DNA of 64,000 bases from Paracoccaceae bacterium (GTDB lineage Bacteria; Pseudomonadota; Alphaproteobacteria; Rhodobacterales; Rhodobacteraceae), in assembly GCA_028284705.1 (NCBI GenBank), contig JANQRE010000038.1, positions 62,001 through 126,000 on the forward strand, given 5' to 3'. The position numbers and the translations under genes are program-made. This document shows, one piece after another, positions 1-64,000 of this stretch. The notes beneath the pieces were generated by a model. It was not told the DNA's origin, ran no database searches, and worked only from the letters and a program-made list of their open reading frames with translations. Every line of letters starts with the position of its first letter. Positions within the stretch are counted from its first letter, which is position 1.

Positions 1-1
1 G

Positions 2-1816
2 CGCGACATTCGCGGCTCGGAAATCGCGATGATCTATCAGGAGCCGATGGCCTCCCTGAACCCGGCGATGAAGATCGGCAAACAGCTGATGGAAGTGCCG
101 ATGATCCACGAGGGCGTGGATGAAAAAGAGGCCTACAATCGGGCGCTGGAAGTCGTCACGGATGTGAAACTGCCGGACCCCAAGCGCATGCTGAACTCCT
201 ATCCGCACCAGTTGTCCGGCGGTCAGCAGCAGCGGATCGTCATCGCTATGGCCTTGATGTCAAAGCCTTCTTTGCTGATCCTCGATGAGCCAACCACGGC
301 GCTTGATGTGACGGTGGAGGCCGCTGTGGTCGAGCTTGTGAAAGACCTCGGCAAGAAATACGGCACCTCGATGCTCTTCATCTCGCACAATCTCGGGCTG
401 GTTCTCGAGACCTGCGACCGCATCTGCGTGATGTATTCCGGCGAGGCGGTGGAGACCGGTTCCATCGTCGATGTGTTCGACAAGATGCGCCACCCCTACA
501 CGCAAGCCCTGTTCCGCTCGATCCCGCTGCCCGGGGCCGACAAGAACTCGCGCCCGCTGGTGGCGATCCCGGGCAACTTCCCCCTGCCCCATGAGCGGCC
601 TAATGGCTGCAATTTCGGACCGCGTTGCGACTATTTCGAACATGGCCGCTGCGATGTCGGCGATATCAAAATGTCCGAAGTCCCGGGCAATGACCGGCAC
701 GGCTCACGCTGCGTGAAATGGACCGAGATCGATTGGAACGCGCCGCTTGTTGCCGCCAATACGACCGAGAAATCCGTGCCCGGCAATGTCGTGCTGAAAA
801 TGGACAACCTCAAGAAGTATTACGAGGTCGCGGCCAACGCCATGTTCGGCGGCGGCAACAAGAAAGTCGTGAAGGCAAACGAGACCCTCACATTTGAGGC
901 ACGCGAGTCCGAAACCCTTGCAATCGTTGGCGAATCCGGCTGCGGCAAGTCCACTTTCGCGAAGGTTCTGATGGGGCTGGAGACGGCCACGGATGGTCAG
1001 ATTCTAATCGACAACAAGGCCATTCAAGACATCCCCATCGAGGATCGCGACACAAAAACCGTCGCCGATGTGCAGATGGTGTTCCAGAACCCGTTTGATA
1101 CGCTGAACCCGTCGATGACCGTGGGCCGGCAGATCATCCGCGCCCTGGAAATCTTTGGCGTCGGAGATACCGAAGCCACCCGCGAGCAACGCATGCTTGA
1201 ACTGCTCGATCTGGTGAAACTGCCGCGCGAATTTGCCAACCGGATGCCGCGGCAATTGTCGGGTGGTCAGAAGCAGCGCGTGGGCATTGCCCGCGCCTTT
1301 GCCGGTGACGCGCGCATCGTGGTCGCAGACGAACCGGTCTCGGCGCTCGATGTGTCCGTGCAGGCGGCTGTGACCGACCTCTTGATGGAGATCCAGCGGG
1401 AGAACAAAACCACGCTGCTCTTCATCTCCCACGACTTGAGCATCGTGCGCTATCTGTCTGATCGCGTTATGGTTATGTATCTTGGTCACGTGGTGGAAAT
1501 GGGCACGACCGATCAGGTCTTCGCACCGCCCTACCACCCCTATACCGAAGCGCTGCTCTCAGCCGTGCCGATTGCCGATACCCATATCGAGAAACAGCAT
1601 ATCGTGCTGGAAGGCGACATCCCCTCGGCGATGAACCCGCCCTCAGGATGCCCGTTCCAGACGCGCTGTCGTTGGAAGGATCAGGTGCCTGGCGGGCTGT
1701 GCGAGAAAGAAGTGCCGCCGGTGCGCCACCTCGCAGAGGGACATCAGGTGAAATGTCACCTCGCCGATGAAATCCTCGAACAGATGACCCCGGTCATCAA
1801 GATCGCGGCGGAATAG
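2..1816 (+). CDS. Peptide-type ABC transporter ATPase, two fused ATP-binding domains (5' partial)
   Basis: Cytoplasmic ATPase expected to power uptake of oligopeptides or a related solute through DppBC-like permeases that would lie upstream of the window. The reading frame is open from base 2, so the first Walker A is missing and the gene is cut by the window edge. The first domain keeps its Q-loop (IYQEP), signature LSGGQQQR and Walker B (LLILDEP), then a cysteine-containing oligopeptide C-terminal extension. The second domain is complete: Walker A GESGCGKS, Q-loop VFQNP, signature LSGGQKQR, Walker B VVADEP, and a second cysteine-rich tail. This is a DppD-DppF type fusion in one chain. Its stop abuts the stop of the convergent transporter gene. 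Substrate not predictable. Confidence 0.93.
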   Translation, partial: RDIRGSEIAMIYQEPMASLNPAMKIGKQLMEVPMIHEGVDEKEAYNRALEVVTDVKLPDPKRMLNSYPHQLSGGQQQRIVIAMALMSKPSLLILDEPTTALDVTVEAAVVELVKDLGKKYGTSMLFISHNLGLVLETCDRICVMYSGEAVETGSIVDVFDKMRHPYTQALFRSIPLPGADKNSRPLVAIPGNFPLPHERPNGCNFGPRCDYFEHGRCDVGDIKMSEVPGNDRHGSRCVKWTEIDWNAPLVAANTTEKSVPGNVVLKMDNLKKYYEVAANAMFGGGNKKVVKANETLTFEARESETLAIVGESGCGKSTFAKVLMGLETATDGQILIDNKAIQDIPIEDRDTKTVADVQMVFQNPFDTLNPSMTVGRQIIRALEIFGVGDTEATREQRMLELLDLVKLPREFANRMPRQLSGGQKQRVGIARAFAGDARIVVADEPVSALDVSVQAAVTDLLMEIQRENKTTLLFISHDLSIVRYLSDRVMVMYLGHVVEMGTTDQVFAPPYHPYTEALLSAVPIADTHIEKQHIVLEGDIPSAMNPPSGCPFQTRCRWKDQVPGGLCEKEVPPVRHLAEGHQVKCHLADEILEQMTPVIKIAAE

Positions 1817-2746
1817 TCAGGTCATCAGGCGTCTGGCGCGGTTGTCTGAACGCTGCGCCAGAACGACCCCGATGCAGAGGATCGCCGCGCCGATCAGTTT
1901 AGAGGTATCGAACTCACCTGTGCTGAGAAACAGGATCAGCATCACATAAAACGGCACCGCGTTCAGATGGAACGATGACATCCCGATGCCAAGCCGCTCG
2001 ACCCCCATGATCCAAAGGGCCTGAGAGATGGCCATCGCGCCCCAGGCGTAGAACACCAGAAGGCCCCAATGGCTGGCGCTCAGGGGGGCGTAGGCCGTCC
2101 CACCGAGATCAAACAACACGCTGATATCATAGACAAAAAGGCAAAAGACCGTCGCGCCGATGAAGGTGATCGTCGCCCGCCCAAAGGTCGACAGCGCCGG
2201 AAACGCATGCACGGTCTCCCGCGATCCCCAGGTGAAGATCACAGTGGCGAGGATGCCAAGCAGTGCCCCGAACCCATAGGAGCCTTCCAGAAGGTTACCT
2301 CCAAGCGTCACCGCGCCACCGACAAGGACCAGCGCGACACCAATCAGAAAGTCGAGGCGCAGGCGGCGACCATCCAACAGAATCTCCAAAATCACCGCCG
2401 TCACCGGCATTGAGGCGGTCACAAGCCCGACGGTGACAGGATCGGTATAGTATTGGCAGAGGATCAAAAGGACAGTGCCCGCACCGAATCCAATCCCACC
2501 GACCCAAAGCGCTCTACCCCAATTTGCATCGCGAATCCGGTCCCACCCGTCGATCCAAAACCAGATCGGTACCATCAACGCGCAGGCAAGCACGATACGC
2601 GCCGTGATGGTGGTGATCGGCCCCCAGCTTTGCAGCACGACATCGACCGCCGGGAACCCGGCGGCGAAAAACAGCATCGACATCACAGTGATCAGATGTC
2701 CCCGTGACGCGGCAAAACTGTCAGGTTGTGGTGCGAAATAGGCCAT
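1817..2746 (-). CDS. EamA/DMT-family transporter
   Basis: 309-residue integral inner-membrane protein with about ten hydrophobic segments arranged as two EamA halves, the usual size for the drug/metabolite transporter superfamily. The N-terminal half carries the FPAVDVVLQSWGP stretch after the first span and a short basic-aromatic loop (WIDGWDR). Family members export or import small metabolites, but the substrate cannot be read from sequence. It lies downstream of the small RTX gene on the same strand, 105 bp away and with an inverted repeat between them, so shared transcription is uncertain. Convergent with the ABC ATPase, with stop codons back to back. Confidence 0.85.
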   Translation of the reverse strand: MAYFAPQPDSFAASRGHLITVMSMLFFAAGFPAVDVVLQSWGPITTITARIVLACALMVPIWFWIDGWDRIRDANWGRALWVGGIGFGAGTVLLILCQYYTDPVTVGLVTASMPVTAVILEILLDGRRLRLDFLIGVALVLVGGAVTLGGNLLEGSYGFGALLGILATVIFTWGSRETVHAFPALSTFGRATITFIGATVFCLFVYDISVLFDLGGTAYAPLSASHWGLLVFYAWGAMAISQALWIMGVERLGIGMSSFHLNAVPFYVMLILFLSTGEFDTSKLIGAAILCIGVVLAQRSDNRARRLMT

Positions 2747-2757
2747 GAACTCTCTCG

Positions 2758-2776
2758 CTGACCGCGGAACGGTCAG
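2758..2776. repeat. Inverted repeat upstream of the EamA gene
   Basis: CTGACCG and CGGTCAG form a perfect 7-bp stem around a 5-base loop. It lies 12 bases before the EamA start, between the RTX stop and that start. There is no T-run on the minus-strand transcript, so a leader hairpin or operator is as likely as a terminator. Confidence 0.4.
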
Positions 2777-2851
2777 GGAGAATCATGTCATCGTCGCGCA
2801 AGAATCCGACCCGCAGGTCGGTTTCAGACCTCGGCAAGCGAATGTGATCGC

Positions 2852-3724
2852 TCAGGGATCAACCGGTTCCAGTGTGATCATGGAGACGTCAAAATCGGCG
2901 ATGCCGTCGATATTCACAATCGCTTCGCCGTCCTGAAAGATCGTCGACCCGATCCCGTCTGCGTAGTTGACGGAGGTAAAGATCGGCGTGATCGGCATTC
3001 CCGTGACCGGATCGACCTCCGGCACATATTGCACCACCAGATCATCCTCACCGGTCGTGAAATCGCTGACCGTGGCGGTCTCGCCGGCTTCGATGGTCAT
3101 CTCCTCAATCACGAAGCTGTCGGCTCCAGCTCCGCCCTCACCGGTATCCGTGCCCGAGAGGATCAGGGTGTCATCGCCAGCCCCACCATAAAGAAAATCT
3201 TGCCCATCCTGCGCCGTATCTGCCCCCGCCACATGCCCATGCAACACATCATCCCCAGCGTCGCCATAAAGAATGTCATCGCCGCTTGAGCCGGTCAGAG
3301 TGTCATTTCCGTCGCCGCCGTAAACCAGGTCGTTATTCCCGGCACCGTTTAGAGTGTCATTGCCCGCGTCGCCGTAGAGAATGTCGTTGCCGAAGCCACC
3401 ATCGATGTTGTCATCACCCAGACCGCCGTGGGCAGTATCGTTGCCCTGGCGCATCAGGAGTGCATCGTCACCTGCCCCGCCAAATGCGGTATCGGAGCCG
3501 CCGGTGCCCTCAAATGTGTCATCTCCGGCCAGAAGATAGGTCATCATGTCCGTCTCAGCGGCCATGACATCATCAGCACCTTCCGTGCCGTAAAATGTGG
3601 CAATCTCTGCCTCAGCCGCGGCAACCTCGTCATCATCATTGCCCGCCAAGTCGCTGATAAAAGGCGCTAAAAACCCGACAAGGAACATCAGCGCATTGCC
3701 GTATTCTGCGTAATAATTGTCCAT
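2852..3724 (-). CDS. Small RTX calcium-binding protein
   Basis: About 290-residue acidic protein. Residues 1-30 hold a short hydrophobic stretch (ALMFLVGFLAPFI) not followed by a clear signal cleavage site. From about residue 50 to 200 there is a run of GGxGxDxL/I-type nonapeptides (for example GGAGDDALL, YGDAGNDTL, GGDGNDTL) that bind calcium in a parallel beta-roll. The last 90 residues are a non-repetitive cap. RTX proteins are usually exported by a type I system through a C-terminal signal; no such system is in the window. The ATG at 3724 is preferred over a GTG three codons upstream because GGTGGG sits at the right distance. Role unknown. Confidence 0.85.
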   Translation of the reverse strand: MDNYYAEYGNALMFLVGFLAPFISDLAGNDDDEVAAAEAEIATFYGTEGADDVMAAETDMMTYLLAGDDTFEGTGGSDTAFGGAGDDALLMRQGNDTAHGGLGDDNIDGGFGNDILYGDAGNDTLNGAGNNDLVYGGDGNDTLTGSSGDDILYGDAGDDVLHGHVAGADTAQDGQDFLYGGAGDDTLILSGTDTGEGGAGADSFVIEEMTIEAGETATVSDFTTGEDDLVVQYVPEVDPVTGMPITPIFTSVNYADGIGSTIFQDGEAIVNIDGIADFDVSMITLEPVDP

Positions 3725-3786
3725 CTGACCCACCGATCTGCTCTGCGCGCCTGTTCTCGGCGCATCCTCTGGCGGTGAAACTAGCG

Positions 3787-3816
3787 GGCAAAATCAGACA
3801 AAATTTGACTAAATTT
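3787..3816. repeat. Three 10-bp A/T-rich tandem units upstream of the RTX gene
   Basis: Three consecutive 10-base units (GGCAAAATCA, GACAAAATTT, GACTAAATTT) lie about 65 bases upstream of the RTX start. One-turn spacing places them on one face of the helix, as in cooperative regulator sites. No regulator is assigned. Confidence 0.45.
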
Positions 3817-3839
3817 GGGTGTTTCTCTGCCGGACGCCA

Positions 3840-5309
3840 CTAGAGGCTGTAGAGATCGGCAAATTTCGCATCCAGATAGTCGAGCAGTGGCGCTTCTGTG
3901 GGCTCAAATCCGCACGCCTTTGCGATGGTCTCGCGCGGTTCACGCAAGCCACCGAATTGCTGCAAATTCTCTTTCAACCAGCCGGTCGCAGCGGATGTGT
4001 CGCCTGTCGCGAGTTGCGCGTCGAGATCAGGCACAGCGGCACGCAGAGCGTGATGGAGATTGCCCGCGTAGACATTGCCCAGACTGTAGGTCGGGAAATA
4101 CCCGAAGAGACCGAACGACCAGTGCACATCCTGCAAAACCCCGTTTGACGGTTTGTCCACGGCAACACCGAAATCCTGCTCAAACCGCGTGTTCCAGGCG
4201 TCTTCCAGGTCGGCAACCTCCAGATCGCCCGCGATCAACTGCCGCTCCAGATCAAAGCGCAGCATGATGTGCAGATTATAATGAACCTCATCCGCCTCGG
4301 TTCGGATGAAGCCGGAGCTGACACGGTTCACGATCCGGTAGAACGTCTCCGCATCCGCGACACCGAAGTCGCCAAACTGATCGCGCATCTGGCCATAGAG
4401 CCAGCTGGTGAAGGCGCGGGAGCGGCCCAGTTGGTTCTCATAGATGCGCGATTGGCTTTCATGCACACCCATCGAGACGCCCTGCCCCAGCGGCGTCAGC
4501 TCATAGGCGCGGTCGATATTCTGTTCATAAGTTGCGTGGCCGACCTCGTGGATCGTTGAGTAAAAACAGTTGAACGGGTCGCGCAGGCTCGTGCGGGTGG
4601 TGATCCGCACATCGGTGCCGGAGCCGGAAGAGAACGGATGCACCGCCTTGTCGATGCGCCCGATATTCAGATCATAGCCGAAGGTTTTGGCGAGCGTGGT
4701 GGAGAGCGCCAATTGACCCGCCTCGTCGAATTCGTGGTCCAGACCCACCGGGGCGTCGGCGCCCAATATTTTCTCCCGCAACGCCACCAGTCGTGGGCGC
4801 ATCGCATCGAAGAGCGTCTGTAATTCCGCGCCAGTGGTGCCAGGCTCATAATCCTCCAGAAGCGCATCATAGAGGTCACCGCCATCGGCCAAGGCGGCGG
4901 CCTCTTCGCGTTTGAGGCGGATCATCTCGGTCAGGGTCGGCGCGAAGCTCGCAAAATCATCAGCCGCCCGTGCTTTCGCCCAGATCCCCTGGCCCTTGGA
5001 GGTGTGTTTCGCGATCGCCGTCGCAAGGCCAGACGGGACTTTCACACTGCGGTCATAGATGCGCCGGATATGGCGCAGGCTCGCCTTGGCCACCTCGTCG
5101 GCGGGCTGAGCAGCCGCAAGCCACTCGCCGATACGCGGATCGGTCTTGCGGGCGTGCAGCACCTCTTCGAGGGCTGCCATTTCCTCAGCCCGCAGATCGG
5201 ACGACCCGGGCGGCATCACGGTCTCCTGATCCCAACCGGTGCGGCCTGCAACGGAGCCCAAAGCCGCGGTCACGCGGTTGAACGCCATCAGCTCATCATA
5301 GGCGCTCAT
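3840..5309 (-). CDS. M32 family (Taq/Pfu-type) metallocarboxypeptidase
   Basis: 489-residue cytoplasmic zinc carboxypeptidase that removes C-terminal residues from peptides. The HEVGH motif (HExxH) of the active site is visible about 260 residues in, and the size matches the roughly 490-500 residues of the M32 family. The preferred ATG at 5309 overlaps the upstream heme A synthase stop as TGATG; a TTG one codon earlier is possible but less likely. The overlap indicates translational coupling, although no functional link between the two is known to me. Confidence 0.92.
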   Translation of the reverse strand: MSAYDELMAFNRVTAALGSVAGRTGWDQETVMPPGSSDLRAEEMAALEEVLHARKTDPRIGEWLAAAQPADEVAKASLRHIRRIYDRSVKVPSGLATAIAKHTSKGQGIWAKARAADDFASFAPTLTEMIRLKREEAAALADGGDLYDALLEDYEPGTTGAELQTLFDAMRPRLVALREKILGADAPVGLDHEFDEAGQLALSTTLAKTFGYDLNIGRIDKAVHPFSSGSGTDVRITTRTSLRDPFNCFYSTIHEVGHATYEQNIDRAYELTPLGQGVSMGVHESQSRIYENQLGRSRAFTSWLYGQMRDQFGDFGVADAETFYRIVNRVSSGFIRTEADEVHYNLHIMLRFDLERQLIAGDLEVADLEDAWNTRFEQDFGVAVDKPSNGVLQDVHWSFGLFGYFPTYSLGNVYAGNLHHALRAAVPDLDAQLATGDTSAATGWLKENLQQFGGLREPRETIAKACGFEPTEAPLLDYLDAKFADLYSL

Positions 5310-6445
5310 CAAGCCCTCACAGATTGTTGGGTTGGATACATCGACGCAAACCGCGCGCGTAGGATCAGGCAGATCAGGATCACCGCGCCAAGCTGATGGA
5401 TGATTGCGAGGCTGAGAGGCGCCGCATAGAGCACCGTGCCGATACCGAGGACCACCTGTCCGAAGAGGATCACCATCATCCAGTCAAAGGCCTGTTTCGT
5501 CGCGCGATTGCCGGAGGCACGACTGGCGCGCCAGACGAAGAACCCGAAGATAAACAGCACATAGCCGACGAGGCGATGGTTGAACTGGGTCAGCGCCTCG
5601 CTTTCGAAAAAATTGCTCCACCAGGGATCGTGCTCAAACGCGAGCGTCGGGAAGACATCCCCCCCCATCAGAGGCCAATCGGTATAGGTGCGCCCTGCGT
5701 CAAGCCCTGCGACGAGCGCGCCGAGCAGGATTTGCAGGAAGGCCAGATGCAACAGTGCGGAACTGAGCGTCTTGAGGCGTGGCTCGGCAGCGCGGCGGGC
5801 CTGCATCAGCTCCGCCTCAGATCGCCCGAGTTTGAAGACATACCAGGCGATGAGCGAGAGGATCAGAAAGGCGAGACCAAGATGGATCGCGAGCCGGTAG
5901 GACGCCACATCAAGCCGCGTGCCCTCGAGGCCGGAGGACACCATCCACCAGCCAATCGCGCCTTGCAGCCCGCCCAAGGCGCCGAGCAGAACCAGCCGTC
6001 CGGTCCAGCCGGTTGGTACCTGCCTGCGGATCAGGAAATAGCCCAGACCAAGTGCCCAAACGAGGCCGATCACCCGGCCAAGCTGGCGATGGCCCCATTC
6101 CCACCAATAGATGACTTTAAACTCGGCAAGGCTCATGCCCTTGTTTTGCAACTGATATTCCGGGATGGCGCGGTATTTCTCGAACTCAGCCTCCCAGGCC
6201 GCTTCGGAGGTCGGCGGTATCGCGCCCGTCACCGGGGCCCATTCGGTGATCGAGAGGCCGCTATCGGTGAGCCGCGTGAGCCCGCCGACGACGATCATCA
6301 GCACGACCAGCCCGAAAAGGATCATCAGCCAGATCCGGATCGCCCCGCGTGCGCCGCCCCGTGCCGCGCGGTCAATCGCACCGGGCTGTGCGGCTGGTTT
6401 CTCGACCGTCTCGACTTCCTCGAAGATGCTGCGGTTCTTGGCCAT
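5309..6445 (-). CDS. ctaA: Heme A synthase, COX15/CtaA family
   Basis: 378-residue polytopic membrane protein that oxidises the C8 methyl of heme O to make heme A for aa3-type cytochrome oxidase. Eight or so hydrophobic segments follow a 35-residue cytoplasmic N-terminus. Heme-ligand histidines sit in conserved contexts: WGHRQLGR, AIHLGLAF, FNHRLVGY and IIHQLGAV. The loop ITEWxPVTGAIPP is characteristic of the alphaproteobacterial and mitochondrial type. It is not next to cox genes here and is coupled to the carboxypeptidase gene instead. Confidence 0.95.
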   Translation of the reverse strand: MAKNRSIFEEVETVEKPAAQPGAIDRAARGGARGAIRIWLMILFGLVVLMIVVGGLTRLTDSGLSITEWAPVTGAIPPTSEAAWEAEFEKYRAIPEYQLQNKGMSLAEFKVIYWWEWGHRQLGRVIGLVWALGLGYFLIRRQVPTGWTGRLVLLGALGGLQGAIGWWMVSSGLEGTRLDVASYRLAIHLGLAFLILSLIAWYVFKLGRSEAELMQARRAAEPRLKTLSSALLHLAFLQILLGALVAGLDAGRTYTDWPLMGGDVFPTLAFEHDPWWSNFFESEALTQFNHRLVGYVLFIFGFFVWRASRASGNRATKQAFDWMMVILFGQVVLGIGTVLYAAPLSLAIIHQLGAVILICLILRARFASMYPTQQSVRA

Positions 6446-6500
6446 TATCCCTCCGGCTCATCTGCGCAGGAACCTATGTCGCGCGACCTATGGCGGCAAG

Positions 6501-7274
6501 TCATTCGCCGCGCTCTTTCCACCGCACAAATTGCCGCAACATTCCGTGGAAAATCTGCACATCCGCTTGCGTCAAAGGCATGCGGGAGAGCATGTTGCGC
6601 AGGTTCAGCTTCATGCCTTCGGCTTTGTGATCCGGGAAGAAAAACCCCGCCGTTTCAAGACGGTCGACAAAATGCTCGTTGAGTTTTTCAACCTCGACGG
6701 TCGAGGCAAACTCGGTCGAGGCCAGTTCCACAACCTCCGCCGGCACCTCCACGTTCTGCCGCCGCCATTCATAGGCGACCAGCAGCACACATTGCGCGAG
6801 GTTGAGCGACGCGAAGCCTGGGTTCACCGGCACCGAGATAATCGCGTTCGCCTGCACGATGTCCTTGTTCTCAAGGCCCGCACGTTCGGGACCAAAGAGC
6901 ACGCCCACCCGTTTGCCCTCCGCAATCAAAGCGCGGGAATGCTCCATCGCGCGCTCCGGCGTCATCACCGGCTTCGTCAGGTCGCGCGACCGGGCGGTTG
7001 TGGCAAATGTGTAGTCCAGATCACCGATGGCCTCAGCCGTGGTTGGGAAAACGCCCAGATGATCCAGCACCCGGCTCGCACCCGATGCCGTCGCCGTCGC
7101 TTTCGAATTCGGCCAGCCATCGCGCGGATTAGCCAGCCGCATATGCTCCAACCCGAAATTCCACATCGCGCGTGCTGCGGAGCCGATATTCTCGCCCATC
7201 TGCGGCTCTACCAGCACCATGACGGGCTGTGGACCGCCCCAATCGGGCATTTCCTGGTGATCGGTTCCGGACAT
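6501..7274 (-). CDS. trmJ: tRNA (cytidine/uridine-32-2'-O-)-methyltransferase TrmJ
   Basis: 257-residue SPOUT-class enzyme using S-adenosylmethionine to methylate the 2'-OH of position 32 in the tRNA anticodon loop. The N-terminal motif VEPQMGENIGSAARAMWNFG, the middle VLFGPERAGLEN and the late ISVPVNPGFASLNLAQ are the three SpoU knot motifs. The C-terminal extension (about residues 175-257) is the TrmJ type. Single gene, divergent from the ThiE-like gene across 120 bp. Confidence 0.93.
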   Translation of the reverse strand: MSGTDHQEMPDWGGPQPVMVLVEPQMGENIGSAARAMWNFGLEHMRLANPRDGWPNSKATATASGASRVLDHLGVFPTTAEAIGDLDYTFATTARSRDLTKPVMTPERAMEHSRALIAEGKRVGVLFGPERAGLENKDIVQANAIISVPVNPGFASLNLAQCVLLVAYEWRRQNVEVPAEVVELASTEFASTVEVEKLNEHFVDRLETAGFFFPDHKAEGMKLNLRNMLSRMPLTQADVQIFHGMLRQFVRWKERGE

Positions 7275-7394
7275 CGCGCCCCCTCAAAATCTGCTTCGCG
7301 GGATGTAGGCCGCGTGGGCAAGCGGCGCAATGGTCTTGTGAGCCTGCCTGCCCCCCGTTATGACGACGTGACGCGCGACCAAAGGCTTCTTCTC

Positions 7395-8018
7395 ATGTCC
7401 GATCAAGACACGCCGCAGATTTACCTCATCACGCCGCAAGAGTTTGAACTATCTGGCTTTCCCGGGCAATTGGCCGCGATCCTTGATGCGTTAGAGATCG
7501 CCTGTGTCCGCCTGTCGCTCAGCACTCGCGACGAGGACCGGATTGCGCGCTCTGCCGACCAAATCCGCGCGGTTGCGCATGAGCGTGACATCCCTGTGCT
7601 GCTCGACACCCATTTCCGAATGGTCGAGCGGCTGGGGCTTGATGGCGTGCATCTGACCGATGGCAGCAGGTCGGTGCGGGCCGTGCGCAAGGACCTGCCC
7701 GACGAGGCCGTGCTTGGCGCGTATTGCGGGGCGTCGAAACATGACGGCATGACCGCAGGCGAGATCGGCGCCGATTACATCGCGTTCGGCCCGCTCGCGG
7801 ATACCGGCCTCGGGGATGGCACGATTGCCGATCTCGACACTTTCGCATGGTGGTCGGAGATGATCGAATTGCCGGTCGTCGCGGAGGGGAACCTGACCGC
7901 CGCTTTGATAGAGCAATTTGCACCTGTGACGGATTTCTTCGCCATTGGAGCCGAGATTTGGGATGCGGATGACCCGCTCGAAGCGCTCAGGTCCCTGACC
8001 GCACCTCTGAAAGCTTAA
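7395..8018 (+). CDS. ThiE/TenI-like protein with a divergent active site
   Basis: 207-residue protein of the thiamine phosphate synthase superfamily, a TIM barrel. The late GADYIAFGPL and the middle LGLDGVHLTDG match the family, but hallmark residues differ. The LINDR strand reads LLDTHF, the GVHLGQ turn reads GVHLTD, the T-x-T-K phosphate segment is absent, and PVVAIGGI reads PVVAEGNL. It may not make thiamine phosphate. No other thi genes are nearby. The ATG at 7395 was chosen because upstream in-frame sequence lies antisense to ctaA and trmJ. Its 3' end overlaps olsA by 32 bp, convergently. Confidence 0.8.
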   Translation: MSDQDTPQIYLITPQEFELSGFPGQLAAILDALEIACVRLSLSTRDEDRIARSADQIRAVAHERDIPVLLDTHFRMVERLGLDGVHLTDGSRSVRAVRKDLPDEAVLGAYCGASKHDGMTAGEIGADYIAFGPLADTGLGDGTIADLDTFAWWSEMIELPVVAEGNLTAALIEQFAPVTDFFAIGAEIWDADDPLEALRSLTAPLKA

Positions 8019-8823
8019 GGCCATCTCGCACCGCGTCTTCCGCAACTTTCGCCAGGTCCTTGCGGCTTTCGAACTCCCGCACACGCAGGGGCGCGTGATA
8101 GGTAACGGTGATCGCGCCTTGCCGCTTTGCACCAAGCGCTTTCAAAAGATGCGGCCCGAACTCCATATCGCCCCACCAGCCATAGAAACGCGGGTCTTCG
8201 CCCTCTGGCGCGTGATAGGTTACGGTCACCGGTTGAATCTGGATATCCTCCCGCAAATTCTCTTCGAAGAACGCCGCAAAAAGTGTTGATTTAAATGGCA
8301 AAACACGTTGACCGTCGGTACTTGTGCCTTCGGGGAAAAAGACCAGCTTATGTCCCATATGAAGACGCTGTTCGAAGAGCTTTTTCTGTTCGGCGGCCTG
8401 TTTTGGATCGCGCGCAATGAAGACTGTGCCGGTGGAGCGTGCCAGCCAGCCGATCCCGGGCCACCCCGCCACCTCGGCCTTGGAGACGAAATAGACCTGC
8501 GCGGCGGCGTTGAGGCTGAAAATATCGAGCCAGGAGGCGTGGTTTGCGACCATCGCGCCATCCGCGCGTAGGGGTGTCCCTTCCTTTTGATAGCGAATGC
8601 CCAAAACTCGCAACGCATTGCGACAAACAAAGGTGGTGATATGCGGCGTCAGGGGCCTGCGCGCGCCGTTCAGCAACTGCTCCGGCACGCGCATGATCAG
8701 CAGGACCGCCAAGCCACCAAAGACCAGAATTGCAAGTGGCACGCCGCGCAGCGCCACCAACACCCAGTTCAACGCTCCGAAATTCAGCGGTTGATCTTCG
8801 TCATCGGTATGCCAGGTCGTCAT
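7987..8823 (-). CDS. olsA: Lyso-ornithine lipid O-acyltransferase OlsA
   Basis: 278-residue PlsC-type membrane acyltransferase that adds the second acyl chain to lyso-ornithine lipid. An N-terminal hydrophobic span (about residues 22-42) anchors it. The HX4D catalytic motif appears as NHASWLD and the glycerophosphate-binding motif as FPEGTS. The assignment as OlsA and not PlsC rests on its coupling to olsB: its ATG overlaps the olsB stop as ATGA. A longer frame reaching back into olsB was rejected for that reason. Confidence 0.9.
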   Translation of the reverse strand: MTTWHTDDEDQPLNFGALNWVLVALRGVPLAILVFGGLAVLLIMRVPEQLLNGARRPLTPHITTFVCRNALRVLGIRYQKEGTPLRADGAMVANHASWLDIFSLNAAAQVYFVSKAEVAGWPGIGWLARSTGTVFIARDPKQAAEQKKLFEQRLHMGHKLVFFPEGTSTDGQRVLPFKSTLFAAFFEENLREDIQIQPVTVTYHAPEGEDPRFYGWWGDMEFGPHLLKALGAKRQGAITVTYHAPLRVREFESRKDLAKVAEDAVRDGLKLSEVRSGT

Positions 8824-9581
8824 AAGGCCCGCGCCTTCGTGTAGATGTCGCGGTGGCGCGCGGACATGCGTTCGGTGTCCATCACGAGACACACATCCAC
8901 CGTGTTGAAATCGTGATCGATGAAGGCACCGTCGCCGACCATGCCGCCAAGACGCAGGTAAGCTTTGATCAAGGCAGGTGTCGCCTTCATCGCCGCGGGA
9001 CGGTCGATGTGATCTACGGGCAGGATGTTCATCGCCTCATAAACCACTGACTTCGGGCGCAAATCGGGTGGCGCAAGGTGATTGGCATGCAGATGCGACA
9101 AGGGTTGTGCCAAGGCGCTCACATCGGTGCCGTGAAAGCTCGCGACACCGAACATGATTTCCGTGCCATGATCCGCGACATAATCCGCGAGCCCCTGCCA
9201 CAGGTGATACATCGCCGGTCCGCCGCGATAGTCCCGATGCACGCAGGAGCGGCCAAGTTCCAGCAGCGGACGCCGAGCCTCCATCAAAGGGGTCAGATCA
9301 AACTCGTCCTCACTGTAAAACCGCCCCACCGCAGCGCGCTGATCGTCGCGCAAAAGCCGGTAGACCCCCACCACCGGATTGTCTGAGCGGGCATGATCGA
9401 GCAGCAGCAGGTGATCAAAAAACGGATCAAACTGGTCCGCCTCAACCCCGGCCTCATGATCCACACCGGCCCCAGCACTGCCCAATTCGCGCACAAAGAC
9501 ATCATAGCGCAAACGCTGCGCGGCATGGCGCTCTTTTTCGCTGGAGGCCAGCTTGATCTCAAACTCGGGCGCTTTGGTCAT
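8820..9581 (-). CDS. olsB: L-ornithine N(alpha)-acyltransferase OlsB
   Basis: 253-residue GNAT-fold enzyme transferring a 3-hydroxyacyl group from ACP to the alpha-amino group of ornithine, the first step of ornithine-lipid synthesis. Visible family features are the N-terminal RLRYDVFVRELG, the central ELGRSCVHRDYRGG and the SFHGTD segment. Such proteins are often labelled hemolysin-like in databases. Together with olsA it forms a two-gene operon for phosphorus-free membrane lipids, typically induced by phosphate limitation; I did not identify a pho box. Confidence 0.93.
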   Translation of the reverse strand: MTKAPEFEIKLASSEKERHAAQRLRYDVFVRELGSAGAGVDHEAGVEADQFDPFFDHLLLLDHARSDNPVVGVYRLLRDDQRAAVGRFYSEDEFDLTPLMEARRPLLELGRSCVHRDYRGGPAMYHLWQGLADYVADHGTEIMFGVASFHGTDVSALAQPLSHLHANHLAPPDLRPKSVVYEAMNILPVDHIDRPAAMKATPALIKAYLRLGGMVGDGAFIDHDFNTVDVCLVMDTERMSARHRDIYTKARAL

Positions 9582-9731
9582 GGCTCCGATCAGATTGTAG
9601 AGGCGTCAGATGTGGAGAAAGTGGATATCCGCGCAACTCTCCCTAAGCAATGCTCTTGCGCGATGCGGCTCGGATAGTGTTTCATCCAAACCAGTTCACA
9701 TTTCGGGCTTTTCAAACCACTCCACAGGCGT

Positions 9732-9917
9732 TCACGTATCGTATACAATTGTCAAAGAGACTTCGGCAGCATTTAGCGTAACTTTGCCAACCTCTTCAAA
9801 GTTAACTGTAATTTTACCCTTTACGTTGGATTGAACTTGTCCAAGCCCCCAATCTTCCCGGTCCGGGTTCCGCACCAGCATTCCGGGTTCTAACAAGGAG
9901 TTCAATTCGGACGACAT
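9732..9917 (-). CDS. DUF3553 domain protein
   Basis: 61-residue soluble protein matching the short DUF3553 family of alphaproteobacteria, with the motifs EPGMLVRNP, EDWGLGQVQS and VNFEEVGKV, probably a small beta-barrel. Function unknown. Its ATG at 9917 shares the tetranucleotide CATG with the start codon of the divergent chpT. A GGTGAGAG ribosome site for this gene lies inside the first codons of chpT. A longer frame to 10208 was rejected because it runs antisense through chpT. Confidence 0.8.
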   Translation of the reverse strand: MSSELNSLLEPGMLVRNPDREDWGLGQVQSNVKGKITVNFEEVGKVTLNAAEVSLTIVYDT

Positions 9918-10539
9918 GACTGAATCTCTCACCAGTGACAGAGTTGCAGATGACCTGCATGACACGGCTTCCCTTCTGGGCTCAAGGGTTTGCCACGATC
10001 TGATCTCTCCCATGGGCGCGATCAGCAACGGGTTGGAGCTTTTGGCGATGTCCGGCGTGTCGCAAACGCCTGAGATGAAGCTGATTGAAGAGAGTATCGA
10101 GAACGCCAATGCGCGGCTGAAATTCTTTCGCGTGGCGTTCGGGGCGTCGACGGGCGGGCAGATCATGGCGCGCGGCGATCTTGTGAAGCTGCTGGAGGGC
10201 ACCTTCACGGGCGGCCGCCTGAAAGTGACCTGGGATGCCTATTCCGATCCGACCCGCTCAGAGACGAAGATCGCGTTTCTGGCCATCCTTTGTCTGGAAT
10301 CCGCGTTGCCTTTGGGAGGTGAGATTGGGGTCAGTGCGGAGCGTGGCGAATGGCGCTTTCACGCTTACGGGCCGAAAATCCGTTTTGAGGCAGACACCTG
10401 GGCGCATCTGAAAGGCCAGGCGAAGGGGCATGCTGCCTCGTCCGATGTGCAGTTCCCGTTGCTGGCGGCGGCTTTGCAATCTGTTCGGCGCACGGCACAG
10501 GTCGGCAATTCCGACAGCGCGGTTTCGCTGCGTTACTGA
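9916..10539 (+). CDS. chpT: Histidine phosphotransferase ChpT
   Basis: 207-residue phosphotransferase that carries phosphate from the hybrid kinase CckA to CtrA and CpdR in the alphaproteobacterial cell-cycle relay. The dimerisation helix has the phospho-acceptor His27 in [20 protein letters not shown], followed by a degenerate Bergerat-like domain to the C-terminus. The nearest purine-rich ribosome site (AAGGAG, 9895-9900) is about 15 bases from the ATG, longer than usual. Its promoter must lie within the DUF3553 coding region. ctrA lies at the far end of this window. Confidence 0.93.
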
Positions 10540-11060
10540 GCGTTCAGCCCGTCGCGGAACCGGCGCATATTGGCCTGATAATGCGCCGCTGAGGCGATCA
10601 GACCAGCGCGCGCCGCGTCATCAAGCGTGCGGATCACTTTGCCAGGCGCGCCCATGACCAACGAGCCTTCGGGGATCTCCTTGCCTTCCGTGATCAGCGC
10701 CCCGGCCCCGATCAGCGATCCGGCTCCGATCTTCGCGCCGTTCAGAACTGTGGCACCCATGCCAATCAATGCCCCGTCCCCGATCTCGCAGCCATGCAGC
10801 ATCGCCTTGTGGCCGATGGTGCAATTCGCACCGATCATCAGCGGGTAGCCCATATCCGTGTGCAGCACGCAGTTTTCCTGAATATTCGTGCCCGGCCCAA
10901 CATCGATCAGTTCATTGTCGCCACGCAGGGTCGCGCCAAACCAGACCGACGCGCCTTCGCCGATGCGCACTTTACCGATCACATTCGCATCGGGCGCGAT
11001 CCAGTAGTCATCGCTGTCGGGCAGGTCCGGCGTAACGCCGTCGAGGCTGTAGATCGTCAT
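10533..11060 (-). CDS. Gamma-carbonic-anhydrase-like hexapeptide protein
   Basis: 175-residue left-handed beta-helix protein of the gamma-carbonic anhydrase/YrdA/PaaY group, expected to trimerise and bind a metal. Repeats such as [16 protein letters not shown] and [13 protein letters not shown] carry the hexapeptide pattern. Candidate metal histidines lie in NCVLHTD and [11 protein letters not shown]. Enzymatic activity is unproven for many members. It overlaps the end of chpT by 7 bp (convergent) and is coupled to gmk by an ATGA overlap. Confidence 0.87.
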
Positions 11061-11698
11061 GTCGAGCGTTCCTCAAATTCCGCATTCAGATCGCGCACGA
11101 AGGGTACCAAAGCCGGTTGGCGTGTCCGTCTCAGCCGTTCTGCCGTGAGTATGGAAATCAAGTCAGCTTCAGTGGTGTCGATATCGCGGTTCACGAGGCA
11201 ATAATCGTACTCTGCCCAATGGCTGATCTCGTCGCGGCTTTTCTGCATCCGGCCTGCGATCACCTCATCGCTGTCCTGTGCGCGGGTGCGGAGCCGGTTT
11301 TCCAACTCGGCAATCGAGGGCGGCAGAAGGAAGATCGAGATAACGTCCTCAGATAGTGAGGAATTCCGGATTTGCTGCCCGCCCTGCCAATCGATATCGA
11401 AAATCACATCCGTGCCGCGTGCTGTCGCTTCCGCGACGGGCGCTTTGGGCGAGCCGTAGAGATTGCCAAAAACTTCCGCGTGCTCCAGCATTTCGCCAGC
11501 CTCGATCATCGCCTCAAACTCGGCGCGGGACCGGAAATAGTATTCTCGCCCATCCTCTTCGCCCGGGCGCGGGGCCCGCGTCGTGGCGGAGATCGAAAAC
11601 TGCATCGTCGAGTCCCAGGCCATGAGCCGCCGCGCCAGGGTCGATTTGCCCGCCCCGGAGGGCGATGACAGGATGATCAGAAGGCCGCGTCGCGTCAT
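11057..11698 (-). CDS. gmk: Guanylate kinase
   Basis: 213-residue cytosolic enzyme that phosphorylates GMP and dGMP with ATP. The P-loop [10 protein letters not shown] is near the N-terminus, the GMP-binding [17 protein letters not shown] follows, and the lid arginines sit in [11 protein letters not shown]. It lies downstream of yicC with a 4-bp gap; yicC-gmk adjacency is widespread in bacteria and supports both calls. Confidence 0.97.
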
Positions 11699-11702
11699 GA
11701 GG

Positions 11703-12590
11703 TCATTCCAGATTTTGCACCTGCTCGCGCATTTGCTCGATCAAGGCCTTCAACTCAAGGCCAAGTTTCGTCAAATCGCTGTCGCCCGCTTTCGAACAGA
11801 GCGTGTTGGCCTCGCGATTGAACTCCTGCATGAGGAAATCCAGCCGCCGCCCCACGGGCCCCTCATCCTCCAGAAGCGCCCGCCCGGCGGTCACATGGGC
11901 CTCAAGCCGGTCGATCTCCTCGGTGACATCGGCCTTCACCGCCAGCAGTGCCAGTTCCTGCGCGATCCGGTCAGGCTCAACCTCGCCCACGGTCGATGCA
12001 ATCCGCGTCAGGTTCTCTTTCAGCGTGGCTTCCATTTTCGGACGCCGCGCCTCGGCCACCTCGGCGGCTTCTCCTGTTAAGGCTCCGATCTCGTCCAACT
12101 GACGTGTGAGCACGGCTTTCAGGCTTGCACCTTCCGAGGCCCGCGCGGCGAGGAATTCTGCAAGACAGGCATCAATATCCGCCTTGATCGCCGCCAATGG
12201 AGCGTCGGCTTCATCGCCCTCTTGCCGTCGCATCACCCCCGGGATCGCCAGAAGCTCACCTGCGGTCGTGGCCTGCATCTCCAGTCCCCGCGCTGCGGCT
12301 TCACTTGCCGCCACTCGAGCTGCATCTAAAACAGACGCCAGAGCCGTTTGGTCCAGCGTCAGGGCCACTTGCCCTTCCCCGCGCTCCAATTTGATCGAGA
12401 GATTGACGCTTCCCCGCGCGATGCGCTTCTGAAGATCACTTCGAAGGACCGGATCGAGGGAAGCCAATTGCTCGGGCAATCGAAAACGTAGGTCGAGGCC
12501 CTTGGCATTCACCGATCTGAGTTCGATGACCCAGGAATACTCTGCCTCACCGCCAGTGCGCGAGGCGAACCCCGTCATCGAGTTCCGCAT
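11703..12590 (-). CDS. YicC/YloC family endoribonuclease
   Basis: 295-residue cytosolic protein of the YicC family, members of which are reported to cleave RNA. The N-terminal MTGFASRTG and [14 protein letters not shown] and the C-terminal [19 protein letters not shown] are family hallmarks. It begins the yicC-gmk-carbonic anhydrase-like operon. A perfect CtrA-type box lies 14-29 bases before its start, so it may be cell-cycle regulated, possibly by repression because the box is so close to the start. Confidence 0.92.
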
Positions 12591-12603
12591 CGAGATTAAC
12601 CTT

Positions 12604-12619
12604 TTAACACTTTCTTAAC
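12604..12619. promoter_or_regulatory. CtrA full-site TTAA-N7-TTAAC
   Basis: TTAACACTTTCTTAAC matches the CtrA full-site consensus exactly. It lies in the 155-bp divergent region between yicC and the PAS-domain gene. A weaker TTAA-N7-GTAA (12646-12660) lies 27 bases further on. ctrA and chpT are in the same window. Confidence 0.65.
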
Positions 12620-12745
12620 ACACCGAAGCAGCGTTCCATGGCATATTAAGGTTTCAGTAAGCATTTGACCTTAGGGTTAACAAACCCTGAATGCTGCGAC
12701 AACTCATGGTCGGCCCCGTCCCGCCACAGTTTGGATTCTCGGATT

Positions 12746-13423
12746 ATGAACGACAGTCGCTCGGCAAATATTCTTTCTTTCGCCTCCCGTGCCACGACCG
12801 CACCGATGAAAAGCCTGCGCGAGATGCACAGCTATTGGGACAGCCTGCGCGCAGATCGCAGCCTGCCGCGGCGGACCGATGTGGACCCGCGCGAGATTTC
12901 TCATCTGTTGGAGAGCGGTTTTCTTCTGGAGCGCATGGCCCCCGGCGATGTGCGGTTCCGGTTGGCGGGCATGGGGATCAGCGATCTGATGGGAATGGAT
13001 GTGCGCTCCATGCCGCTGCGTGCCCTGATCAAACCCACACAACGCCCGGAATTCACCGAAAGCTTGGACGACGTCTTCACGCGGCCCGAAGTGCACACCT
13101 ATCATCTCGTATCCGAGCAGATGGCACAGCCTGCCCTGAAATCCGCGATGATCATCCTACCGATGCTGGATGAGGATGGTGAGGTGACCCGCGCGCTTGG
13201 TGCTTTGGTCGTCGCGGGCCCGGTCGGCTTCCCGCCGCGCCGCTTTGTCATGGCGGAGCGCCTGCGCACACCGATCTTCACGCGAATTTCCGAGGAGGAG
13301 ATCACGCTCTTCGACGTGGAGGAGGAGAAAACTCCGAAACCGATCCTCGCGCTTGCCGAAGAGCAGGCCGAGTTCACCCCGGCCCACCCAAAAGCGCCAT
13401 TCCTGCGGCTTGTGAAATCCTGA
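12746..13423 (+). CDS. PAS-domain protein (alphaproteobacterial PAS_5 type)
   Basis: 225-residue soluble protein. Residues about 20-160 form a PAS-like domain of the kind found in many alphaproteobacterial stand-alone proteins (SLREMHSYWDSLR, then RFRLAGMGISDLMGMDVR). The last 60 residues are acidic and of low complexity. No output domain or transmembrane segment is visible. The ATG at 12746 was chosen because the upstream extension covers the CtrA box region and has no coding character. It probably relates to signalling or the cell cycle, but that is inference from the promoter. Stop codons with the DAHP synthase gene are adjacent (TGATCA). Confidence 0.82.
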   Translation: MNDSRSANILSFASRATTAPMKSLREMHSYWDSLRADRSLPRRTDVDPREISHLLESGFLLERMAPGDVRFRLAGMGISDLMGMDVRSMPLRALIKPTQRPEFTESLDDVFTRPEVHTYHLVSEQMAQPALKSAMIILPMLDEDGEVTRALGALVVAGPVGFPPRRFVMAERLRTPIFTRISEEEITLFDVEEEKTPKPILALAEEQAEFTPAHPKAPFLRLVKS

Positions 13424-14791
13424 TCAGACCGCGGCGCGGTTCGCCTCGGCGCGGGCCGACAGCTCTTCAGCCACCAGGAACGCCAGTTCCAGCGACTGAG
13501 ACGCGTTGAGGCGCGGGTCACACGCGGTGTGGTACCTATCCGACAGGTCCTCGTCCGTGACGGCCCGGACACCGCCGGTGCATTCCGTCACATCCTGGCC
13601 GGTCATCTCGAAATGCACACCACCGGGCACCGTGCCCTCGGCCTTGTGCACACCGAAGAATTCCCGCACTTCGCGCAAGACACTATCGAACGGACGGGTC
13701 TTGTAGCCGGACGAGGATTTGATCGTGTTGCCATGCATCGGATCACAGGTCCAAACGACGTTGGTTCCCTCTTCCTGCACCGCCTTGATCAGGCGTGGCA
13801 GGTGTTCGCCCACATTGCCCGCACCGAAGCGCGCAATCAGGGTCAGACGGCCAGCTTCATTGTCCGGGTTCAGACTGGACATCAGCGACTTCAGATGCCC
13901 GGACGTCATTGTCGGACCGCATTTCAGGCCAATCGGGTTCAAGACACCCTTCGCGAACTCCACATGCGCCCCATCGGGCTGCCGCGTGCGGTCACCGATC
14001 CAGATCATGTGACCCGAACCCGCCAGCCACTTGCCAGAGGTCGAGTCGACACGGGTCAGCGCCTCCTCATATTCCAAGAGCAGCGCCTCATGGGAGGTGT
14101 AGAAATCCACACTTGCCAGTTCCGCATTGTTGTTGGAGGTCAGGCCGGCGGAGGCCATGAAGTCCAGCGTGTCCTGGATGCGGTTCGCCATGTCGCGATA
14201 TTCCGCTGCCGCATCACCTTCAGTGAACCCAAGCGTCCAAGCATGGACCTGATGCACATCGGCATAACCACCCTTTGAGAAGGCCCGCAGCAGGTTCAGC
14301 GTCGCCGCGGCTTGCGTATAGGCCTGCAGCATCTTTGCCGGATCCGGAATGCGGGCTTCCGGCGTGAAGTCGAGCTCATTGACGATATCCCCGCGGTAGC
14401 TCGGCAGTTCCACCCCATCCACGGTTTCGGTCGGGGCCGAGCGCGGCTTGGCAAATTGGCCGGCCATCCGTCCGACTTTCACCACCGGCACTTTCGCGCC
14501 ATAGGTCAGAACCATCGCCATCTGCAGCATCACTTTGAAGGTGTCGCGGATGTTATCGGCGGAGAACTCTGCAAAGCTCTCAGCACAATCGCCGCCTTGC
14601 AGCAAAAACGCCTCACCACGGGACACAGCGCCCAGGGACTCCTTCAGTTTCCGCGCCTCGCCCGCAAAGACAAGCGGTGGATATTTGGCGAGCTGCGCTT
14701 CAACGGCGGAGAGCTTCTCCGCGTCGGTATAGTCGGGCATCTGCACCCGCGGTTTGTTGCGCCAGTCGGTCTTTGTCCATGCTTGTCCCAT
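13424..14791 (-). CDS. Class II 3-deoxy-7-phosphoheptulonate (DAHP) synthase
   Basis: 455-residue enzyme joining phosphoenolpyruvate and erythrose-4-phosphate, the first step of the shikimate pathway. It is of the plant-like class II type: [11 protein letters not shown], the metal-ligand cysteine in that segment, [14 protein letters not shown] and TCDPMHGNT are all present. An upstream extension of the frame to 15091 was rejected: it runs antisense into the GlxA gene, and the ATG at 14791 starts the canonical [12 protein letters not shown]-terminus. Transcribed alone, divergently from the regulator gene. Confidence 0.96.
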
Positions 14792-14905
14792 GGCTGTGCT
14801 CCACATCGTCGTTAGCGGTACCAATAGTCGAGCCACCGTTATACCGGAGCACGAGGCCATTTCCAATCGCGAAAAACAGCGCGGACCTCTTGCAATTTCG
14901 GCCAT

Positions 14906-14920
14906 GGACTCAGAGAGTCC
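14906..14920. promoter_or_regulatory. Palindrome with two GANTC sites upstream of the GlxA-type gene
   Basis: GGACTC-AGA-GAGTCC is a perfect inverted repeat 35 bases before the regulator start and 115 bases before the DAHP synthase start. It contains two GANTC sequences, the CcrM methylation target of alphaproteobacteria. Candidate operator only. Confidence 0.35.
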
Positions 14921-14954
14921 GTCATCGGCCAATATGCGAATCCGGTGAGAAATT

Positions 14955-15962
14955 GTGACGACGACCCCCCAACATAGCGCTGTGAATGACGGTCGCGGAC
15001 GCGGTACCTGCCGCCATTTTGTGTTCGTGCTGATGAACGATTTCACGATGCTGAGTTTCGCCGGTGCGATTGAGTCGCTGCGTCTGGCCAATCGGTTCTC
15101 GGAAGGCGCCTATAGTTGGGATCTGGCGGGCGATGGCGGGGAAGAGGCCACGTGTTCCTCAGGCATCACCTATCGGTTGGATCGGGACCTCGATGAGTTG
15201 AACCGCGATGATACGGTCGTTTTGTGTGGCGGCGTGAACGTTCAGGCTGCCACCAGCAAGCGTCTGCTAAACTGGCTGCGTCGGGAGGCCCGTCGAGGCG
15301 TCTCAATGGCCGCTCTTTGCACGGCGAGCTACTCGCTGGCCAAAGCCGGATTGCTGGACGGTAAGAAAGCGACGATCCATTGGGAGAACCAGGACAGTTT
15401 TGCCGAGGAGTTCGAGGAAGTCGAACTCACCAAATCGGTCTTCGTCGTCGATGGCAACCGCATGTCCACTGCGGGCGGCACGTCGTCGATTGATCTGATG
15501 CTACAGCTCATCGCCTCCGATCTCGGCGAGGACGTGGCCAACACCGTCGCCGATCAGCAGATTTACTCCTCGATCCGCACCGATCAGGACCAACAACGCC
15601 TGTCGATCCCGACCCGGATCGGCGTGCGGCATCCGAAACTCAGCCGCGTCATCCAGATGATGGAGGCCAATATCGAGGAACCGATCAGCCCTTCTCTGCT
15701 GGCCAAGGAGGTCGGCATGTCCACGCGCCAGCTGGAGCGGCTGTTCCGGCGCTATCTGAACCGCTCTCCCAAGCGCTACTATATGGAAATCCGCCTGCAA
15801 AAGGCGCGCAACTTGCTGATGCAAACCGATATGAGCGTGATCAACGTGGCGTTGGCCTGCGGCTTCGCCTCACCCTCGCATTTCTCGAAATGCTATCGCG
15901 CGCATTACGACACCACGCCCTATCGCGAGCGGGGCAGCCATGCCGCACGCGCCCTGAACTGA
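14955..15962 (+). CDS. GlxA-family transcriptional regulator (DJ-1/PfpI plus AraC)
   Basis: 335-residue regulator. Residues about 20-185 form a DJ-1/PfpI-like ligand domain ([30 protein letters not shown]). The C-terminal 100 residues hold two AraC helix-turn-helix motifs ([19 protein letters not shown] and [18 protein letters not shown]). Relatives such as GbdR control choline, glycine-betaine or amine catabolism, but no such genes adjoin it, so the ligand is unknown. Start is GTG with GGTGAG upstream. It may regulate itself through the adjacent palindrome. Confidence 0.92.
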
Positions 15963-15966
15963 GGCG

Positions 15967-16416
15967 CTACTCCGTCACGGTGATCGTGATCTGCTCTGAG
16001 ATCACAGGCGGGTCATGTGGAACGTGGTTGAGATCGCCCAGCACCAGTTGCAGCGTGTGCGTGCCCGCGGGCAGCTCCAGCGTGGCTTCGGTCTGGCCGC
16101 CGCCAAAATGCTTGTGATTGTCATCTGCGAATAACCCGTTCTCGGTCATCTCCGCATCATCAGGACCTTCGCCAAATGGCACACGGTTGATCAGGACGTG
16201 GTGGTGGCCGGTATTCTCTTTCTCCGTGCCCGCAGGTGCGATGCCCATGCCGCTCAACCCCATCAGAACTTTCACCGGACCGCTGACTGTGTCACCGTCC
16301 TGGAGATTGATGATATAGACCTCCGCGCCCGGCGCAGAGGGTGTTTCTCCCGCCAGAACCGGCGTTGTCACAAGCGCGGCACTCAGCACCATCGCAGCAA
16401 GATTTAGCTTTCTCAT
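15967..16416 (-). CDS. DUF4399 periplasmic protein
   Basis: 149-residue exported protein. A signal peptide (MRKLNLAAMVLSAALVTTPVLAG, cleavage near residue 22) precedes a beta-rich DUF4399 domain with HHHVLINR, DDNHKHFGGGQTEATLEL and DLNHVPHDPP. The conserved histidines suggest metal binding, which is inference. GGAGG lies 8 bases before the ATG at 16416, which decides against the ATG six codons upstream. Its start is 21 bases from that of the divergent ECF sigma factor, so both promoters must overlap the opposite gene. Confidence 0.85.
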   Translation of the reverse strand: MRKLNLAAMVLSAALVTTPVLAGETPSAPGAEVYIINLQDGDTVSGPVKVLMGLSGMGIAPAGTEKENTGHHHVLINRVPFGEGPDDAEMTENGLFADDNHKHFGGGQTEATLELPAGTHTLQLVLGDLNHVPHDPPVISEQITITVTE

Positions 16417-16437
16417 TATCCGTTCCTCCCACATAAT

Positions 16438-17019
16438 TTGAGTGAGCCCCTTGGGGTCTCTGAATACTTCAACACGTTAAGAGGTAGGTTTATTCGGCTC
16501 CTCGGCAAAAAATCGAACGCTGACATCGTGCGCGAGGGCCTGCCCGACATCGCCCCGCGGCTCTGGCGTTATGCCCTGGTTTTGACCGGTCGGCGCGATG
16601 TCGCCGATGATCTGGCGCAGAACACATGCCTGCGCGCCCTGGAAAAAGCCGACCAGTTCCAACCAGGTACACATCTGGACCGCTGGATGTTCCGGATCGC
16701 ACAACGGATATGGCTCAATGAGTTGCGCTCTCAGACCGTGCGCCGCGGCGGCGGCCTCGTGCCGGTGGAGGACGCCGGACTTGTCGCAGAGGGCATGGAT
16801 GCCGAGACGAATATTTTCGTCTCCCAGGTGTTATCAAGGATGAACACCTTGCCGGAGGCACAACGAAGCACCGTCATGTTGGTCTATGTGGAAGGGTTTG
16901 CCTATCGCGAGGCCGCCGAGGTGCTGGACATTCCCATTGGCACGGTTATGAGCCGTTTGGCCGCCGCGCGGGCCACTTTGGGCAAGGAATTGAAACAAGA
17001 TCAGAGCGACAGCGCATGA
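16438..17019 (+). CDS. ECF-family RNA polymerase sigma factor
   Basis: Up to 193 residues, with sigma region 2 (LWRYALVLTGRRDVADDLAQNTCLRALEK then LDRWMFRIAQRIWLNELR) and region 4 (LPEAQRSTVMLVYVEGFAYREAAEVLDIPIGTVMSRL). It would direct RNA polymerase to a small regulon in response to an envelope or oxidative signal. The start is uncertain: TTG at 16438 has no ribosome site, and a GTG at 16528 would still keep all of region 2. It is coupled to the anti-sigma gene by an ATGA overlap. Confidence 0.9.
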   Translation: MSEPLGVSEYFNTLRGRFIRLLGKKSNADIVREGLPDIAPRLWRYALVLTGRRDVADDLAQNTCLRALEKADQFQPGTHLDRWMFRIAQRIWLNELRSQTVRRGGGLVPVEDAGLVAEGMDAETNIFVSQVLSRMNTLPEAQRSTVMLVYVEGFAYREAAEVLDIPIGTVMSRLAAARATLGKELKQDQSDSA

Positions 17020-17741
17020 GCGAAGAAAACATCTCTGATGAATTGCTGACGGCCTATCTCGATGACGAGGTGGAGGCCGCTGATCGCGTGCGCATCGACG
17101 CGGCTTTGGCCGAGGATGAGGAGTTGCAGGGCCGCCTCGCGCTTCTTGATGTGCCGCTCGACCCGATCCGGGATGCAATGGCCCAAGTCGCGGCGCAAGC
17201 ACCCGCTCCCGTGCTGCCGCCCGCAAGCGCGCAGCGCCGCTTCCCGTTGGCAGTGGCTGGTGGTTCACTTGCCGCAGGTCTCGTCCTAGGTGCGCTTCTG
17301 ATGACGCAACTGACCCCGGCTCCGAAAGCGCCGGGCTGGATCGACTATGTCGCGAGCTATCAAGCGCTGTACAGCACGGAGACCTTGGCAGGGGTCGAAT
17401 TGACACCGGAGATACGCGCTGCGCAACTGGCCAGTGTCTCGACGGCCGTTGGACGCCCGCTGGAGGCCGCAGCCTCCGTGCCCGGCCTTGATTTCAAGCG
17501 CGCGCAGACGCTGGGGTTCAACGGCAAACCGCTCGTCCAGATGGCCTATCTGAGCGCAGATGGCGTTCCACTGGCCTTTTGCATCATCTCGAAAGAGCAG
17601 ACAGCGGAGTTGAAACAGTTGCAGCGCGAAGGCCTACAGGCGGCGTCCTGGTCCGATGGCAGCCACGCCTATCTCTTGATCGGCGGCGATGATCCACAAC
17701 TGATTGAAACCACGGCCCGGCAGCTACAAAGCCTGCTTTAG
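17016..17741 (+). CDS. Membrane anti-sigma factor
   Basis: 241-residue protein with an N-terminal cytoplasmic segment typical of anti-sigma domains (DELLTAYLDDEVEAADRVRIDAALAED), lacking the HxxxCxxC zinc motif. One transmembrane helix lies near residues 75-97 (PLAVAGGSLAAGLVLGALLM), with a periplasmic C-terminal domain of about 140 residues. It should hold the upstream ECF factor inactive until the periplasmic part senses a signal. The last 4 bases overlap the convergent ketoacyl synthase gene. Confidence 0.88.
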   Translation: MSEENISDELLTAYLDDEVEAADRVRIDAALAEDEELQGRLALLDVPLDPIRDAMAQVAAQAPAPVLPPASAQRRFPLAVAGGSLAAGLVLGALLMTQLTPAPKAPGWIDYVASYQALYSTETLAGVELTPEIRAAQLASVSTAVGRPLEAAASVPGLDFKRAQTLGFNGKPLVQMAYLSADGVPLAFCIISKEQTAELKQLQREGLQAASWSDGSHAYLLIGGDDPQLIETTARQLQSLL

Positions 17742-18946
17742 ACCGCTCTCAGCGCCAGAACTGCGTTCAGCCCACCAAAGGCGAAGGCATTTGACAGCGC
17801 GACCTCAACCTTCGCCTCGCGCGCCTCATTGGGCACCACGTCCAATGCGCATTCCGGGTCTGGTTCGTCATAGTTGATCGTTGGCGCAACGACACCGTCC
17901 TTCAACGCCATGATGCAGGCCAAGAGCTCAATCGCGCCGGTGCCGCCAATGGCATGTCCATGCATCGATTTGGTCGAGGAGATCATGAGCCGGTCCGCAT
18001 GCGCGCCAAAAACATCCGCGACCGCCGCACATTCGGTTTTGTCATTTGCGGCAGTACCCGTGCCGTGGGCGTTGATATACCCAACATCCATTTTGGCTAT
18101 TCCGGCATCGCGGATCGCGCCTTCCATAGCTCGGGAGGCGCCCTGTTTTGAGGGCATCACGATATCGCCCGCGTCCGAGGACATGGCAAAACCGACGACT
18201 TCGGCCAAAATCTCCGCCCCGCGGGCTTTGGCATGCTCATACTCTTCGAACACGAAGATCGCCGCGCCCTCACCCTGCACCATGCCATTACGATTGGCCG
18301 AGAACGGACGGCAGGCGTCCTTCGACATCACGCGCAGGCCTTCCCAGGCTTTCACACCGCCAAAGCAAAGCATCGACTCGGAACCGCCTGTAATCATCAC
18401 CGGCGCTAACCCCGAGCGGACCATCTGAAATGCCTGCCCCATGGCGTGGTTCGAGGACGCGCAAGCCGTGGCCACCGTGAAGGTCGGGCCCTTGAGATTG
18501 TGCTGCATCGACACATGGCTCGCCGCAGCATTGTTCATGAGCTTCGGCACGACGAACGGGTGCACCCGGTTTTTGCCCTCTTCGTAGACCGCGCGGTAAT
18601 TCTCGTCCTGCGTGTTCATGCCCCCGCCAGCCGTGCCGAGCACAACACCGGAACGCGCTGCCAGATCTCCAGAGAAGCTGAGACCCGCCTGCGCAATCGC
18701 CTCCTGCGCGGCGATCAGAGTGAATTGCGTGTATTTGTCATACAGCGCGATCTGCTGGCGATTGAACTGCGCATTCGGGTCATAGTCATGCACCTGCCCG
18801 CCGATCTGGATCGCCAAACGCTCCACATCGCGGATATCGAGCGGTCCGATACCACAACGCCCTTCTCGAAACGCCTCAAGTGTCTCAGGGACCGTTTTGC
18901 CAAGGGCATTGATCGTGCCTTGACCGGTAATGACAACGCGGGCCAC
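17738..18946 (-). CDS. Beta-ketoacyl-ACP synthase (FabF-type)
   Basis: 402-residue condensing enzyme extending acyl chains on ACP with malonyl-ACP. The Cys-His-His triad is visible: Cys in TACASSNHAMG, His in NAHGTGTAANDKTE, and His in TKSMHGHAIGGTG. GTG start with a GGGGTAG ribosome site. It lies 3 bp downstream of a dedicated ACP gene, itself downstream of lpxD. This points to synthesis of specialised acyl chains for lipid A in place of bulk fatty acid synthesis, since housekeeping fabF normally sits with fabD-fabG-acpP. Confidence 0.93.
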   Translation of the reverse strand: MARVVITGQGTINALGKTVPETLEAFREGRCGIGPLDIRDVERLAIQIGGQVHDYDPNAQFNRQQIALYDKYTQFTLIAAQEAIAQAGLSFSGDLAARSGVVLGTAGGGMNTQDENYRAVYEEGKNRVHPFVVPKLMNNAAASHVSMQHNLKGPTFTVATACASSNHAMGQAFQMVRSGLAPVMITGGSESMLCFGGVKAWEGLRVMSKDACRPFSANRNGMVQGEGAAIFVFEEYEHAKARGAEILAEVVGFAMSSDAGDIVMPSKQGASRAMEGAIRDAGIAKMDVGYINAHGTGTAANDKTECAAVADVFGAHADRLMISSTKSMHGHAIGGTGAIELLACIMALKDGVVAPTINYDEPDPECALDVVPNEAREAKVEVALSNAFAFGGLNAVLALRAV

Positions 18947-18949
18947 CGA

Positions 18950-19216
18950 CTACCCCTTTTGCTCCGCCACAAGCCCCTGCACGGCCTTCACAATGGCGGC
19001 CACGCTGGAAATGTCGAAATCGCTATCGGAGGGATCATTGGCGTTGAAGGGCACCGAGATATCAAAGGCCTCCTCGATGGCAAAAATGCTCTCCACCACC
19101 CCGAGGCTGTCGATTCCCAAATCTTCCAGCGATTGGTCGAGCGAGACGTCGCTCGGCTCCAGAACGGCTTGTTCTGCAATGATTTCAACGACTTTCGCTT
19201 GAATATCCTGCGCCAT
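18950..19216 (-). CDS. Acyl carrier protein, probably dedicated to lipid A acyl supply
   Basis: 88-residue acidic helical protein with the phosphopantetheine attachment serine in GIDSLGVVE near residue 37. It differs from housekeeping AcpP in its C-terminal half (FNANDPSDSDFDISSVAAIVKAVQ). Its position between lpxD and a ketoacyl synthase parallels the logic of rhizobial acpXL clusters, although it is not clearly AcpXL. The ATG at 19216 is chosen over an upstream in-frame start because it gives the normal ACP length. Confidence 0.9.
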   Translation of the reverse strand: MAQDIQAKVVEIIAEQAVLEPSDVSLDQSLEDLGIDSLGVVESIFAIEEAFDISVPFNANDPSDSDFDISSVAAIVKAVQGLVAEQKG

Positions 19217-19279
19217 ATCCGCCTCACCACTCGAGTTCTTGTGCCCCACTTAAGGGGTCTTGAGCAGCATTTCCATGGG

Positions 19280-20350
19280 CTATTTATCGCGTTGCAGAGA
19301 CTTCATAAAGCGCGGCAAACGGCGCAAAGCCTTCTGAATCTCGATATGGGTGTCCATTTTCACAGCCGGGTAGCCAAGTAACACACGGCCCGCCGGTGCA
19401 TTGGTGAAAATCTTCGTCGCCCCACCCGCAACCACATCATCGCCGACAAAAATATTGTCGTTGACCCCGCATTGACCGGCCATGACGACCCGATTTCCAA
19501 TCCGAGAGGACCCGGCGATCCCCACCTGCCCGCAAATCAGGCAATCCTGTCCGATCTGCACGTTGTGGCCGATATGAACGAGGTTATCGAGCTTCGTTCC
19601 ATCGCCGATGGACGTGTCGCGGATCGTACCGCGATCAATCGCAGAGTTGGCGCCGATTTCAACATTATTTCCGATGGTTACAGAGCCAAGCGAATGTATC
19701 CGTGTCCAGCTTTGCTGCGCCGCGTCGCCTTGATCGCCGAGACTCTCACGCACATTCTCAACGGCACTTTTCTCCGGCGTCACAAATGAAAAACCGTCCG
19801 AGCCGATCACAGCGCCCGGTTGCGCGATAAAATCATCGCCGATCTGCACGCGCGCGCCGATGCGTGCGCCCTGCAAGATCAATGCGTTATCGCCAATAGT
19901 TGACCCTTCCGCGATGCTGACATGGCTGGCGATCCGGGCATTCTTGCCGATTTTCACATTTGGCCCGATCACAACCATCGGTCCGATCCGCGTCTGCTCT
20001 CCAATCTCAGCACTTGGGTGGATATCGGATGTTCCGCTGATGCCTTCTTTGATGAAAGGCCCCGGGTCCATCAGCGACGTCAGCCCGGACATCGCATAGC
20101 GCGGGCGCGGCACAAAGATCGCAGCTTTCAACCCCAGGGCTTGCCAATCCGCCCCGTCCCACAGGATCGCAGCTTGCGCCTGACCTTCGGCGAGGCCATC
20201 GGCATATTTGGCATCCATGGCGAGCGCGAGTTGGTCCGCCCCTGCCATGGCGGGCTCCGCAGCACTGGCAATCCGCAGGCCGCCATCACCTTCAACGCGC
20301 GCACCGAGCGCACGGGCGATCTGATCAATCGTGAACGTGTTGTCGCGCAC
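19280..20350 (-). CDS. lpxD: UDP-3-O-acylglucosamine N-acyltransferase LpxD
   Basis: About 356-residue trimeric left-handed beta-helix enzyme that N-acylates UDP-3-O-acyl-glucosamine in the cytoplasm, the third step of lipid A synthesis. The N-terminal uridine-binding domain spans about residues 1-100. Hexapeptide repeats follow ([20 protein letters not shown] and many more), with the catalytic histidine expected in [18 protein letters not shown] at 20350 has GGAGGG at good spacing; a TTG two codons upstream sits too close to that site. The usual lpxA, lpxB, fabZ and bamA neighbours are absent. Confidence 0.95.
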
Positions 20351-20395
20351 CGACAAAGCCCTCCATCCGTCCGGGACATCCCGGGCAGAGAAGTC

Positions 20396-22006
20396 TTAGC
20401 TTTGAACCGGGCCCAGAGAAACCCCGGCCTTGTTCAGGGCAGCGAAAATCCGGGCATCGCGGTTATAGACGTCGCGGCGATAATTCGGACGGCCCTTCGC
20501 ATCCACCCAGGCGGTGTAATAGGCGATATGCACCGGCAGCGGCTGCTTCAGGTCGACCCGGCGTTCGGCACGGGTCGCCAAAATGCCCTGGAAATAGTTC
20601 TTCGGATCAGTTTGCTGCGGCTGCAGGAGCGCATAAGCGAACTCGAAGGGCTTATGCACGCGCACGCAGCCGTGACTGAACGCGCGCACCTCCCGCCCAA
20701 AGAGCGATTTTGACGGCGTATCATGCAGGTAGATGTTGTATTTGTTGGGGAACATGAACTTCACGAGCCCCAACGCATTGCCCCGCGACGGCGGCTGTTT
20801 CATCGCAAACGGGAAGTTCTTCGCGTTGTAAGCGTTGAAATTGATCGCCGAGCGCGGCACCGGGCGACCGTTTGATCCGATGATCTGCAACTGACCCTGC
20901 GCGTTTGGATTGCGCTTCATCATCGGCAGATATTCTTTTGTCACGATCGAGCGCGGCACGTACCAGCTTGGGTTCACGACCATGAATTCCATCGTGTCGG
21001 AAAACTCCGGCGTGCGGCGGTCGGAGGTGTTCTTGCCGACGACAACGCGCGACCGGAAGGTCGATTTGCCGTTCTGCATGATATCGACGTGGAAGTCGGG
21101 GATGTTCACCCAGACGTGCTTTTTCTCCAGCGGACGGTTGTTCCAGCGACGCCGCTCCATCGCAACGAGCACCTGCTGGAGGCGGTCCGCCACGCCCTTG
21201 TTGATCTCCGAAATCGTGCCCGGTCCGGCCACTCCATCTGCTGCAAGACCGTGGGCAATCTGGAACTGCTGAACCGCAGATTGAATGTTTGCGTCATAGG
21301 TTTGCGTCGCGGTTTTGCGCAAGAAACCCATACGGATCAAACGGTTGCGCAACTGCACGACAGCACCGCCGGACGCGCCTGGTTTCAGCGATTTCGCCTG
21401 CGCCTTGTCGCCCCACCCACCTTTGGCGAGCAGTTTTTCGAGACGCAGCTTCTCCTTCTGAAGGCGCACATATTCCGGCGTGCGTGGCGCGAGCTTCTTC
21501 ATGAAACCTTGCGGGTTGGATTTCGAGAACGCCTCCAACGTCGCCGCGCGATCATAGCGCGCGACCTGCATGACCATGCCGCCATCGACACGGCGCGGGT
21601 CCACAATGCCAGAGCGCAGATCATCGGCATAGCTGAGGAACCGCTTGGCCGCTTCGACCTCAACCTTGCCGCGCGCCTTGGGATTTTTGGCGGCTTTCAT
21701 CATCTGCTTGAGACCATTTGCGTCGTAACGCGAGGCCGGCAGACCGTGATCGCCAGCTTTCGCAAAGGCCTTCAAAAGCGCTCCACGACGACGGCCATCG
21801 GCGTTTGTGACGAAGATCGGCTTGAAATTGCGCCCGCGATAAAAGGCCGCGAGATCTTTGTCATTCGCAACTGCTTCCGCGATGGATTGCTTCAAAGCGG
21901 TCACTGCCGCATCTGCCCGGCCCGCACCAAAAACCGGCAGCACTGCACCCGCAGCCCCTGCCAGCATCATCCGCAATGTCGTCCTGCGATTGAGATCGGT
22001 CGTCAT
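20396..22006 (-). CDS. L,D-transpeptidase, YcbB-like, Tat-exported
   Basis: 536-residue periplasmic enzyme expected to form meso-DAP to meso-DAP (3-3) cross-links in peptidoglycan. A Tat-type signal (RRTTLRMMLAGAAGAVLP) is followed by a scaffold domain and a peptidoglycan-binding domain (about residues 205-270, RNRLIRMGF, GLAADGVAGPGTISEIN). The YkuD catalytic domain has the motif HDTPSKSLF...FSHGCVRV with the nucleophilic cysteine. GAGG lies 7 bases before the ATG. Divergent from another Tat-exported wall protein across 299 bp. Confidence 0.94.
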   Translation of the reverse strand: MTTDLNRRTTLRMMLAGAAGAVLPVFGAGRADAAVTALKQSIAEAVANDKDLAAFYRGRNFKPIFVTNADGRRRGALLKAFAKAGDHGLPASRYDANGLKQMMKAAKNPKARGKVEVEAAKRFLSYADDLRSGIVDPRRVDGGMVMQVARYDRAATLEAFSKSNPQGFMKKLAPRTPEYVRLQKEKLRLEKLLAKGGWGDKAQAKSLKPGASGGAVVQLRNRLIRMGFLRKTATQTYDANIQSAVQQFQIAHGLAADGVAGPGTISEINKGVADRLQQVLVAMERRRWNNRPLEKKHVWVNIPDFHVDIMQNGKSTFRSRVVVGKNTSDRRTPEFSDTMEFMVVNPSWYVPRSIVTKEYLPMMKRNPNAQGQLQIIGSNGRPVPRSAINFNAYNAKNFPFAMKQPPSRGNALGLVKFMFPNKYNIYLHDTPSKSLFGREVRAFSHGCVRVHKPFEFAYALLQPQQTDPKNYFQGILATRAERRVDLKQPLPVHIAYYTAWVDAKGRPNYRRDVYNRDARIFAALNKAGVSLGPVQS

Positions 22007-22305
22007 GAAATGCCTCGTTACCTGTTCGCGCGGTTTGCTCCGGCAAGATCATTTTATCTCAGTGCCGCAGAGTCCATTCACATTCCCTAAACGCGCCCTC
22101 GTTTTTCAGGGCCGTTGCCGAAGAGTCACCTTTTTGCACCATTGGCTAAAAAGCCGCAGTTGCGCGAAAAATTGCCGATTTGCACCTTATTAACGCCTCT
22201 CTGCCAATGTCCGCTTGGTCGCAGAATCACTTTGTGCCATAACCCCGGCATCTGGGGTACAAATAGAGGCCGCAAAAGCGGTCGGGCGAACGGGACAGGC
22301 ATCTC
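22007..22305. other. Divergent intergenic region, promoters expected
   Basis: 299 bp between the L,D-transpeptidase and DUF882 genes. It must carry both promoters. I see a short hairpin (ACCCC...GGGGT near 22242-22260) and a TTAACG half-site at about 22194, but no convincing conserved operator and no small ORF with a ribosome site. Confidence 0.5.
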
Positions 22306-22875
22306 ATGAGCGAGAAGAATTCCGCTTTAATGACGCGTCGGGCACTGCTGGGTGCTTTCGCGGCGACCACTCTCACAGCAGCTCCGGTTTATCCAAAAGC
22401 ATTCGGTTTCCTGAAAGGCGCTGGCGATATCCGCCGGCTGAAAATGTATTCCGGACGCACCGGTGAATCGATTGACATCATCTACTGGATTGAAGGGAAC
22501 TACATCAAAGAGTCCCTCAAGGAAGTGAACCACTTCATGCGCGACTGGCGTCAAAACGCTGCGGCGCGCATCGACACACGCACCATCGACATCATGGCCG
22601 CATCGCACAACCTGCTCGGTGTCAGAGAGCCTTATATGCTGCTCTCGGGCTATCGATCGCCCAAGACCAATGCGATGCTGCGCTCGCGCTCACGCGGTGT
22701 GGCGAAAAACTCGCTTCACATGAAAGGGCAAGCGGCGGATTTACGTTTGAAATCGCGTACTGTCGGCCAAGTGGCCCGCGCCGCAGCCTCCTGCGCGGCT
22801 GGCGGTGTTGGACGGTATTCGGGGTCCAATTTCGTCCATATGGATTGCGGTCCGGTCCGCACCTGGGGTCGGTAA
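22306..22875 (+). CDS. DUF882/M15-like peptidase, Tat-exported (YcbK family)
   Basis: 189-residue periplasmic protein. A twin-arginine signal (TRRALLGAFAATTLTAAP) precedes a DUF882 domain related to M15 D,D-carboxypeptidases. Zinc-ligand-type motifs are visible: SGYRSPKTNAMLR, SLHMKGQAADLR (HxxxxxxD) and FVHMDCG (final histidine). It probably trims peptidoglycan peptides. It faces away from the L,D-transpeptidase, suggesting co-ordinated wall remodelling. A strong terminator follows. Confidence 0.9.
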   Translation: MSEKNSALMTRRALLGAFAATTLTAAPVYPKAFGFLKGAGDIRRLKMYSGRTGESIDIIYWIEGNYIKESLKEVNHFMRDWRQNAAARIDTRTIDIMAASHNLLGVREPYMLLSGYRSPKTNAMLRSRSRGVAKNSLHMKGQAADLRLKSRTVGQVARAAASCAAGGVGRYSGSNFVHMDCGPVRTWGR

Positions 22876-22904
22876 AACTCCGAACACTTGGCAGGGAATT
22901 TGGG

Positions 22905-22934
22905 AACGGTCGCTCGAAAGGCGGCCGTTTTTTC
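22905..22934 (+). terminator. Rho-independent terminator of the DUF882 gene
   Basis: AACGGTCGC and GCGGCCGTT pair as a 9-bp stem with one G-T pair and a 7-base loop, followed directly by TTTTC. It is 30 bases after the stop codon. Confidence 0.8.
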
Positions 22935-23020
22935 TTGGCCACCTCTCTTGGATCACGTTGTACTCATCCAGCGCGAATAGGACCGATAAAGCCGAAATCC
23001 AAACGTGAATGAACCGTAGA

Positions 23021-23130
23021 CGGGGTCTAATTTTCTTAGATTTGTATCCGGTCGAACAAAGGCCTATCTTCGCAGCCTGGCGCTATCTCGCCGGGGTCAA
23101 ACTCTAAAAATCTTAGATTTTGGATCGAAA
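23021..23130. repeat. Pair of imperfect direct repeats downstream of tRNA-Arg
   Basis: Two related copies of about 36-40 bases at 23021-23056 and 23091-23130. Both share a GGGGTC-AA start, a CTTAGATTT core and a GTATCC/GGATC-GAAC end. The second contains the palindrome AAAATC-TTA-GATTTT. They lie in the 250 bases between the DUF882 terminator and the 3' end of the tRNA, in a stretch without any ORF I trust. Confidence 0.5.
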
Positions 23131-23185
23131 CTGGTAACGAAATGAGGTGGCAGTAAGAGCAACCGACGTTTGTTCAGGGGGATTT

Positions 23186-23262
<77 letters not shown>

Positions 23263-23311
23263 CTGACCCGCTCTATAGCGACGCGGCTCTCCCCTCGCAA
23301 CGGCAAATGGC

Positions 23312-24532
23312 TCAGGCGAAAAGCTCGTGGCACAGCTCCAACGCATCGACCAGAACATCGATCTCAGACTTCGTGTTGTAGAGGCCAAAACTGGCGCGAC
23401 AGGTCGCGGTCACGCCGAGATGTTCCATCAGCGGCTGCGCACAATGGTGGCCCGCACGCACCGCCACACCGCGCTTGTCGAGCACGGTGGAGATGTCATG
23501 GGCATGCGCGGCGCCCTCAAGCGTGAAGGAGAAAATCGCAGCTTTATCAGCGCTCTGTCCCTGCACGTTCAACCAATTCAGCCCATCGAGTTTCGTCCGG
23601 GCATAGTCGCGCAAATCTCGCTCATGAGCCGCGACATTCCCCATGCCCAGCCCCATCAGGTAGTCGAGCGCCACACCGAGCCCGATCGTCTGCACGATCC
23701 CCGGCGTGCCTGCTTCAAATTTCATCGGGCCGTCATTGTAGGTGATCTCGTCGCGATGCACATCGCGGATCATGTCACCGCCCCCGAGGAAGGGTCGCAT
23801 CTCCGCCATCCGGTCGGGATGCACATAGATCGCGCCGGAGGCTGACGGGCCATAGAGCTTGTGCCCGGTGATCGCGTAGAAATCACAGCCGATCTCGGTG
23901 ACATTCACCGGCATATGCACCGCGCCTTGGGAACCATCGACCAGGACCGGCACGCCTTTCTCATGCGCGCCCGCGCAGATCGCTGCAACATCCACAGGCG
24001 TTCCCAACACGTTTGAAAGATGCGTCACGGCGATCAGCTTCGTTTTCGGGGTGATCGCCCCCAAAACCTTCTCCACATCCAGATCGCCATTGGCATCCAC
24101 ATCGACCCAGACGAGTTTCACACCCATGCGTTCACGCAGGAAATGCCAGGGCACGATATTGGCGTGGTGTTCCATGATCGACAGGATGATCTCGTCGCCC
24201 GCCTCCATACGGGGCATCGCCCAGCCATAGGCGACCATGTTGATGCCCTCGGTGGTGCCGGAATTCAGAATGATCGCGTCTTCGGAGGCCGCACCCAGAA
24301 AGGTCGCGATCTTGCCGCGCACCGCTTCATATTTCTCGGTCGCCAAGTTCGACAAGAAGTGTAAGCCACGGTGAACATTGGCATACTCCTCTGAATAGGC
24401 CCGGTTCACCGCATCGATCACGACCTGCGGTTTCTGCGCCGACGCCCCGTTGTCGAGATAGACGAGCGGTTTACCATTCACCTCCCGGCTCAGGATCGGG
24501 AAATCGGCGCGGACTTTCTCAACGTCATACAT
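23312..24532 (-). CDS. sufS: Cysteine desulfurase SufS
   Basis: 406-residue pyridoxal-phosphate enzyme releasing sulfur from cysteine for Fe-S cluster assembly. The PLP lysine lies in ITGHKLYGPSASG and the persulfide cysteine in RAGHHCAQPLM, as in group II desulfurases; RASFGLYNT follows. The ATG at 24532 lies within the last codons of the upstream Yip1 gene (8-bp overlap) and is preferred to an upstream TTG. Last gene of the long suf operon; I see no sufE, sufA or sufT after it in the window. Confidence 0.96.
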   Translation of the reverse strand: MYDVEKVRADFPILSREVNGKPLVYLDNGASAQKPQVVIDAVNRAYSEEYANVHRGLHFLSNLATEKYEAVRGKIATFLGAASEDAIILNSGTTEGINMVAYGWAMPRMEAGDEIILSIMEHHANIVPWHFLRERMGVKLVWVDVDANGDLDVEKVLGAITPKTKLIAVTHLSNVLGTPVDVAAICAGAHEKGVPVLVDGSQGAVHMPVNVTEIGCDFYAITGHKLYGPSASGAIYVHPDRMAEMRPFLGGGDMIRDVHRDEITYNDGPMKFEAGTPGIVQTIGLGVALDYLMGLGMGNVAAHERDLRDYARTKLDGLNWLNVQGQSADKAAIFSFTLEGAAHAHDISTVLDKRGVAVRAGHHCAQPLMEHLGVTATCRASFGLYNTKSEIDVLVDALELCHELFA

Positions 24533-25115
24533 TTTGCGGATCAATTCCCAAAATCACAGCGACAATCGCCAGCAGGATCGACAGACCAAACACCACGCCA
24601 ATGCTGGCACCCACAATCCCGGCAAAGACCAGCCCGAGGGAGCGAAAGGCATGTAGCTCAGCGACGAAATTCACAAAAAGCCAGATCGCCATGACACCGA
24701 CACCGAGGCCAAAAAGATTGCCAAGCCCGGGTGACAGAAACAGCAAGCCGATCTGCACCACCTGCGCCATCAGCATCAGCACTTGTGTCCAGACCACGGC
24801 CAGAAGGCTGCCGGAAAACCCGCCCACACCACCGAACATCCGGCCCAGATAATGCAGCGCGAAGACCGACAAAACCAAGACGCCGCCCGTCAGTGCGGCT
24901 AGCAGGAACGGAGAGGTCGGCAGAAGCGGGGTCGTGCCGGCGGATGGCGGCGCAACATACATCGCGACATTGTAGAGCACTGAACTCAAGGCCACGACCA
25001 GCCACATCGCGGGCCAAAGCACGCGCCGGTCGAGGTTCATATTCAGCAGCGCCCGCATCCCCTCGCGCGGCGAGGTGACGGACAATCTGGCCAGAGAAAG
25101 CAGAGCTTCAGTCAT
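24525..25115 (-). CDS. Yip1-family membrane protein, suf operon (second copy)
   Basis: 196-residue inner-membrane protein with five or six hydrophobic segments and the Yip1-like pattern of a short amphipathic N-terminus (RLSVTSPREGMRALL) before the first span. It resembles the preceding gene product in layout and likely arose by duplication. Function unknown. The start overlaps the stop of that gene as ATGA and the end overlaps the start of sufS, so translation is coupled through this stretch. Confidence 0.8.
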   Translation of the reverse strand: MTEALLSLARLSVTSPREGMRALLNMNLDRRVLWPAMWLVVALSSVLYNVAMYVAPPSAGTTPLLPTSPFLLAALTGGVLVLSVFALHYLGRMFGGVGGFSGSLLAVVWTQVLMLMAQVVQIGLLFLSPGLGNLFGLGVGVMAIWLFVNFVAELHAFRSLGLVFAGIVGASIGVVFGLSILLAIVAVILGIDPQNV

Positions 25116-25603
25116 AACTCCGCCTTTTCAACAAAGATCAGCCCGCTGAGCCAGACAAAAAGGAACATCGCAAAGCACAAAAGCGAGATTAGGCTCAAGC
25201 TCGCCCCGGCACCGACAAATCCCGCGACGAGGCCTTGCAACAGCACAAGCGGTGTGACCGCCATGAGGCCCCAGAACAGCGCAAGGCGCGCATGCAGCCA
25301 GGTGCCCTGCCCGCCAAACAAGCGGGCCACGAGGTGCGACAGCGCCGCGATGGCGTAGAAAATCAGCGGTGCGATAAGCACGGTGCCGAGGAAGGCCCCG
25401 CCCACAACCGCCTCAAATGGCGGTCCCTCCGGGTTCAAATGCGCTTCTCGCGACAGCCGCGGCAATTGCGCGACGAAGAACAAGAGACAGGCGATCATCA
25501 CCCAGGCCAGGGCCCGCTCTTCACCCGCGCCACGTGCCAAATGCCCGCGCATAACATCGCGGGGCGCGCGGTAGCTGCGCAATATCGATTGTGCCGTGGA
25601 CAT
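25112..25603 (-). CDS. Yip1-family membrane protein, suf operon (first copy)
   Basis: 163-residue inner-membrane protein with four hydrophobic spans after an N-terminal SYRAPRDVMRGHLARG segment that matches the corresponding part of its neighbour. It begins 3 bases after the sufD stop. Yip1-like genes next to sufS occur in Rhodobacterales suf clusters, but I know of no demonstrated role. It may tie sulfur mobilisation to the membrane, which is speculation. Confidence 0.8.
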   Translation of the reverse strand: MSTAQSILRSYRAPRDVMRGHLARGAGEERALAWVMIACLLFFVAQLPRLSREAHLNPEGPPFEAVVGGAFLGTVLIAPLIFYAIAALSHLVARLFGGQGTWLHARLALFWGLMAVTPLVLLQGLVAGFVGAGASLSLISLLCFAMFLFVWLSGLIFVEKAEL

Positions 25604-25606
25604 CTT

Positions 25607-26887
25607 CTAGCGGTGGCGGGCCAGCCAGTCCTGCAAGCGACCCAGCAACTCCTCCGAAATCGTCTCGTCCTCAACCTCATCCAGCGCTTCGGCCAGGAAG
25701 GCCAGAACCAGCAGATCCTGCGCTTCGGCTTCTGGCACCCCGCGCGAGCGCAGGTAAAACAAGGCCTCCTCATCAATCGCCCCGGAGGTCGAGCCGTGTG
25801 AGCACGCCACATCATCGGCGTAAATCTCAAGCTCCGGTTTGGCGAGGAATTGGCTGTCATCATCCAGAAGCAGCGACTGGCTGATCTGATAGCCATCGGT
25901 CTTCTGCGCACCTTCCTTCACCAGGATCTTGCCCTGAAAGACGCCGACCGCGCCATTGCGCAGCACTTTCTTGAAAACCTGACGGCTTTCGCAATTCAGC
26001 GCATCATGGGTGATGAAAACCGTGTCGTCATGGTGAAAATCACCGGTTTTGCCATCGCCAAGCGCGGCACCGGCCACATGGGCCACAGCGTCATCGCCGG
26101 TCAGCTCAATCACACATTCATTGCGCGTCAGCACGCCGTTCACCGTCATGGTGAAGGATTTATAGACACTCTCGGTGCCGAGGCGGGCAAACATATGCGT
26201 CACCGCGCGGCGCTCATGGTCGCGACCCTGCGCGCGGATATGGTGGAACTCGCCGCCATCCGCGACATCGATTTCCATGCATTTATTGAACCGTGCGGCG
26301 GCGGGGCCGTTTTCGAGGATCGTCAGCGAGGCGCCGCTTTCGACCTTCACCACATGGTGCAGGATCGCATCGGAATCCTCGTCATCATGAGCATAGATCA
26401 GCGAGATCGGCTTCGGGGCCTTGCCCGTCACGCGGATCACAACGCCATTCTTCGCATAAGCCGTGTTCAGCGCCGCGAAAGGACGCGAGACCGGGTCCTG
26501 CCCGCGGGCTTCCAGAACACCGTAAATGTCCTTCGCCCAGTGCAGATCGGCCTTGGCCGCCTCCGCGAGCATGTGAATTTCGACATGCTCCATCGCCAGA
26601 TCATCGGACGCCTCGGCATCGAACTGGCCATCCCGAAAGACCACTTTCAACCGATCCAGATTGGTAAAGAGAGGGATCTCACCCGGCCGAAACAAGGCCG
26701 CATGCGGGGTCGTATCGTAGCTGAGCGGCGCGGAATCGGTGAATTTCCAGTATTCATCGCGCTTGGTCGGCGCGCCCATGGCGTCGAACCGTGCCCGCGC
26801 GGCGGCTCGGGCTTCACTGGCCCAGGCACCCTGCCCGTCCGGCATGGTGAGCACGGCTTGTGCCCCTTGATGTGCAGGTTCAGCCAT
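25607..26887 (-). CDS. sufD: Fe-S cluster assembly protein SufD
   Basis: 426-residue cytosolic protein, partner of SufB and SufC in the SufBC2D scaffold. The C-terminal beta-helix core shows the family pattern GKILVKEGAQKTDGYQ, DDDSQFLAKPELEIYADDVACSHGSTSGAID and the LRSRGVPEAEAQDLL helix. SufD lacks the full cysteine set of SufB. It overlaps sufC by one base as TGATG. Confidence 0.96.
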   Translation of the reverse strand: MAEPAHQGAQAVLTMPDGQGAWASEARAAARARFDAMGAPTKRDEYWKFTDSAPLSYDTTPHAALFRPGEIPLFTNLDRLKVVFRDGQFDAEASDDLAMEHVEIHMLAEAAKADLHWAKDIYGVLEARGQDPVSRPFAALNTAYAKNGVVIRVTGKAPKPISLIYAHDDEDSDAILHHVVKVESGASLTILENGPAAARFNKCMEIDVADGGEFHHIRAQGRDHERRAVTHMFARLGTESVYKSFTMTVNGVLTRNECVIELTGDDAVAHVAGAALGDGKTGDFHHDDTVFITHDALNCESRQVFKKVLRNGAVGVFQGKILVKEGAQKTDGYQISQSLLLDDDSQFLAKPELEIYADDVACSHGSTSGAIDEEALFYLRSRGVPEAEAQDLLVLAFLAEALDEVEDETISEELLGRLQDWLARHR

Positions 26888-27642
26888 CAGGCCACCTCCG
26901 CCAGAATGTCGGAATAGCCGTTATTCTCGACCTCAAGCGCCAGATCAGGACCACCCGATTTCACAATCTTGCCGTCCGCCATGATATGTACGACATCCGG
27001 TTGGATGTGATCGAGCAGCCGCTGATAATGCGTGATCACAAGGAAGGCACGACCGGCATCACGCAGCGCGTTCACGCCTTCCGCGACCAATTTCATCGCA
27101 TCGACATCGAGGCCGGAATCGGTCTCGTCGAGGATGCACATCTTCGGCTCCAGCATCGCCATCTGCAGGATTTCATTGCGCTTTTTCTCGCCGCCGGAGA
27201 AGCCGACATTCACCGGACGCTTCAGCATCTCCGCGTCGATTTTCAGCGCCTTGGCTTTCTCGCGGATCAGTTTGAGGAAATCTGCCGCACTCATCTCCTC
27301 TTGCCCACGGGCTTTGCGCTGTGCGTTCACGGCTGTGCGCAGGAAGGTCATGTTGCCGACACCGGGAATTTCGACCGGGTATTGGAAGGCCAGAAACAGA
27401 CCCGCCGCGGCACGCTCTTCGGGCTCCATCTCAAGGATATCTTCGCCCTCAAGCAGTGCTTCGCCACTGGTCACTTCGTAACCGTCGCGGCCCGAGAGGA
27501 CATAGGAGAGCGTCGATTTGCCCGACCCGTTCGGCCCCATGATGGCGTGCACCTCGCCTGAATTCACGGTCAGATCGACCCCCTTCAGGATCTGCTTCTC
27601 TTCCTCTTCAAGGCCGACAGCCAGGTTTTTGATTTCTAACAT
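26887..27642 (-). CDS. sufC: Fe-S assembly ATPase SufC
   Basis: 251-residue ABC-type ATPase that drives conformational change in the SufBCD complex. Walker A is GPNGSGKST, the signature segment reads GFSGGEKKRNE and Walker B is MCILDETDSGLD, the typical SufC forms with DETDSGLD. It lies 55 bases after the FkbM gene, the largest gap inside this part of the operon. Confidence 0.98.
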   Translation of the reverse strand: MLEIKNLAVGLEEEEKQILKGVDLTVNSGEVHAIMGPNGSGKSTLSYVLSGRDGYEVTSGEALLEGEDILEMEPEERAAAGLFLAFQYPVEIPGVGNMTFLRTAVNAQRKARGQEEMSAADFLKLIREKAKALKIDAEMLKRPVNVGFSGGEKKRNEILQMAMLEPKMCILDETDSGLDVDAMKLVAEGVNALRDAGRAFLVITHYQRLLDHIQPDVVHIMADGKIVKSGGPDLALEVENNGYSDILAEVA

Positions 27643-27697
27643 CTTTCTTCCTCATTCAGGCGCAATGCGTCGTCAGGTTCTTGTTCTCTCCACCCGG

Positions 27698-28423
27698 TCA
27701 GCGGATCGGAACAATGAAAAAGTTCTCATTTGTCTTGTAGTGGCGGAACTGGCGTTGGATTTTGTAGCTGTGGTCTTCGACCCAGGTCTGGAAATCAGCC
27801 GCATTCTTGTCATCTACCTCCACCAGCATCGTCGGGCGGTGAACGGTCACGGTGTGCTCAAGTCCGGCAAGCACCTCCATTTCCATGCCTTCGACGTCGA
27901 TCTTGATCATCGAGGGCGCAACGCCCCGCAGCATATCATCGCCGGAGCGCACCTGGATTTCACCCGCACCTTCCAGCATCTTCGCGCCGCCCAGATTGCG
28001 GTCACGTTTCTCCATCGCGAAGCCCGATGCGGTGCCCGATGCAACACCGAAGCCAAGGTGGCGCAGATCGAAGATATCCGTCAAACCGTTCAGGTGAACA
28101 TTGGCCTGTAACAGCCTGTAAGCAGGCGGGTTTGGCTCAAACGGAATGATTGCAGACGGGCGCAGGAATTGCGCGACAAAGAGGCTGTGATTGCCGACAT
28201 TCGCACCGATATCCACGAAGACGCCTCCCTTGGGGAACCAGCGCCCGATCAGCCGCAATTCCTTGGGCTCATAGAACTGCCCACGCCGATGATTGCGCTG
28301 GATCGGATCGTTTTCCATATCGACGGCAAACAGCATCCGCTGCCCGTCGATCATGCAGGACACGACATCGATGCCGGCAAAAACCTCCGGCTGGATCGCG
28401 ATATCGGCACTCTGCTCCGTCAT
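27698..28423 (-). CDS. FkbM-family methyltransferase in the suf operon
   Basis: 241-residue protein with a Rossmann-type SAM-binding motif ([17 protein letters not shown]), the FkbM acidic motif [18 protein letters not shown] and [18 protein letters not shown]. FkbM enzymes O-methylate sugars or natural products; the substrate here is unknown. Its start overlaps the ybjQ-like stop as ATGA and it precedes sufC, so it is embedded in the Fe-S assembly operon. No cluster-binding cysteine set is apparent. Confidence 0.85.
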
Positions 28424-28740
28424 CCGCCGGTAACCGTAACGGCGGTGCCGGAGGCCGACACCATCAGCATGGATTGTCCAACAACTTCGTAATCGAGATC
28501 GATGCCCACGACCGCATTTGCACCCATGTCGCGGGCGCGGTCTTTCAACTCGCTCATCGCGGTGTCGCGCGCGTCTTGCAGCTTCGCCTCATAGGCGCCG
28601 GAGCGCCCGCCGACGATATCCGTGATCGAAGCAAACACGTCCCGCACGACATTGGCCCCCATGATCGCCTCGCCCACGACAATGCCGTGATATTGGGTGA
28701 TCGAATGGCCTTCGATATTGTTTGTGGTTGTGACGATCAT
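28420..28740 (-). CDS. YbjQ/UPF0145 family protein
   Basis: 106-residue cytosolic protein of the YbjQ family, small pentameric alpha/beta proteins sometimes called heavy-metal-binding. Family segments [33 protein letters not shown] and [15 protein letters not shown] are clear. The ATG at 28740 gives the normal family length; a frame open to 28800 runs into the previous gene. No cysteine pair is visible, so metal binding is unsupported. Confidence 0.88.
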
Positions 28741-28744
28741 GATG

Positions 28745-28978
28745 TCAGTCCGCTTTGTCTTTTGTGAGCAATGAGAAAGTCGCGTCATAATCCGCCGCAC
28801 CGGTGATCCGCAGGATCAGGGAGGCCAAAAGCCGCCCTGCAATGACGCCGACCACGATCCAGAGGAACGGGTTGGCCTCGCGCGCGACCCATGTAACGTA
28901 AAGCACGGCCACAAGCCCGCCTAGGACGGGGAGCACGAAAGGCAGCGCGGCTGCGAACTTATTCGAGCCCGCACTCAT
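28745..28978 (-). CDS. Small two-span membrane protein, suf operon
   Basis: 77-residue hypothetical protein with two hydrophobic helices (about residues 9-30 and 38-56) separated by WVAREANPF, and a short charged tail. No family recognised. Its ATG overlaps the upstream stop as ATGA, and 4 bases separate its stop from the ybjQ-like start, so it is co-translated with its neighbours. Confidence 0.72.
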
Positions 28979-29298
28979 TTCTTTTCCCACTTGTCGAAGG
29001 CTCCGGACTGGCGTGCGAGTTCGGCTTCAAGAGCTTTTGCTTCCACCTCAAGATGATGGACCTGCGACTGTAACTCTACGGCATCAATATTGTCTTTGTG
29101 TCGGCGTATCGTGCGCAGGAAGAACGCGAGCGATGCAGTACCAAGCGCACCACCAAACGCCCAAGGGGCATGAGCAACGTCAAACGCATACCCAATGCCA
29201 ACGCCACACCAAAAGCCAAAGAACGCAGTGGACGTTAAGAGAAGGCCCAATGGCATAGGCGGCTTGGGTTTGCCTGGAGACACCTCATATTGAGACAT
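28975..29298 (-). CDS. Membrane protein with coiled-coil tail, suf operon
   Basis: 107-residue hypothetical protein. A proline-rich start (SPGKPKPPMP) is followed by two hydrophobic helices, then a basic turn (RTIRRHKDN) and a 40-residue heptad-patterned tail (VHHLEVEAKALEAELARQ) likely to form a coiled coil in the cytoplasm. The ATG at 29298 with GGTGAT upstream is preferred; a GTG at 29346, directly after the sufB stop, would add 16 residues and cannot be excluded. No known family. Confidence 0.68.
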   Translation of the reverse strand: MSQYEVSPGKPKPPMPLGLLLTSTAFFGFWCGVGIGYAFDVAHAPWAFGGALGTASLAFFLRTIRRHKDNIDAVELQSQVHHLEVEAKALEAELARQSGAFDKWEKK

Positions 29299-29346
29299 CT
29301 TAATCACCGCAGACGCGGTGTTGTCGTTTGAGCCGCCGGCGACCAC

Positions 29347-30885
29347 CTACCCCACGCTCCCCTCAAGCGAGATCGCCACGAGTTGCTGGGCTTCCATGGC
29401 AAATTCCATGGGCAGGGCTTGCAACACTTCCTTGCAGAAGCCGTTGACCACGAGCGCCACGGCCTCTTCTTCATCCATACCGCGTTGGCGGCAGTAGAAG
29501 AGCTGGTCGTCATCGACCTTCGAGGTTGTCGCCTCATGTTCCACGCGGGCGGAGTTATTCTTCACCTCGATATAAGGCACCGTATGCGCGCCGCATTTAT
29601 CCCCGATCAGAAGCGAGTCGCATTGCGTGTAGTTGCGCCCGTTCTTCGCCTTTGGATGCATCGAGACGAGCCCGCGATAGGTGTTCTGCGCCTTGCCCGC
29701 CGAGATGCCCTTCGAGACGATCCGCGACTTGCTGTTCTTGCCCAGATGCACCATCTTTGTGCCGGTATCGGCTTGCTGGTAGTTGTTGGCAATGGCGATG
29801 GAATAGAACTCGCCCTGGCTCTCTTCCCCGCGCAGTATGCAGGAGGGGTATTTCCAGGTGACGGCCGAACCGGTCTCTACCTGGGTCCACATCACCTTGG
29901 AGCGATCGCCCCGGCAATCGGCACGTTTGGTGACGAAATTGTAGATGCCGCCCTTGCCGTTCTCATCGCCCGGGTACCAGTTCTGCACGGTGGAGTATTT
30001 GATCTCCGCATCTTCAAGCGCGACAAGTTCCACCACGGCGGCATGCAGCTGATTGGTGTCGCGCATCGGCGCGGTGCAGCCTTCGAGATAGGAGACGTAA
30101 GAGCCCTTGTCTGCAATGATCAGCGTGCGTTCGAACTGGCCGGTATTCTCGGCATTGATGCGGAAATAGGTCGAAAGCTCCATCGGGCAGCGCACGCCGG
30201 GTGGAACATAGACGAATGACCCGTCCGAGAAGACCGCCGAATTCAGCGTCGCATAGAAATTGTCCGATTGCGGCACGACCGAGCCGAGATATTTCTTCAC
30301 CAACTCAGGGTGTTCTTTGATCGCTTCGGAAATCGAGCAGAAGATCACGCCCGCTTTCTTCAGCTCCTCCTGGAAGGTCGTACCAACGGAGACAGAGTCG
30401 AACACCGCGTCCACGGCCACCTTGCGGCCCTCGGCGGGCACGTTTTCCGCGCCTTCAACACCGGCCAGGATCATCTGCTCCTTCAGCGGAATGCCAAGCT
30501 TGTTGTAGGTCTCCAACAGTTTCGGATCGACCTCATCCAGCGATTTCGGCTTCTCCGCCATGCTCTTCGGCGCGGCGTAGTAATACTGGTCCTGAAAGTC
30601 GATTTTCGGATAGTGGACCATCGCCCATTCGGGCTCCTGCATCTGCTGCCAGCGGGCGAAAGCCTGCAGGCGCCATTCGGTCATCCAGTCCGGCTCGCCG
30701 TTTTTCTCCGAGATCAGCTTGACGATGTCCTCATTCACGCCCTTGGGCGCATAGTCCATCTCGATCTCGGTTTCCCAGCCGTACTTATAGGCACCACCGA
30801 CCTCGCGCACGGCATCAACCGTTTCCTGATCGACGCCTTCCTTGACCTCAATGTCTCTGGCCTCGGTGTTGTCCAGTGCTGCCAT
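29347..30885 (-). CDS. sufB: Fe-S cluster assembly scaffold SufB
   Basis: 512-residue core scaffold of the Suf system, on which clusters form before transfer to carriers. The conserved middle [44 protein letters not shown] and the C-terminal [20 protein letters not shown] are present. Cysteines in the EGCTAP and [10 protein letters not shown] contexts are seen. The ATG at 30885 has GGAGA 8 bases upstream and gives the usual alphaproteobacterial N-terminus MAALDN. Longer frames reach into the desulfurase gene. Confidence 0.97.
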
Positions 30886-30902
30886 GCGCTCGTCTCCCAT
30901 GA

Positions 30903-32033
30903 TCAGGCCGCCTTCGCCTGAAATTTCTTTTCTGCTCGCAGCCACGCATCCGCGAAGGCCATGATCTCGTCTTCTGTCGTCTCGGGGCCCAGAGAGACCC
31001 GAACCGCGCTTGCCGCGGTCACCTCGTCAAAGCCCATGGCTTTCAAAACCCGGCTCGATTTCACCTTCCCGCTTGAGCAGGCCGAGCCTGCCGAGATTGC
31101 AAATCCTGCCAGATCCATCTGCATCACTTGCGTCTCGCCTTTCCATCCGGGCGTCGCGAAGCAAGAGGTGTTCGGAAGCCGTTCGACCTTATTCCCGACA
31201 AAAATAGTATTCTTTGTCTCGGCCTCAAGTGTCTTTTCTAGAATATTTCTAAGTTCCGCAACCCGATCCCAGACGCCATTCGCCAAATCCCGCGCTGCCG
31301 CCTCTGCCGCAGCCCCAAATCCGGCAATGCCGATGACGTTTTCCGTGCCCGAGCGTCGACCCATCTCCTGCCCGCCGCCCCGGATCGCAACCCGTGGCTC
31401 AACGCCGCGTTTCACCCAGAGTGCGCCAATCCCTTTTGGCCCACCAAACTTATGCGCCGAGCAGAGCGCAAAATCTGCCCCAAGCCGATCCACACGGACA
31501 TGGACCTTGCCCCAGGCCTGTACGGCATCGACAAGGATCAACGCCTGACGCTTCGTCGCCCAGATCTCCTGCGCCAGTTTGAAGGTGTTTTGACGCACGC
31601 CGGTTTCGCTATTGGCCGCCTGCATCGCGACAACATCATCCCACATGCCGTCAAAGATCGACGCGCCGTTCACGGTACCGACAAAGACCCCGTTCTCATC
31701 CACATCAAGGTTGAACTGGCTTGGGATTTCCCCCGTATTGCCCGCGGCCCAAACCGCATCATGCTCAATCTCGGACATCAGAGAGCCGGACAACTCGGGG
31801 AAGGCCATCATCGCAGCCTCTGTCGCGCCGGACGTGAAAACAACGTCACCCGGATCACCGCCCATCAAAGTAGCGACCTGTCCGCGCGCTTTCTCGATCA
31901 GACCTTTCGCGGCCCGACCCTCTGCATGCACCGAGGACGGGTTGCCCACCACATCCATCGCGGCGAGCATCGCTGCGCGCGCCTCAGACCTCAAAGGCAT
32001 GGTTGCGTTGTGATCCAGATAAACCCGGCTCAT
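30903..32033 (-). CDS. Cysteine desulfurase, NifS/IscS-like
   Basis: 376-residue PLP enzyme of the group I (NifS/IscS) type, distinct from SufS at the end of the operon. Start [17 protein letters not shown] lysine in [11 protein letters not shown] and catalytic cysteine in [12 protein letters not shown] are intact. Second gene of the operon, after iscR. Two desulfurases in one suf operon are typical for Rhodobacterales as I recall. The division of labour between them is unclear. Confidence 0.94.
31237..31253. promoter_or_regulatory. Second Irr-box-like sequence inside the desulfurase gene
   Basis: TCTAGAATATTTCTAAG matches 12 of the 14 defined positions of the ICE consensus TTTAGAA-N3-TTCTAAA. 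It is within coding sequence, about 350 bases upstream of sufB. It may be chance. Confidence 0.25.
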
Positions 32034-32077
32034 GACAGGCTACAGGCTTTCATTCTGGTAAAAATACTCCGGGGAGC

Positions 32078-32097
32078 GCGAGGGGCTGGCCCCTCGC
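32078..32097. repeat. REP-like hairpin between iscR and the desulfurase gene
   Basis: GCGAGGGGC-TG-GCCCCTCGC is a near-perfect 20-base palindrome, preceded by GGTAAAAATACTCCGGGG. The same A/T-rich block next to a GC palindrome is, to my recollection, a recurrent intergenic element in Roseobacter genomes. In the operon it could attenuate or stabilise the transcript after iscR. Only one copy was noticed here. Confidence 0.5.
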
Positions 32098-32130
32098 CCA
32101 CCGCGACGCGCGCAAGCGCGGCGCAAAGCC

Positions 32131-32592
32131 TCATGTTTCATCCACCACGGTGAAAAGTGTCGGCACAGCGGGGCACGGGGTCAGGTCGTTCTGGACCACA
32201 TCCGACAATCGGGTCTGGTGCAGAAACACATAGACATGCGCACTGAGCGACTCCCAGAGCCGGTTCGTCATGCTTTGCGCCTTGGACCCCGACGCACCAC
32301 CAGAGGCCCCGGCCCCGGTGTGCAATGCATTCACCGTCTCGTCGACGGCTTCCAAAATCTCGGACACCCGAATGCTCTCCGCAGACCGCGCCAACTTATA
32401 CCCGCCACCGGGTCCACGCACAGAATCCACAATCCCCGCACGCCGCAACTTGACGAATAACTGCTCGAGATAAGGGAGCGACACATCCTGCCGTTTGGAG
32501 ATTTCGCCCAGCGAGACCAACTCACCGTCATTGGCCTGCGCCAGATCGGCCAGAGCAACCATCGCATAGCGCCCTTTTGTGCTGAGTTTCAT
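32131..32592 (-). CDS. iscR: Rrf2-family regulator IscR, single-cysteine type
   Basis: 153-residue winged-helix repressor of the suf operon. The N-terminal MKLSTKGRYAMVALADLA, the recognition helix SLPYLEQLFVKLRRAGIVDSVRGPGGGYKLAR and the wing are standard IscR. The usual three cysteines (C-x5-C-x7-C) are absent; the only cysteine is in the late LTPCPAVP segment. This corresponds to the Rhodobacterales IscR described in R. sphaeroides, which binds a cluster in an unusual way. It heads the minus-strand suf operon and probably represses it. Confidence 0.93.
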   Translation of the reverse strand: MKLSTKGRYAMVALADLAQANDGELVSLGEISKRQDVSLPYLEQLFVKLRRAGIVDSVRGPGGGYKLARSAESIRVSEILEAVDETVNALHTGAGASGGASGSKAQSMTNRLWESLSAHVYVFLHQTRLSDVVQNDLTPCPAVPTLFTVVDET

Positions 32593-32675
32593 GGGCCCAA
32601 TCTCCCAAATTCCATTGACGCCAGTCGACGCAATCCTTAACTCCTCATGGACCGGATTGATGGCAGCGCTGTCAG

Positions 32676-32692
32676 TTTAGAATCATTCTAGA
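32676..32692. promoter_or_regulatory. Irr-type iron control element upstream of iscR
   Basis: TTTAGAATCATTCTAGA matches 13 of 14 defined positions of the alphaproteobacterial ICE consensus TTTAGAA-N3-TTCTAAA. It lies 84 bases before the iscR start and 64 bases before the divergent hydrolase start. A second inverted repeat (TTGACGCCAGTCGA, 32615-32628), closer to iscR, could be an IscR site. Irr control of iscR-suf has been predicted in Rhodobacterales. Confidence 0.65.
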
Positions 32693-32755
32693 ATACCCGA
32701 GTGAAGCCGTCAACAATTGCGCCGCTTGGGAGATGACGAGGGAACCCGACATCCG

Positions 32756-33409
32756 ATGCCAGAGGTAATTTTTCCTGGACCCGAAGGCCGCCTGGAAGGC
32801 CGCTACCACCCGCACAAAAGCAAAGACGCCCCGATCGCGATCATCCTGCACCCGCATCCGCAGTTTGGCGGCACGATGAACAACCGCGTGGTCTATAATC
32901 TGCACTACACGTTCCACAATATGGGCTTCAACGTGCTGCGGTTTAACTTCCGCGGTGTCGGTCGCAGCCAGGGTGAATACGATCAAGGTGTCGGCGAATT
33001 GTCAGATGCCGCCTCCGCCCTCGACTACCTGCAATCGATGAACCAGAACGCCAAGCATTGCTGGGTCGCGGGCTTCTCTTTCGGGGCCTGGATCGGCATG
33101 CAGCTTCTGATGCGACGACCTGAGATAACCGGGTTCATCTCGGTCTCGCCGCCCGCGAACATGTATGATTTCTCCTTCCTCGCCCCCTGCCCGTCCTCCG
33201 GTCTGATCATCAACGGCCTCGGCGACCGCGTGGCCCCGCCCGCCGACACCGTCTCCCTCGTGAACAAATTGCACGAACAGAAGGGCATCACGATCACCCA
33301 TCAGGAGGTCGAAGGTGCGGGCCACTTCTTCGAAAACGAGCATATGGACACACTCACCGGCTCCGTTGAAGAATATGTGCAGCGCCGTTTGACGGAAAAC
33401 ACGAGGTAA
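32756..33409 (+). CDS. Alpha/beta hydrolase
   Basis: 217-residue single-domain hydrolase of the short dienelactone-hydrolase-like group found in alphaproteobacteria. An HPHPQFGGTMNNRVV oxyanion region, the nucleophile elbow GFSFGAWIG (G-x-S-x-G) and a late EGAGHFF histidine are visible. Substrate unknown. ATG at 32756 chosen at the canonical MPEVIFPGPEG start. Divergent from iscR and may share the iron-responsive region. It is followed after 3 bases by a small gene. Confidence 0.88.
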   Translation: MPEVIFPGPEGRLEGRYHPHKSKDAPIAIILHPHPQFGGTMNNRVVYNLHYTFHNMGFNVLRFNFRGVGRSQGEYDQGVGELSDAASALDYLQSMNQNAKHCWVAGFSFGAWIGMQLLMRRPEITGFISVSPPANMYDFSFLAPCPSSGLIINGLGDRVAPPADTVSLVNKLHEQKGITITHQEVEGAGHFFENEHMDTLTGSVEEYVQRRLTENTR

Positions 33410-33412
33410 GTC

Positions 33413-33688
33413 ATGGGTGTCACCGAGGATCTCGCCGACGCGCTTGCAAAGGATGTCATCGAGGCCGAGAAAAAGCTTGGCCTCGAAGAAGGCGCACTCA
33501 CCAATGAAATCTCGACCGTCATCGGAGCCTCTTCCACTACGACGCAAGAGGCGTTCCTGACGGCCATGCGTGTGCGTCGTGCCGAACAACGGGCGCGAAA
33601 ATATCTTGAGGCCAAACTCGCCGGAAATGACGACGATTTACCGAGCGTGCCCGACACCGCTGACCTGATCGAGACCTCCGACCATTAA
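33413..33688 (+). CDS. Conserved-looking small hypothetical protein
   Basis: 91-residue soluble protein, mostly helical and acidic (DLADALAKDVIEAEKKLGLEEG, then a basic RVRRAEQRARKYLEAKL helix and an acidic tail). I recognise no family. GAGGT lies just before the ATG and the gap to the hydrolase stop is 3 bases, so translation with the hydrolase is likely. Confidence 0.72.
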   Translation: MGVTEDLADALAKDVIEAEKKLGLEEGALTNEISTVIGASSTTTQEAFLTAMRVRRAEQRARKYLEAKLAGNDDDLPSVPDTADLIETSDH

Positions 33689-33773
33689 AACCTGCCCTAT
33701 TGCACCAAAGTGCTATAGCGCCTGCCTCCCAATCGGTTTATCTGCGCCCTGACTTGAACTGGGGAAAACATCC

Positions 33774-35078
33774 ATGCGCCTGATTGGCCTCATTCTGATC
33801 GCCGTGCTCATTGCGGTCCCGCTCATCTGGCTGCCCGCCATCGGCCAGGGTCGCGATCAACTGGCCCTTTTTAGCCAATATCTGGGCATGGTCTCGCTGA
33901 TCCTTATGACCACGACACAAGTGATCGCGACACGCCTTCCCGGCGTGGAGGCCATTTTTGGCAGTCTGGACCGCGCCTATGTCCTGCACAAATGGCTTGG
34001 GGTCACAGCATTGGTGACGATGTTCCTCCACGACACGATTGACGCGGACATGCGGGGACTTCGCGGCGTCGCAGGGCTCGGCGATGTGGCGGAAACTGCG
34101 GGTGAGATTTCCTACTACGCGATCCTGATCCTGGTCGTGATTACCGTCGCCACCTTCGTGCCCTATCACCTCTGGCGCTGGACCCATCGCTTCATGGGCT
34201 TTTTCTTTTTCCTGGCCGCCTTCCACTATCTCTTCATCGCCAAACCTTTCGCGAATTCTGACCCGCTCGGCGTCTATATGGGCACCATCTGCGGCCTCGG
34301 CATACTGGCCTATCTCTACACACTCGGTCCCGCGGGCCTGCGCGGCCATCACCCATATGAGGTCACCTCCATTGAACCGGACGGGGCGTCCATGGCGATC
34401 ACATTGACACCGAAGTCGAAAGGCATGCGGCACGAGGCGGGCCAATTCGCTGTCTTCACCTTCCGCGACAGCGGCATCAAAGAGCCCCACCCCTTCACCT
34501 TAAGCGCCGCGCCCCAGGATGACCGCAGCCTGCGCATCACAGTGGGTGCTTTGGGGGATTTCACTACCTCTCTGCCGAAGCGCCTTGAGGTCGGTCAAGC
34601 CATTGATGTTGAAGGACCTTACGGTCATTTCACCTTACCGCGCGGACCCAAACCGCAGGTCTGGATCGGGGCCGGCATCGGCATCACGCCGTTCGTCGCC
34701 CTGGCCGAGGCTTTGCCCGAGGACGGCCCGCAAGTGCACCTGATCGCCTGCGCAAGATCGGCGGACGAGCTGTCTCATATTGGCGAACTCCGCGCCCTCG
34801 CCGAGCGCAAGCCAAACCTCACCCTGACAGTGCATGAAAGCTCCAAATCGGGCCGTCTGGACGGCAAGGCGCTTGTGGACCACGCGCCCGAGATCGGCAG
34901 TTCCAAGGTCATGTTCTGCGGCCCTGTGCCGATGCGCAAAACGCTCTTCACGGCCGCTGCCCGTCAGGGCGTGGCCCAGCGGGATTTCCATTTCGAGGAG
35001 TTCGAATTCCGCACCGGCATCGGCCTCGACCGCATGGCCGATTGGGTCTTCAACCGCCTGCGCACCGCCAACAGCTAA
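33774..35078 (+). CDS. Ferric-reductase-like transmembrane ferredoxin-NADP reductase
   Basis: 434-residue membrane flavoprotein. Residues 1-200 hold six hydrophobic segments of the ferric reductase domain with heme-type histidines (HKWLGV, FLHDT, YHLWRWTHRFMG, AAFHYLF). The C-terminal half is an FAD/NAD(P) module: HPFTLSAAP for FAD, IGAGIGITPF for the nucleotide and FCGPVPMRKTL near the end. It likely moves electrons from NAD(P)H across the membrane, possibly for iron(III) reduction. A GGGGAAAA ribosome site precedes the ATG. Confidence 0.9.
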   Translation: MRLIGLILIAVLIAVPLIWLPAIGQGRDQLALFSQYLGMVSLILMTTTQVIATRLPGVEAIFGSLDRAYVLHKWLGVTALVTMFLHDTIDADMRGLRGVAGLGDVAETAGEISYYAILILVVITVATFVPYHLWRWTHRFMGFFFFLAAFHYLFIAKPFANSDPLGVYMGTICGLGILAYLYTLGPAGLRGHHPYEVTSIEPDGASMAITLTPKSKGMRHEAGQFAVFTFRDSGIKEPHPFTLSAAPQDDRSLRITVGALGDFTTSLPKRLEVGQAIDVEGPYGHFTLPRGPKPQVWIGAGIGITPFVALAEALPEDGPQVHLIACARSADELSHIGELRALAERKPNLTLTVHESSKSGRLDGKALVDHAPEIGSSKVMFCGPVPMRKTLFTAAARQGVAQRDFHFEEFEFRTGIGLDRMADWVFNRLRTANS

Positions 35079-35112
35079 CGCCGTTTCCCAAAGGCTTCGC
35101 CGGAGGCGTTTT
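35077..35112 (+). terminator. Probable terminator of the reductase gene
   Basis: AACGCC pairs with GGCGTT, enclosing a second short stem (GCTTC/GAGGC with one G-T pair), followed by TT. It begins at the stop codon. The T-run is short, so efficiency is doubtful. The remaining bases to 35200 show no gene. Confidence 0.4.
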
Positions 35113-35200
35113 GAACGCGCGCGAGATTGTCAAACAACGACGGTGAAAAGACCGGATTCAGGCCGCGAGGCGGTCCCGCAAGGGAGCGACGAGCGCGTGC

Positions 35201-36196
35201 TCAACAGTATTTTTCCGGCCCAACCCACTGAGCCTCGTTATACCGCTCGCCTGCCGCCCAACCGATCGGTAACACCTCTTCGATCCGCGCCAGATCGTCA
35301 TCGCTCAGCAGCAGATCGCCGCCCGCCGCCACTTCGCGCAAGTGCTCCACCGACCGCGTGCCGGGGATCGGGATCACATGATCGCCTTGTGCCAAACACC
35401 ACGCACAAGCGAGCCCCGCCGCAGGCACGCCCATATCCGCGGCAAGCGCCGCAAACTCTTTCGATTTCACCAGATTGTCCTGGTAATTTCGCCCCGTAAA
35501 CCGCGGATTATTCTTCAAAAACCCCAAACTCGGGATCACGCTCGGGTCCAGAGGATGGTCGGTCAAAAGCGATCTGCCCACGGGCGAAAACGCCACCATT
35601 GCTACGCCCAATTCCTTGCAGGTCTGCACCAGCCCCATCTCGGGCGAGCGCGTGGAGAGCGAATATTCCGACTGCACCGCCGCTACCGGTGCCTCCGCAT
35701 GGGCACGCCTTAAGGACACCGGAGAAATCTCTGAAAAGCCGAAACTTTTCGCCTTTCCGCTCTCCACAATACGCGCCAGCGTCCCGGCGACTTCCTCTAT
35801 CTCGACGCTCTGATCACGACGGTGCACGTAGAACAGATCGACATAGTCGATCCCCATCCGCGCCAGCGAGCCCTCCAGCTCCGCCTCCAGATGCGCGAGC
35901 GAATTGTCGAAATACCGAACACCTTTGGCATTGCGGGTAATCGACGCCTTGGTCGCGATGTGCAGTTGGTCTCGCACGGGGTACTTTGCAAGCCACTGTC
36001 CGAGCACTGTCTCAGACCGCCCCATCCCATAGACATTCGCCGTGTCGATATGGGTGATCCCCAGCTCCATGCAGGCATCGAGTACCGCAAAACTGCCTTC
36101 ATCGGTCGCGGGCCCGTAGAAATCCGAGAAAGACATCGCGCCATAGCCAATCGCGCCCACTTCGGGCCACTGATCTCCCAGTTTGATCTTGCGCAT
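35201..36196 (-). CDS. Aldo/keto reductase
   Basis: 331-residue NADPH-dependent TIM-barrel oxidoreductase. The catalytic tetrad is visible: Asp in THIDTANVYG, Tyr in that same NVYGMGRSE, Lys in IATKASI and His in FYVHRRD. The NADP-binding IPIPGTRSVEHLREV is near the C-terminus. Substrate unknown; the sequence resembles the YakC/general stress AKR group. The ATG at 36196 gives the canonical N-terminus; upstream in-frame codons approach the divergent icd gene. Confidence 0.92.
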   Translation of the reverse strand: MRKIKLGDQWPEVGAIGYGAMSFSDFYGPATDEGSFAVLDACMELGITHIDTANVYGMGRSETVLGQWLAKYPVRDQLHIATKASITRNAKGVRYFDNSLAHLEAELEGSLARMGIDYVDLFYVHRRDQSVEIEEVAGTLARIVESGKAKSFGFSEISPVSLRRAHAEAPVAAVQSEYSLSTRSPEMGLVQTCKELGVAMVAFSPVGRSLLTDHPLDPSVIPSLGFLKNNPRFTGRNYQDNLVKSKEFAALAADMGVPAAGLACAWCLAQGDHVIPIPGTRSVEHLREVAAGGDLLLSDDDLARIEEVLPIGWAAGERYNEAQWVGPEKYC

Positions 36197-36361
36197 ATCC
36201 CTCTCCGTCTTTTGAGTTTCGACCTGATGTAGCCCGCCCCCGGGCCCAAGGCCAGAATGGCTCAAGTAATTTCAGTATACATTTGCATACCGTCTAGCCA
36301 GCCAAGCCGTCCTGCGCTATCACCCAAAGCAAAGGATTCCACTTCCGGAGGCACACCCCCC

Positions 36362-37570
36362 ATGTCCAAGATCAAGGTAGAGAACCCCATCGTCGAGATG
36401 GACGGCGACGAGATGACCCGCATCATGTGGGATTTCATCAAGAAGAAGCTGATCCTGCCCTATCTCGATATCGACCTGCTCTATTACGACCTCGGCATGG
36501 AAAGCCGCGATGCGACCAATGACCAGATCACCATCGATGCCGCCGAGAAAACCAAAGAGGTCGGCGTCGCGGTGAAATGCGCCACCATCACGCCGGATGA
36601 GGCGCGGGTTGAGGAGTTCGGCCTGAAAGAGATGTGGCGCTCCCCCAATGGCACGATCCGCAACATTCTCGGCGGTGTCGTGTTCCGCGCCCCGATCATC
36701 TGCAAGAACGTGCCACGCCTTGTCCCCGGTTGGACCCAACCCATCGTGATCGGTCGCCACGCGTTTGGCGATCAATACAAAGCCACGGATATGAAATTCC
36801 CCGGGCCCGGCAAACTGACGATGAAATTCGTCGGCGAGGACGGCACGGTGGACGAGCGTGAAGTGTTCGACGCCCCCTCATCCGGCGTGTTCATGGGCAT
36901 GTATAATCTCGACAAATCAATCGAGGATTTCGCCCGCGCTTCCTTCAACTATGGCCTGAATCTCGGCTGGCCGGTCTATCTCTCGACCAAGAACACCATC
37001 CTGAAACAGTATGACGGCCAGTTCATGCTGATTTTCCAGCGCATCTTCGACGAGGAGTTCAAGGAGAAGTTCGATGAGGCCGGCATCGAATATCAGCACC
37101 GCTTGATCGACGACATGGTCGCCTCAGCCATGAAATGGTCCGGTGGGTTCGTCTGGGCCTGCAAGAATTACGATGGCGATGTGCAATCCGACACGGTCGC
37201 GCAGGGGTTCGGCTCCCTCGGCCTTATGACCTCGCAGCTGATGACGCCCGATGGCAAAATCGTCGAGGCGGAGGCCGCCCACGGCACCGTCACGCGTCAC
37301 TATCGCCAGCACCAGAAGGGCGAAGCGACTTCCACCAATTCCATCGCCTCGATCTATGCCTGGACCGGCGGGTTGAAACACCGCGCCAAGCTCGACGGCA
37401 ATGAGGAACTGAAAACCTTCGCCGAGAGGCTTGAGAAAGTCATCGTCGATACCGTTGAAAGCGGCTTCATGACGAAAGACCTTGCGCTTCTAGTGGGCCC
37501 CGATCAGTCCTGGCTGACAACCGAAGGCTTCCTTGAGAAGATCGACGAGAACCTCAACAAGGCGATGTAG
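36362..37570 (+). CDS. icd: NADP-dependent isocitrate dehydrogenase
   Basis: 402-residue TCA-cycle enzyme oxidising isocitrate to 2-oxoglutarate with NADP, of the homodimeric eukaryote-like type common in alphaproteobacteria. Motifs: [13 protein letters not shown], the substrate segment [32 protein letters not shown] and [22 protein letters not shown] sits 10 bases before the ATG. An upstream in-frame extension to 36257 lacks coding character. Single gene with a strong terminator after it. Confidence 0.97.
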
Positions 37571-37583
37571 GTGACCAAATCAG

Positions 37584-37610
37584 AAGGCCCGCAGTCAAGC
37601 GGGCCTTTCT
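37584..37610 (+). terminator. Rho-independent terminator of icd
   Basis: AAGGCCCGC and GCGGGCCTT form a 9-bp stem with a 6-base loop, followed by T-rich sequence (TTTCT). It lies 13 bases after the icd stop and the minus-strand reading would also face the receiver gene. Confidence 0.85.
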
Positions 37611-37635
37611 TCGCGCTTCTATATCGCGGAACACC

Positions 37636-38061
37636 TCACGTTTCGTCTTCCTGCGTCGCACCAGCCGGAAGCAAATCGTCGATCAAATCCAAAAGCTCGT
37701 TGGGGTGAAATGGTTTCTCCAGTGAGACATTCGCGCCGAGGCTTTCAGCCGTTTTCAGAACGGACCCGAGGCCGGGATATTTCGTGGATCCAGAGATCGC
37801 GACAATTGGCAGGACCGAGTTTGATGCCCGTGTGTGCTGTCGAATTCTCGAAATGAGAAGCAACCCACCGTCGGCAACGAACTCATCGCCCTTTTTGACG
37901 ATCAAATCCGCCACGACGAAATCAAAGCTATTGTTTTGAAATGTTGCCAGAGCTTCGGTCGCGTCCTCGGTCAAAGTGACGCTGTGACCGGCTTGCTCCA
38001 GGGACTTCGTCAAAAGGTTGCCAAAATCTTTTTCGTCCTCCAGGACAAGAATCTTTGCCAC
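37636..38061 (-). CDS. Single-domain response regulator
   Basis: 141-residue receiver domain without output domain. Acidic pocket LEDEKD, phospho-acceptor Asp in DFVVADLIVKKG, Ser in VAISGS and Lys in SLEKPF are all in place. An insertion after the aspartate (KKGDEFVADGGLL) is longer than usual. It lies 123 bp downstream of the hybrid kinase on the same strand and is its likely partner. GTG start with AGGAA about 9 bases upstream. Confidence 0.9.
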   Translation of the reverse strand: MAKILVLEDEKDFGNLLTKSLEQAGHSVTLTEDATEALATFQNNSFDFVVADLIVKKGDEFVADGGLLLISRIRQHTRASNSVLPIVAISGSTKYPGLGSVLKTAESLGANVSLEKPFHPNELLDLIDDLLPAGATQEDET

Positions 38062-38184
38062 GTTCCTAGTTTCCTAATTTGCGCAGTTGGGTGGGCTGCA
38101 TGCGACTTTTCAGCCTCAGAGTGGTTCTGATATCTAAACGGAAGGCTAACGATGAAAAGGGTGCAACACTGGGAATTCAGGGCC

Positions 38185-40209
38185 TTAACGGTCGGGACGT
38201 AACACATCGTACATCGTTTTGGCTAGCTCCGCAGGCGAGCAGGGTTTTTGGAGCATCGGACCAACGACATCGGACATATCGCTCTCCGAGTAGCCCGTAT
38301 ATCCTGACATGTAGATCACCGGGATCTCCGGGCGGAGTTGTCGTGCCTTTCGCGCCAGATCAAATCCATCAAGATTGCCAGGCATGACGATGTCGGTAAT
38401 GATCAAGTCACATGTTTCGCCGGCGTCGAGAGCGGCAAGAGCCTCGCGCCCGGACTGGAACATTCTCGCCTGATAGCCAAGCGAGGAAATCAGGTCGTCC
38501 ATCATTGCAAGCAGGCTGGGCTCGTCTTCAACCACGAATACCCGCTCGCCATTGCCGCGTATCTCGGGCTCACGCTCAACCGGATTTTCTCGCGGGCCAG
38601 AAAGCGTGCCGCGTGGCAAGAGCAAACGAACCGTCGTGCCCTGATTGAGTTCGGAATAGATGCGCAGCTCCCCGTTGGATTGCTGAACAAACCCATAGAC
38701 CATCGACAGCCCCAGCCCAGTGCCGGAGTTCGTGTCTTTCGTGGTGAAGAACGGATCAATGGCACGGCGCTTTATTTCGCCCGTCATCCCAGGTCCATCA
38801 TCGGTCACCGCAAACTCGATGTAGCGATAGGCCGCGTTATCGTCCCGTTCGCGATCCGCAAAGTGTTCCGCGTAGAGACCCTTGGCGATGTAGGTGTCGG
38901 GATGCTCGCGGCGCAGAGTGACATCTGCATCGATCTCATTGACGCTACGCGCCAAGACCGAAATTCGACTGCCCTTCCCAGACCGCAAAATTGCGTCACG
39001 CGCGTTAAGTACAAGATTCAAAAGCGCATTCTGCAATTGCGCCGGGTCACAGAAGGCCAACAGCCCGGGTTCGGTCACCTGGAATTCCAACGCGACGCTG
39101 GACTCAATCAGCGGTTTCGCAAGACGCCGGAACTCATCCAATATATCACCGACATCTTGAGATCGTCTGACACCTGGTTGCTGTTTGGCGAATGCGAGCA
39201 ATCGTTTCGTGAGTTCGGCGCCACGATCCACCGACTTAAAGGCGACCTCCAGATATTTGTCCCTGAGCGCCTTGTCGGTCGTGTCACTCGAGAGCTGTAG
39301 CGCATATTGCACCGTGGCCAACAGATTGTTGAAATCATGCGCAATGCCCCCGGTCAGTTGGCCCAGCGCATCCAAACGACTTGTGCGCTCAATCTGCTGG
39401 CGATGACGTTCCTGCTCCGACACATCGTCAAGGATGACGACGCAATGCAGCGCCGCCTCACCGCCATCGACAGGAGCACTGGACACCCGGACATATCGAG
39501 GGTCTTTCTCCGCCTTATGCGCCATGAGAAAGACCTCTCCCTTTATCGTAGCTCCTGCCAAGCTGCGCCGCATGGGGTCTTTGGAAGCTTCCAACGGCTG
39601 AAGCGATACTGTTTCCAGAAAGTTGATATCGTCCGGCCATTTGAACGGGACATCGGCGCTCAGCCCGCCCAAAAAGTCGCGACCTGCTGAATTAATGGAC
39701 GTGATATCGCCTTCGGCATTGAGACCAATGATCGCGCTTTGCGCGGTGTCCATGATCATGGTGAGAAGAGCGCTCGTGTGCTTGGCCGAACGTTCCTCGT
39801 TTTTCAGAGAGGTGATCTCGTTATGCGCGCCAAGCAGGCGGATCGCTTTTCCGTCACTATTGCGAATTGCGATCCCGCGGCAGCGCACCCAGGCCGTGCT
39901 GCCATCGGCGCAATGGTATCTTACGATCTGATCATAGGGGTGGTCAGGATTGTCGACATGGGCCAGGAAGTTCTGCGTCGCGAGTTCAAGATCTTCAGGA
40001 AAAATAAGGTCCTGCCACTCCGATGCGAGATGCTTCTTGTCCGATGGATCGAACCCGAACACCCGCCAGAATTCCGGGCTCATATATTCATGTTCCGGGT
40101 TTTCCAGGTCCCAGTACCAGACCCCATCCAACGACCCTTCACGAATGAAGCGCCAGACATTTGGGTCGGATTGAATCAGGTCTTCAAGCTCTTGCTCTAA
40201 ATAGTTCAC
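38185..40209 (-). CDS. Soluble PAS hybrid histidine kinase with receiver domain
   Basis: About 674-residue cytosolic kinase with no transmembrane segment. The order is PAS (residues about 15-130, GSLDGVWYWDLENPEHEYMS), a second PAS-like domain, HisKA with phospho-acceptor His291 in GGIAHDFNN, HATPase (NLVLNARDAI, DDGPGM, GTGLGLSMVYGF) and a C-terminal receiver with Asp606 in IITDIVMPG. The HisKA/HATPase/REC order is like CckA, but the lack of membrane spans and the N-terminal PAS sequence argue against that. A GTG at 40209 fits the family's N-terminus (NYLEQELEDLIQ); a TTG at 40314 would add 35 doubtful residues. Confidence 0.9.
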   Translation of the reverse strand: MNYLEQELEDLIQSDPNVWRFIREGSLDGVWYWDLENPEHEYMSPEFWRVFGFDPSDKKHLASEWQDLIFPEDLELATQNFLAHVDNPDHPYDQIVRYHCADGSTAWVRCRGIAIRNSDGKAIRLLGAHNEITSLKNEERSAKHTSALLTMIMDTAQSAIIGLNAEGDITSINSAGRDFLGGLSADVPFKWPDDINFLETVSLQPLEASKDPMRRSLAGATIKGEVFLMAHKAEKDPRYVRVSSAPVDGGEAALHCVVILDDVSEQERHRQQIERTSRLDALGQLTGGIAHDFNNLLATVQYALQLSSDTTDKALRDKYLEVAFKSVDRGAELTKRLLAFAKQQPGVRRSQDVGDILDEFRRLAKPLIESSVALEFQVTEPGLLAFCDPAQLQNALLNLVLNARDAILRSGKGSRISVLARSVNEIDADVTLRREHPDTYIAKGLYAEHFADRERDDNAAYRYIEFAVTDDGPGMTGEIKRRAIDPFFTTKDTNSGTGLGLSMVYGFVQQSNGELRIYSELNQGTTVRLLLPRGTLSGPRENPVEREPEIRGNGERVFVVEDEPSLLAMMDDLISSLGYQARMFQSGREALAALDAGETCDLIITDIVMPGNLDGFDLARKARQLRPEIPVIYMSGYTGYSESDMSDVVGPMLQKPCSPAELAKTMYDVLRPDR

Positions 40210-40234
40210 GTCAGCCAATCTGCGCACCGCAATC

Positions 40235-40372
40235 TCAAAGCTCGAACATCTCGTCTTTTGACATCTTGGGCAAGTGGTTTGGGCGACCAATGGAAGTCTT
40301 TTTGAGCCGGTCAACGGCCGTCATTTGATCCGCACGACGAAACCTCAAAATCGCCGCCTCTGCACCAATCAT
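40235..40372 (-). CDS. Possible 45-residue peptide upstream of the kinase
   Basis: A basic 45-codon frame (starting MIGAEAAILRFRRAD and ending SKDEMFEL) stops 25 bases before the kinase GTG and does not overlap it. The ribosome site is weak and no family is recognised. It may be a leader peptide or simply an open frame. Confidence 0.22.
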   Translation of the reverse strand: MIGAEAAILRFRRADQMTAVDRLKKTSIGRPNHLPKMSKDEMFEL

Positions 40373-40457
40373 GCCAGAGGCCTGGCCACGACTCCGCTCT
40401 TCCCTTTTCCCCTCTCCAAGCTGAGAGTGGCACCGTATTCGGTTGGAAAGGCCCCTC

Positions 40458-40793
40458 ATGCCCAAGCACTACATTCTGCTCATTCTGGCAGTCGCGGCGG
40501 AAACGGTCGGCACCTCGGCGCTGCAAGCGAGTCAGCAGTTCACCCGGCTCTGGCCATCGGCACTTGTCGTCGTGGCTTATGCGATCTCCTTCTACCTGCT
40601 CGCGCTGACCCTGAAATATATGCCCGTCGGCATCATGTACGCGCTCTGGTCAGGGCTTGGCATCGTCTTCATTGCGCTCATTGGCTGGCTCTATTTCGGA
40701 CAGAAACTGGATGGCGCGGCGGTGCTAGGCATTGCGCTGATCACGGCGGGGATCATTGTGCTGAACGTGTTCTCAAAATCGACGCTGCACTGA
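40458..40793 (+). CDS. SMR-family small multidrug/guanidinium-type transporter
   Basis: 111-residue inner-membrane protein with four transmembrane helices. The SMR hallmark glutamate lies in the first helix (ILAVAAETVGTSALQAS), and YALWSGLGIVFIALIGWLYFGQKLD is typical of the EmrE-like branch. Works as an antiparallel dimer exporting cationic compounds in exchange for protons. The ATG at 40458 with GGAAAGG upstream gives standard length. It is followed after one base by the MobA-like gene. Confidence 0.93.
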   Translation: MPKHYILLILAVAAETVGTSALQASQQFTRLWPSALVVVAYAISFYLLALTLKYMPVGIMYALWSGLGIVFIALIGWLYFGQKLDGAAVLGIALITAGIIVLNVFSKSTLH

Positions 40794-40794
40794 G

Positions 40795-41388
40795 ATGTGT
40801 ATCGCGCTGATCCTTCTGGCAGCAGGCTGTTCCAAGCGGATGGAAGGGCGCGACAAACTGATGGAGCCGGTGCGCGACACATCGCTCCTGCGTGACCGCG
40901 TCGCGATGGCCATGGAGAGCGCGGCCCATCCGGTTCTTGTTGTCTTACCGCCAGATCGCCCGGCACGGATCGGCGCGATAGCGGATTTCGACGTTGTGCG
41001 GGTGATCAACCCCTTTGCGGCGGGCGGCATGGCCTCCTCCATCAAGGCGGGCCTCAAGGCGGTGCCCAAAGATTGTCTCGGAACGCTTATGATGCCGGCG
41101 GACATGCCGAATATTACAGCGGATCACCTCAATCTGATGATTGAACGCGCCAAGGCAGAGCCGGAAACGATCCTGCGGGCGGCGGGCGCGGATGGCTTCC
41201 CCAAAAGCCCGACTTACCTGCCCCGTCCGTGCTTTCCTTTGTTCCGAACGCTTCAAGACGATGAAGGGGGGCGGCAAGTGCTTCAAAACTATCAGGGCGA
41301 GATAAAGACGGTCCCACTCGACGGTCCCGATCCCACGTTTGACCTCGACACGCCCGAGGATTGGGAGCGCTGGCGCACCAGCCAATAA
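40795..41388 (+). CDS. MobA-like NTP transferase
   Basis: 197-residue nucleotidyltransferase of the MobA/MocA group (nucleotidyltransferase family with LLAAGCSKRMEGRDKLMEPV as nucleotide-binding loop, MPADMPNITADHL as metal motif). Relatives attach CMP or GMP to molybdopterin. The usual LAAGxSxRMGxxK signature is slightly altered, with Cys for Ala/Glu in AAGCSKRM. No molybdoenzyme genes adjoin it, so the exact nucleotide acceptor is open. Likely cotranscribed with the SMR gene. Confidence 0.83.
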   Translation: MCIALILLAAGCSKRMEGRDKLMEPVRDTSLLRDRVAMAMESAAHPVLVVLPPDRPARIGAIADFDVVRVINPFAAGGMASSIKAGLKAVPKDCLGTLMMPADMPNITADHLNLMIERAKAEPETILRAAGADGFPKSPTYLPRPCFPLFRTLQDDEGGRQVLQNYQGEIKTVPLDGPDPTFDLDTPEDWERWRTSQ

Positions 41389-41414
41389 AAAAGGACCGCG
41401 GATATCCGCGGCCC
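41386..41414 (-). terminator. Terminator of the giant RTX gene
   Basis: The palindrome CCGCGGATATCCGCGG extended by GG/CC (41393-41414) is followed on the minus strand by six T residues (41387-41392). It lies 61 bases after the RTX stop and coincides with the end of the convergent MobA-like gene. Confidence 0.85.
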
Positions 41415-41475
41415 GGTACTCACTACTTGGAAACCTTGATGGGCAGCCCCCGAGAGGACCGCCCATGCAGCTGCA

Positions 41476-44400
41476 TTACTTAAAGAGCATCCGTGCTTCG
41501 TGCTTCTTCAGCGTCAGGCGGGCGGAGGCGTAAGCCTCGCGGCCTTTCTCGCCCTGCAGTTCCGGGAAGAGTTCGAAAATCTCGTTCCGTTGTGCATTGC
41601 CGATGCCTTTCAGCGAGTAGTCACCCGGCTGGAAGCTCTCCGTCCACGCGCCGTTCGACAGCACAACCTCGTGGTTGTCGAACATGAAGTGGATGTAGGT
41701 CGTACCCATCGAGTTGATGTTCTGGACACCTTCGCTTGGGTTCACCAGGTGCTTGGCAGAGACCAGAACCTCGTTCTCCTCGAAGTAGAGGGACACGCGG
41801 TCATTGTTCACCAGCATACGGTGGTTCGGGCTGACCAGCATGTCGCGCTCCGGCAGACCGTTTCCGAGGCTGCCCTGCTTGATCAGGACAGGCTGCAGAT
41901 GCGGGTTCTGCTGCAACTGACGACCATCCATGCGCTTGGCGCCGATCCAGCGGATCTCCTGGATGCCGTTGTCACGAGTGATGATCTTGTCGCCGACCTG
42001 CAGGTCTTCGACCAGCATTTCACCACGCGGCGTGGCAATCGAGGTGCCCGGCGTGAAGCAGGGTACGATTTCCTCGATCTCGGTGAAGTTCAGCGTGCCG
42101 ACAACATTGCCGCCAACACCGTCAAGAAACTCGATGGTGCCGGAGGTGGAGTTGCCGTCCGCGTCAACCGTCTCATTGACGATGCGCAGCGGGCCGGAAC
42201 CGGTCAGATCAAGGATGTCATAGTCATCCGCATCGCCCGGCGCGGTGGAACCCGTGCCGCCGTCAATGACGTCGCCCAGCGCATCTTCCTGGCTGGAGAC
42301 GATGATCGTATCGCGATCGTCGCCACCAAGGATGGTGTCCGCACCCTGACCGCCGATCAGCGTGTCATTGCCGGTGCCACCGTCGATCAGGTCATCGTCG
42401 AAACCGCCATCGATGAAATCGTCGCCCTCGTCGCCGTAGAGCTCGTCATCGTCGTCAGCGCCGTAGATCGTGTCGTTGCCTTCGCCGCCATGGACAACGT
42501 CCATGCCATTGTTGGTGACAAGGTCAGGGCTCAGACCACCGGTGTCTTCATCGGTGATGTCGAGGTTGTCCGGCAGGCCAAGATCGGGGTCGATCCCGGC
42601 ATAGATGACATCGTCACCCGCACCGCCATCGATCACATCGGAGCCTTCGCCACCGACGATCCGGTCATCGCCTTCGCCACCGTCGATCGTGTCGGCGTCA
42701 AGGCCGCCATCGATGGTGTCGTTGCCGGTGCCGCCGAGGATTGTATCCGCGTCGTCGCCGGTGGAGATGATGTCATCCCCAGCGCCGCCATCCACGAAGT
42801 CGATATCATCGTTCGGGTCACTGTCGGCCGGGAACAGGCCCGGGTAACCCAGATCAGGCAGCGGGATGCCGGTCTGACGCCCGGTGTCGATGGTGTCGTC
42901 GCCGTCACCACCGGTGACCGTATCGCTGCCGTCGCCGCCGAAGATGATGTCATCAGCGTTGCCGCCATTGATCTCGTCATCGCCTTCGCCGCCATCGAGG
43001 TAGTCCTCGCGCGCACCACCATCTAGGATGTCATCCCCCTCTTCCCCGAAGAGCGTGTCGCCATCCTGACCGGCGTCCAGATCGTCATTGCCGGCACCGC
43101 CGTAAAGGACGTCATCGCCGTTGCCGCCGGAGAGGTAGTCGTCGCCATCGCCACCGAAGAGCGTGTCGTCGCCATCTTCACCGTAGATCTGGTCATCGTC
43201 AGCGCCACCGTCGATGGTATCGTCGCCCAGACCGCCGAGGATGAAGTCCTCGCCGTCATTGCCTTCGATGTCATCGTTGCCGTCTTCGCCGTCAATGTCG
43301 TCATTGCCGGTCCCGCCGACGATTTCGTCGTCGGAATTGCCGCCGGTGATCGTGTCATCGCCAGCACCGCCGTCGATCAGGTCTTCACCTGGTCCACCCA
43401 GCAGCGTGTCGTTTCCGTCTTCACCGTAGAGCTCGTCACCGCCCTGGCCGGCATCCAGCGTGTCATCGCCGTCGCCACCATAGAGGATGTCGTTGCCCTC
43501 GCCGCCGGAGAGGTAATCGTCGCCGTCTTCGCCATAGAGCGTGTCGTTGCCGTCCTCGCCATAAACCTCGTCATCGCCCTCACCGGCTTCAACGAGGTCA
43601 TCGCCGTCGCCAGCAAGCACGATATCGTCATTCGGGCCTTCGCCGGGCAGGAATTCATCATTGTTATCAATCATGTCGCCCTCAGGGTCGCCCACATAAT
43701 TGATATCGATGATGTCGTTGCCAGCGGTGCCTTCGACGATGCCATCACGGATCAGAACCGTCACGGTCGCGGTGTCGAAGCCACCATTCCCGTCGGTCAC
43801 GGTGTAGGTGAAGGTTACCTCGCCATCCACGGTGCCATCCGGCGTGAAGGTCAGCGTGCCATCGCCATTATCGGTGACGGTGCCACCGGCCGCAGGCTGG
43901 GTGAAGCTCGCGATCATCAGCGGATCGCCATCCGGATCAGTGTCGTTGCCGAGCACGTCGATGATCACTGGATCGATGATCGGCGTGGTCGCACGGTCAT
44001 CATTGGCATCCGGACCGTCATTCACCGAATTGACAGTGATGTTCACCGTCGCCGTGTCAGTGCCACCATTGCCATCTGTGACGGTGTAGGTGAAGCTGTC
44101 CGGCCCGTTGTAGCCAGGGTCAGGCTCGTAGGTGAACGTGCCATCCGGGTTCTGCGTCAGCGTGCCGTTTGAGGGCTGCGTGAAGCTGTCCACTTCCAGC
44201 GTGTCGCCATCCACATCCGTGTCATTGCCGAGCACGTCGAAGGTGACGGTGTCATCTTCATCCACCGTAACGTCGTCGTCATTGGCAATCGGATCGTCAT
44301 TCACCGGATCGACAGTGACATTCACCGTTGCGGTGTCGGTGCCACCATTGCCATCATCGATGGTGTAGGTGAAGCTGTCCGGCCCATTGTAGTTCGGGTC

Positions 44401-46902
44401 CGGCGTGTAGGTCAGCGTTCCATCGGGATTTTCCGTCACAGTGCCGTTTGAGGGCTGCGTGAATGAGGTGATCTCAAGCGGGTCACCCTCCGGATCACTG
44501 TCATTCGCTGTCGGATCGAAGGTGACGCTGTCATCTTCGTCGACACTGATGTTGTCATCGACCGCATCCGGACCGTCATTCACCGGATCAACAGTGATGT
44601 TGACCGTCGCCGTGTCAGTCCCGCCATTCCCGTCATCGATGGTGTAGGTGAAGCTGTCGGGACCAGTGTAATCCGGGTCAGGCGTGTAGGTCAGGGTCCC
44701 GTCCGGGTTTTCCGTCACCGTGCCATTCGAAGGCTGCGTGAAGGAGATGATCTCCAGCGGATCACCTTCCGGATCGGTGTCGTTCAGGGTCGGATCAAAG
44801 GTGACAGAGTCATCCTCGTCCACACTGACATCGTCATCAACCGCATCCGGACCATCGTTCACAGGATCAACGGTGACGTTCACGGTCGCCGTATCGGTGT
44901 TCCCGGCTTCATCCTCGATTGTGTAGGTGAAGCTGTCCGGACCGTTGTAATCCGGGTCCGGCGTGTAGGTCAGCGTGCCATCCGGGTTCTGCGTCACAGT
45001 GCCGTTTGAGGGCTGCGTGAAGCTGATGATCTCCAGATCGTCGTTCTCCGGATCGGTGTCATTGGCCAGCGGATCGAAGGTGACGCTGTCGTCTTCATCG
45101 ACGCTGACGTCGTCATCCATGGCATCCGGGCCTTCGTTGACGCGGTCGCCGAGGATTTCCTCGATCTCGGTGAAGGTCATCGAACCGGTGACATTGCCGC
45201 CGCCATCGAGGAATTCGATGGTGCCGGAGGTGGAGTTGCCATCGGCATCGACGGTCTCATTCACAACGCGGAACGGACCTTCGCCGCGCAGATCAAGGAT
45301 GTCGTAGTCATCGACATCGTTGGCCGCGGTCGAGCCGGTGCCCCCGTCAACGCTGTCACCATCGTTACCGCCGATGATCGTGTCGCGGTCATCGCCACCG
45401 TCGATGGTGTCTTCACCCTCGCCTCCGGTCAGCTCGTCATTACCAGCACCGCCTTCGAGGTTATCGTCGCCGCCTTCACCATAGATGATGTCAGCACCGT
45501 CTCCGCCGCGCAGATCGTCATTGCCGTCTTCGCCATCATCAACGACCGGAACGTCAAAGAAAATGTCGGTGACATTGATGCCGGTGTTGTCGTCACCGCG
45601 CTGGTCGTGGAAAATCTCGATCCGAGCGACCGGACCGGCGATGGTCACGAGCGTCGAATAGGCTTCGCTGTCATCGGGCTGATAGCCGCCATTGGACGAA
45701 ATCGTGCCGTTGTTCGAGTTCACAGTGACATGGCTGCCGCCGAGCAGTTCGACGTCGATCTCGTTGCCGTCTTCGTCAAAGGCGCGAACGCGGACAAAGC
45801 CGTCGCCATCCACGTCGTTGATGCGGAAGGAAACGTCCTCAACTTCCTGGCTGAAGCCGATATTGTACTTGGCCGAGCCATTGTCGCCATTCGTCACCGA
45901 ATAGAGCGAGCTGTTGGGGTTCACGGTCTCATCGCCGGAATCGATGCCGACGACGCGCTGCGTGTCGCTTTCAAATTCCGTGTCGGCATTGCCGTTTTCA
46001 GCGACAATGGTGAAGGAGACATCCACCGAACCGGTGTTCTGCGTGAAGTTGGAGAAATCTTCCCCGTTTCCAACACCTTCCAGCGACCAGTTCAGGCTCT
46101 CGCGCACGGACACGCCTGCGCCCGGGCCGCTGTAGTTGCTGTCGCCATAGATGACGTCATCGCCGTCGCCGCCTTCGACATAGTCATTGCCGGAGCCCGC
46201 ATAGACTTCATCATCATCTTCGCCGGCCAGAACGGTGTCGTCGCCGCCAAATGCATCCACGATGTCGTCATCGCCACTCTCGCCGGGCAGGATCGCATCG
46301 TCATTGTCGATCCGATCACCATCCGGGTCGCCATCATAGTTGATGTCGATCACATCCGCGTCGTTGGTGCCCTCAACAACGCCATCCAGCTCGTCGGTGT
46401 CATCCGGGGTGCAGTAGCAGATGTTGTCGATCGCGCCCGAGCCGTTCAGGTGCACTTCCATGCGTGCAACGCCCTCATACCCCTGGCCCGTGGCCGGGTC
46501 GGTCAGGTGAACAGTCTTCTGGCCGCCGTTCGACGTTGTGCCCATCGGGATCGTCGCGATCACCGAACCGTCTTCAGCATAAAGTGTAACCGTGCCGCCC
46601 TCTTCGATGTCGAGTGCGCGGAAATTGATCACCTGGCTCGGCTCATCGAAATCGAAGATGAACGTGCCGCCGCCCGCATTGTCATCGGGGTCCGAGCTGT
46701 CGCCATCTTCGGACAAGATCAGAACATTGCCAAGATTGTTGGTCTCAAGGTCATGGTCACCGCCCGTGGGGTTATCGGAATCGAACACCATCGGCGGGGT
46801 GTGCGGATTGCCGGAGCTGATCGTCACACCTTGGGAAATATATTGGCCGTTGACGATATCTCCTGCGTGGAGATTTTCGAATGTAAGCAGAACGTTGGGC
46901 AT
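41476..46902 (-). CDS. Giant RTX / Ig-like repeat / Hint-domain protein
   Basis: 1808-residue, very acidic, secreted-type protein. Order: a beta-rich N-terminal domain (residues 1-170); module A (about 176-583) with RTX nonapeptides, an inserted beta domain (about 255-460) and a linker ending TFTEIEEI; five tandem Ig/cadherin-like repeats of 93 residues (about 589-1054, each with DEDDSVTFDP-like and NGPDSFTYTI motifs); module B (about 1055-1613), which repeats the module A framework with more than thirty RTX units; then a Hint domain starting at Cys1615 (CFTPGTSIATPRGE, SPNHRMLV). Hint domains may self-cleave. No classical signal peptide, so type I export is expected. GGAGA precedes the ATG. 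Role probably adhesion or biofilm, by inference. Confidence 0.93.
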   Translation of the reverse strand: MPNVLLTFENLHAGDIVNGQYISQGVTISSGNPHTPPMVFDSDNPTGGDHDLETNNLGNVLILSEDGDSSDPDDNAGGGTFIFDFDEPSQVINFRALDIEEGGTVTLYAEDGSVIATIPMGTTSNGGQKTVHLTDPATGQGYEGVARMEVHLNGSGAIDNICYCTPDDTDELDGVVEGTNDADVIDINYDGDPDGDRIDNDDAILPGESGDDDIVDAFGGDDTVLAGEDDDEVYAGSGNDYVEGGDGDDVIYGDSNYSGPGAGVSVRESLNWSLEGVGNGEDFSNFTQNTGSVDVSFTIVAENGNADTEFESDTQRVVGIDSGDETVNPNSSLYSVTNGDNGSAKYNIGFSQEVEDVSFRINDVDGDGFVRVRAFDEDGNEIDVELLGGSHVTVNSNNGTISSNGGYQPDDSEAYSTLVTIAGPVARIEIFHDQRGDDNTGINVTDIFFDVPVVDDGEDGNDDLRGGDGADIIYGEGGDDNLEGGAGNDELTGGEGEDTIDGGDDRDTIIGGNDGDSVDGGTGSTAANDVDDYDILDLRGEGPFRVVNETVDADGNSTSGTIEFLDGGGNVTGSMTFTEIEEILGDRVNEGPDAMDDDVSVDEDDSVTFDPLANDTDPENDDLEIISFTQPSNGTVTQNPDGTLTYTPDPDYNGPDSFTYTIEDEAGNTDTATVNVTVDPVNDGPDAVDDDVSVDEDDSVTFDPTLNDTDPEGDPLEIISFTQPSNGTVTENPDGTLTYTPDPDYTGPDSFTYTIDDGNGGTDTATVNITVDPVNDGPDAVDDNISVDEDDSVTFDPTANDSDPEGDPLEITSFTQPSNGTVTENPDGTLTYTPDPNYNGPDSFTYTIDDGNGGTDTATVNVTVDPVNDDPIANDDDVTVDEDDTVTFDVLGNDTDVDGDTLEVDSFTQPSNGTLTQNPDGTFTYEPDPGYNGPDSFTYTVTDGNGGTDTATVNITVNSVNDGPDANDDRATTPIIDPVIIDVLGNDTDPDGDPLMIASFTQPAAGGTVTDNGDGTLTFTPDGTVDGEVTFTYTVTDGNGGFDTATVTVLIRDGIVEGTAGNDIIDINYVGDPEGDMIDNNDEFLPGEGPNDDIVLAGDGDDLVEAGEGDDEVYGEDGNDTLYGEDGDDYLSGGEGNDILYGGDGDDTLDAGQGGDELYGEDGNDTLLGGPGEDLIDGGAGDDTITGGNSDDEIVGGTGNDDIDGEDGNDDIEGNDGEDFILGGLGDDTIDGGADDDQIYGEDGDDTLFGGDGDDYLSGGNGDDVLYGGAGNDDLDAGQDGDTLFGEEGDDILDGGAREDYLDGGEGDDEINGGNADDIIFGGDGSDTVTGGDGDDTIDTGRQTGIPLPDLGYPGLFPADSDPNDDIDFVDGGAGDDIISTGDDADTILGGTGNDTIDGGLDADTIDGGEGDDRIVGGEGSDVIDGGAGDDVIYAGIDPDLGLPDNLDITDEDTGGLSPDLVTNNGMDVVHGGEGNDTIYGADDDDELYGDEGDDFIDGGFDDDLIDGGTGNDTLIGGQGADTILGGDDRDTIIVSSQEDALGDVIDGGTGSTAPGDADDYDILDLTGSGPLRIVNETVDADGNSTSGTIEFLDGVGGNVVGTLNFTEIEEIVPCFTPGTSIATPRGEMLVEDLQVGDKIITRDNGIQEIRWIGAKRMDGRQLQQNPHLQPVLIKQGSLGNGLPERDMLVSPNHRMLVNNDRVSLYFEENEVLVSAKHLVNPSEGVQNINSMGTTYIHFMFDNHEVVLSNGAWTESFQPGDYSLKGIGNAQRNEIFELFPELQGEKGREAYASARLTLKKHEARMLFK

Positions 46903-46911
46903 TTCCGTCTC

Positions 46912-47055
46912 CTACGAATTTCCTGCACCAGGCCGCTGTGCTCCCGGCCCAGAAAATTCAACAAATTTATACACGCGCACATGCGAGATGGTCGCAACGA
47001 AGAACAGGCCGCTTGTGACGGCCAACATGATCAAAGTCGTTGCGCTTAGTGCCAT
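46912..47055 (-). CDS. Possible 47-residue single-span membrane peptide before the RTX gene
   Basis: A 47-codon frame with one hydrophobic helix (LSATTLIMLAVTSGLFFVATI) followed by a basic-aromatic HVRVYKFVEF and a flexible tail. GGGGAA lies about 5 bases before the ATG at 47055. Its stop is 9 bases before the giant RTX start, so it would share that transcript. A longer frame to 47259 was rejected for lack of a ribosome site. No family recognised. Confidence 0.42.
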   Translation of the reverse strand: MALSATTLIMLAVTSGLFFVATISHVRVYKFVEFSGPGAQRPGAGNS

Positions 47056-47917
47056 TGGTTCCCCACTAGCGTTTTCCATACTCAAACCCGTGGTGAGTGA
47101 GGCACAGGCTCGTCTGCGGACGCAGATCACATGTGTCCATTGGGAGGGGACCAGGCACGAGGCCTGCGCGGACGCGCTGATAATGCGAAATTGGGACACC
47201 CAAACACACGCAAACAGTCGCACAACCAATCCCGCACCCGTTTTCGGATACGCAATCATGCGGCCGCCCCCGTGGCCTTATGTCTTCACCCCCCAGATGG
47301 GCAATTTCAGTTTTAGACAAAAGCCCAATGCCCAAAAAGCAAAAAATGGCCGAAACCTGTCGAGATTGCGGTAACCATGAAAAGGCTTTCAAAAGTCAAA
47401 CTTGCGTTCCGTAAGGTAAAGAGAATCGCCAAATCTCGGGGTGATGCACGCTGGTTCAAGCTTGACTTGCCCTGCCGCGAGTCCTGCCCGAATGCCTTAA
47501 TTCACTGAGAAATCTATGGTTAATCCGGCAGATATCACCGTCGAGGGAAGCCGTCCCTTCGCCTTAAGGGGAACTTGGTTAACCGTTGACCTGCGACTCA
47601 CAGCCAGTCGTCAAAATCTTTGTCAATTTCATTAACCTTAGCGGAGGTTTTTGCCCATTTTTCGCCACATTTCGTCTGAACAATCCAGGCTTTGGCCCCC
47701 GACTGTTCTCAAAATACCTCCGAAACCGCCCCGGTTTGATTCGAATTGAGCAGGTCTGAGGGGCAATTTTTCGAGCAATCAGAGGGTTAATTGTTTCTCA
47801 AAAGGAAACAAAACCGCCGATTTCCGGGATTGGACACAAAACGAAGCTCGGTAAAATCGTATGGGAAAGTACGACATTCCGTACTTTCGGACCTGCGAGC
47901 AGATTTCCGCTGAGTTT
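47056..47917. other. 862-bp non-coding stretch between the RTX operon and tRNA-Leu
   Basis: No ORF here has both a ribosome site and coding character. The stretch is A/T-richer than its surroundings. It holds several TTAA half-sites (47497, 47521, 47563, 47579, 47632, 47787 approx.), none at the N7 spacing of a CtrA full site. It also holds two perfect hairpins: TTGTTTC/GAAACAA at 47791-47811 and GAAAGTACG/CGTACTTTC at 47865-47888. The second lies 30 bases past the tRNA 3' end and could be its terminator. The RTX promoter should be near 47060-47200. Confidence 0.55.
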
Positions 47918-48004
47918 TGGTACCCGAGGTCGGACTCGAACCGACAAGGTGTTGCCACCGGGGGATTTTGAATCCCCTGCGTCTACCAATTCCGCCACTC
48001 GGGC
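47918..48004 (-). tRNA. tRNA-Leu (anticodon CAA)
   Basis: 87 bases including encoded CCA. Class II tRNA with long variable arm (CGGTGGCAACACCTTG). The acceptor stem GCCCGAG pairs with CTCGGGT with a terminal G-T pair. The anticodon stem GGGGA/TCCCC encloses TTCAAAA (anticodon CAA, reads UUG), and the T arm GTCGG-TTCGAGT-CCGAC is regular. Transcribed away from the peroxidase gene. Confidence 0.97.
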
Positions 48005-48147
48005 CAAGGAGGCAGGGCGGCAGCCCCGCGTCGAAGGTGGAGATGCAATATCCAAGCCTCCCCGCTTCGTCAATTCGCTGTTTTGACGAATTTGAAAGCG
48101 CCTCTCCCCATGCTATCTTTCCTCTCAACAAAATCAGAGGTTATTCG

Positions 48148-48666
48148 ATGCGCCACTCATTTCTGACACTGCTTTTTCTTTGCCTCAGCGCCCTGCCCCT
48201 CCACGCCTTCACCTTTGGCAACATCGATGGCGGCACGCATGATCTGACCGCCTGGAAGGGCAAGACCGTGCTCGTGGTGAACACCGCCTCAAAATGCGGT
48301 TTCACCGACCAATATGGGGCGCTGCAAACTCTCTATGAGCGTTATCGCGATCAGGGCCTCGTCGTCCTCGCAGTGCCATCCGGCGATTTTCGGCAGGAAC
48401 TGGCAACCGGCGAACAGGTGAAAGAGTTCTGCGCCCTGCATTTCGGTCTCACCCTGCCGATGACGGACATCACCTCGGTCCGGGGCAGCGACGCGCATCC
48501 GTTCTACAAATGGGTCGCTGAAACCACCGGCTTCGTGCCGCGCTGGAATTTCAACAAAGTGCTGATCGGACCAGACGGAGAGGTCGCCGGAACCTACGGG
48601 GCGACCACGAAACCCTTGGGCCGCGCGCTCACAAAAGAGATCGAAACGCAGCTTGGCCGCAGCTAG
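48148..48666 (+). CDS. Glutathione peroxidase-family protein, exported
   Basis: 172-residue thiol peroxidase. A signal peptide (MRHSFLTLLFLCLSALPLHA, cleavage about residue 20) places it in the periplasm. The peroxidatic cysteine is in NTASKCGFTDQYGALQ, and WNFNKVLIGPDG is the family's late motif. The middle AVPSGDF replaces the usual FPCNQF, so it is a divergent member. The upstream reading frame crosses tRNA-Leu, so the ATG at 48148 is the start. Its TAG shares the palindrome CTAG with the convergent metallopeptidase stop. Confidence 0.9.
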   Translation: MRHSFLTLLFLCLSALPLHAFTFGNIDGGTHDLTAWKGKTVLVVNTASKCGFTDQYGALQTLYERYRDQGLVVLAVPSGDFRQELATGEQVKEFCALHFGLTLPMTDITSVRGSDAHPFYKWVAETTGFVPRWNFNKVLIGPDGEVAGTYGATTKPLGRALTKEIETQLGRS

Positions 48667-49514
48667 AGCCTTGCCGCGCTGAACGTATCGCAGGCCTGGA
48701 TGCGTGGGTTCTCATAGCCTTTTGCGAACCAGCGCTGCCGTTGCTCCGATGTGCCGTGAGTAAACGTGTGCGGATTTGGCCTGCGCCCCGCATTGCGCTG
48801 CAACGTGTCATCGCCGATCTGTTTTGCGGCATTCACCGCCTCCTGCAGATCGCCATTCTCCAGCGAATTGAACCGCGCTTGCGCGTAGCGCGCCCAAACC
48901 CCGCTCAGGCAATCGGCCTGTAATTCGATCCTGACGGAAATCGCGTTGCTCTCGGCCTGACTGACCTGCTGACGGATACGGTGAGCCTGCATCAGAATGC
49001 CGAGCTCGTTCTGCACATGATGCGCCACTTCATGGGCCACCACGTAGGCGGCGGCAAAATCCCCACCGGCCCCCAGTTTCTGCGATAGCGTTGTGAAAAA
49101 CTGCGTGTCGAGATAGGCCTTCTTATCCGCCGGGCAGTAGAACGGCCCCGACGCGCCGCTTGCCCCGCCGCAGGGGCTTTGCGTCGCCCCTTTGAACAGC
49201 ACCAATGTCGCAGGCGTGTAGGGCTCGCCCACCTGATCGCGGAAGATCTCCGCCCAGACTTCTTCCGTATCGGCCAACACCACCGAGACAAACTCGCCCG
49301 CTTGCCGGTCCGCCTCGGTGATCTCGCCGGTTTCCGACAATTGACTACCGGACCCGCCGCCCTGAAGCAGCGGCGTCACATCGATGCCGAGGAAATACCC
49401 GATCACCAGAATGGCCACGAGCCCAAGGCCACCGACACCGCCCGCGCGGCCCGCACTGCGTTGGCCCCGCCTGTCTTCGATATTGCGGCTTCTCCGCCGT
49501 CCGCGCCATTTCAT
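48663..49514 (-). CDS. Neutral zinc metallopeptidase, YpfJ family
   Basis: 283-residue membrane-anchored putative protease. Basic N-terminus (MKWRGRRRSRN), one transmembrane helix near residues 28-48 (GGVGGLGLVAILVIGYFLG), then a catalytic domain with HExxH as VAHEVAHHVQNELG and the YpfJ segments FYCPADKKAYLDTQFF and ELQADCLSGVWA. GGGGGTG precedes the ATG at 49514, deciding against an upstream start at 49595. Substrate unknown. Confidence 0.92.
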   Translation of the reverse strand: MKWRGRRRSRNIEDRRGQRSAGRAGGVGGLGLVAILVIGYFLGIDVTPLLQGGGSGSQLSETGEITEADRQAGEFVSVVLADTEEVWAEIFRDQVGEPYTPATLVLFKGATQSPCGGASGASGPFYCPADKKAYLDTQFFTTLSQKLGAGGDFAAAYVVAHEVAHHVQNELGILMQAHRIRQQVSQAESNAISVRIELQADCLSGVWARYAQARFNSLENGDLQEAVNAAKQIGDDTLQRNAGRRPNPHTFTHGTSEQRQRWFAKGYENPRIQACDTFSAARL

Positions 49515-49587
49515 GATTTCACACCCCCTACCTTGACGGGGGTCGCCCGCCCGTGCTGTGTGCATCACAAAACAAGCGGGCAGTAGA

Positions 49588-50166
49588 ATGATCAAGCGTC
49601 TTTACGACTGGACCATGCAATGGGCCGAGCACCGCTATGCGCTTGTCGCCCTTGCGATCATTTCCTTTGCCGAGAGTTCGGTTTTCCCAATCCCGCCTGA
49701 TATCGTGATGATCCCGATGATTTTGGCCGCCCCGCATCGTGCCTTTCTCATCGCAAGCGTCTGTCTGTTTTTCAGCGTTTTGGGTGGGCTGGCGGGTTAT
49801 GCCATCGGGGCGCTCGCTTTTGAGCAGATCGGCCAGCCGATCCTGGCGGCCCTTGGCAAGGCGGATGCTGCGGCTGAGTTCAACACGCGCTTCAACGATA
49901 TGGGCTTCTGGCCGGTCCTGATCGCGGGTCTGACGCCCTTTCCCTATAAAGTGATCACCATCATGTCGGGCTGGACAGGCATGCCGCTTGGCACATTCAT
50001 TGTGACCTCTATCGTCGCGCGGGGCTTACGTTTTTTCATCGTCGCGGCGCTTTTGTGGAAGTTCGGGCCGCCCATTCGCGACTGGATCGAGCGCCGCTTC
50101 GGCCTCGCCACGATCCTCTTTGTCGCAGTGCTCTTAGGTGGCTTCGCCGCTATCCGGTATCTATGA
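49588..50166 (+). CDS. YqaA/DedA-like (SNARE-associated) membrane protein
   Basis: 192-residue inner-membrane protein with about five hydrophobic segments. The family signature is visible as FAESSVFPIPPDIVMIPM and the later GLTPFPYKVITIMSGWTGMPLG. Relatives of this superfamily are implicated in lipid scrambling or membrane homeostasis. It overlaps dsbB as ATGA, a pairing consistent with membrane housekeeping but with no proven functional link. Confidence 0.9.
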   Translation: MIKRLYDWTMQWAEHRYALVALAIISFAESSVFPIPPDIVMIPMILAAPHRAFLIASVCLFFSVLGGLAGYAIGALAFEQIGQPILAALGKADAAAEFNTRFNDMGFWPVLIAGLTPFPYKVITIMSGWTGMPLGTFIVTSIVARGLRFFIVAALLWKFGPPIRDWIERRFGLATILFVAVLLGGFAAIRYL

Positions 50167-50618
50167 CCGCACACCGTCTTGCCCTTTTGGCCGCCGCTGG
50201 CTCATTTGCGCTGCTGGTAGGCGCATTTTTCTTCCAGGCGATTGGCTATGCGCCCTGCAAGATGTGCCTCTGGCAGCGCTGGCCCCATGCCGTGGCCATC
50301 GCGCTCGGCCTGGTTCTGATCCTGTTGCCTAACCGCCTGCTCATGCTCCTTGGGGCGTTGGCCGCGGCCGTGACTGCAGGGATCGGCATGTTCCATGTCG
50401 GCGTCGAGCAGAAATGGTGGGAGGGGCCGTCTGATTGCACCGGTGGTGGTTTGGGAAATCTTTCCGGTGCGGACCTGCTGTCCACCGAGACTCTGGATCG
50501 TGTGGTGATGTGCGACGAGATTGCCTGGTCGCTGCTTGGCATCTCAATGCCGGGCTGGAACGCCTTGATTTCGCTGATTCTTTGCGCGATGTGGTTGACC
50601 GCCTTCCGCCGCGCCTGA
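50163..50618 (+). CDS. dsbB: Disulfide bond formation protein DsbB
   Basis: 151-residue four-helix inner-membrane protein that reoxidises DsbA and passes electrons to quinone. The first periplasmic cysteine pair is CKMC within the GYAPCKMCLWQRWPH motif, and the second loop contains Cys in PSDCTGG and VVMCDEIAW. The ATG overlaps the previous stop. dsbA is not nearby. Confidence 0.94.
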   Translation: MTAHRLALLAAAGSFALLVGAFFFQAIGYAPCKMCLWQRWPHAVAIALGLVLILLPNRLLMLLGALAAAVTAGIGMFHVGVEQKWWEGPSDCTGGGLGNLSGADLLSTETLDRVVMCDEIAWSLLGISMPGWNALISLILCAMWLTAFRRA

Positions 50619-50652
50619 GCCGCTAGTCGCGCCCTTTCGGGCCCGCCTCGCG

Positions 50653-50922
50653 CTAATTGAGCTGGAACTCCCCCACCACATTGCGCCACTCACCGGGGGC
50701 GATCAATTTGCGATGGGTGAAATGCACCGAGTGCAGCGGTCCTTCGATCTTCTTCTGCCAGAACTCAATAAACCCAAACAGCTTCGGATAATCCGGCGCC
50801 AGATCGTAATCCTGCCAGACGAAGGTGTTCAAAACCTCCTTGTAATCCGGCATGCGATACACCATCTCGGCCGTCGTCAGCCCATAGCCTTTCATCATCA
50901 ATTCGGTCTCAGAACCGCTCAT
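50653..50922 (-). CDS. usg: Usg family protein
   Basis: 89-residue soluble protein of the alphaproteobacterial Usg family (named from a gene next to trpF in Caulobacter). The pattern ELMMKGYGLTTAEMVYRMPDY, FVWQDYDLAPDYPKLFGFIEFWQ and SVHFTHRKLIAPGEWR is nearly diagnostic. Function unknown. It is transcribed alone, divergently from gyrA across 188 bp. Confidence 0.93.
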   Translation of the reverse strand: MSGSETELMMKGYGLTTAEMVYRMPDYKEVLNTFVWQDYDLAPDYPKLFGFIEFWQKKIEGPLHSVHFTHRKLIAPGEWRNVVGEFQLN

Positions 50923-51110
50923 CTCGCACCTCTTTTGTTGTTGCGCTTGGTCAACGATTCCACAGATTCCAGAAAAATCAATGAAAACATGTTGTTAGCA
51001 GTCACCTGCGAGCGGTGCCAAATCGACCCGCGCCATTGCGTCCCAGGCCTAGTCTGAGCTATAAGAAAACCAGCAAAATATAGCGGTATAACAACAAATA
51101 AGAGCCATCC

Positions 51111-53849
51111 GTGAGCGAAACCCCCGAGACCCCGGAAGATGACGACGAACGCCCTGCCCGCATGGAGTTCGACGGTCCTCAAGTAAATATTACCGACGAG
51201 ATGAAGACCTCCTTCATCGACTACGCCATGTCGGTGATCATTTCCCGCGCGATCCCCGATCTGCGGGACGGGTTGAAGCCGGTGCACCGCCGCATCCTCT
51301 ACGCGATGCATGAGACCGGCAACACCCACGACAAGGCCTACCGCAAATCCGCGCGGCCCGTGGGTGATGTCATGGGCAAATACCACCCGCATGGCGACGG
51401 CGCGATCTATGACGCGCTTGTCCGTATGGCGCAGGATTTCTCCATGTCCATGCCGCTGCTGGATGGCCAGGGCAATTTCGGCTCCATGGACGGCGATAAC
51501 CCCGCTGCCATGCGCTACACCGAAGTGCGCATGGACAAACCCGCCTCGGCGATCCTTGCCGATATCGACAAGGATACCGTCAATTTCATCGACAATTACG
51601 ATGGCAAGGACCAAGAACCGACGGTCCTGCCCGCCCGCTTCCCCAATATGCTGGTCAACGGCGCGGGCGGCATCGCGGTCGGCATGGCCACCAATATCCC
51701 GCCGCACAATTTAGGCGAGGTCATCGACGCGACCCTCGCGCTGATCGAGGACCCGGACCTCTCCACCGAGGCGCTGATGGACTACGTGCCCGCCCCGGAT
51801 TTCCCGACGGGCGGCATCATTCTGGGCCGCTCCGGCGCGCGCAAGGCCTATACGGAATCCCGCGGCTCGGTCATTCTGCGCGCCAAAACCCACGTGGATG
51901 AAATCCGCAAGGACCGCTACGCCATCATCATCGACGAGATCCCCTATCAGGTGAACAAGGCCACGATGATCGAGAAGATCGCCGAGGCCGCCCGCGACAA
52001 GAAGATCGAGGGTATCGCCCATGTGCAGGACGAAAGCGACCGCGTCGGTGTGCGCGTCGTCATCGAACTGAAACGGGATGCCACCGCCGAGGTCGTGCTG
52101 AACCAGCTCTTCCGCTTCACGCCGATGCAGACCTCCTTCGCCTGCAACATGCTCGCGCTGAATGGCGGCAAGCCAGAAACCCTGACCCTGCGCTCCTTTC
52201 TGACCAACTTTATCGCTTTCCGCGAAGAGGTTGTCGCACGACGCACCGCCTACGAACTTCGTAAAGCCCGCGAACGCTCCCACATCCTCTGCGGTCTCGC
52301 AGTCGCCGTCTCCAATGTGGACGAGGTCGTGGCCACCATCCGCGCCTCCGCCGATGCCGCCGAGGCCCGTGCGAAACTCATGGAGCGCCGCTGGCCCGCT
52401 CAGGATATCGCCGATTACATCAAACTGATCGACGACCCGACCCATACGATGAATGAGGACGGCACTTATAACCTGTCGGAAACGCAGGCCCGCGCGATTC
52501 TCGATCTCCGCCTGCAACGCCTGACCCAGATCGGCGTGAAGGAAGTCACCGACGAGCTCGAAGAACTCGCCGCGAAGATCAAAGAGTATCTCGACATCCT
52601 GCGCTCCCGCGAACGGATCATGGAGATCATCTCAAACGAACTGCTTGAAGTAAAAGAACAATTCGCCGTGCCCCGCCGTACCGAGATCACCGAATGGTCC
52701 GGCGATATGGAGGATGAAGACCTTATCGAGAAGGAAGATATGGTCGTCACCGTCACCTCCGGCGGCTACATCAAGCGCACGGCTCTCGCCGATTTCCGCG
52801 CCCAGAAACGCGGTGGCAAGGGCGTCTCGGGCGGGACGCTGAAAGAGGATGACACCGTCACGACCCTCTTTGTCGCCAACACCCACACCCAGCTTCTGTT
52901 CTTCACCACCGATGGCATGGTCTACAAGCTGAAGACCTGGCGCCTGCCCCAGGGTGGACGCACTTCCAAGGGCAAGGCCATCGTCAATATCCTTCCGATC
53001 CCGCAGGGCGTGTCCATCGCTGCAATCATGCCGGTGGACCGCGATGAGGAAGAATGGGGCGATCTGCAGATTGTCTTCGCGACAACCGAGGGTGACGTGC
53101 GCCGCAACGCGCTCAGCGATTTCACCAATGTCATGCGCAACGGCAAGATTGCGATGAAACTGCCCGAGGGCGTGGAACTGGTAAACGCCGCGATCTGCTC
53201 GGAAGAGGACGACGTGATGCTCGTCACCAATTCCGGTCGCGCGATCCGCTTCCCCACCACGGCCGTGCGGGTCTTCGCAGGCCGCAATTCCACCGGCGTG
53301 CGTGGTATCAAGTTGACTGAGGGTCAGAAAGTGGTCTCCATGGCCGTGATCCGCCATTTCGAGGCCGACCCGGCAGAACGCGCAGCCTATCTCAAACAGC
53401 GCCGCTTGATGGCAGGGGCTGTCGAGGACGACGCCGATGTGGATGAGGACGAAGAACAGGTCGCCGAAGGGCAGCTCAGCCCCGAACGCTATGCAGAGAT
53501 GTCCGCCCTTGAAGACCTGATCCTCACGATCACCTCCAGCGGCTCCGGCAAGATCAGTTCCTCCCACGACTACCCAGTGCGCGGACGGGGCGGCATGGGC
53601 GTCATCGCCATGGACAAGGCCATGCGCGGCGGCGAGATCGTCGCCTCCTTCCCCGTCGAGATGGAAGACCAGATCATGCTGGCCACCTCCACGGGTCAAT
53701 CGATCCGTTGCCCGGTCGATGGCATCTCCTTCCGCTCCCGCTCTGCAGGTGGCGTGAAAGTGTTCGATACTGGCAAGGGTGAAACCGTTGTCTCCGTTGC
53801 ACGGATTGCCGATCAGGGCGACGAAGAGGACGCGGAGACGGAAGAATAA
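51111..53849 (+). CDS. gyrA: DNA gyrase subunit A
   Basis: 912-residue subunit of the type II topoisomerase that introduces negative supercoils. Winged-helix domain with catalytic Tyr136 in [10 protein letters not shown], tower and coiled-coil, then six-bladed C-terminal DNA-wrapping domain with GyrA box QKRGGKG in place of the common QRRGGKG. The quinolone region reads [12 protein letters not shown], with Gly97 at the E. coli Ser83 position and Asp101 at Asp87. An acidic insert ([11 protein letters not shown]) lies in the C-terminal domain. GTG start with only a weak ribosome site. Confidence 0.98.
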
Positions 53850-53959
53850 CCTCCCGGGAATTGCCGGATATTAACCATAATTCAGACAAATTCCACGGGT
53901 ACTCCGGCACCGTCTAACTAGGTGAAATCACGGGTGGGTGCATATCAACGAGGACCGTC

Positions 53960-54622
53960 ATGTCTGGACGTACATCCCGCCCCGGTGGGAACCAAACCCT
54001 TCAACTTGCCGTCATTCGCATTCTGATCGCGTCGTTTTTCGTCGGCATCGCCGTCGGACTAATCCCGTTCCCAACGCTGCTTGGCCTCACGGAACAGCTC
54101 TTTGAGGAAAACACGGCAATCACGATTGCGACGACCTTCGTGTTCGTCACCAGTTTCTTCATCATGGTTGGTCGTAACGTGCGCACCGCGGCGCTTTCCC
54201 TGGCGATCTTCCTTCTTGCTTCACATATCGCATTCGAGGTTAAGAGCTCAGAGCCGTTCGCATTGGCGCAGTTCTGGCAAACGATTGTTCTGGTTGGTAT
54301 TTTGGTGCTCGTCGCCCTCATCTTGCCGGGTGGAAGCGAAAGCATGCATGTTCTGCGCCGGATCGTGACGCCGCGCCGGGTGCGACCCGCACGTCCCCGC
54401 CCCGCGGCCACAGAAAGGGCCGAGGATGCCACCGCTGAGCAGGCACCAGAGCCATCCCCGAAGACCGATGAGACCCCGTCCGAGCCGGTGGCAACCTTCA
54501 GCTCCAAGCGCACGATCAATCCGGTCGAGGCCGAACAGCACGGACTGCGCCTTGTCTATGAAGCCCAGACCGCAAACCAGAACGAAGCCGCGCTCCTGAG
54601 CAAGGTTTCAAACGCGTCATAA
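53960..54622 (+). CDS. Hypothetical four-span membrane protein with charged tail
   Basis: 220-residue protein. Four hydrophobic helices occupy about residues 15-125 (AVIRILIASFFVGIAVGLIP, ITIATTFVFVTSFFIMVG, TAALSLAIFLLASHIAF, TIVLVGILVLVALILPGG). A basic stretch (RRIVTPRRVRPARPRP) and a Pro/Glu-rich cytoplasmic tail ending with a helix follow. The first half loosely recalls DoxX-like proteins. No certain family. It lies between gyrA and trmFO, 110 and 39 bases away. Confidence 0.75.
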   Translation: MSGRTSRPGGNQTLQLAVIRILIASFFVGIAVGLIPFPTLLGLTEQLFEENTAITIATTFVFVTSFFIMVGRNVRTAALSLAIFLLASHIAFEVKSSEPFALAQFWQTIVLVGILVLVALILPGGSESMHVLRRIVTPRRVRPARPRPAATERAEDATAEQAPEPSPKTDETPSEPVATFSSKRTINPVEAEQHGLRLVYEAQTANQNEAALLSKVSNAS

Positions 54623-54661
54623 GGACTTCAAAACCCGCTTCACAACGGGTATGCCGCCCCT

Positions 54662-56011
54662 ATGGCGGCAGTTCTCAACATCGTTGGTGGCGGCATGGCA
54701 GGCTCCGAAGCCGCATGGCAAGCCGCACAGATGGGCGTGCATGTGGTGATCCACGAGATGCGGCCCAAGGTCGAAACCTTTGCGCATCGCACCGGTCATC
54801 TGGCCGAGATGGTGTGCTCCAATTCCTTCCGCTCCGATGATGATGAGCAAAACGCCGTGGGCCTCCTGCATTGGGAAATGCGTCAGGCCGGTGGGATCAT
54901 CATGGAAATGGCCGACAAACACGCACTGCCCGCCGGTGGCGCTTTGGCTGTAGACCGGGATCCCTTCGCGGAGTCCGTGACCGAGCGCCTGAAAAACCAC
55001 CCGAACATCTCCGTGCAAGCCTTTGAAATCAAAGAACTCCCGTCGGAGGGCCACTGGGTCATCGCAACCGGCCCCCTGACCTCCGACGGGCTCGGACAGG
55101 CCATCGCGAAAGAGACCGGACAGGATGCGCTCGCCTTTTTCGACGCCATCGCGCCGATCGTCTATTTCGACAGCGTGAACATGGAGAAGGCCTGGTTTCA
55201 GTCGCGCTACGACAAGGGCGAGACGGAGGAAGAGCGCACGGCCTATCTCAACTGCCCGATGACACGCGACGAGTACGAGGCCTTCATCGACGCGCTTCTA
55301 GAAGCTGACAAAACAGAGTTCCGGGAGGGCGAAACGGCCAAGTATTTTGACGGTTGCCTGCCTATCGAAGTGATGGCGGAGCGTGGTCGCGAGACCTTGC
55401 GGTTTGGTCCAATGAAGCCCGTTGGCCTCACAAACCCGCATCAGCCGGATCAGAAACCTTACGCGGTTGTGCAACTCCGCCGAGACAATGCGCTTGGCAC
55501 GCTCTACAACATCGTGGGCTTTCAAACCAAGATGAAATATGGCGCACAAACCTCTGTTTTCAAAATAATTCCAGGCCTTGAAGAGGCTAGTTTCGCACGC
55601 CTCGGCGGCATCCACCGCAACACGTTCATCAACTCACCAACGCTTCTCGATGCACAAATGCGCCTCAAGTCGCAGCCACATATTCGCTTTGCGGGCCAGA
55701 TCACAGGCGTCGAAGGCTATGTGGAAAGTGCCGCCATGGGATTGCTCGCGGGTCGCATGGCCGCAGCCGAAATCCTCGGCCAAACCGTCTCCCCGCCCCC
55801 GCCTGAGACGGCCATGGGCGCACTTGTGACCCACATCACCGGCGGCGCAGAGGCCAAGACCTTCCAGCCCATGAACGTCAATTTCGGCCTCTTCCCGCCT
55901 GTCGACGCGAAAGGCGGGCGCAAGAACCGTCAAACCCGCTACAAGCTTTACACCGACAGGGCGAAAGCCGCCTGGACCGGCTGGTTGAACGAAAAACTGG
56001 ACGCCGCCTGA
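54662..56011 (+). CDS. trmFO: Folate-dependent tRNA (uracil-54-C5)-methyltransferase TrmFO
   Basis: 449-residue FAD enzyme making ribothymidine at T-loop position 54 using methylenetetrahydrofolate. N-terminal dinucleotide motif [15 protein letters not shown], then [12 protein letters not shown] with the catalytic-type cysteine, [15 protein letters not shown], and the C-terminal [13 protein letters not shown]. Alphaproteobacteria commonly use TrmFO in place of TrmA. Followed by a methyltransferase gene 22 bases later. Confidence 0.96.
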
Positions 56012-56033
56012 TCGCTTTGGCAGGCTCAGGCCC

Positions 56034-56642
56034 ATGAGCCAGAAATTCTTCAACAAGGTCTACCAGACCCATGGCGCCGAGGCGAACCGGGAACTCTATG
56101 ACGGCTGGTCGGACAGCTACAATGACGACGTGACCGAGCATGGCTACGCAACGCCCGCACGGCTTGCCAAGGCGCTTGCGGGCATCCTGCCCGACCGCGA
56201 CGCTCCGATCCTCGATTACGGCTGCGGCACCGGGATTTCTGGCGCGGCACTCGCGGCCCAGGGTTTCTCCACTATCGATGGCATGGATCCCTCCGAAGGC
56301 ATGCTCGCCAAAACACCGGAGGGCCTTTATCGCAACAAAATCCTGCTCGATCTGGACAAACCGCTGCCGATTGAGCCCGGTCAATACGCGGTTATCATGG
56401 CCATCGGCGTCATTTCGACCGGGGCCGGGCCCGCCAGCCTGATGGGCGATCTCATCGCCAAATTGGCGCCCGGCGGCCTTTTCGGCCTGTCGCTGAACGA
56501 CCACGCTTTGGACGATCCGGACTACCCGGAAGGGATCGAACGCCTCAAGGCCGCAGGTCACCAAGCGCGGATCGAAGATTACGGCGACCATCTGCCCGGG
56601 CTCGACGTGAAGTCCATGATCTATATCTTTGAAAAAGCGTGA
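56034..56642 (+). CDS. Class I SAM-dependent methyltransferase
   Basis: 202-residue Rossmann-fold methyltransferase. SAM motif I is APILDYGCGTGISGAALA, acidic strand 2 is FSTIDGMDPSEGML, and later LAPGGLFGLSLND matches post-I motifs of the UbiE/WBSCR27-like group. Substrate unknown. It overlaps gluQ as GTGA and lies in the trmFO-gluQ group, so a tRNA-related substrate is possible but unsupported. Confidence 0.88.
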   Translation: MSQKFFNKVYQTHGAEANRELYDGWSDSYNDDVTEHGYATPARLAKALAGILPDRDAPILDYGCGTGISGAALAAQGFSTIDGMDPSEGMLAKTPEGLYRNKILLDLDKPLPIEPGQYAVIMAIGVISTGAGPASLMGDLIAKLAPGGLFGLSLNDHALDDPDYPEGIERLKAAGHQARIEDYGDHLPGLDVKSMIYIFEKA

Positions 56643-57571
56643 CTTTCCGAACGCGCTTCGCACCATCTCCGACCGGACCGCTGCATCTGGGCCATGCCTA
56701 TTCCGCGATGCTCGCGCACGATATGGCAATGGAGAATGGCGGCGATTTTCTTCTGCGCATCGAGGATATCGACCAGACCCGCTCCCGGCCCGAATGGGAA
56801 GATCAAATCTACGAGGACCTGGCGTGGCTGGGCCTGTCCTGGGAAACGCCGGTTCTGCGGCAATCTGATCGGGTTGATACCTACCGCGCCGCTCTGCAGC
56901 GGCTGTGGGAGAATGACTGGCTTTACCCATGTCGCTGTAATCGAAAGGATATTCTGGCTGCGGCTGCCGCCCCTAATGAAGGCACACCCTTGGTCGGACC
57001 GGATGGGATTGTCTACCCGGGAACCTGTCGCAGCACCCACGACCCGAGCGGTCTGCCAAATTCTCTCACCGAGATGCCAACCGCCACGGCCCTGCGCCTG
57101 AATATGGCCATGGCCGCAGCCCTCGCGACGGAGCATCGCATCGATGACCCCGACCGACCTTGGTCAGCCTTCGGCGGATTTACCGAAACCGGCGCCGGCC
57201 CCGATGGCGAGACCGGGCTGATCGAGTTTACCGAAGGCTCCCTGATCGACACCATCGGTGATGTTGTGCTGTCGCGTCGCGACTTTGTCGGCTCATACCA
57301 CCTTTCGGTCGTGCTCGACGACGCGGACCAGCAAATCACCCATGTCATTCGAGGCAACGACCTGTTTGAGGCCACAAAAATTCACGTTGTCTTACAGAGA
57401 CTTCTGGGCCTTCCGACGCCCATATACCACCACCACCAGCTGATCCGCGACGAGGCTGGCAAGCGCCTTGCAAAGCGCGACGACGCCCGCGCGATCTCCA
57501 AGTTCCGCGAAGAAGGCCACACGCCGGAGGACATCCGCCGTATGGTCGGGCTCATTTCACAGGCGCCATGA
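56639..57571 (+). CDS. gluQ: Glutamyl-Q tRNA(Asp) synthetase
   Basis: 310-residue truncated glutamyl-tRNA synthetase paralogue that glutamylates the queuosine base of tRNA-Asp. It has the catalytic core only: HIGH as PLHLGHAY, the RIEDIDQTR motif, a zinc-type YPCRCNRKD, and KMSKS-like KRLAKRD. No anticodon-binding domain, consistent with its length. GTG start overlapping the previous stop. Its 3' end overlaps hisI by 20 bp convergently. Confidence 0.95.
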   Translation: MTFRTRFAPSPTGPLHLGHAYSAMLAHDMAMENGGDFLLRIEDIDQTRSRPEWEDQIYEDLAWLGLSWETPVLRQSDRVDTYRAALQRLWENDWLYPCRCNRKDILAAAAAPNEGTPLVGPDGIVYPGTCRSTHDPSGLPNSLTEMPTATALRLNMAMAAALATEHRIDDPDRPWSAFGGFTETGAGPDGETGLIEFTEGSLIDTIGDVVLSRRDFVGSYHLSVVLDDADQQITHVIRGNDLFEATKIHVVLQRLLGLPTPIYHHHQLIRDEAGKRLAKRDDARAISKFREEGHTPEDIRRMVGLISQAP

Positions 57572-57911
57572 GTTCACGCTCTTCCTCCCCCGTCACGGAG
57601 GTGAAAAAGCAGGACCGGCGGTTTGTATGACAAGCCGGGCCAGTTTGCCGCACCAGGGCAAGCAGGCAATCCCGGTCGCAATCGATGCGCAGATCGACCA
57701 GTTCCTGGATATGGCCGGAGGTCTCGCCCTTTACCCAGAACGCCTGACGCGAACGGGACCAATACGTGACGCGCCCGGTTTCCAGCGTCTTTTCAATCGC
57801 TTGCGCATTCATCCAGGCCAGCATCAGCACCTCATGGCTGCCCGCATCCTGCGCAATCACCGGCACGAGGCCCTGTTCATTATAGGTCACGGTTTCGGGA
57901 TCGAAGCCCAT
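57552..57911 (-). CDS. hisI: Phosphoribosyl-AMP cyclohydrolase HisI
   Basis: 119-residue zinc enzyme for the third step of histidine synthesis. YWSRSRQAFWVKGETSGHIQ and the metal motif DCDRDCLLALVRQTGPACHT (three cysteines) are complete. It is the stand-alone form without the HisE domain, usual in alphaproteobacteria. Encoded away from the other his genes. Confidence 0.96.
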   Translation of the reverse strand: MGFDPETVTYNEQGLVPVIAQDAGSHEVLMLAWMNAQAIEKTLETGRVTYWSRSRQAFWVKGETSGHIQELVDLRIDCDRDCLLALVRQTGPACHTNRRSCFFTSVTGEEERELMAPVK

Positions 57912-57980
57912 GGCATTTCCTTTTGCAATTCAGGCGCGAGGTCTTAAGTTCTGCCTATCAATAACCGCGCGGGGCGTGAA

Positions 57981-58433
57981 GTGAGCGAAAATACCGATCT
58001 GATCAAGCTCTATTCGGGGCAGATCCTCGCACTCGCGGCGGATATTCCGCTCACCGAGCGGCTGGATGCACCCCAAGGCACGGCCAAGAAGCGCTCGCCG
58101 CTTTGCGGCTCGACCGTCACTGTCGATCTCGATCTCGAAGGGGGGCGCGTCTCCCGGTTTGGGCAGGATGTGAAGGCTTGTGCGCTCGGCCAGGCGGCGG
58201 CCTCCGTGGTGGGCTCTTCGATCATCGGTTGCTCTCGCGAAGAGGTCGAAACCGCCCGCGATCAGTTGAAAGCGATGCTAAAATCAAACGGCCCTGCCCC
58301 GCTGGCACCTTTTGAGAACCTCAAAGTGCTGGAACCGGCGAAGGATTTCAAAAACCGCCACGCCTCGATCCTCTTAAGCCTCGAAGCCACGCTCGACGCG
58401 TTTGACGCTGCCAACGCGCAGGCCTGCGCTTAG
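57981..58433 (+). CDS. IscU/NifU-like Fe-S scaffold protein lacking one cysteine
   Basis: 150-residue protein of the NifU N-terminal/SufU family. Cysteines in SPLCGSTVTV and KACALGQAAAS correspond to the first two cluster ligands, but the third conserved cysteine near the C-terminus is missing (KNRHASILLSLEA). A further cysteine occurs in IIGCSREE. It may therefore be a carrier or sulfur-transfer protein, not a full scaffold. GTG start. Located 24 kb from the suf operon and divergent from hisI. Confidence 0.85.
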   Translation: MSENTDLIKLYSGQILALAADIPLTERLDAPQGTAKKRSPLCGSTVTVDLDLEGGRVSRFGQDVKACALGQAAASVVGSSIIGCSREEVETARDQLKAMLKSNGPAPLAPFENLKVLEPAKDFKNRHASILLSLEATLDAFDAANAQACA

Positions 58434-58442
58434 ACCCCAGAT

Positions 58443-58478
58443 AAAAAAGGACCGTCGCCAAGGGGATAGCGACGGTCC
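58443..58478 (-). terminator. Strong terminator for the minus-strand transcript after the 40-residue ORF
   Basis: GGACCGTCGC and GCGACGGTCC form a perfect 10-bp stem with a 10-base loop, followed on the minus strand by TTTTTT (58443-58448). It could also end the convergent scaffold gene, though without a T-run in that direction. Confidence 0.88.
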
Positions 58479-58616
58479 AGGTTGCATGTCGTGATTGGGA
58501 CGGCGCGTACCGGCGGCTGAGGCAAGCCGGAAGCTGGGGACATTTACGCGCCGGTCATGTCTGGGCAACGGGAAAAACCCGACATGGGGAACGATCAGAC
58601 AGCAGGCAGTTAACTC
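58479..58616 (-). other. Structured non-coding region, candidate 3'UTR-derived small RNA
   Basis: 138 bases with no ORF but two more strong structures. GGCGCGT/ACGCGCC (58502-58508 with 58546-58552) encloses CCGGC/GCCGG (58510-58514 with 58526-58530). CATGTC-GGG/CCC-GACATG (58556-58565 with 58578-58586, one bulge) follows. With the terminator hairpin this makes a three-domain RNA of about 145 nt on the minus strand, either the 3' tail of the small-ORF message or an independent sRNA. Confidence 0.45.
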
Positions 58617-58739
58617 TTAGAAAAAACTGGGGATATTCAAGGCCACGATCATCATAACGCCAATTGCAATAATGCCGGCAGCGTCCTGCATCAAGGCAGT
58701 GGGCGAGCGCATCAGAATGGCTTTGAAATCTTCGATCAT
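58617..58739 (-). CDS. 40-residue single-span membrane peptide behind a LexA box
   Basis: A short frame encoding 40 residues: an amphipathic, charged start (MIEDFKAILMRSP), then TALMQDAAGIIAIGVMMIV and ALNIPSFF, i.e. one transmembrane helix of about 20 residues with a tiny C-terminus. GAGGAG lies 9 bases before the ATG, a very good ribosome site. It follows recG on the same strand after 125 bases, has a perfect SOS box upstream and a strong terminator downstream. No family assigned. SidA of Caulobacter, a 29-residue SOS-induced membrane inhibitor of division, is the closest known logic. Confidence 0.65.
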   Translation of the reverse strand: MIEDFKAILMRSPTALMQDAAGIIAIGVMMIVALNIPSFF

Positions 58740-58810
58740 GGCTGTTTCTCCTCAATGTCTTCTGTTCTCTTTGTTGCCTCTTTGTTCTCATTTTCGAAAC
58801 GGCTTGTAAA

Positions 58811-58825
58811 GAACTTTTTAGGAAC
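58811..58825 (-). promoter_or_regulatory. LexA (SOS) box GTTC-N7-GTTC
   Basis: The minus strand reads GTTCCTAAAAAGTTC, an exact match to the alphaproteobacterial LexA direct-repeat site GTTC-N7-GTTC. A third GTTC lies 6 bases further upstream (58832-58835). The box is 71 bases from the start of the 40-residue ORF, the only gene downstream of it on that strand before the terminator. Confidence 0.65.
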
Positions 58826-58864
58826 ATTTGCGAACTTTTCGGGAAACACGTGCTTTGTTCTGCA

Positions 58865-60955
58865 CTAACCGATTGAAATCAAACGGATAGCGCGGTCCTG
58901 CTCCATGAGCCATAGAAGCGCGCGGGCCGCCTCTCCCCGTGGGCCTTCCAGAGTCGGATCATCGCTTAGAAGCTTACGGGCATCCGTCTGAGCGATCTCC
59001 AGCAACGCGGTCTGCCGTTCAAGATCGGCAATCCGGAATCGCGGCAAGCCGCTTTGCGCCGTGCCGATCAGATCCCCCGCCCCGCGTATCGCAAGATCCT
59101 CTTCGGAGATGCGGAACCCGTCCTCGGTCTCGCGCATGATGTCGAGTCGCCGACGTGCCGTCTCGGAAAGCGGAGCCTGGTAGAGCATCAAACAGGTCGA
59201 TTGCGCCTCCCCGCGCCCGACCCGACCGCGCAATTGATGCAGTTGCGCCATGCCGAAGGTCTCCGCCCGTTCGATCACCATGATCGTCGCGTTTGGCACA
59301 TTGACGCCCACCTCAATCACCGTCGTGGCGACCAGCACTTTCGTCTCCCCCGCCACGAATTTCGCCATTGCCGCGTCTTTATCGGCCACCGGCATCTGGC
59401 CATGTACGAGGCCCACCACACCCTCGCCCAACGCCGCACGCAGGGCCTTAAACCGCTCCTCTGCAGCAATCTTGTCGCTAACTTCGCTTTCTTCCACCAA
59501 CGGGCAGACCCAATAGGCCTGTCGGTCTTCGGCAATCGCCCCGCGCAGTTTCGCGACCACCTCATCCAACCGCGCGGTTGGCACCACCGCGGTCGTGATC
59601 GGTTTGCGTCCGGGCGGTTTTTCGTCGAGCACCGAGACATCCATGTCGCCATATTGCGCCAAGGCGAGCGAGCGCGGGATCGGAGTGGCGGTCATCACCA
59701 GCACGTCCACGACCTGCCCTTTTCCCGACAGTTCCATACGCTGATTGACGCCGAACCTGTGCTGCTCGTCGATCACCGAGATGCGCAGATCGTGGAAATC
59801 GACATCCCTTTGGAACACCGCATGAGTGCCGACTAGCACTTGCAGATCACCGGATTTCAAGGCCGCCAGTTTCTCCGCCCGATCTGCCGCCTTGTCGCGG
59901 CCCGTCAGGATATCGAGCCGCACACCCGCATCCCGCGCCAGAGGTTCCAGGCTTTCGAGGTGTTGCCGCGCGAGGATTTCCGTCGGGGCCATCAATACGC
60001 CCTGCCCACCCGCTTCGACCGCGATCAGAAGCGCCATGAAGGCCACAAGCGTCTTGCCCGCGCCCACATCCCCCTGCAGCAAGCGGTTCATGCGGGTGGC
60101 CGCGCCCATATTCGCCGCAATCTCAGCGATCGCCCGGGTTTGCGCGCCGGTTGGTGCGTAGGGAAGTGCCGCGAGAATTTTTTGCTGCAACGCGCCCGTG
60201 CCCGTCGTCTGCCGCCCCGGTTTCGCCCGCGTCCGGGCGCGAGCCAGCGACAGGGTCAGTTGATGAGCGAATAGCTCGTCATAAGCTAACCGCTCCCGCG
60301 CGCGGGATGTCGGCGATAGATCAGCCATGCTTTGCGGTGTATGCGCGGCCTCCACCGCCGCTTTCCAGTCCGGCCAATCGGCTTGCGATTTCTGCGACGG
60401 GTCGATCCATTCCGCCAGGTCCGGCGCAAGTTCCAGAACCCCACGCGCCGCTTTCTGCATGACCCGCTGTGTCACCCCATGGGTCAGCGGATAGACCGGT
60501 TCAAAGCTCGGGATTTCACCCGCTTTGGCCAGGGGAACCATGTGATCGGGATGTGCGATCTGGGCCATGTGGTCGAACATCTCGGCCTTACCCGAGATCA
60601 CTCGCCGCTGACCGGTCGGCAACGTCTTCTGCAGATAATCGGTGCGCGCATGGAAGAACACGAGGCGAAACTCCGTCTCCGCATCGTGGACATGTACATG
60701 ATACGGTCGCCCGCGCGATTTCGGCGGAACGTGCAGCCCCACCTCCACTTCAACCGTCAGAACCTTGGGCAGCAATTGTCCTCTAATCGTCGCGACCGGC
60801 GTGCGGTCGATGCCCGATTGCGGCAAGGTGAACAGCAGATCGCGCGGCTTCTCGATGGCCATGCTTGCCAGATTTTGGGCCGTCTTCTCGCCCACACCCG
60901 GCAATTTGGTGAGATCGCCGAATAGCGGGAAAAGATGCTCGGGCCGACCCGCCAT
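58865..60955 (-). CDS. recG: ATP-dependent DNA helicase RecG
   Basis: 696-residue helicase that regresses stalled forks and processes recombination intermediates. N-terminal wedge/OB domain (about residues 60-200), helicase core with Walker A GDVGAGKT, motif II VIDEQHRFG (DEQH), motif III MTATPIPRSL and motif VI HQLRGRVGRG. Length is normal for the family. It is 6 bases downstream of ligA, so the two DNA-maintenance genes are cotranscribed. Confidence 0.97.
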   Translation of the reverse strand: MAGRPEHLFPLFGDLTKLPGVGEKTAQNLASMAIEKPRDLLFTLPQSGIDRTPVATIRGQLLPKVLTVEVEVGLHVPPKSRGRPYHVHVHDAETEFRLVFFHARTDYLQKTLPTGQRRVISGKAEMFDHMAQIAHPDHMVPLAKAGEIPSFEPVYPLTHGVTQRVMQKAARGVLELAPDLAEWIDPSQKSQADWPDWKAAVEAAHTPQSMADLSPTSRARERLAYDELFAHQLTLSLARARTRAKPGRQTTGTGALQQKILAALPYAPTGAQTRAIAEIAANMGAATRMNRLLQGDVGAGKTLVAFMALLIAVEAGGQGVLMAPTEILARQHLESLEPLARDAGVRLDILTGRDKAADRAEKLAALKSGDLQVLVGTHAVFQRDVDFHDLRISVIDEQHRFGVNQRMELSGKGQVVDVLVMTATPIPRSLALAQYGDMDVSVLDEKPPGRKPITTAVVPTARLDEVVAKLRGAIAEDRQAYWVCPLVEESEVSDKIAAEERFKALRAALGEGVVGLVHGQMPVADKDAAMAKFVAGETKVLVATTVIEVGVNVPNATIMVIERAETFGMAQLHQLRGRVGRGEAQSTCLMLYQAPLSETARRRLDIMRETEDGFRISEEDLAIRGAGDLIGTAQSGLPRFRIADLERQTALLEIAQTDARKLLSDDPTLEGPRGEAARALLWLMEQDRAIRLISIG

Positions 60956-60961
60956 GCCCGC

Positions 60962-63124
<2,163 letters not shown>

Positions 63125-63211
63125 CTACCAAACATAGGAAAAGAGTTACTTGGGACCCGCGGCGAGGTCCAGTGCGCAGCATCTGACGACGCGCATCCGC
63201 GATCACACCGC

Positions 63212-63241
63212 AAAAGAAATGCCGGGCCCAATCACCCGGCA
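63212..63241 (-). terminator. Rho-independent terminator of ctrA
   Basis: On the minus strand TGCCGGG and CCCGGCA form a 7-bp stem with an 8-base loop, followed by TTTCTTTTG. It starts 31 bases after the ctrA stop and precedes ligA by about 110 bases. Confidence 0.85.
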
Positions 63242-63272
63242 CATCTTCGTGCGCTCCCCTGTTCGAGAGGAA

Positions 63273-63992
63273 TTAGGCTCCGATCGCGACGGCCGCGGGT
63301 TCTTCCATTTCGTTCACTTCGGGCTCACGCAGCACATAGCCGCGGCCCCAAACCGTCTCGATATGGCTGTCGCCGCCATTGGCCTGCGCGAGTTTCTTGC
63401 GCAGCTTGCAGATGAAGACGTCGATGATCTTCAATTCGGGCTCATCAAGCCCGCCATAAAGGTGATTTAGGAACATCTCTTTGGTGAGCGTCGTGCCTTT
63501 GCGCAGGCTCAGAAGCTCCAGCATCTGATATTCCTTGCCGGTCAGATGCACCGGAGTTCCAGCCACATCAACGGTCTTGGCATCGAGATTGACCGCTATA
63601 TTGCCCGTGTGAATGATCGATTGCGAATGCCCTTTCGAGCGGCGAATGATTGCATGGATGCGCGCCACAAGCTCTTCACGATGGAAAGGCTTGGTCAGAT
63701 AATCATCGGCCCCAAAGCCAAATCCCTTGAGCTTGTTTTCGGTGTCGTCGGCACCGCTGAGGATCAGGATCGGCGTCTCGATCCGCGCCATGCGCACCTG
63801 GCGCAGCACCTCATGGCCGTTCATGTCGGGCAGACCAAGATCTAGAAGAATCAGGTCGTAATCGTAAAGCTTGGCGAGATCGACGCCCTCTTCACCCAAA
63901 TCCGTCGCATAGACGTTCAGATTGGCGTGTTCGAGCATCATTGTAATGGACTTTGCCGTGGTCGGGTCGTCCTCCACCAGTAATACACGCAT
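63273..63992 (-). CDS. ctrA: Cell-cycle master response regulator CtrA
   Basis: 239-residue OmpR-type regulator that, when phosphorylated through CckA and ChpT, binds TTAA-N7-TTAA sites. In Rhodobacteraceae it mainly controls motility, gene transfer agents and quorum-linked genes. Receiver domain with Asp51 in [13 protein letters not shown] and Lys in [11 protein letters not shown], then winged helix with [30 protein letters not shown] and the recognition helix [14 protein letters not shown]. The C-terminal tail ([10 protein letters not shown]) ends with two alanines separated by glycine, not the AA of Caulobacter CtrA. Promoter lies outside the window. Confidence 0.98.
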
Positions 63993-64000
63993 GTGTTTGG

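What the first reader, a model, noticed from the sequence alone, without database searches (positions are those of the whole stretch)
58617..58825. Unannotated 40-residue membrane peptide under a perfect SOS box: a possible SidA-like checkpoint protein
Directly visible: a 40-codon frame with GAGGAG 9 bases before its ATG, one transmembrane helix, a strong terminator downstream, and an exact GTTC-N7-GTTC site 71 bases upstream with a third GTTC beside it. Known: alphaproteobacterial LexA recognises GTTC-N7-GTTC, and Caulobacter SidA is a 29-residue LexA-controlled inner-membrane inhibitor of cell division. Inferred: this peptide may be a DNA-damage-induced membrane checkpoint factor in Rhodobacteraceae. 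The gene is easily missed because of its size.
Basis: partly seen in the sequence, partly recalled or inferred. Interest (0 to 1): 0.8.

Follow-up and report, generated by a model that had tools for sequence, protein, structure and literature searches.

The report
DNA-damage peptide gene with structured RNA
Next to the repair gene recG, most bacteria of one large marine family appear to carry a tiny DNA-damage-controlled gene whose message encodes a 40-residue membrane peptide and ends in a conserved folded RNA, a good candidate for this group's 'stop dividing while DNA is damaged' switch.

Summary
The 40-codon frame (58617-58739, -) is a real gene under purifying selection. A profile finds it in 347 of 394 sampled genomes of its family; a 385-genome class sample gave only three weak matches outside the family. 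In 55 of 55 strong loci recG lies upstream and GTTC-N7-GTTC precedes the gene. LexA control is strongly supported. The upstream site is part of a GTTC-N6-GTTC-N7-GTTC triple whose only two copies in this genome lie here and before lexA. The supposed gap to the terminator is a conserved ~130-nt structured RNA with a covarying closing stem and repeated exposed CUGCCU/CUGUCC motifs; it matches no Rfam family. Best reading: an SOS-induced transcript encoding a small membrane protein, probably a division inhibitor working like SidA without demonstrated homology, plus a 3' RNA that may act in trans, as Klebsiella DinR does. Gene, operators and RNA rest on comparative evidence. Damage induction, membrane action and division arrest are inferred. 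Ten listing-level searches of an open-licence library found no published description; key subscription papers were not held.

The parts
58617..58739 (-). 40-aa ORF: basic N-terminal part, one predicted membrane helix, uncharged C-terminal end
   Evidence: frame kept in the 30 best-scoring loci; pN/pS 0.33 with pN<pS in 171 of 171 pairs of the genus; AF2 helices 2-11 and 13-39, mean pLDDT 89.5
58748..58753 (-). Shine-Dalgarno sequence GAGGAG
   Evidence: SD-like sequence in 81 of 85 loci
   Evidence: top score of 127,958 positions with a PWM trained on lexA/recA/dnaE2/imuA sites; GAACAAA at this fixed spacing in 63 of 80 loci that have a box
58805..58810 (-). TTTACA, -35-like element abutting the operator
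   Evidence: TTTAC in 61 and TTGAC in 8 of 80 loci that have a box; promoter role inferred, the sigma-70 consensus scan found no match
   Evidence: 2 copies in the 4-Mb genome, here and upstream of lexA; in 51 of 55 strong and 11 of 30 weak loci
58449..58616 (-). 3' structured RNA, from the stop codon through the terminator; no Rfam match
   Evidence: CM hit 58443-58619, E 5.3e-7; covariation; Rfam none at E<=1
58593..58603 (-). 5' arm of closing stem P1 (the conserved CTGCC lies just before it, 58605-58609)
58484..58495 (-). 3' arm of closing stem P1
58449..58478 (-). intrinsic terminator (12-bp stem, then TTTTTT)
58865..60955 (-). recG, the conserved upstream neighbour on the same strand
   Evidence: Pfam; upstream on the same strand in 55 of 55 strong and 29 of 30 weak loci

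Best explanation
This is an SOS (LexA-controlled) transcription unit with two products. (1) LexA binds a triple GTTC operator that abuts the -35-like element and a second operator over the presumed start region, so the unit is silent in healthy cells. Damage cleaves LexA and the unit is transcribed. (2) The leader is short and not unusually structured, and a good SD drives translation of a ~40-residue peptide. It inserts in the inner membrane as one helix, N-terminus inside, with a conserved Asp at the start of the helix. (3) The message continues into a ~130-nt folded RNA and a terminator; this RNA displays repeated CUGCCU/CUGUCC motifs. (4) The peptide most likely delays division by contacting the septal wall-synthesis complex, as SidA, DidA and YneA do; the 3' RNA most likely acts in trans, or tunes the message, in the same programme. 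Shown by comparative sequence evidence: the operators of step 1, the existence and selection of the peptide in step 2, and the RNA of step 3. Inferred: LexA binding, damage induction, membrane topology and all of step 4. My separate estimates: LexA-controlled gene 0.93; conserved functional 3' RNA 0.9; division inhibition by the peptide 0.45; trans action of the RNA 0.45.
For: Distribution: 347 of 394 family genomes (346 of 393 genera) match the profile. In a class sample of 385 genomes there are 8 hits, 5 of the family and 3 weak ones elsewhere, E 0.0018-0.0075. Operators: GTTC-N7-GTTC in 55 of 55 strong loci (37 genera, 19 loci from one genus) and in 25 of 30 loci taken from the weak end of the matches; full two-site module in 55 of 55 and 17 of 30; recG upstream on the same strand in 55 of 55 and 29 of 30. 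Triple operator: 47 copies in 21 congeneric genomes, of which 19 lie at the peptide and 19 at a verified lexA (sorted by position). lexA and recA operators of the genus show the same parts. Negative control: 0 of 29 recG 3' flanks from other families carry the box. Coding: pN/pS 0.33. RNA: P1 arms pair far better with their own partner than with partners of other genera (-14.0 vs -9.2 kcal/mol, 0 of 2000 permutations; shifted-window control z -0.3); 46 double-change cells vs 14.8 in shuffles, 30 of the 46 in P1; CM match at E<=1e-3 in 68 of 75 non-seed loci. Division idea: no SulA match in any of 61 genomes searched; small membrane SOS inhibitors acting on FtsW or FtsN are known elsewhere (PMC4211646 and PMC13396833, passages).
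Against: The second site lacks a perfect second half. The triple is not over-represented as such: 47 copies against 51 of the reversed control pattern in the same 21 genomes, so the argument is where the copies lie, not how many there are. No expression, binding or phenotype data were available. No homology to a known division inhibitor was found. Divergent loci keep the helix but little sequence, and 13 of 30 weak loci lack the full two-site module. The RNA model gave no match at E<=1e-3 in 7 of 75 non-seed loci.
Confidence: 0.5

Rival explanations
1. SOS-induced type I toxin-like peptide (TisB or DinQ kind): it depolarises the membrane and lowers ATP to give dormancy rather than blocking the divisome; the 3' structure controls translation or stability.
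For: LexA control plus a small single-helix peptide is shared with DinQ and TisB (PMC3567139, passages). Several operators suit a toxic product (inference).
Against: The passages describe an antisense RNA and a structured translation start for those toxins. Here the 4 leaders folded are no more stable than shuffles (z +1.48, +1.41, -0.02, -0.12). The gene is syntenic and near-universal in one family, not patchy. An antisense RNA was not looked for.
Confidence: 0.2
2. The RNA is the main product: a LexA-controlled 3'-derived sRNA (as DinR is from dinI mRNA) that represses division or cell-cycle mRNAs; the peptide is secondary.
For: Covarying structure and repeated unpaired motifs: CTGCCT in 48 of 56 loci vs 4.9 expected; motif unpaired probability 0.76 vs 0.37 elsewhere. 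Precedents: DinR (PMC10907235, passages) and the loop-acting EcpR1 of Rhizobiales (PMC4414408, passages).
Against: The peptide is itself under purifying selection and is present in loci where the RNA model gave no match. No target was tested.
Confidence: 0.22
3. The 3' RNA is only a cis element (stability, processing or terminator context), and the peptide modulates a membrane process other than division, such as wall synthesis, transport or a protease.
For: The first TGCC motif begins within 40 nt of the stop codon in 77 of 81 loci, median 9 nt, and the element runs to the terminator, as a 3' UTR element would.
Against: Conserved sequence sits in the unpaired motifs, not only in stems, which is more than a stability hairpin needs.
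Confidence: 0.2
4. The frame and box are chance: a spurious ORF beside a random GTTC-N7-GTTC.
For: The pattern alone is at chance frequency.
Against: Conservation of frame, box, spacing and synteny over many genera, and selection on the protein.
Confidence: 0.01

Closest known systems
SidA (Caulobacter crescentus)
   Same: LexA-controlled, very small transmembrane protein of an alphaproteobacterium (29 residues per the finding; control and membrane nature in PMC4211646, passages)
   Different: No homology shown (the SidA sequence was not fetched or compared); about 40 residues; lies beside recG; followed by a conserved structured RNA
DinR / dinI (Klebsiella pneumoniae)
   Same: A LexA-controlled small-protein mRNA whose 3' part carries a regulatory RNA that inhibits division (PMC10907235, passages)
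   Different: Nothing points to a related protein or RNA (not compared directly). The DinR stretch that pairs with ftsZ lies in a Klebsiella-specific region, whereas here structure and motifs are kept across many genera. Target, Hfq binding and processing are unknown here.
YneA, SosA, ChiZ (small membrane SOS division inhibitors)
   Same: SOS-induced membrane proteins acting late in septation; FtsW suggested as a common target from AlphaFold 3 models that the authors call not of high confidence for ChiZ, SosA and SidA (PMC13396833, passages)
   Different: YneA and ChiZ carry a LysM domain and SosA an extended helix; this peptide has almost nothing after the helix
DinQ / TisB type I toxins (E. 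coli)
   Same: LexA-controlled small membrane peptides (PMC3567139, passages)
   Different: No unusually structured translation start in 4 leaders; near-universal syntenic distribution; antisense RNA not searched for
recA and lexA promoters of the same genus
   Same: lexA has the same triple half-site geometry on the opposite strand (19 of 20 loci); recA has a GTTC-type site with one mismatch followed by a convergent GAAC-N7-GAAC site (17 loci with enough upstream sequence)
   Different: In recA the two sites start 27 bp apart in G000 (21-28 in the genus), against 38 bp here

Membership tests
LexA (SOS) regulon of Alphaproteobacteria | GTTC-N7-GTTC-type operator near the promoter | tested here: met
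   same triple as lexA
LexA (SOS) regulon of Alphaproteobacteria | operator conserved with the gene across species | tested here: met
   55 of 55 strong and 25 of 30 weak loci; 0 of 29 recG flanks outside the family
LexA (SOS) regulon of Alphaproteobacteria | damage-inducible, LexA-bound in vivo | not testable with these tools
   needs RNA-seq and ChIP
SidA family | sequence homology to SidA | not tested
   SidA sequence not fetched; profile A1 found only 3 weak matches outside the family in 385 class genomes, whose names are not shown
SidA family | LexA-controlled single-helix membrane peptide | tested here: met
   (sequence level only)
SidA family | binds FtsW/FtsN; overproduction blocks division | not testable with these tools
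   two-hybrid and overexpression needed
SulA family | PF03846 match | tested here: not met
   no match in any of 61 genomes, E. coli control rings; the peptide has no Pfam match at E<=1
type I toxin (TisB/DinQ) | highly structured translation start | tested here: not met
   z +1.48, +1.41, -0.02, -0.12 in four leaders
type I toxin (TisB/DinQ) | antisense RNA to the message | not tested
   no transcript data; not scanned for
LexA-controlled 3'-derived sRNA (DinR-like) | structured, terminated RNA downstream of a LexA-controlled ORF | tested here: met
   (LexA control at sequence level)
LexA-controlled 3'-derived sRNA (DinR-like) | released by processing and pairs with ftsZ or another mRNA | not testable with these tools
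   no RNA-seq; no genome-wide target scan was made
any Rfam family | covariance model match | tested here: not met
   0 matches at E<=1 over 58300-58900

The most novel reading that the evidence does not exclude
A two-armed SOS checkpoint of a whole bacterial family: one LexA-repressed transcript makes a membrane peptide that stalls the divisome and also carries a new class of structured, multi-loop regulatory RNA, with CUGCCU/CUGUCC seeds, that silences division or cell-cycle mRNAs.
Probability: 0.3. Interest if true: 0.92.

Novelty: new variant of a known kind. Interest (0 to 1): 0.8.

Why it matters
The searches here turned up no described SOS division inhibitor for this large marine and photosynthetic group (Rhodobacter, Ruegeria and Dinoroseobacter are members by recall; none was tested by name). 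The locus is a concrete candidate, testable with one or two knockouts. The 3' RNA would add a LexA-controlled structured RNA of family-wide range; [quoted passage not shown] It also shows that a gene absent from Pfam and NCBIfam can be nearly universal in a family.

Tried and rejected
Chance ORF: rejected. A non-LexA regulator for the A-rich GTTC repeats: I suspected this because the spacer differs from the boxes at dnaE2 and imuA and because the composite module AAAGTTCTTTAC...GAGAACAAA occurs once in each of 26 of 61 genomes; dropped when the lexA promoters showed the same triple. Mobile or phage origin: no homologue in viral contigs, phage or plasmid records (one query each). Known families: the window peptide has no match; a few of the 28 members have stray weak matches, best E 0.012. 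Rfam: none. The overlapping 90-aa ORF 58555-58827 had no Pfam match; its conservation was not tested. Pairing of the leader GGCAAC with the 3' UGCC motifs was looked at by eye only and left open. Overall folding energy of the RNA core without terminator is only mildly low (mean z -1.16, 17 of 79 below -2), so the case rests on covariation and motifs; the z of -4.22 includes the terminator. The P2 swap test had no shifted control, and composition alone gave z of about -3 in the P1 controls. RNAalifold on A3 found P1 and the terminator only; P2 was added by me from single folds. A covariance model of the core without the terminator was not made; the alignment for it (A6) misplaced the P1 3' arm and was not used. 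Model R1 was built with one pair mis-set (column 26 with 158 instead of 159). In one search the recG stop of L228 was misplaced; one search repeated it for the box (none) but not for small ORFs. No genome-wide target search for the RNA was made.

Full report
What is there. On the minus strand, between recG (58865-60955) and a strong terminator (58449-58478), lies a 40-codon ATG frame (58617-58739) with GAGGAG eight bases before it and GTTCCTAAAAAGTTC 71 bases before it. The exact GTTC-N7-GTTC pattern is not informative by itself: 2 in the window against 2.23 expected, 99 in the genome against 102 for the reversed pattern. The evidence has to come from conservation.

The gene is real. The peptide alone matches 19 of 21 genomes of the genus with E of 2e-7 or better; the other two are 57% and 79% complete. 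Contig lengths and titles show that several of these genomes are Litoreibacter. NCBI places that genus in Roseobacteraceae, Rhodobacterales; the genome tool's 'family' is GTDB's, which I take to be Rhodobacteraceae in the wide sense (recalled). The 30 best-scoring loci all keep an ATG frame of 40-41 codons. In the genus, differences per pair are 10.2, 5.5 and 21.1 at codon positions 1, 2 and 3, and pN/pS is 0.33, with pN below pS in all 171 (non-independent) pairs. A profile of 28 peptides (invariant M1, D19, G22, L34, P37) matches 347 of 394 family genomes, 346 of 393 genera. In 385 genomes drawn from the class it finds 8: five of this family and three weak matches elsewhere, two of them inside long frames. 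Of 20 family genomes without a match, 15 gave a usable recG locus (the other five only Mfd-like or partial matches). 7 of the 15 carry GTTC-N7-GTTC downstream of recG. By eye, 8 of the 14 whose flank was read for small frames show a 37-43-residue frame with a hydrophobic stretch, 6 of them with an Asp-x-x-Gly motif. True coverage is probably higher than 347 of 394.

Synteny and operators. I collected 91 loci, dropped 6 duplicates, and split the rest into 55 strong loci (37 genera; 19 loci from the window's genus) and 30 loci from the weak end (not strictly the 30 weakest). recG lies upstream on the same strand in 55 of 55 and 29 of 30, within 250 nt of the ATG in 54 and 29. GTTC-N7-GTTC lies within 200 nt upstream of the ATG in 55 of 55 and 25 of 30. 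The triple GTTC-N6-GTTC-N7-GTTC is in 51 of 55 and 11 of 30, and the full module, with GAAC 38 nt after the box start, in 55 of 55 and 17 of 30. As a negative control, 0 of 29 recG loci from other families have GTTC-N7-GTTC in either orientation within 350 nt downstream (264 nt in one); the one same-family locus in that set does.

Why LexA. I first doubted it, because the box here has an A-rich spacer and AGTTC, whereas the boxes at dnaE2 and imuA (genes named by recall) have T-rich spacers and TGTTC. The lexA promoters of the genus settled it. 19 of 20 show three GAAC half-sites spaced N7 and N6, the same triple read from the other strand, with similar inner words (GCAGAT and relatives against GCAAAT/ACAAAT). 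The triple occurs twice in the 4-Mb genome, before lexA and before the peptide. In 21 congeneric genomes there are 47 copies: 19 at the peptide, 19 at a lexA found, one with a lexA-type sequence near a contig end of a 57%-complete genome where no lexA was found, and 8 elsewhere (sorted by position). The reversed control pattern has 51 copies in the same genomes, so the triple is not over-represented; what is telling is that about four in five copies fall at these two promoters. Training sites score 20.8-31.6, so both are weaker than those. recA in this genus also has two convergent sites, 27 bp apart between starts in G000 against 38 bp here. TTTAC follows the box in 61 and TTGAC in 8 of 80 loci and is a plausible -35 element; the sigma-70 scan found no match. 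In Caulobacter about 97% of SOS promoters carry a single LexA box (PMC12700426, passages), so a multi-site promoter points to tight silencing (inference).

The peptide. Over 85 loci, 81 are 38-42 residues long; 84 have an 18-residue stretch above 1.6 Kyte-Doolittle, 81 have at least two Lys/Arg in the first 18 residues, and 84 have no net charge after that stretch. AlphaFold2 gives helices 2-11 and 13-39 at mean pLDDT 89.5. By the positive-inside rule the N-terminus is inside (inference). No Pfam, NCBIfam or PHROGs family fits, and no phage or plasmid homologue was found. SulA (PF03846) matches in none of 61 genomes searched.

A conserved RNA follows the ORF. Reading the 3' sides showed shared islands. 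81 of 85 loci have a terminator-like end within 400 nt, median length 174 nt. RNAalifold on 34 sequences predicts a closing stem P1, its arms about 150 columns apart, plus the terminator. Together 46 cells show changes on both sides against 14.8 in shuffles (0 of 500), 30 of the 46 in P1; 93.1% of cells pair against 33-58% when slid. As a test free of the alignment, I paired each 5' P1 arm with its own and with other species' 3' arms, one Litoreibacter only, 58 loci. Native mean was -14.0, swapped -9.2 kcal/mol, 0 of 2000 permutations as good. A window 24 nt upstream gave z -0.3, and reversed arms gave z -3.1 and -3.6, which measures the composition effect. P2 around the TGTCCC loop gave z -6.1 (44 loci, no shifted control), and a stem continuing P1 z -6.1 (57 loci). 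The covariance model (10 seeds) matches at E<=1e-3 in 68 of 75 other peptide loci, 58 of 75 with at least 30 bits, where terminator-only matches reach 21 bits at most. Counting matches up to E 1, 81 of 85 peptide loci have one, the best all on the peptide's strand and 80 starting at the stop codon or within 150 nt after it. It also matches 3 of 15 recG loci without a peptide match. In 59 control loci it gives two matches up to E 1, the better 0.0055. The window match is 58443-58619, E 5.3e-7. Conserved sequence sits in unpaired repeats: CTGCCT in 48 of 56 loci against 4.9 expected and TGTCCC in 44 of 56 against 6.8; unpaired probability is 0.76 in TGCCT/TGTCC motifs against 0.37 elsewhere. Against it: folding energy of the core is only mildly low, and seven non-seed loci give no match at E<=1e-3 (L019 among them still shows the motifs by eye). 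Rfam has nothing at E<=1.

How it most likely works. Shown at sequence level: a LexA-type promoter, a selected small membrane-type peptide, and a structured terminated 3' RNA in one unit beside recG. Inferred: damage lifts LexA, the peptide enters the membrane and slows septation, and the RNA acts in the same programme. The division reading rests on analogy: SOS-induced small membrane proteins in several lineages act on FtsW, FtsI or FtsN (PMC4211646 and PMC13396833, passages), and SulA is missing here. The RNA reading rests on DinR, a LexA-controlled 3'-derived sRNA that represses ftsZ in Klebsiella (PMC10907235, passages), and on EcpR1, a loop-acting cell-cycle sRNA of Rhizobiales (PMC4414408, passages). 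The toxin rival is weakened by ordinary leaders in four loci and by the near-universal syntenic distribution.

Literature. Ten searches of the held open-licence library listed no paper whose title or abstract start describes this gene or RNA; only the listed papers (3 to 20 per search) were seen. The D. shibae in-silico LexA targets named in the passages read (PMC6473078) do not include it; its supplementary table was not seen. PMC3323433 (passages) reports that recG of some Alphaproteobacteria appears LexA-regulated; whether that reflects this neighbouring box was not checked. Kuchinski 2016 and Erill 2004 were not held, so novelty is provisional.

Noticed in passing
L073, L075, L077 (G000 contigs C38, C43, C44): Three similar frames, whose first ~70 residues are nearly identical, start at or just before a GTTCCTGTTATGTTC or GTTCCACTTATGTTC box; possibly a repeated LexA-controlled or simply duplicated element.
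   Followed up: no
L078 and L072 (G000 contigs C45, C39): LexA-type boxes lie just before a PdeM-like phosphoesterase and a PA0069-like radical SAM gene (names recalled from sequence, no family call; boxes).
   Followed up: no
window 57981-58433 (+): A NifU-N-like protein (weak Pfam hit, E 0.021) converges on the peptide unit, followed by hisI; each is found in 43 of 55 strong loci.
   Followed up: partly
recG loci L218-L231 of genomes without a profile match: Diverged peptide candidates and boxes sit downstream of recG although the profile misses them, so the family is wider than 347 of 394.
   Followed up: partly
window 58773-58787 (-): The second half-site of operator 2 is CAAC instead of GAAC in 28 of the 30 first loci; why the mismatch is kept is unexplained.
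   Followed up: no
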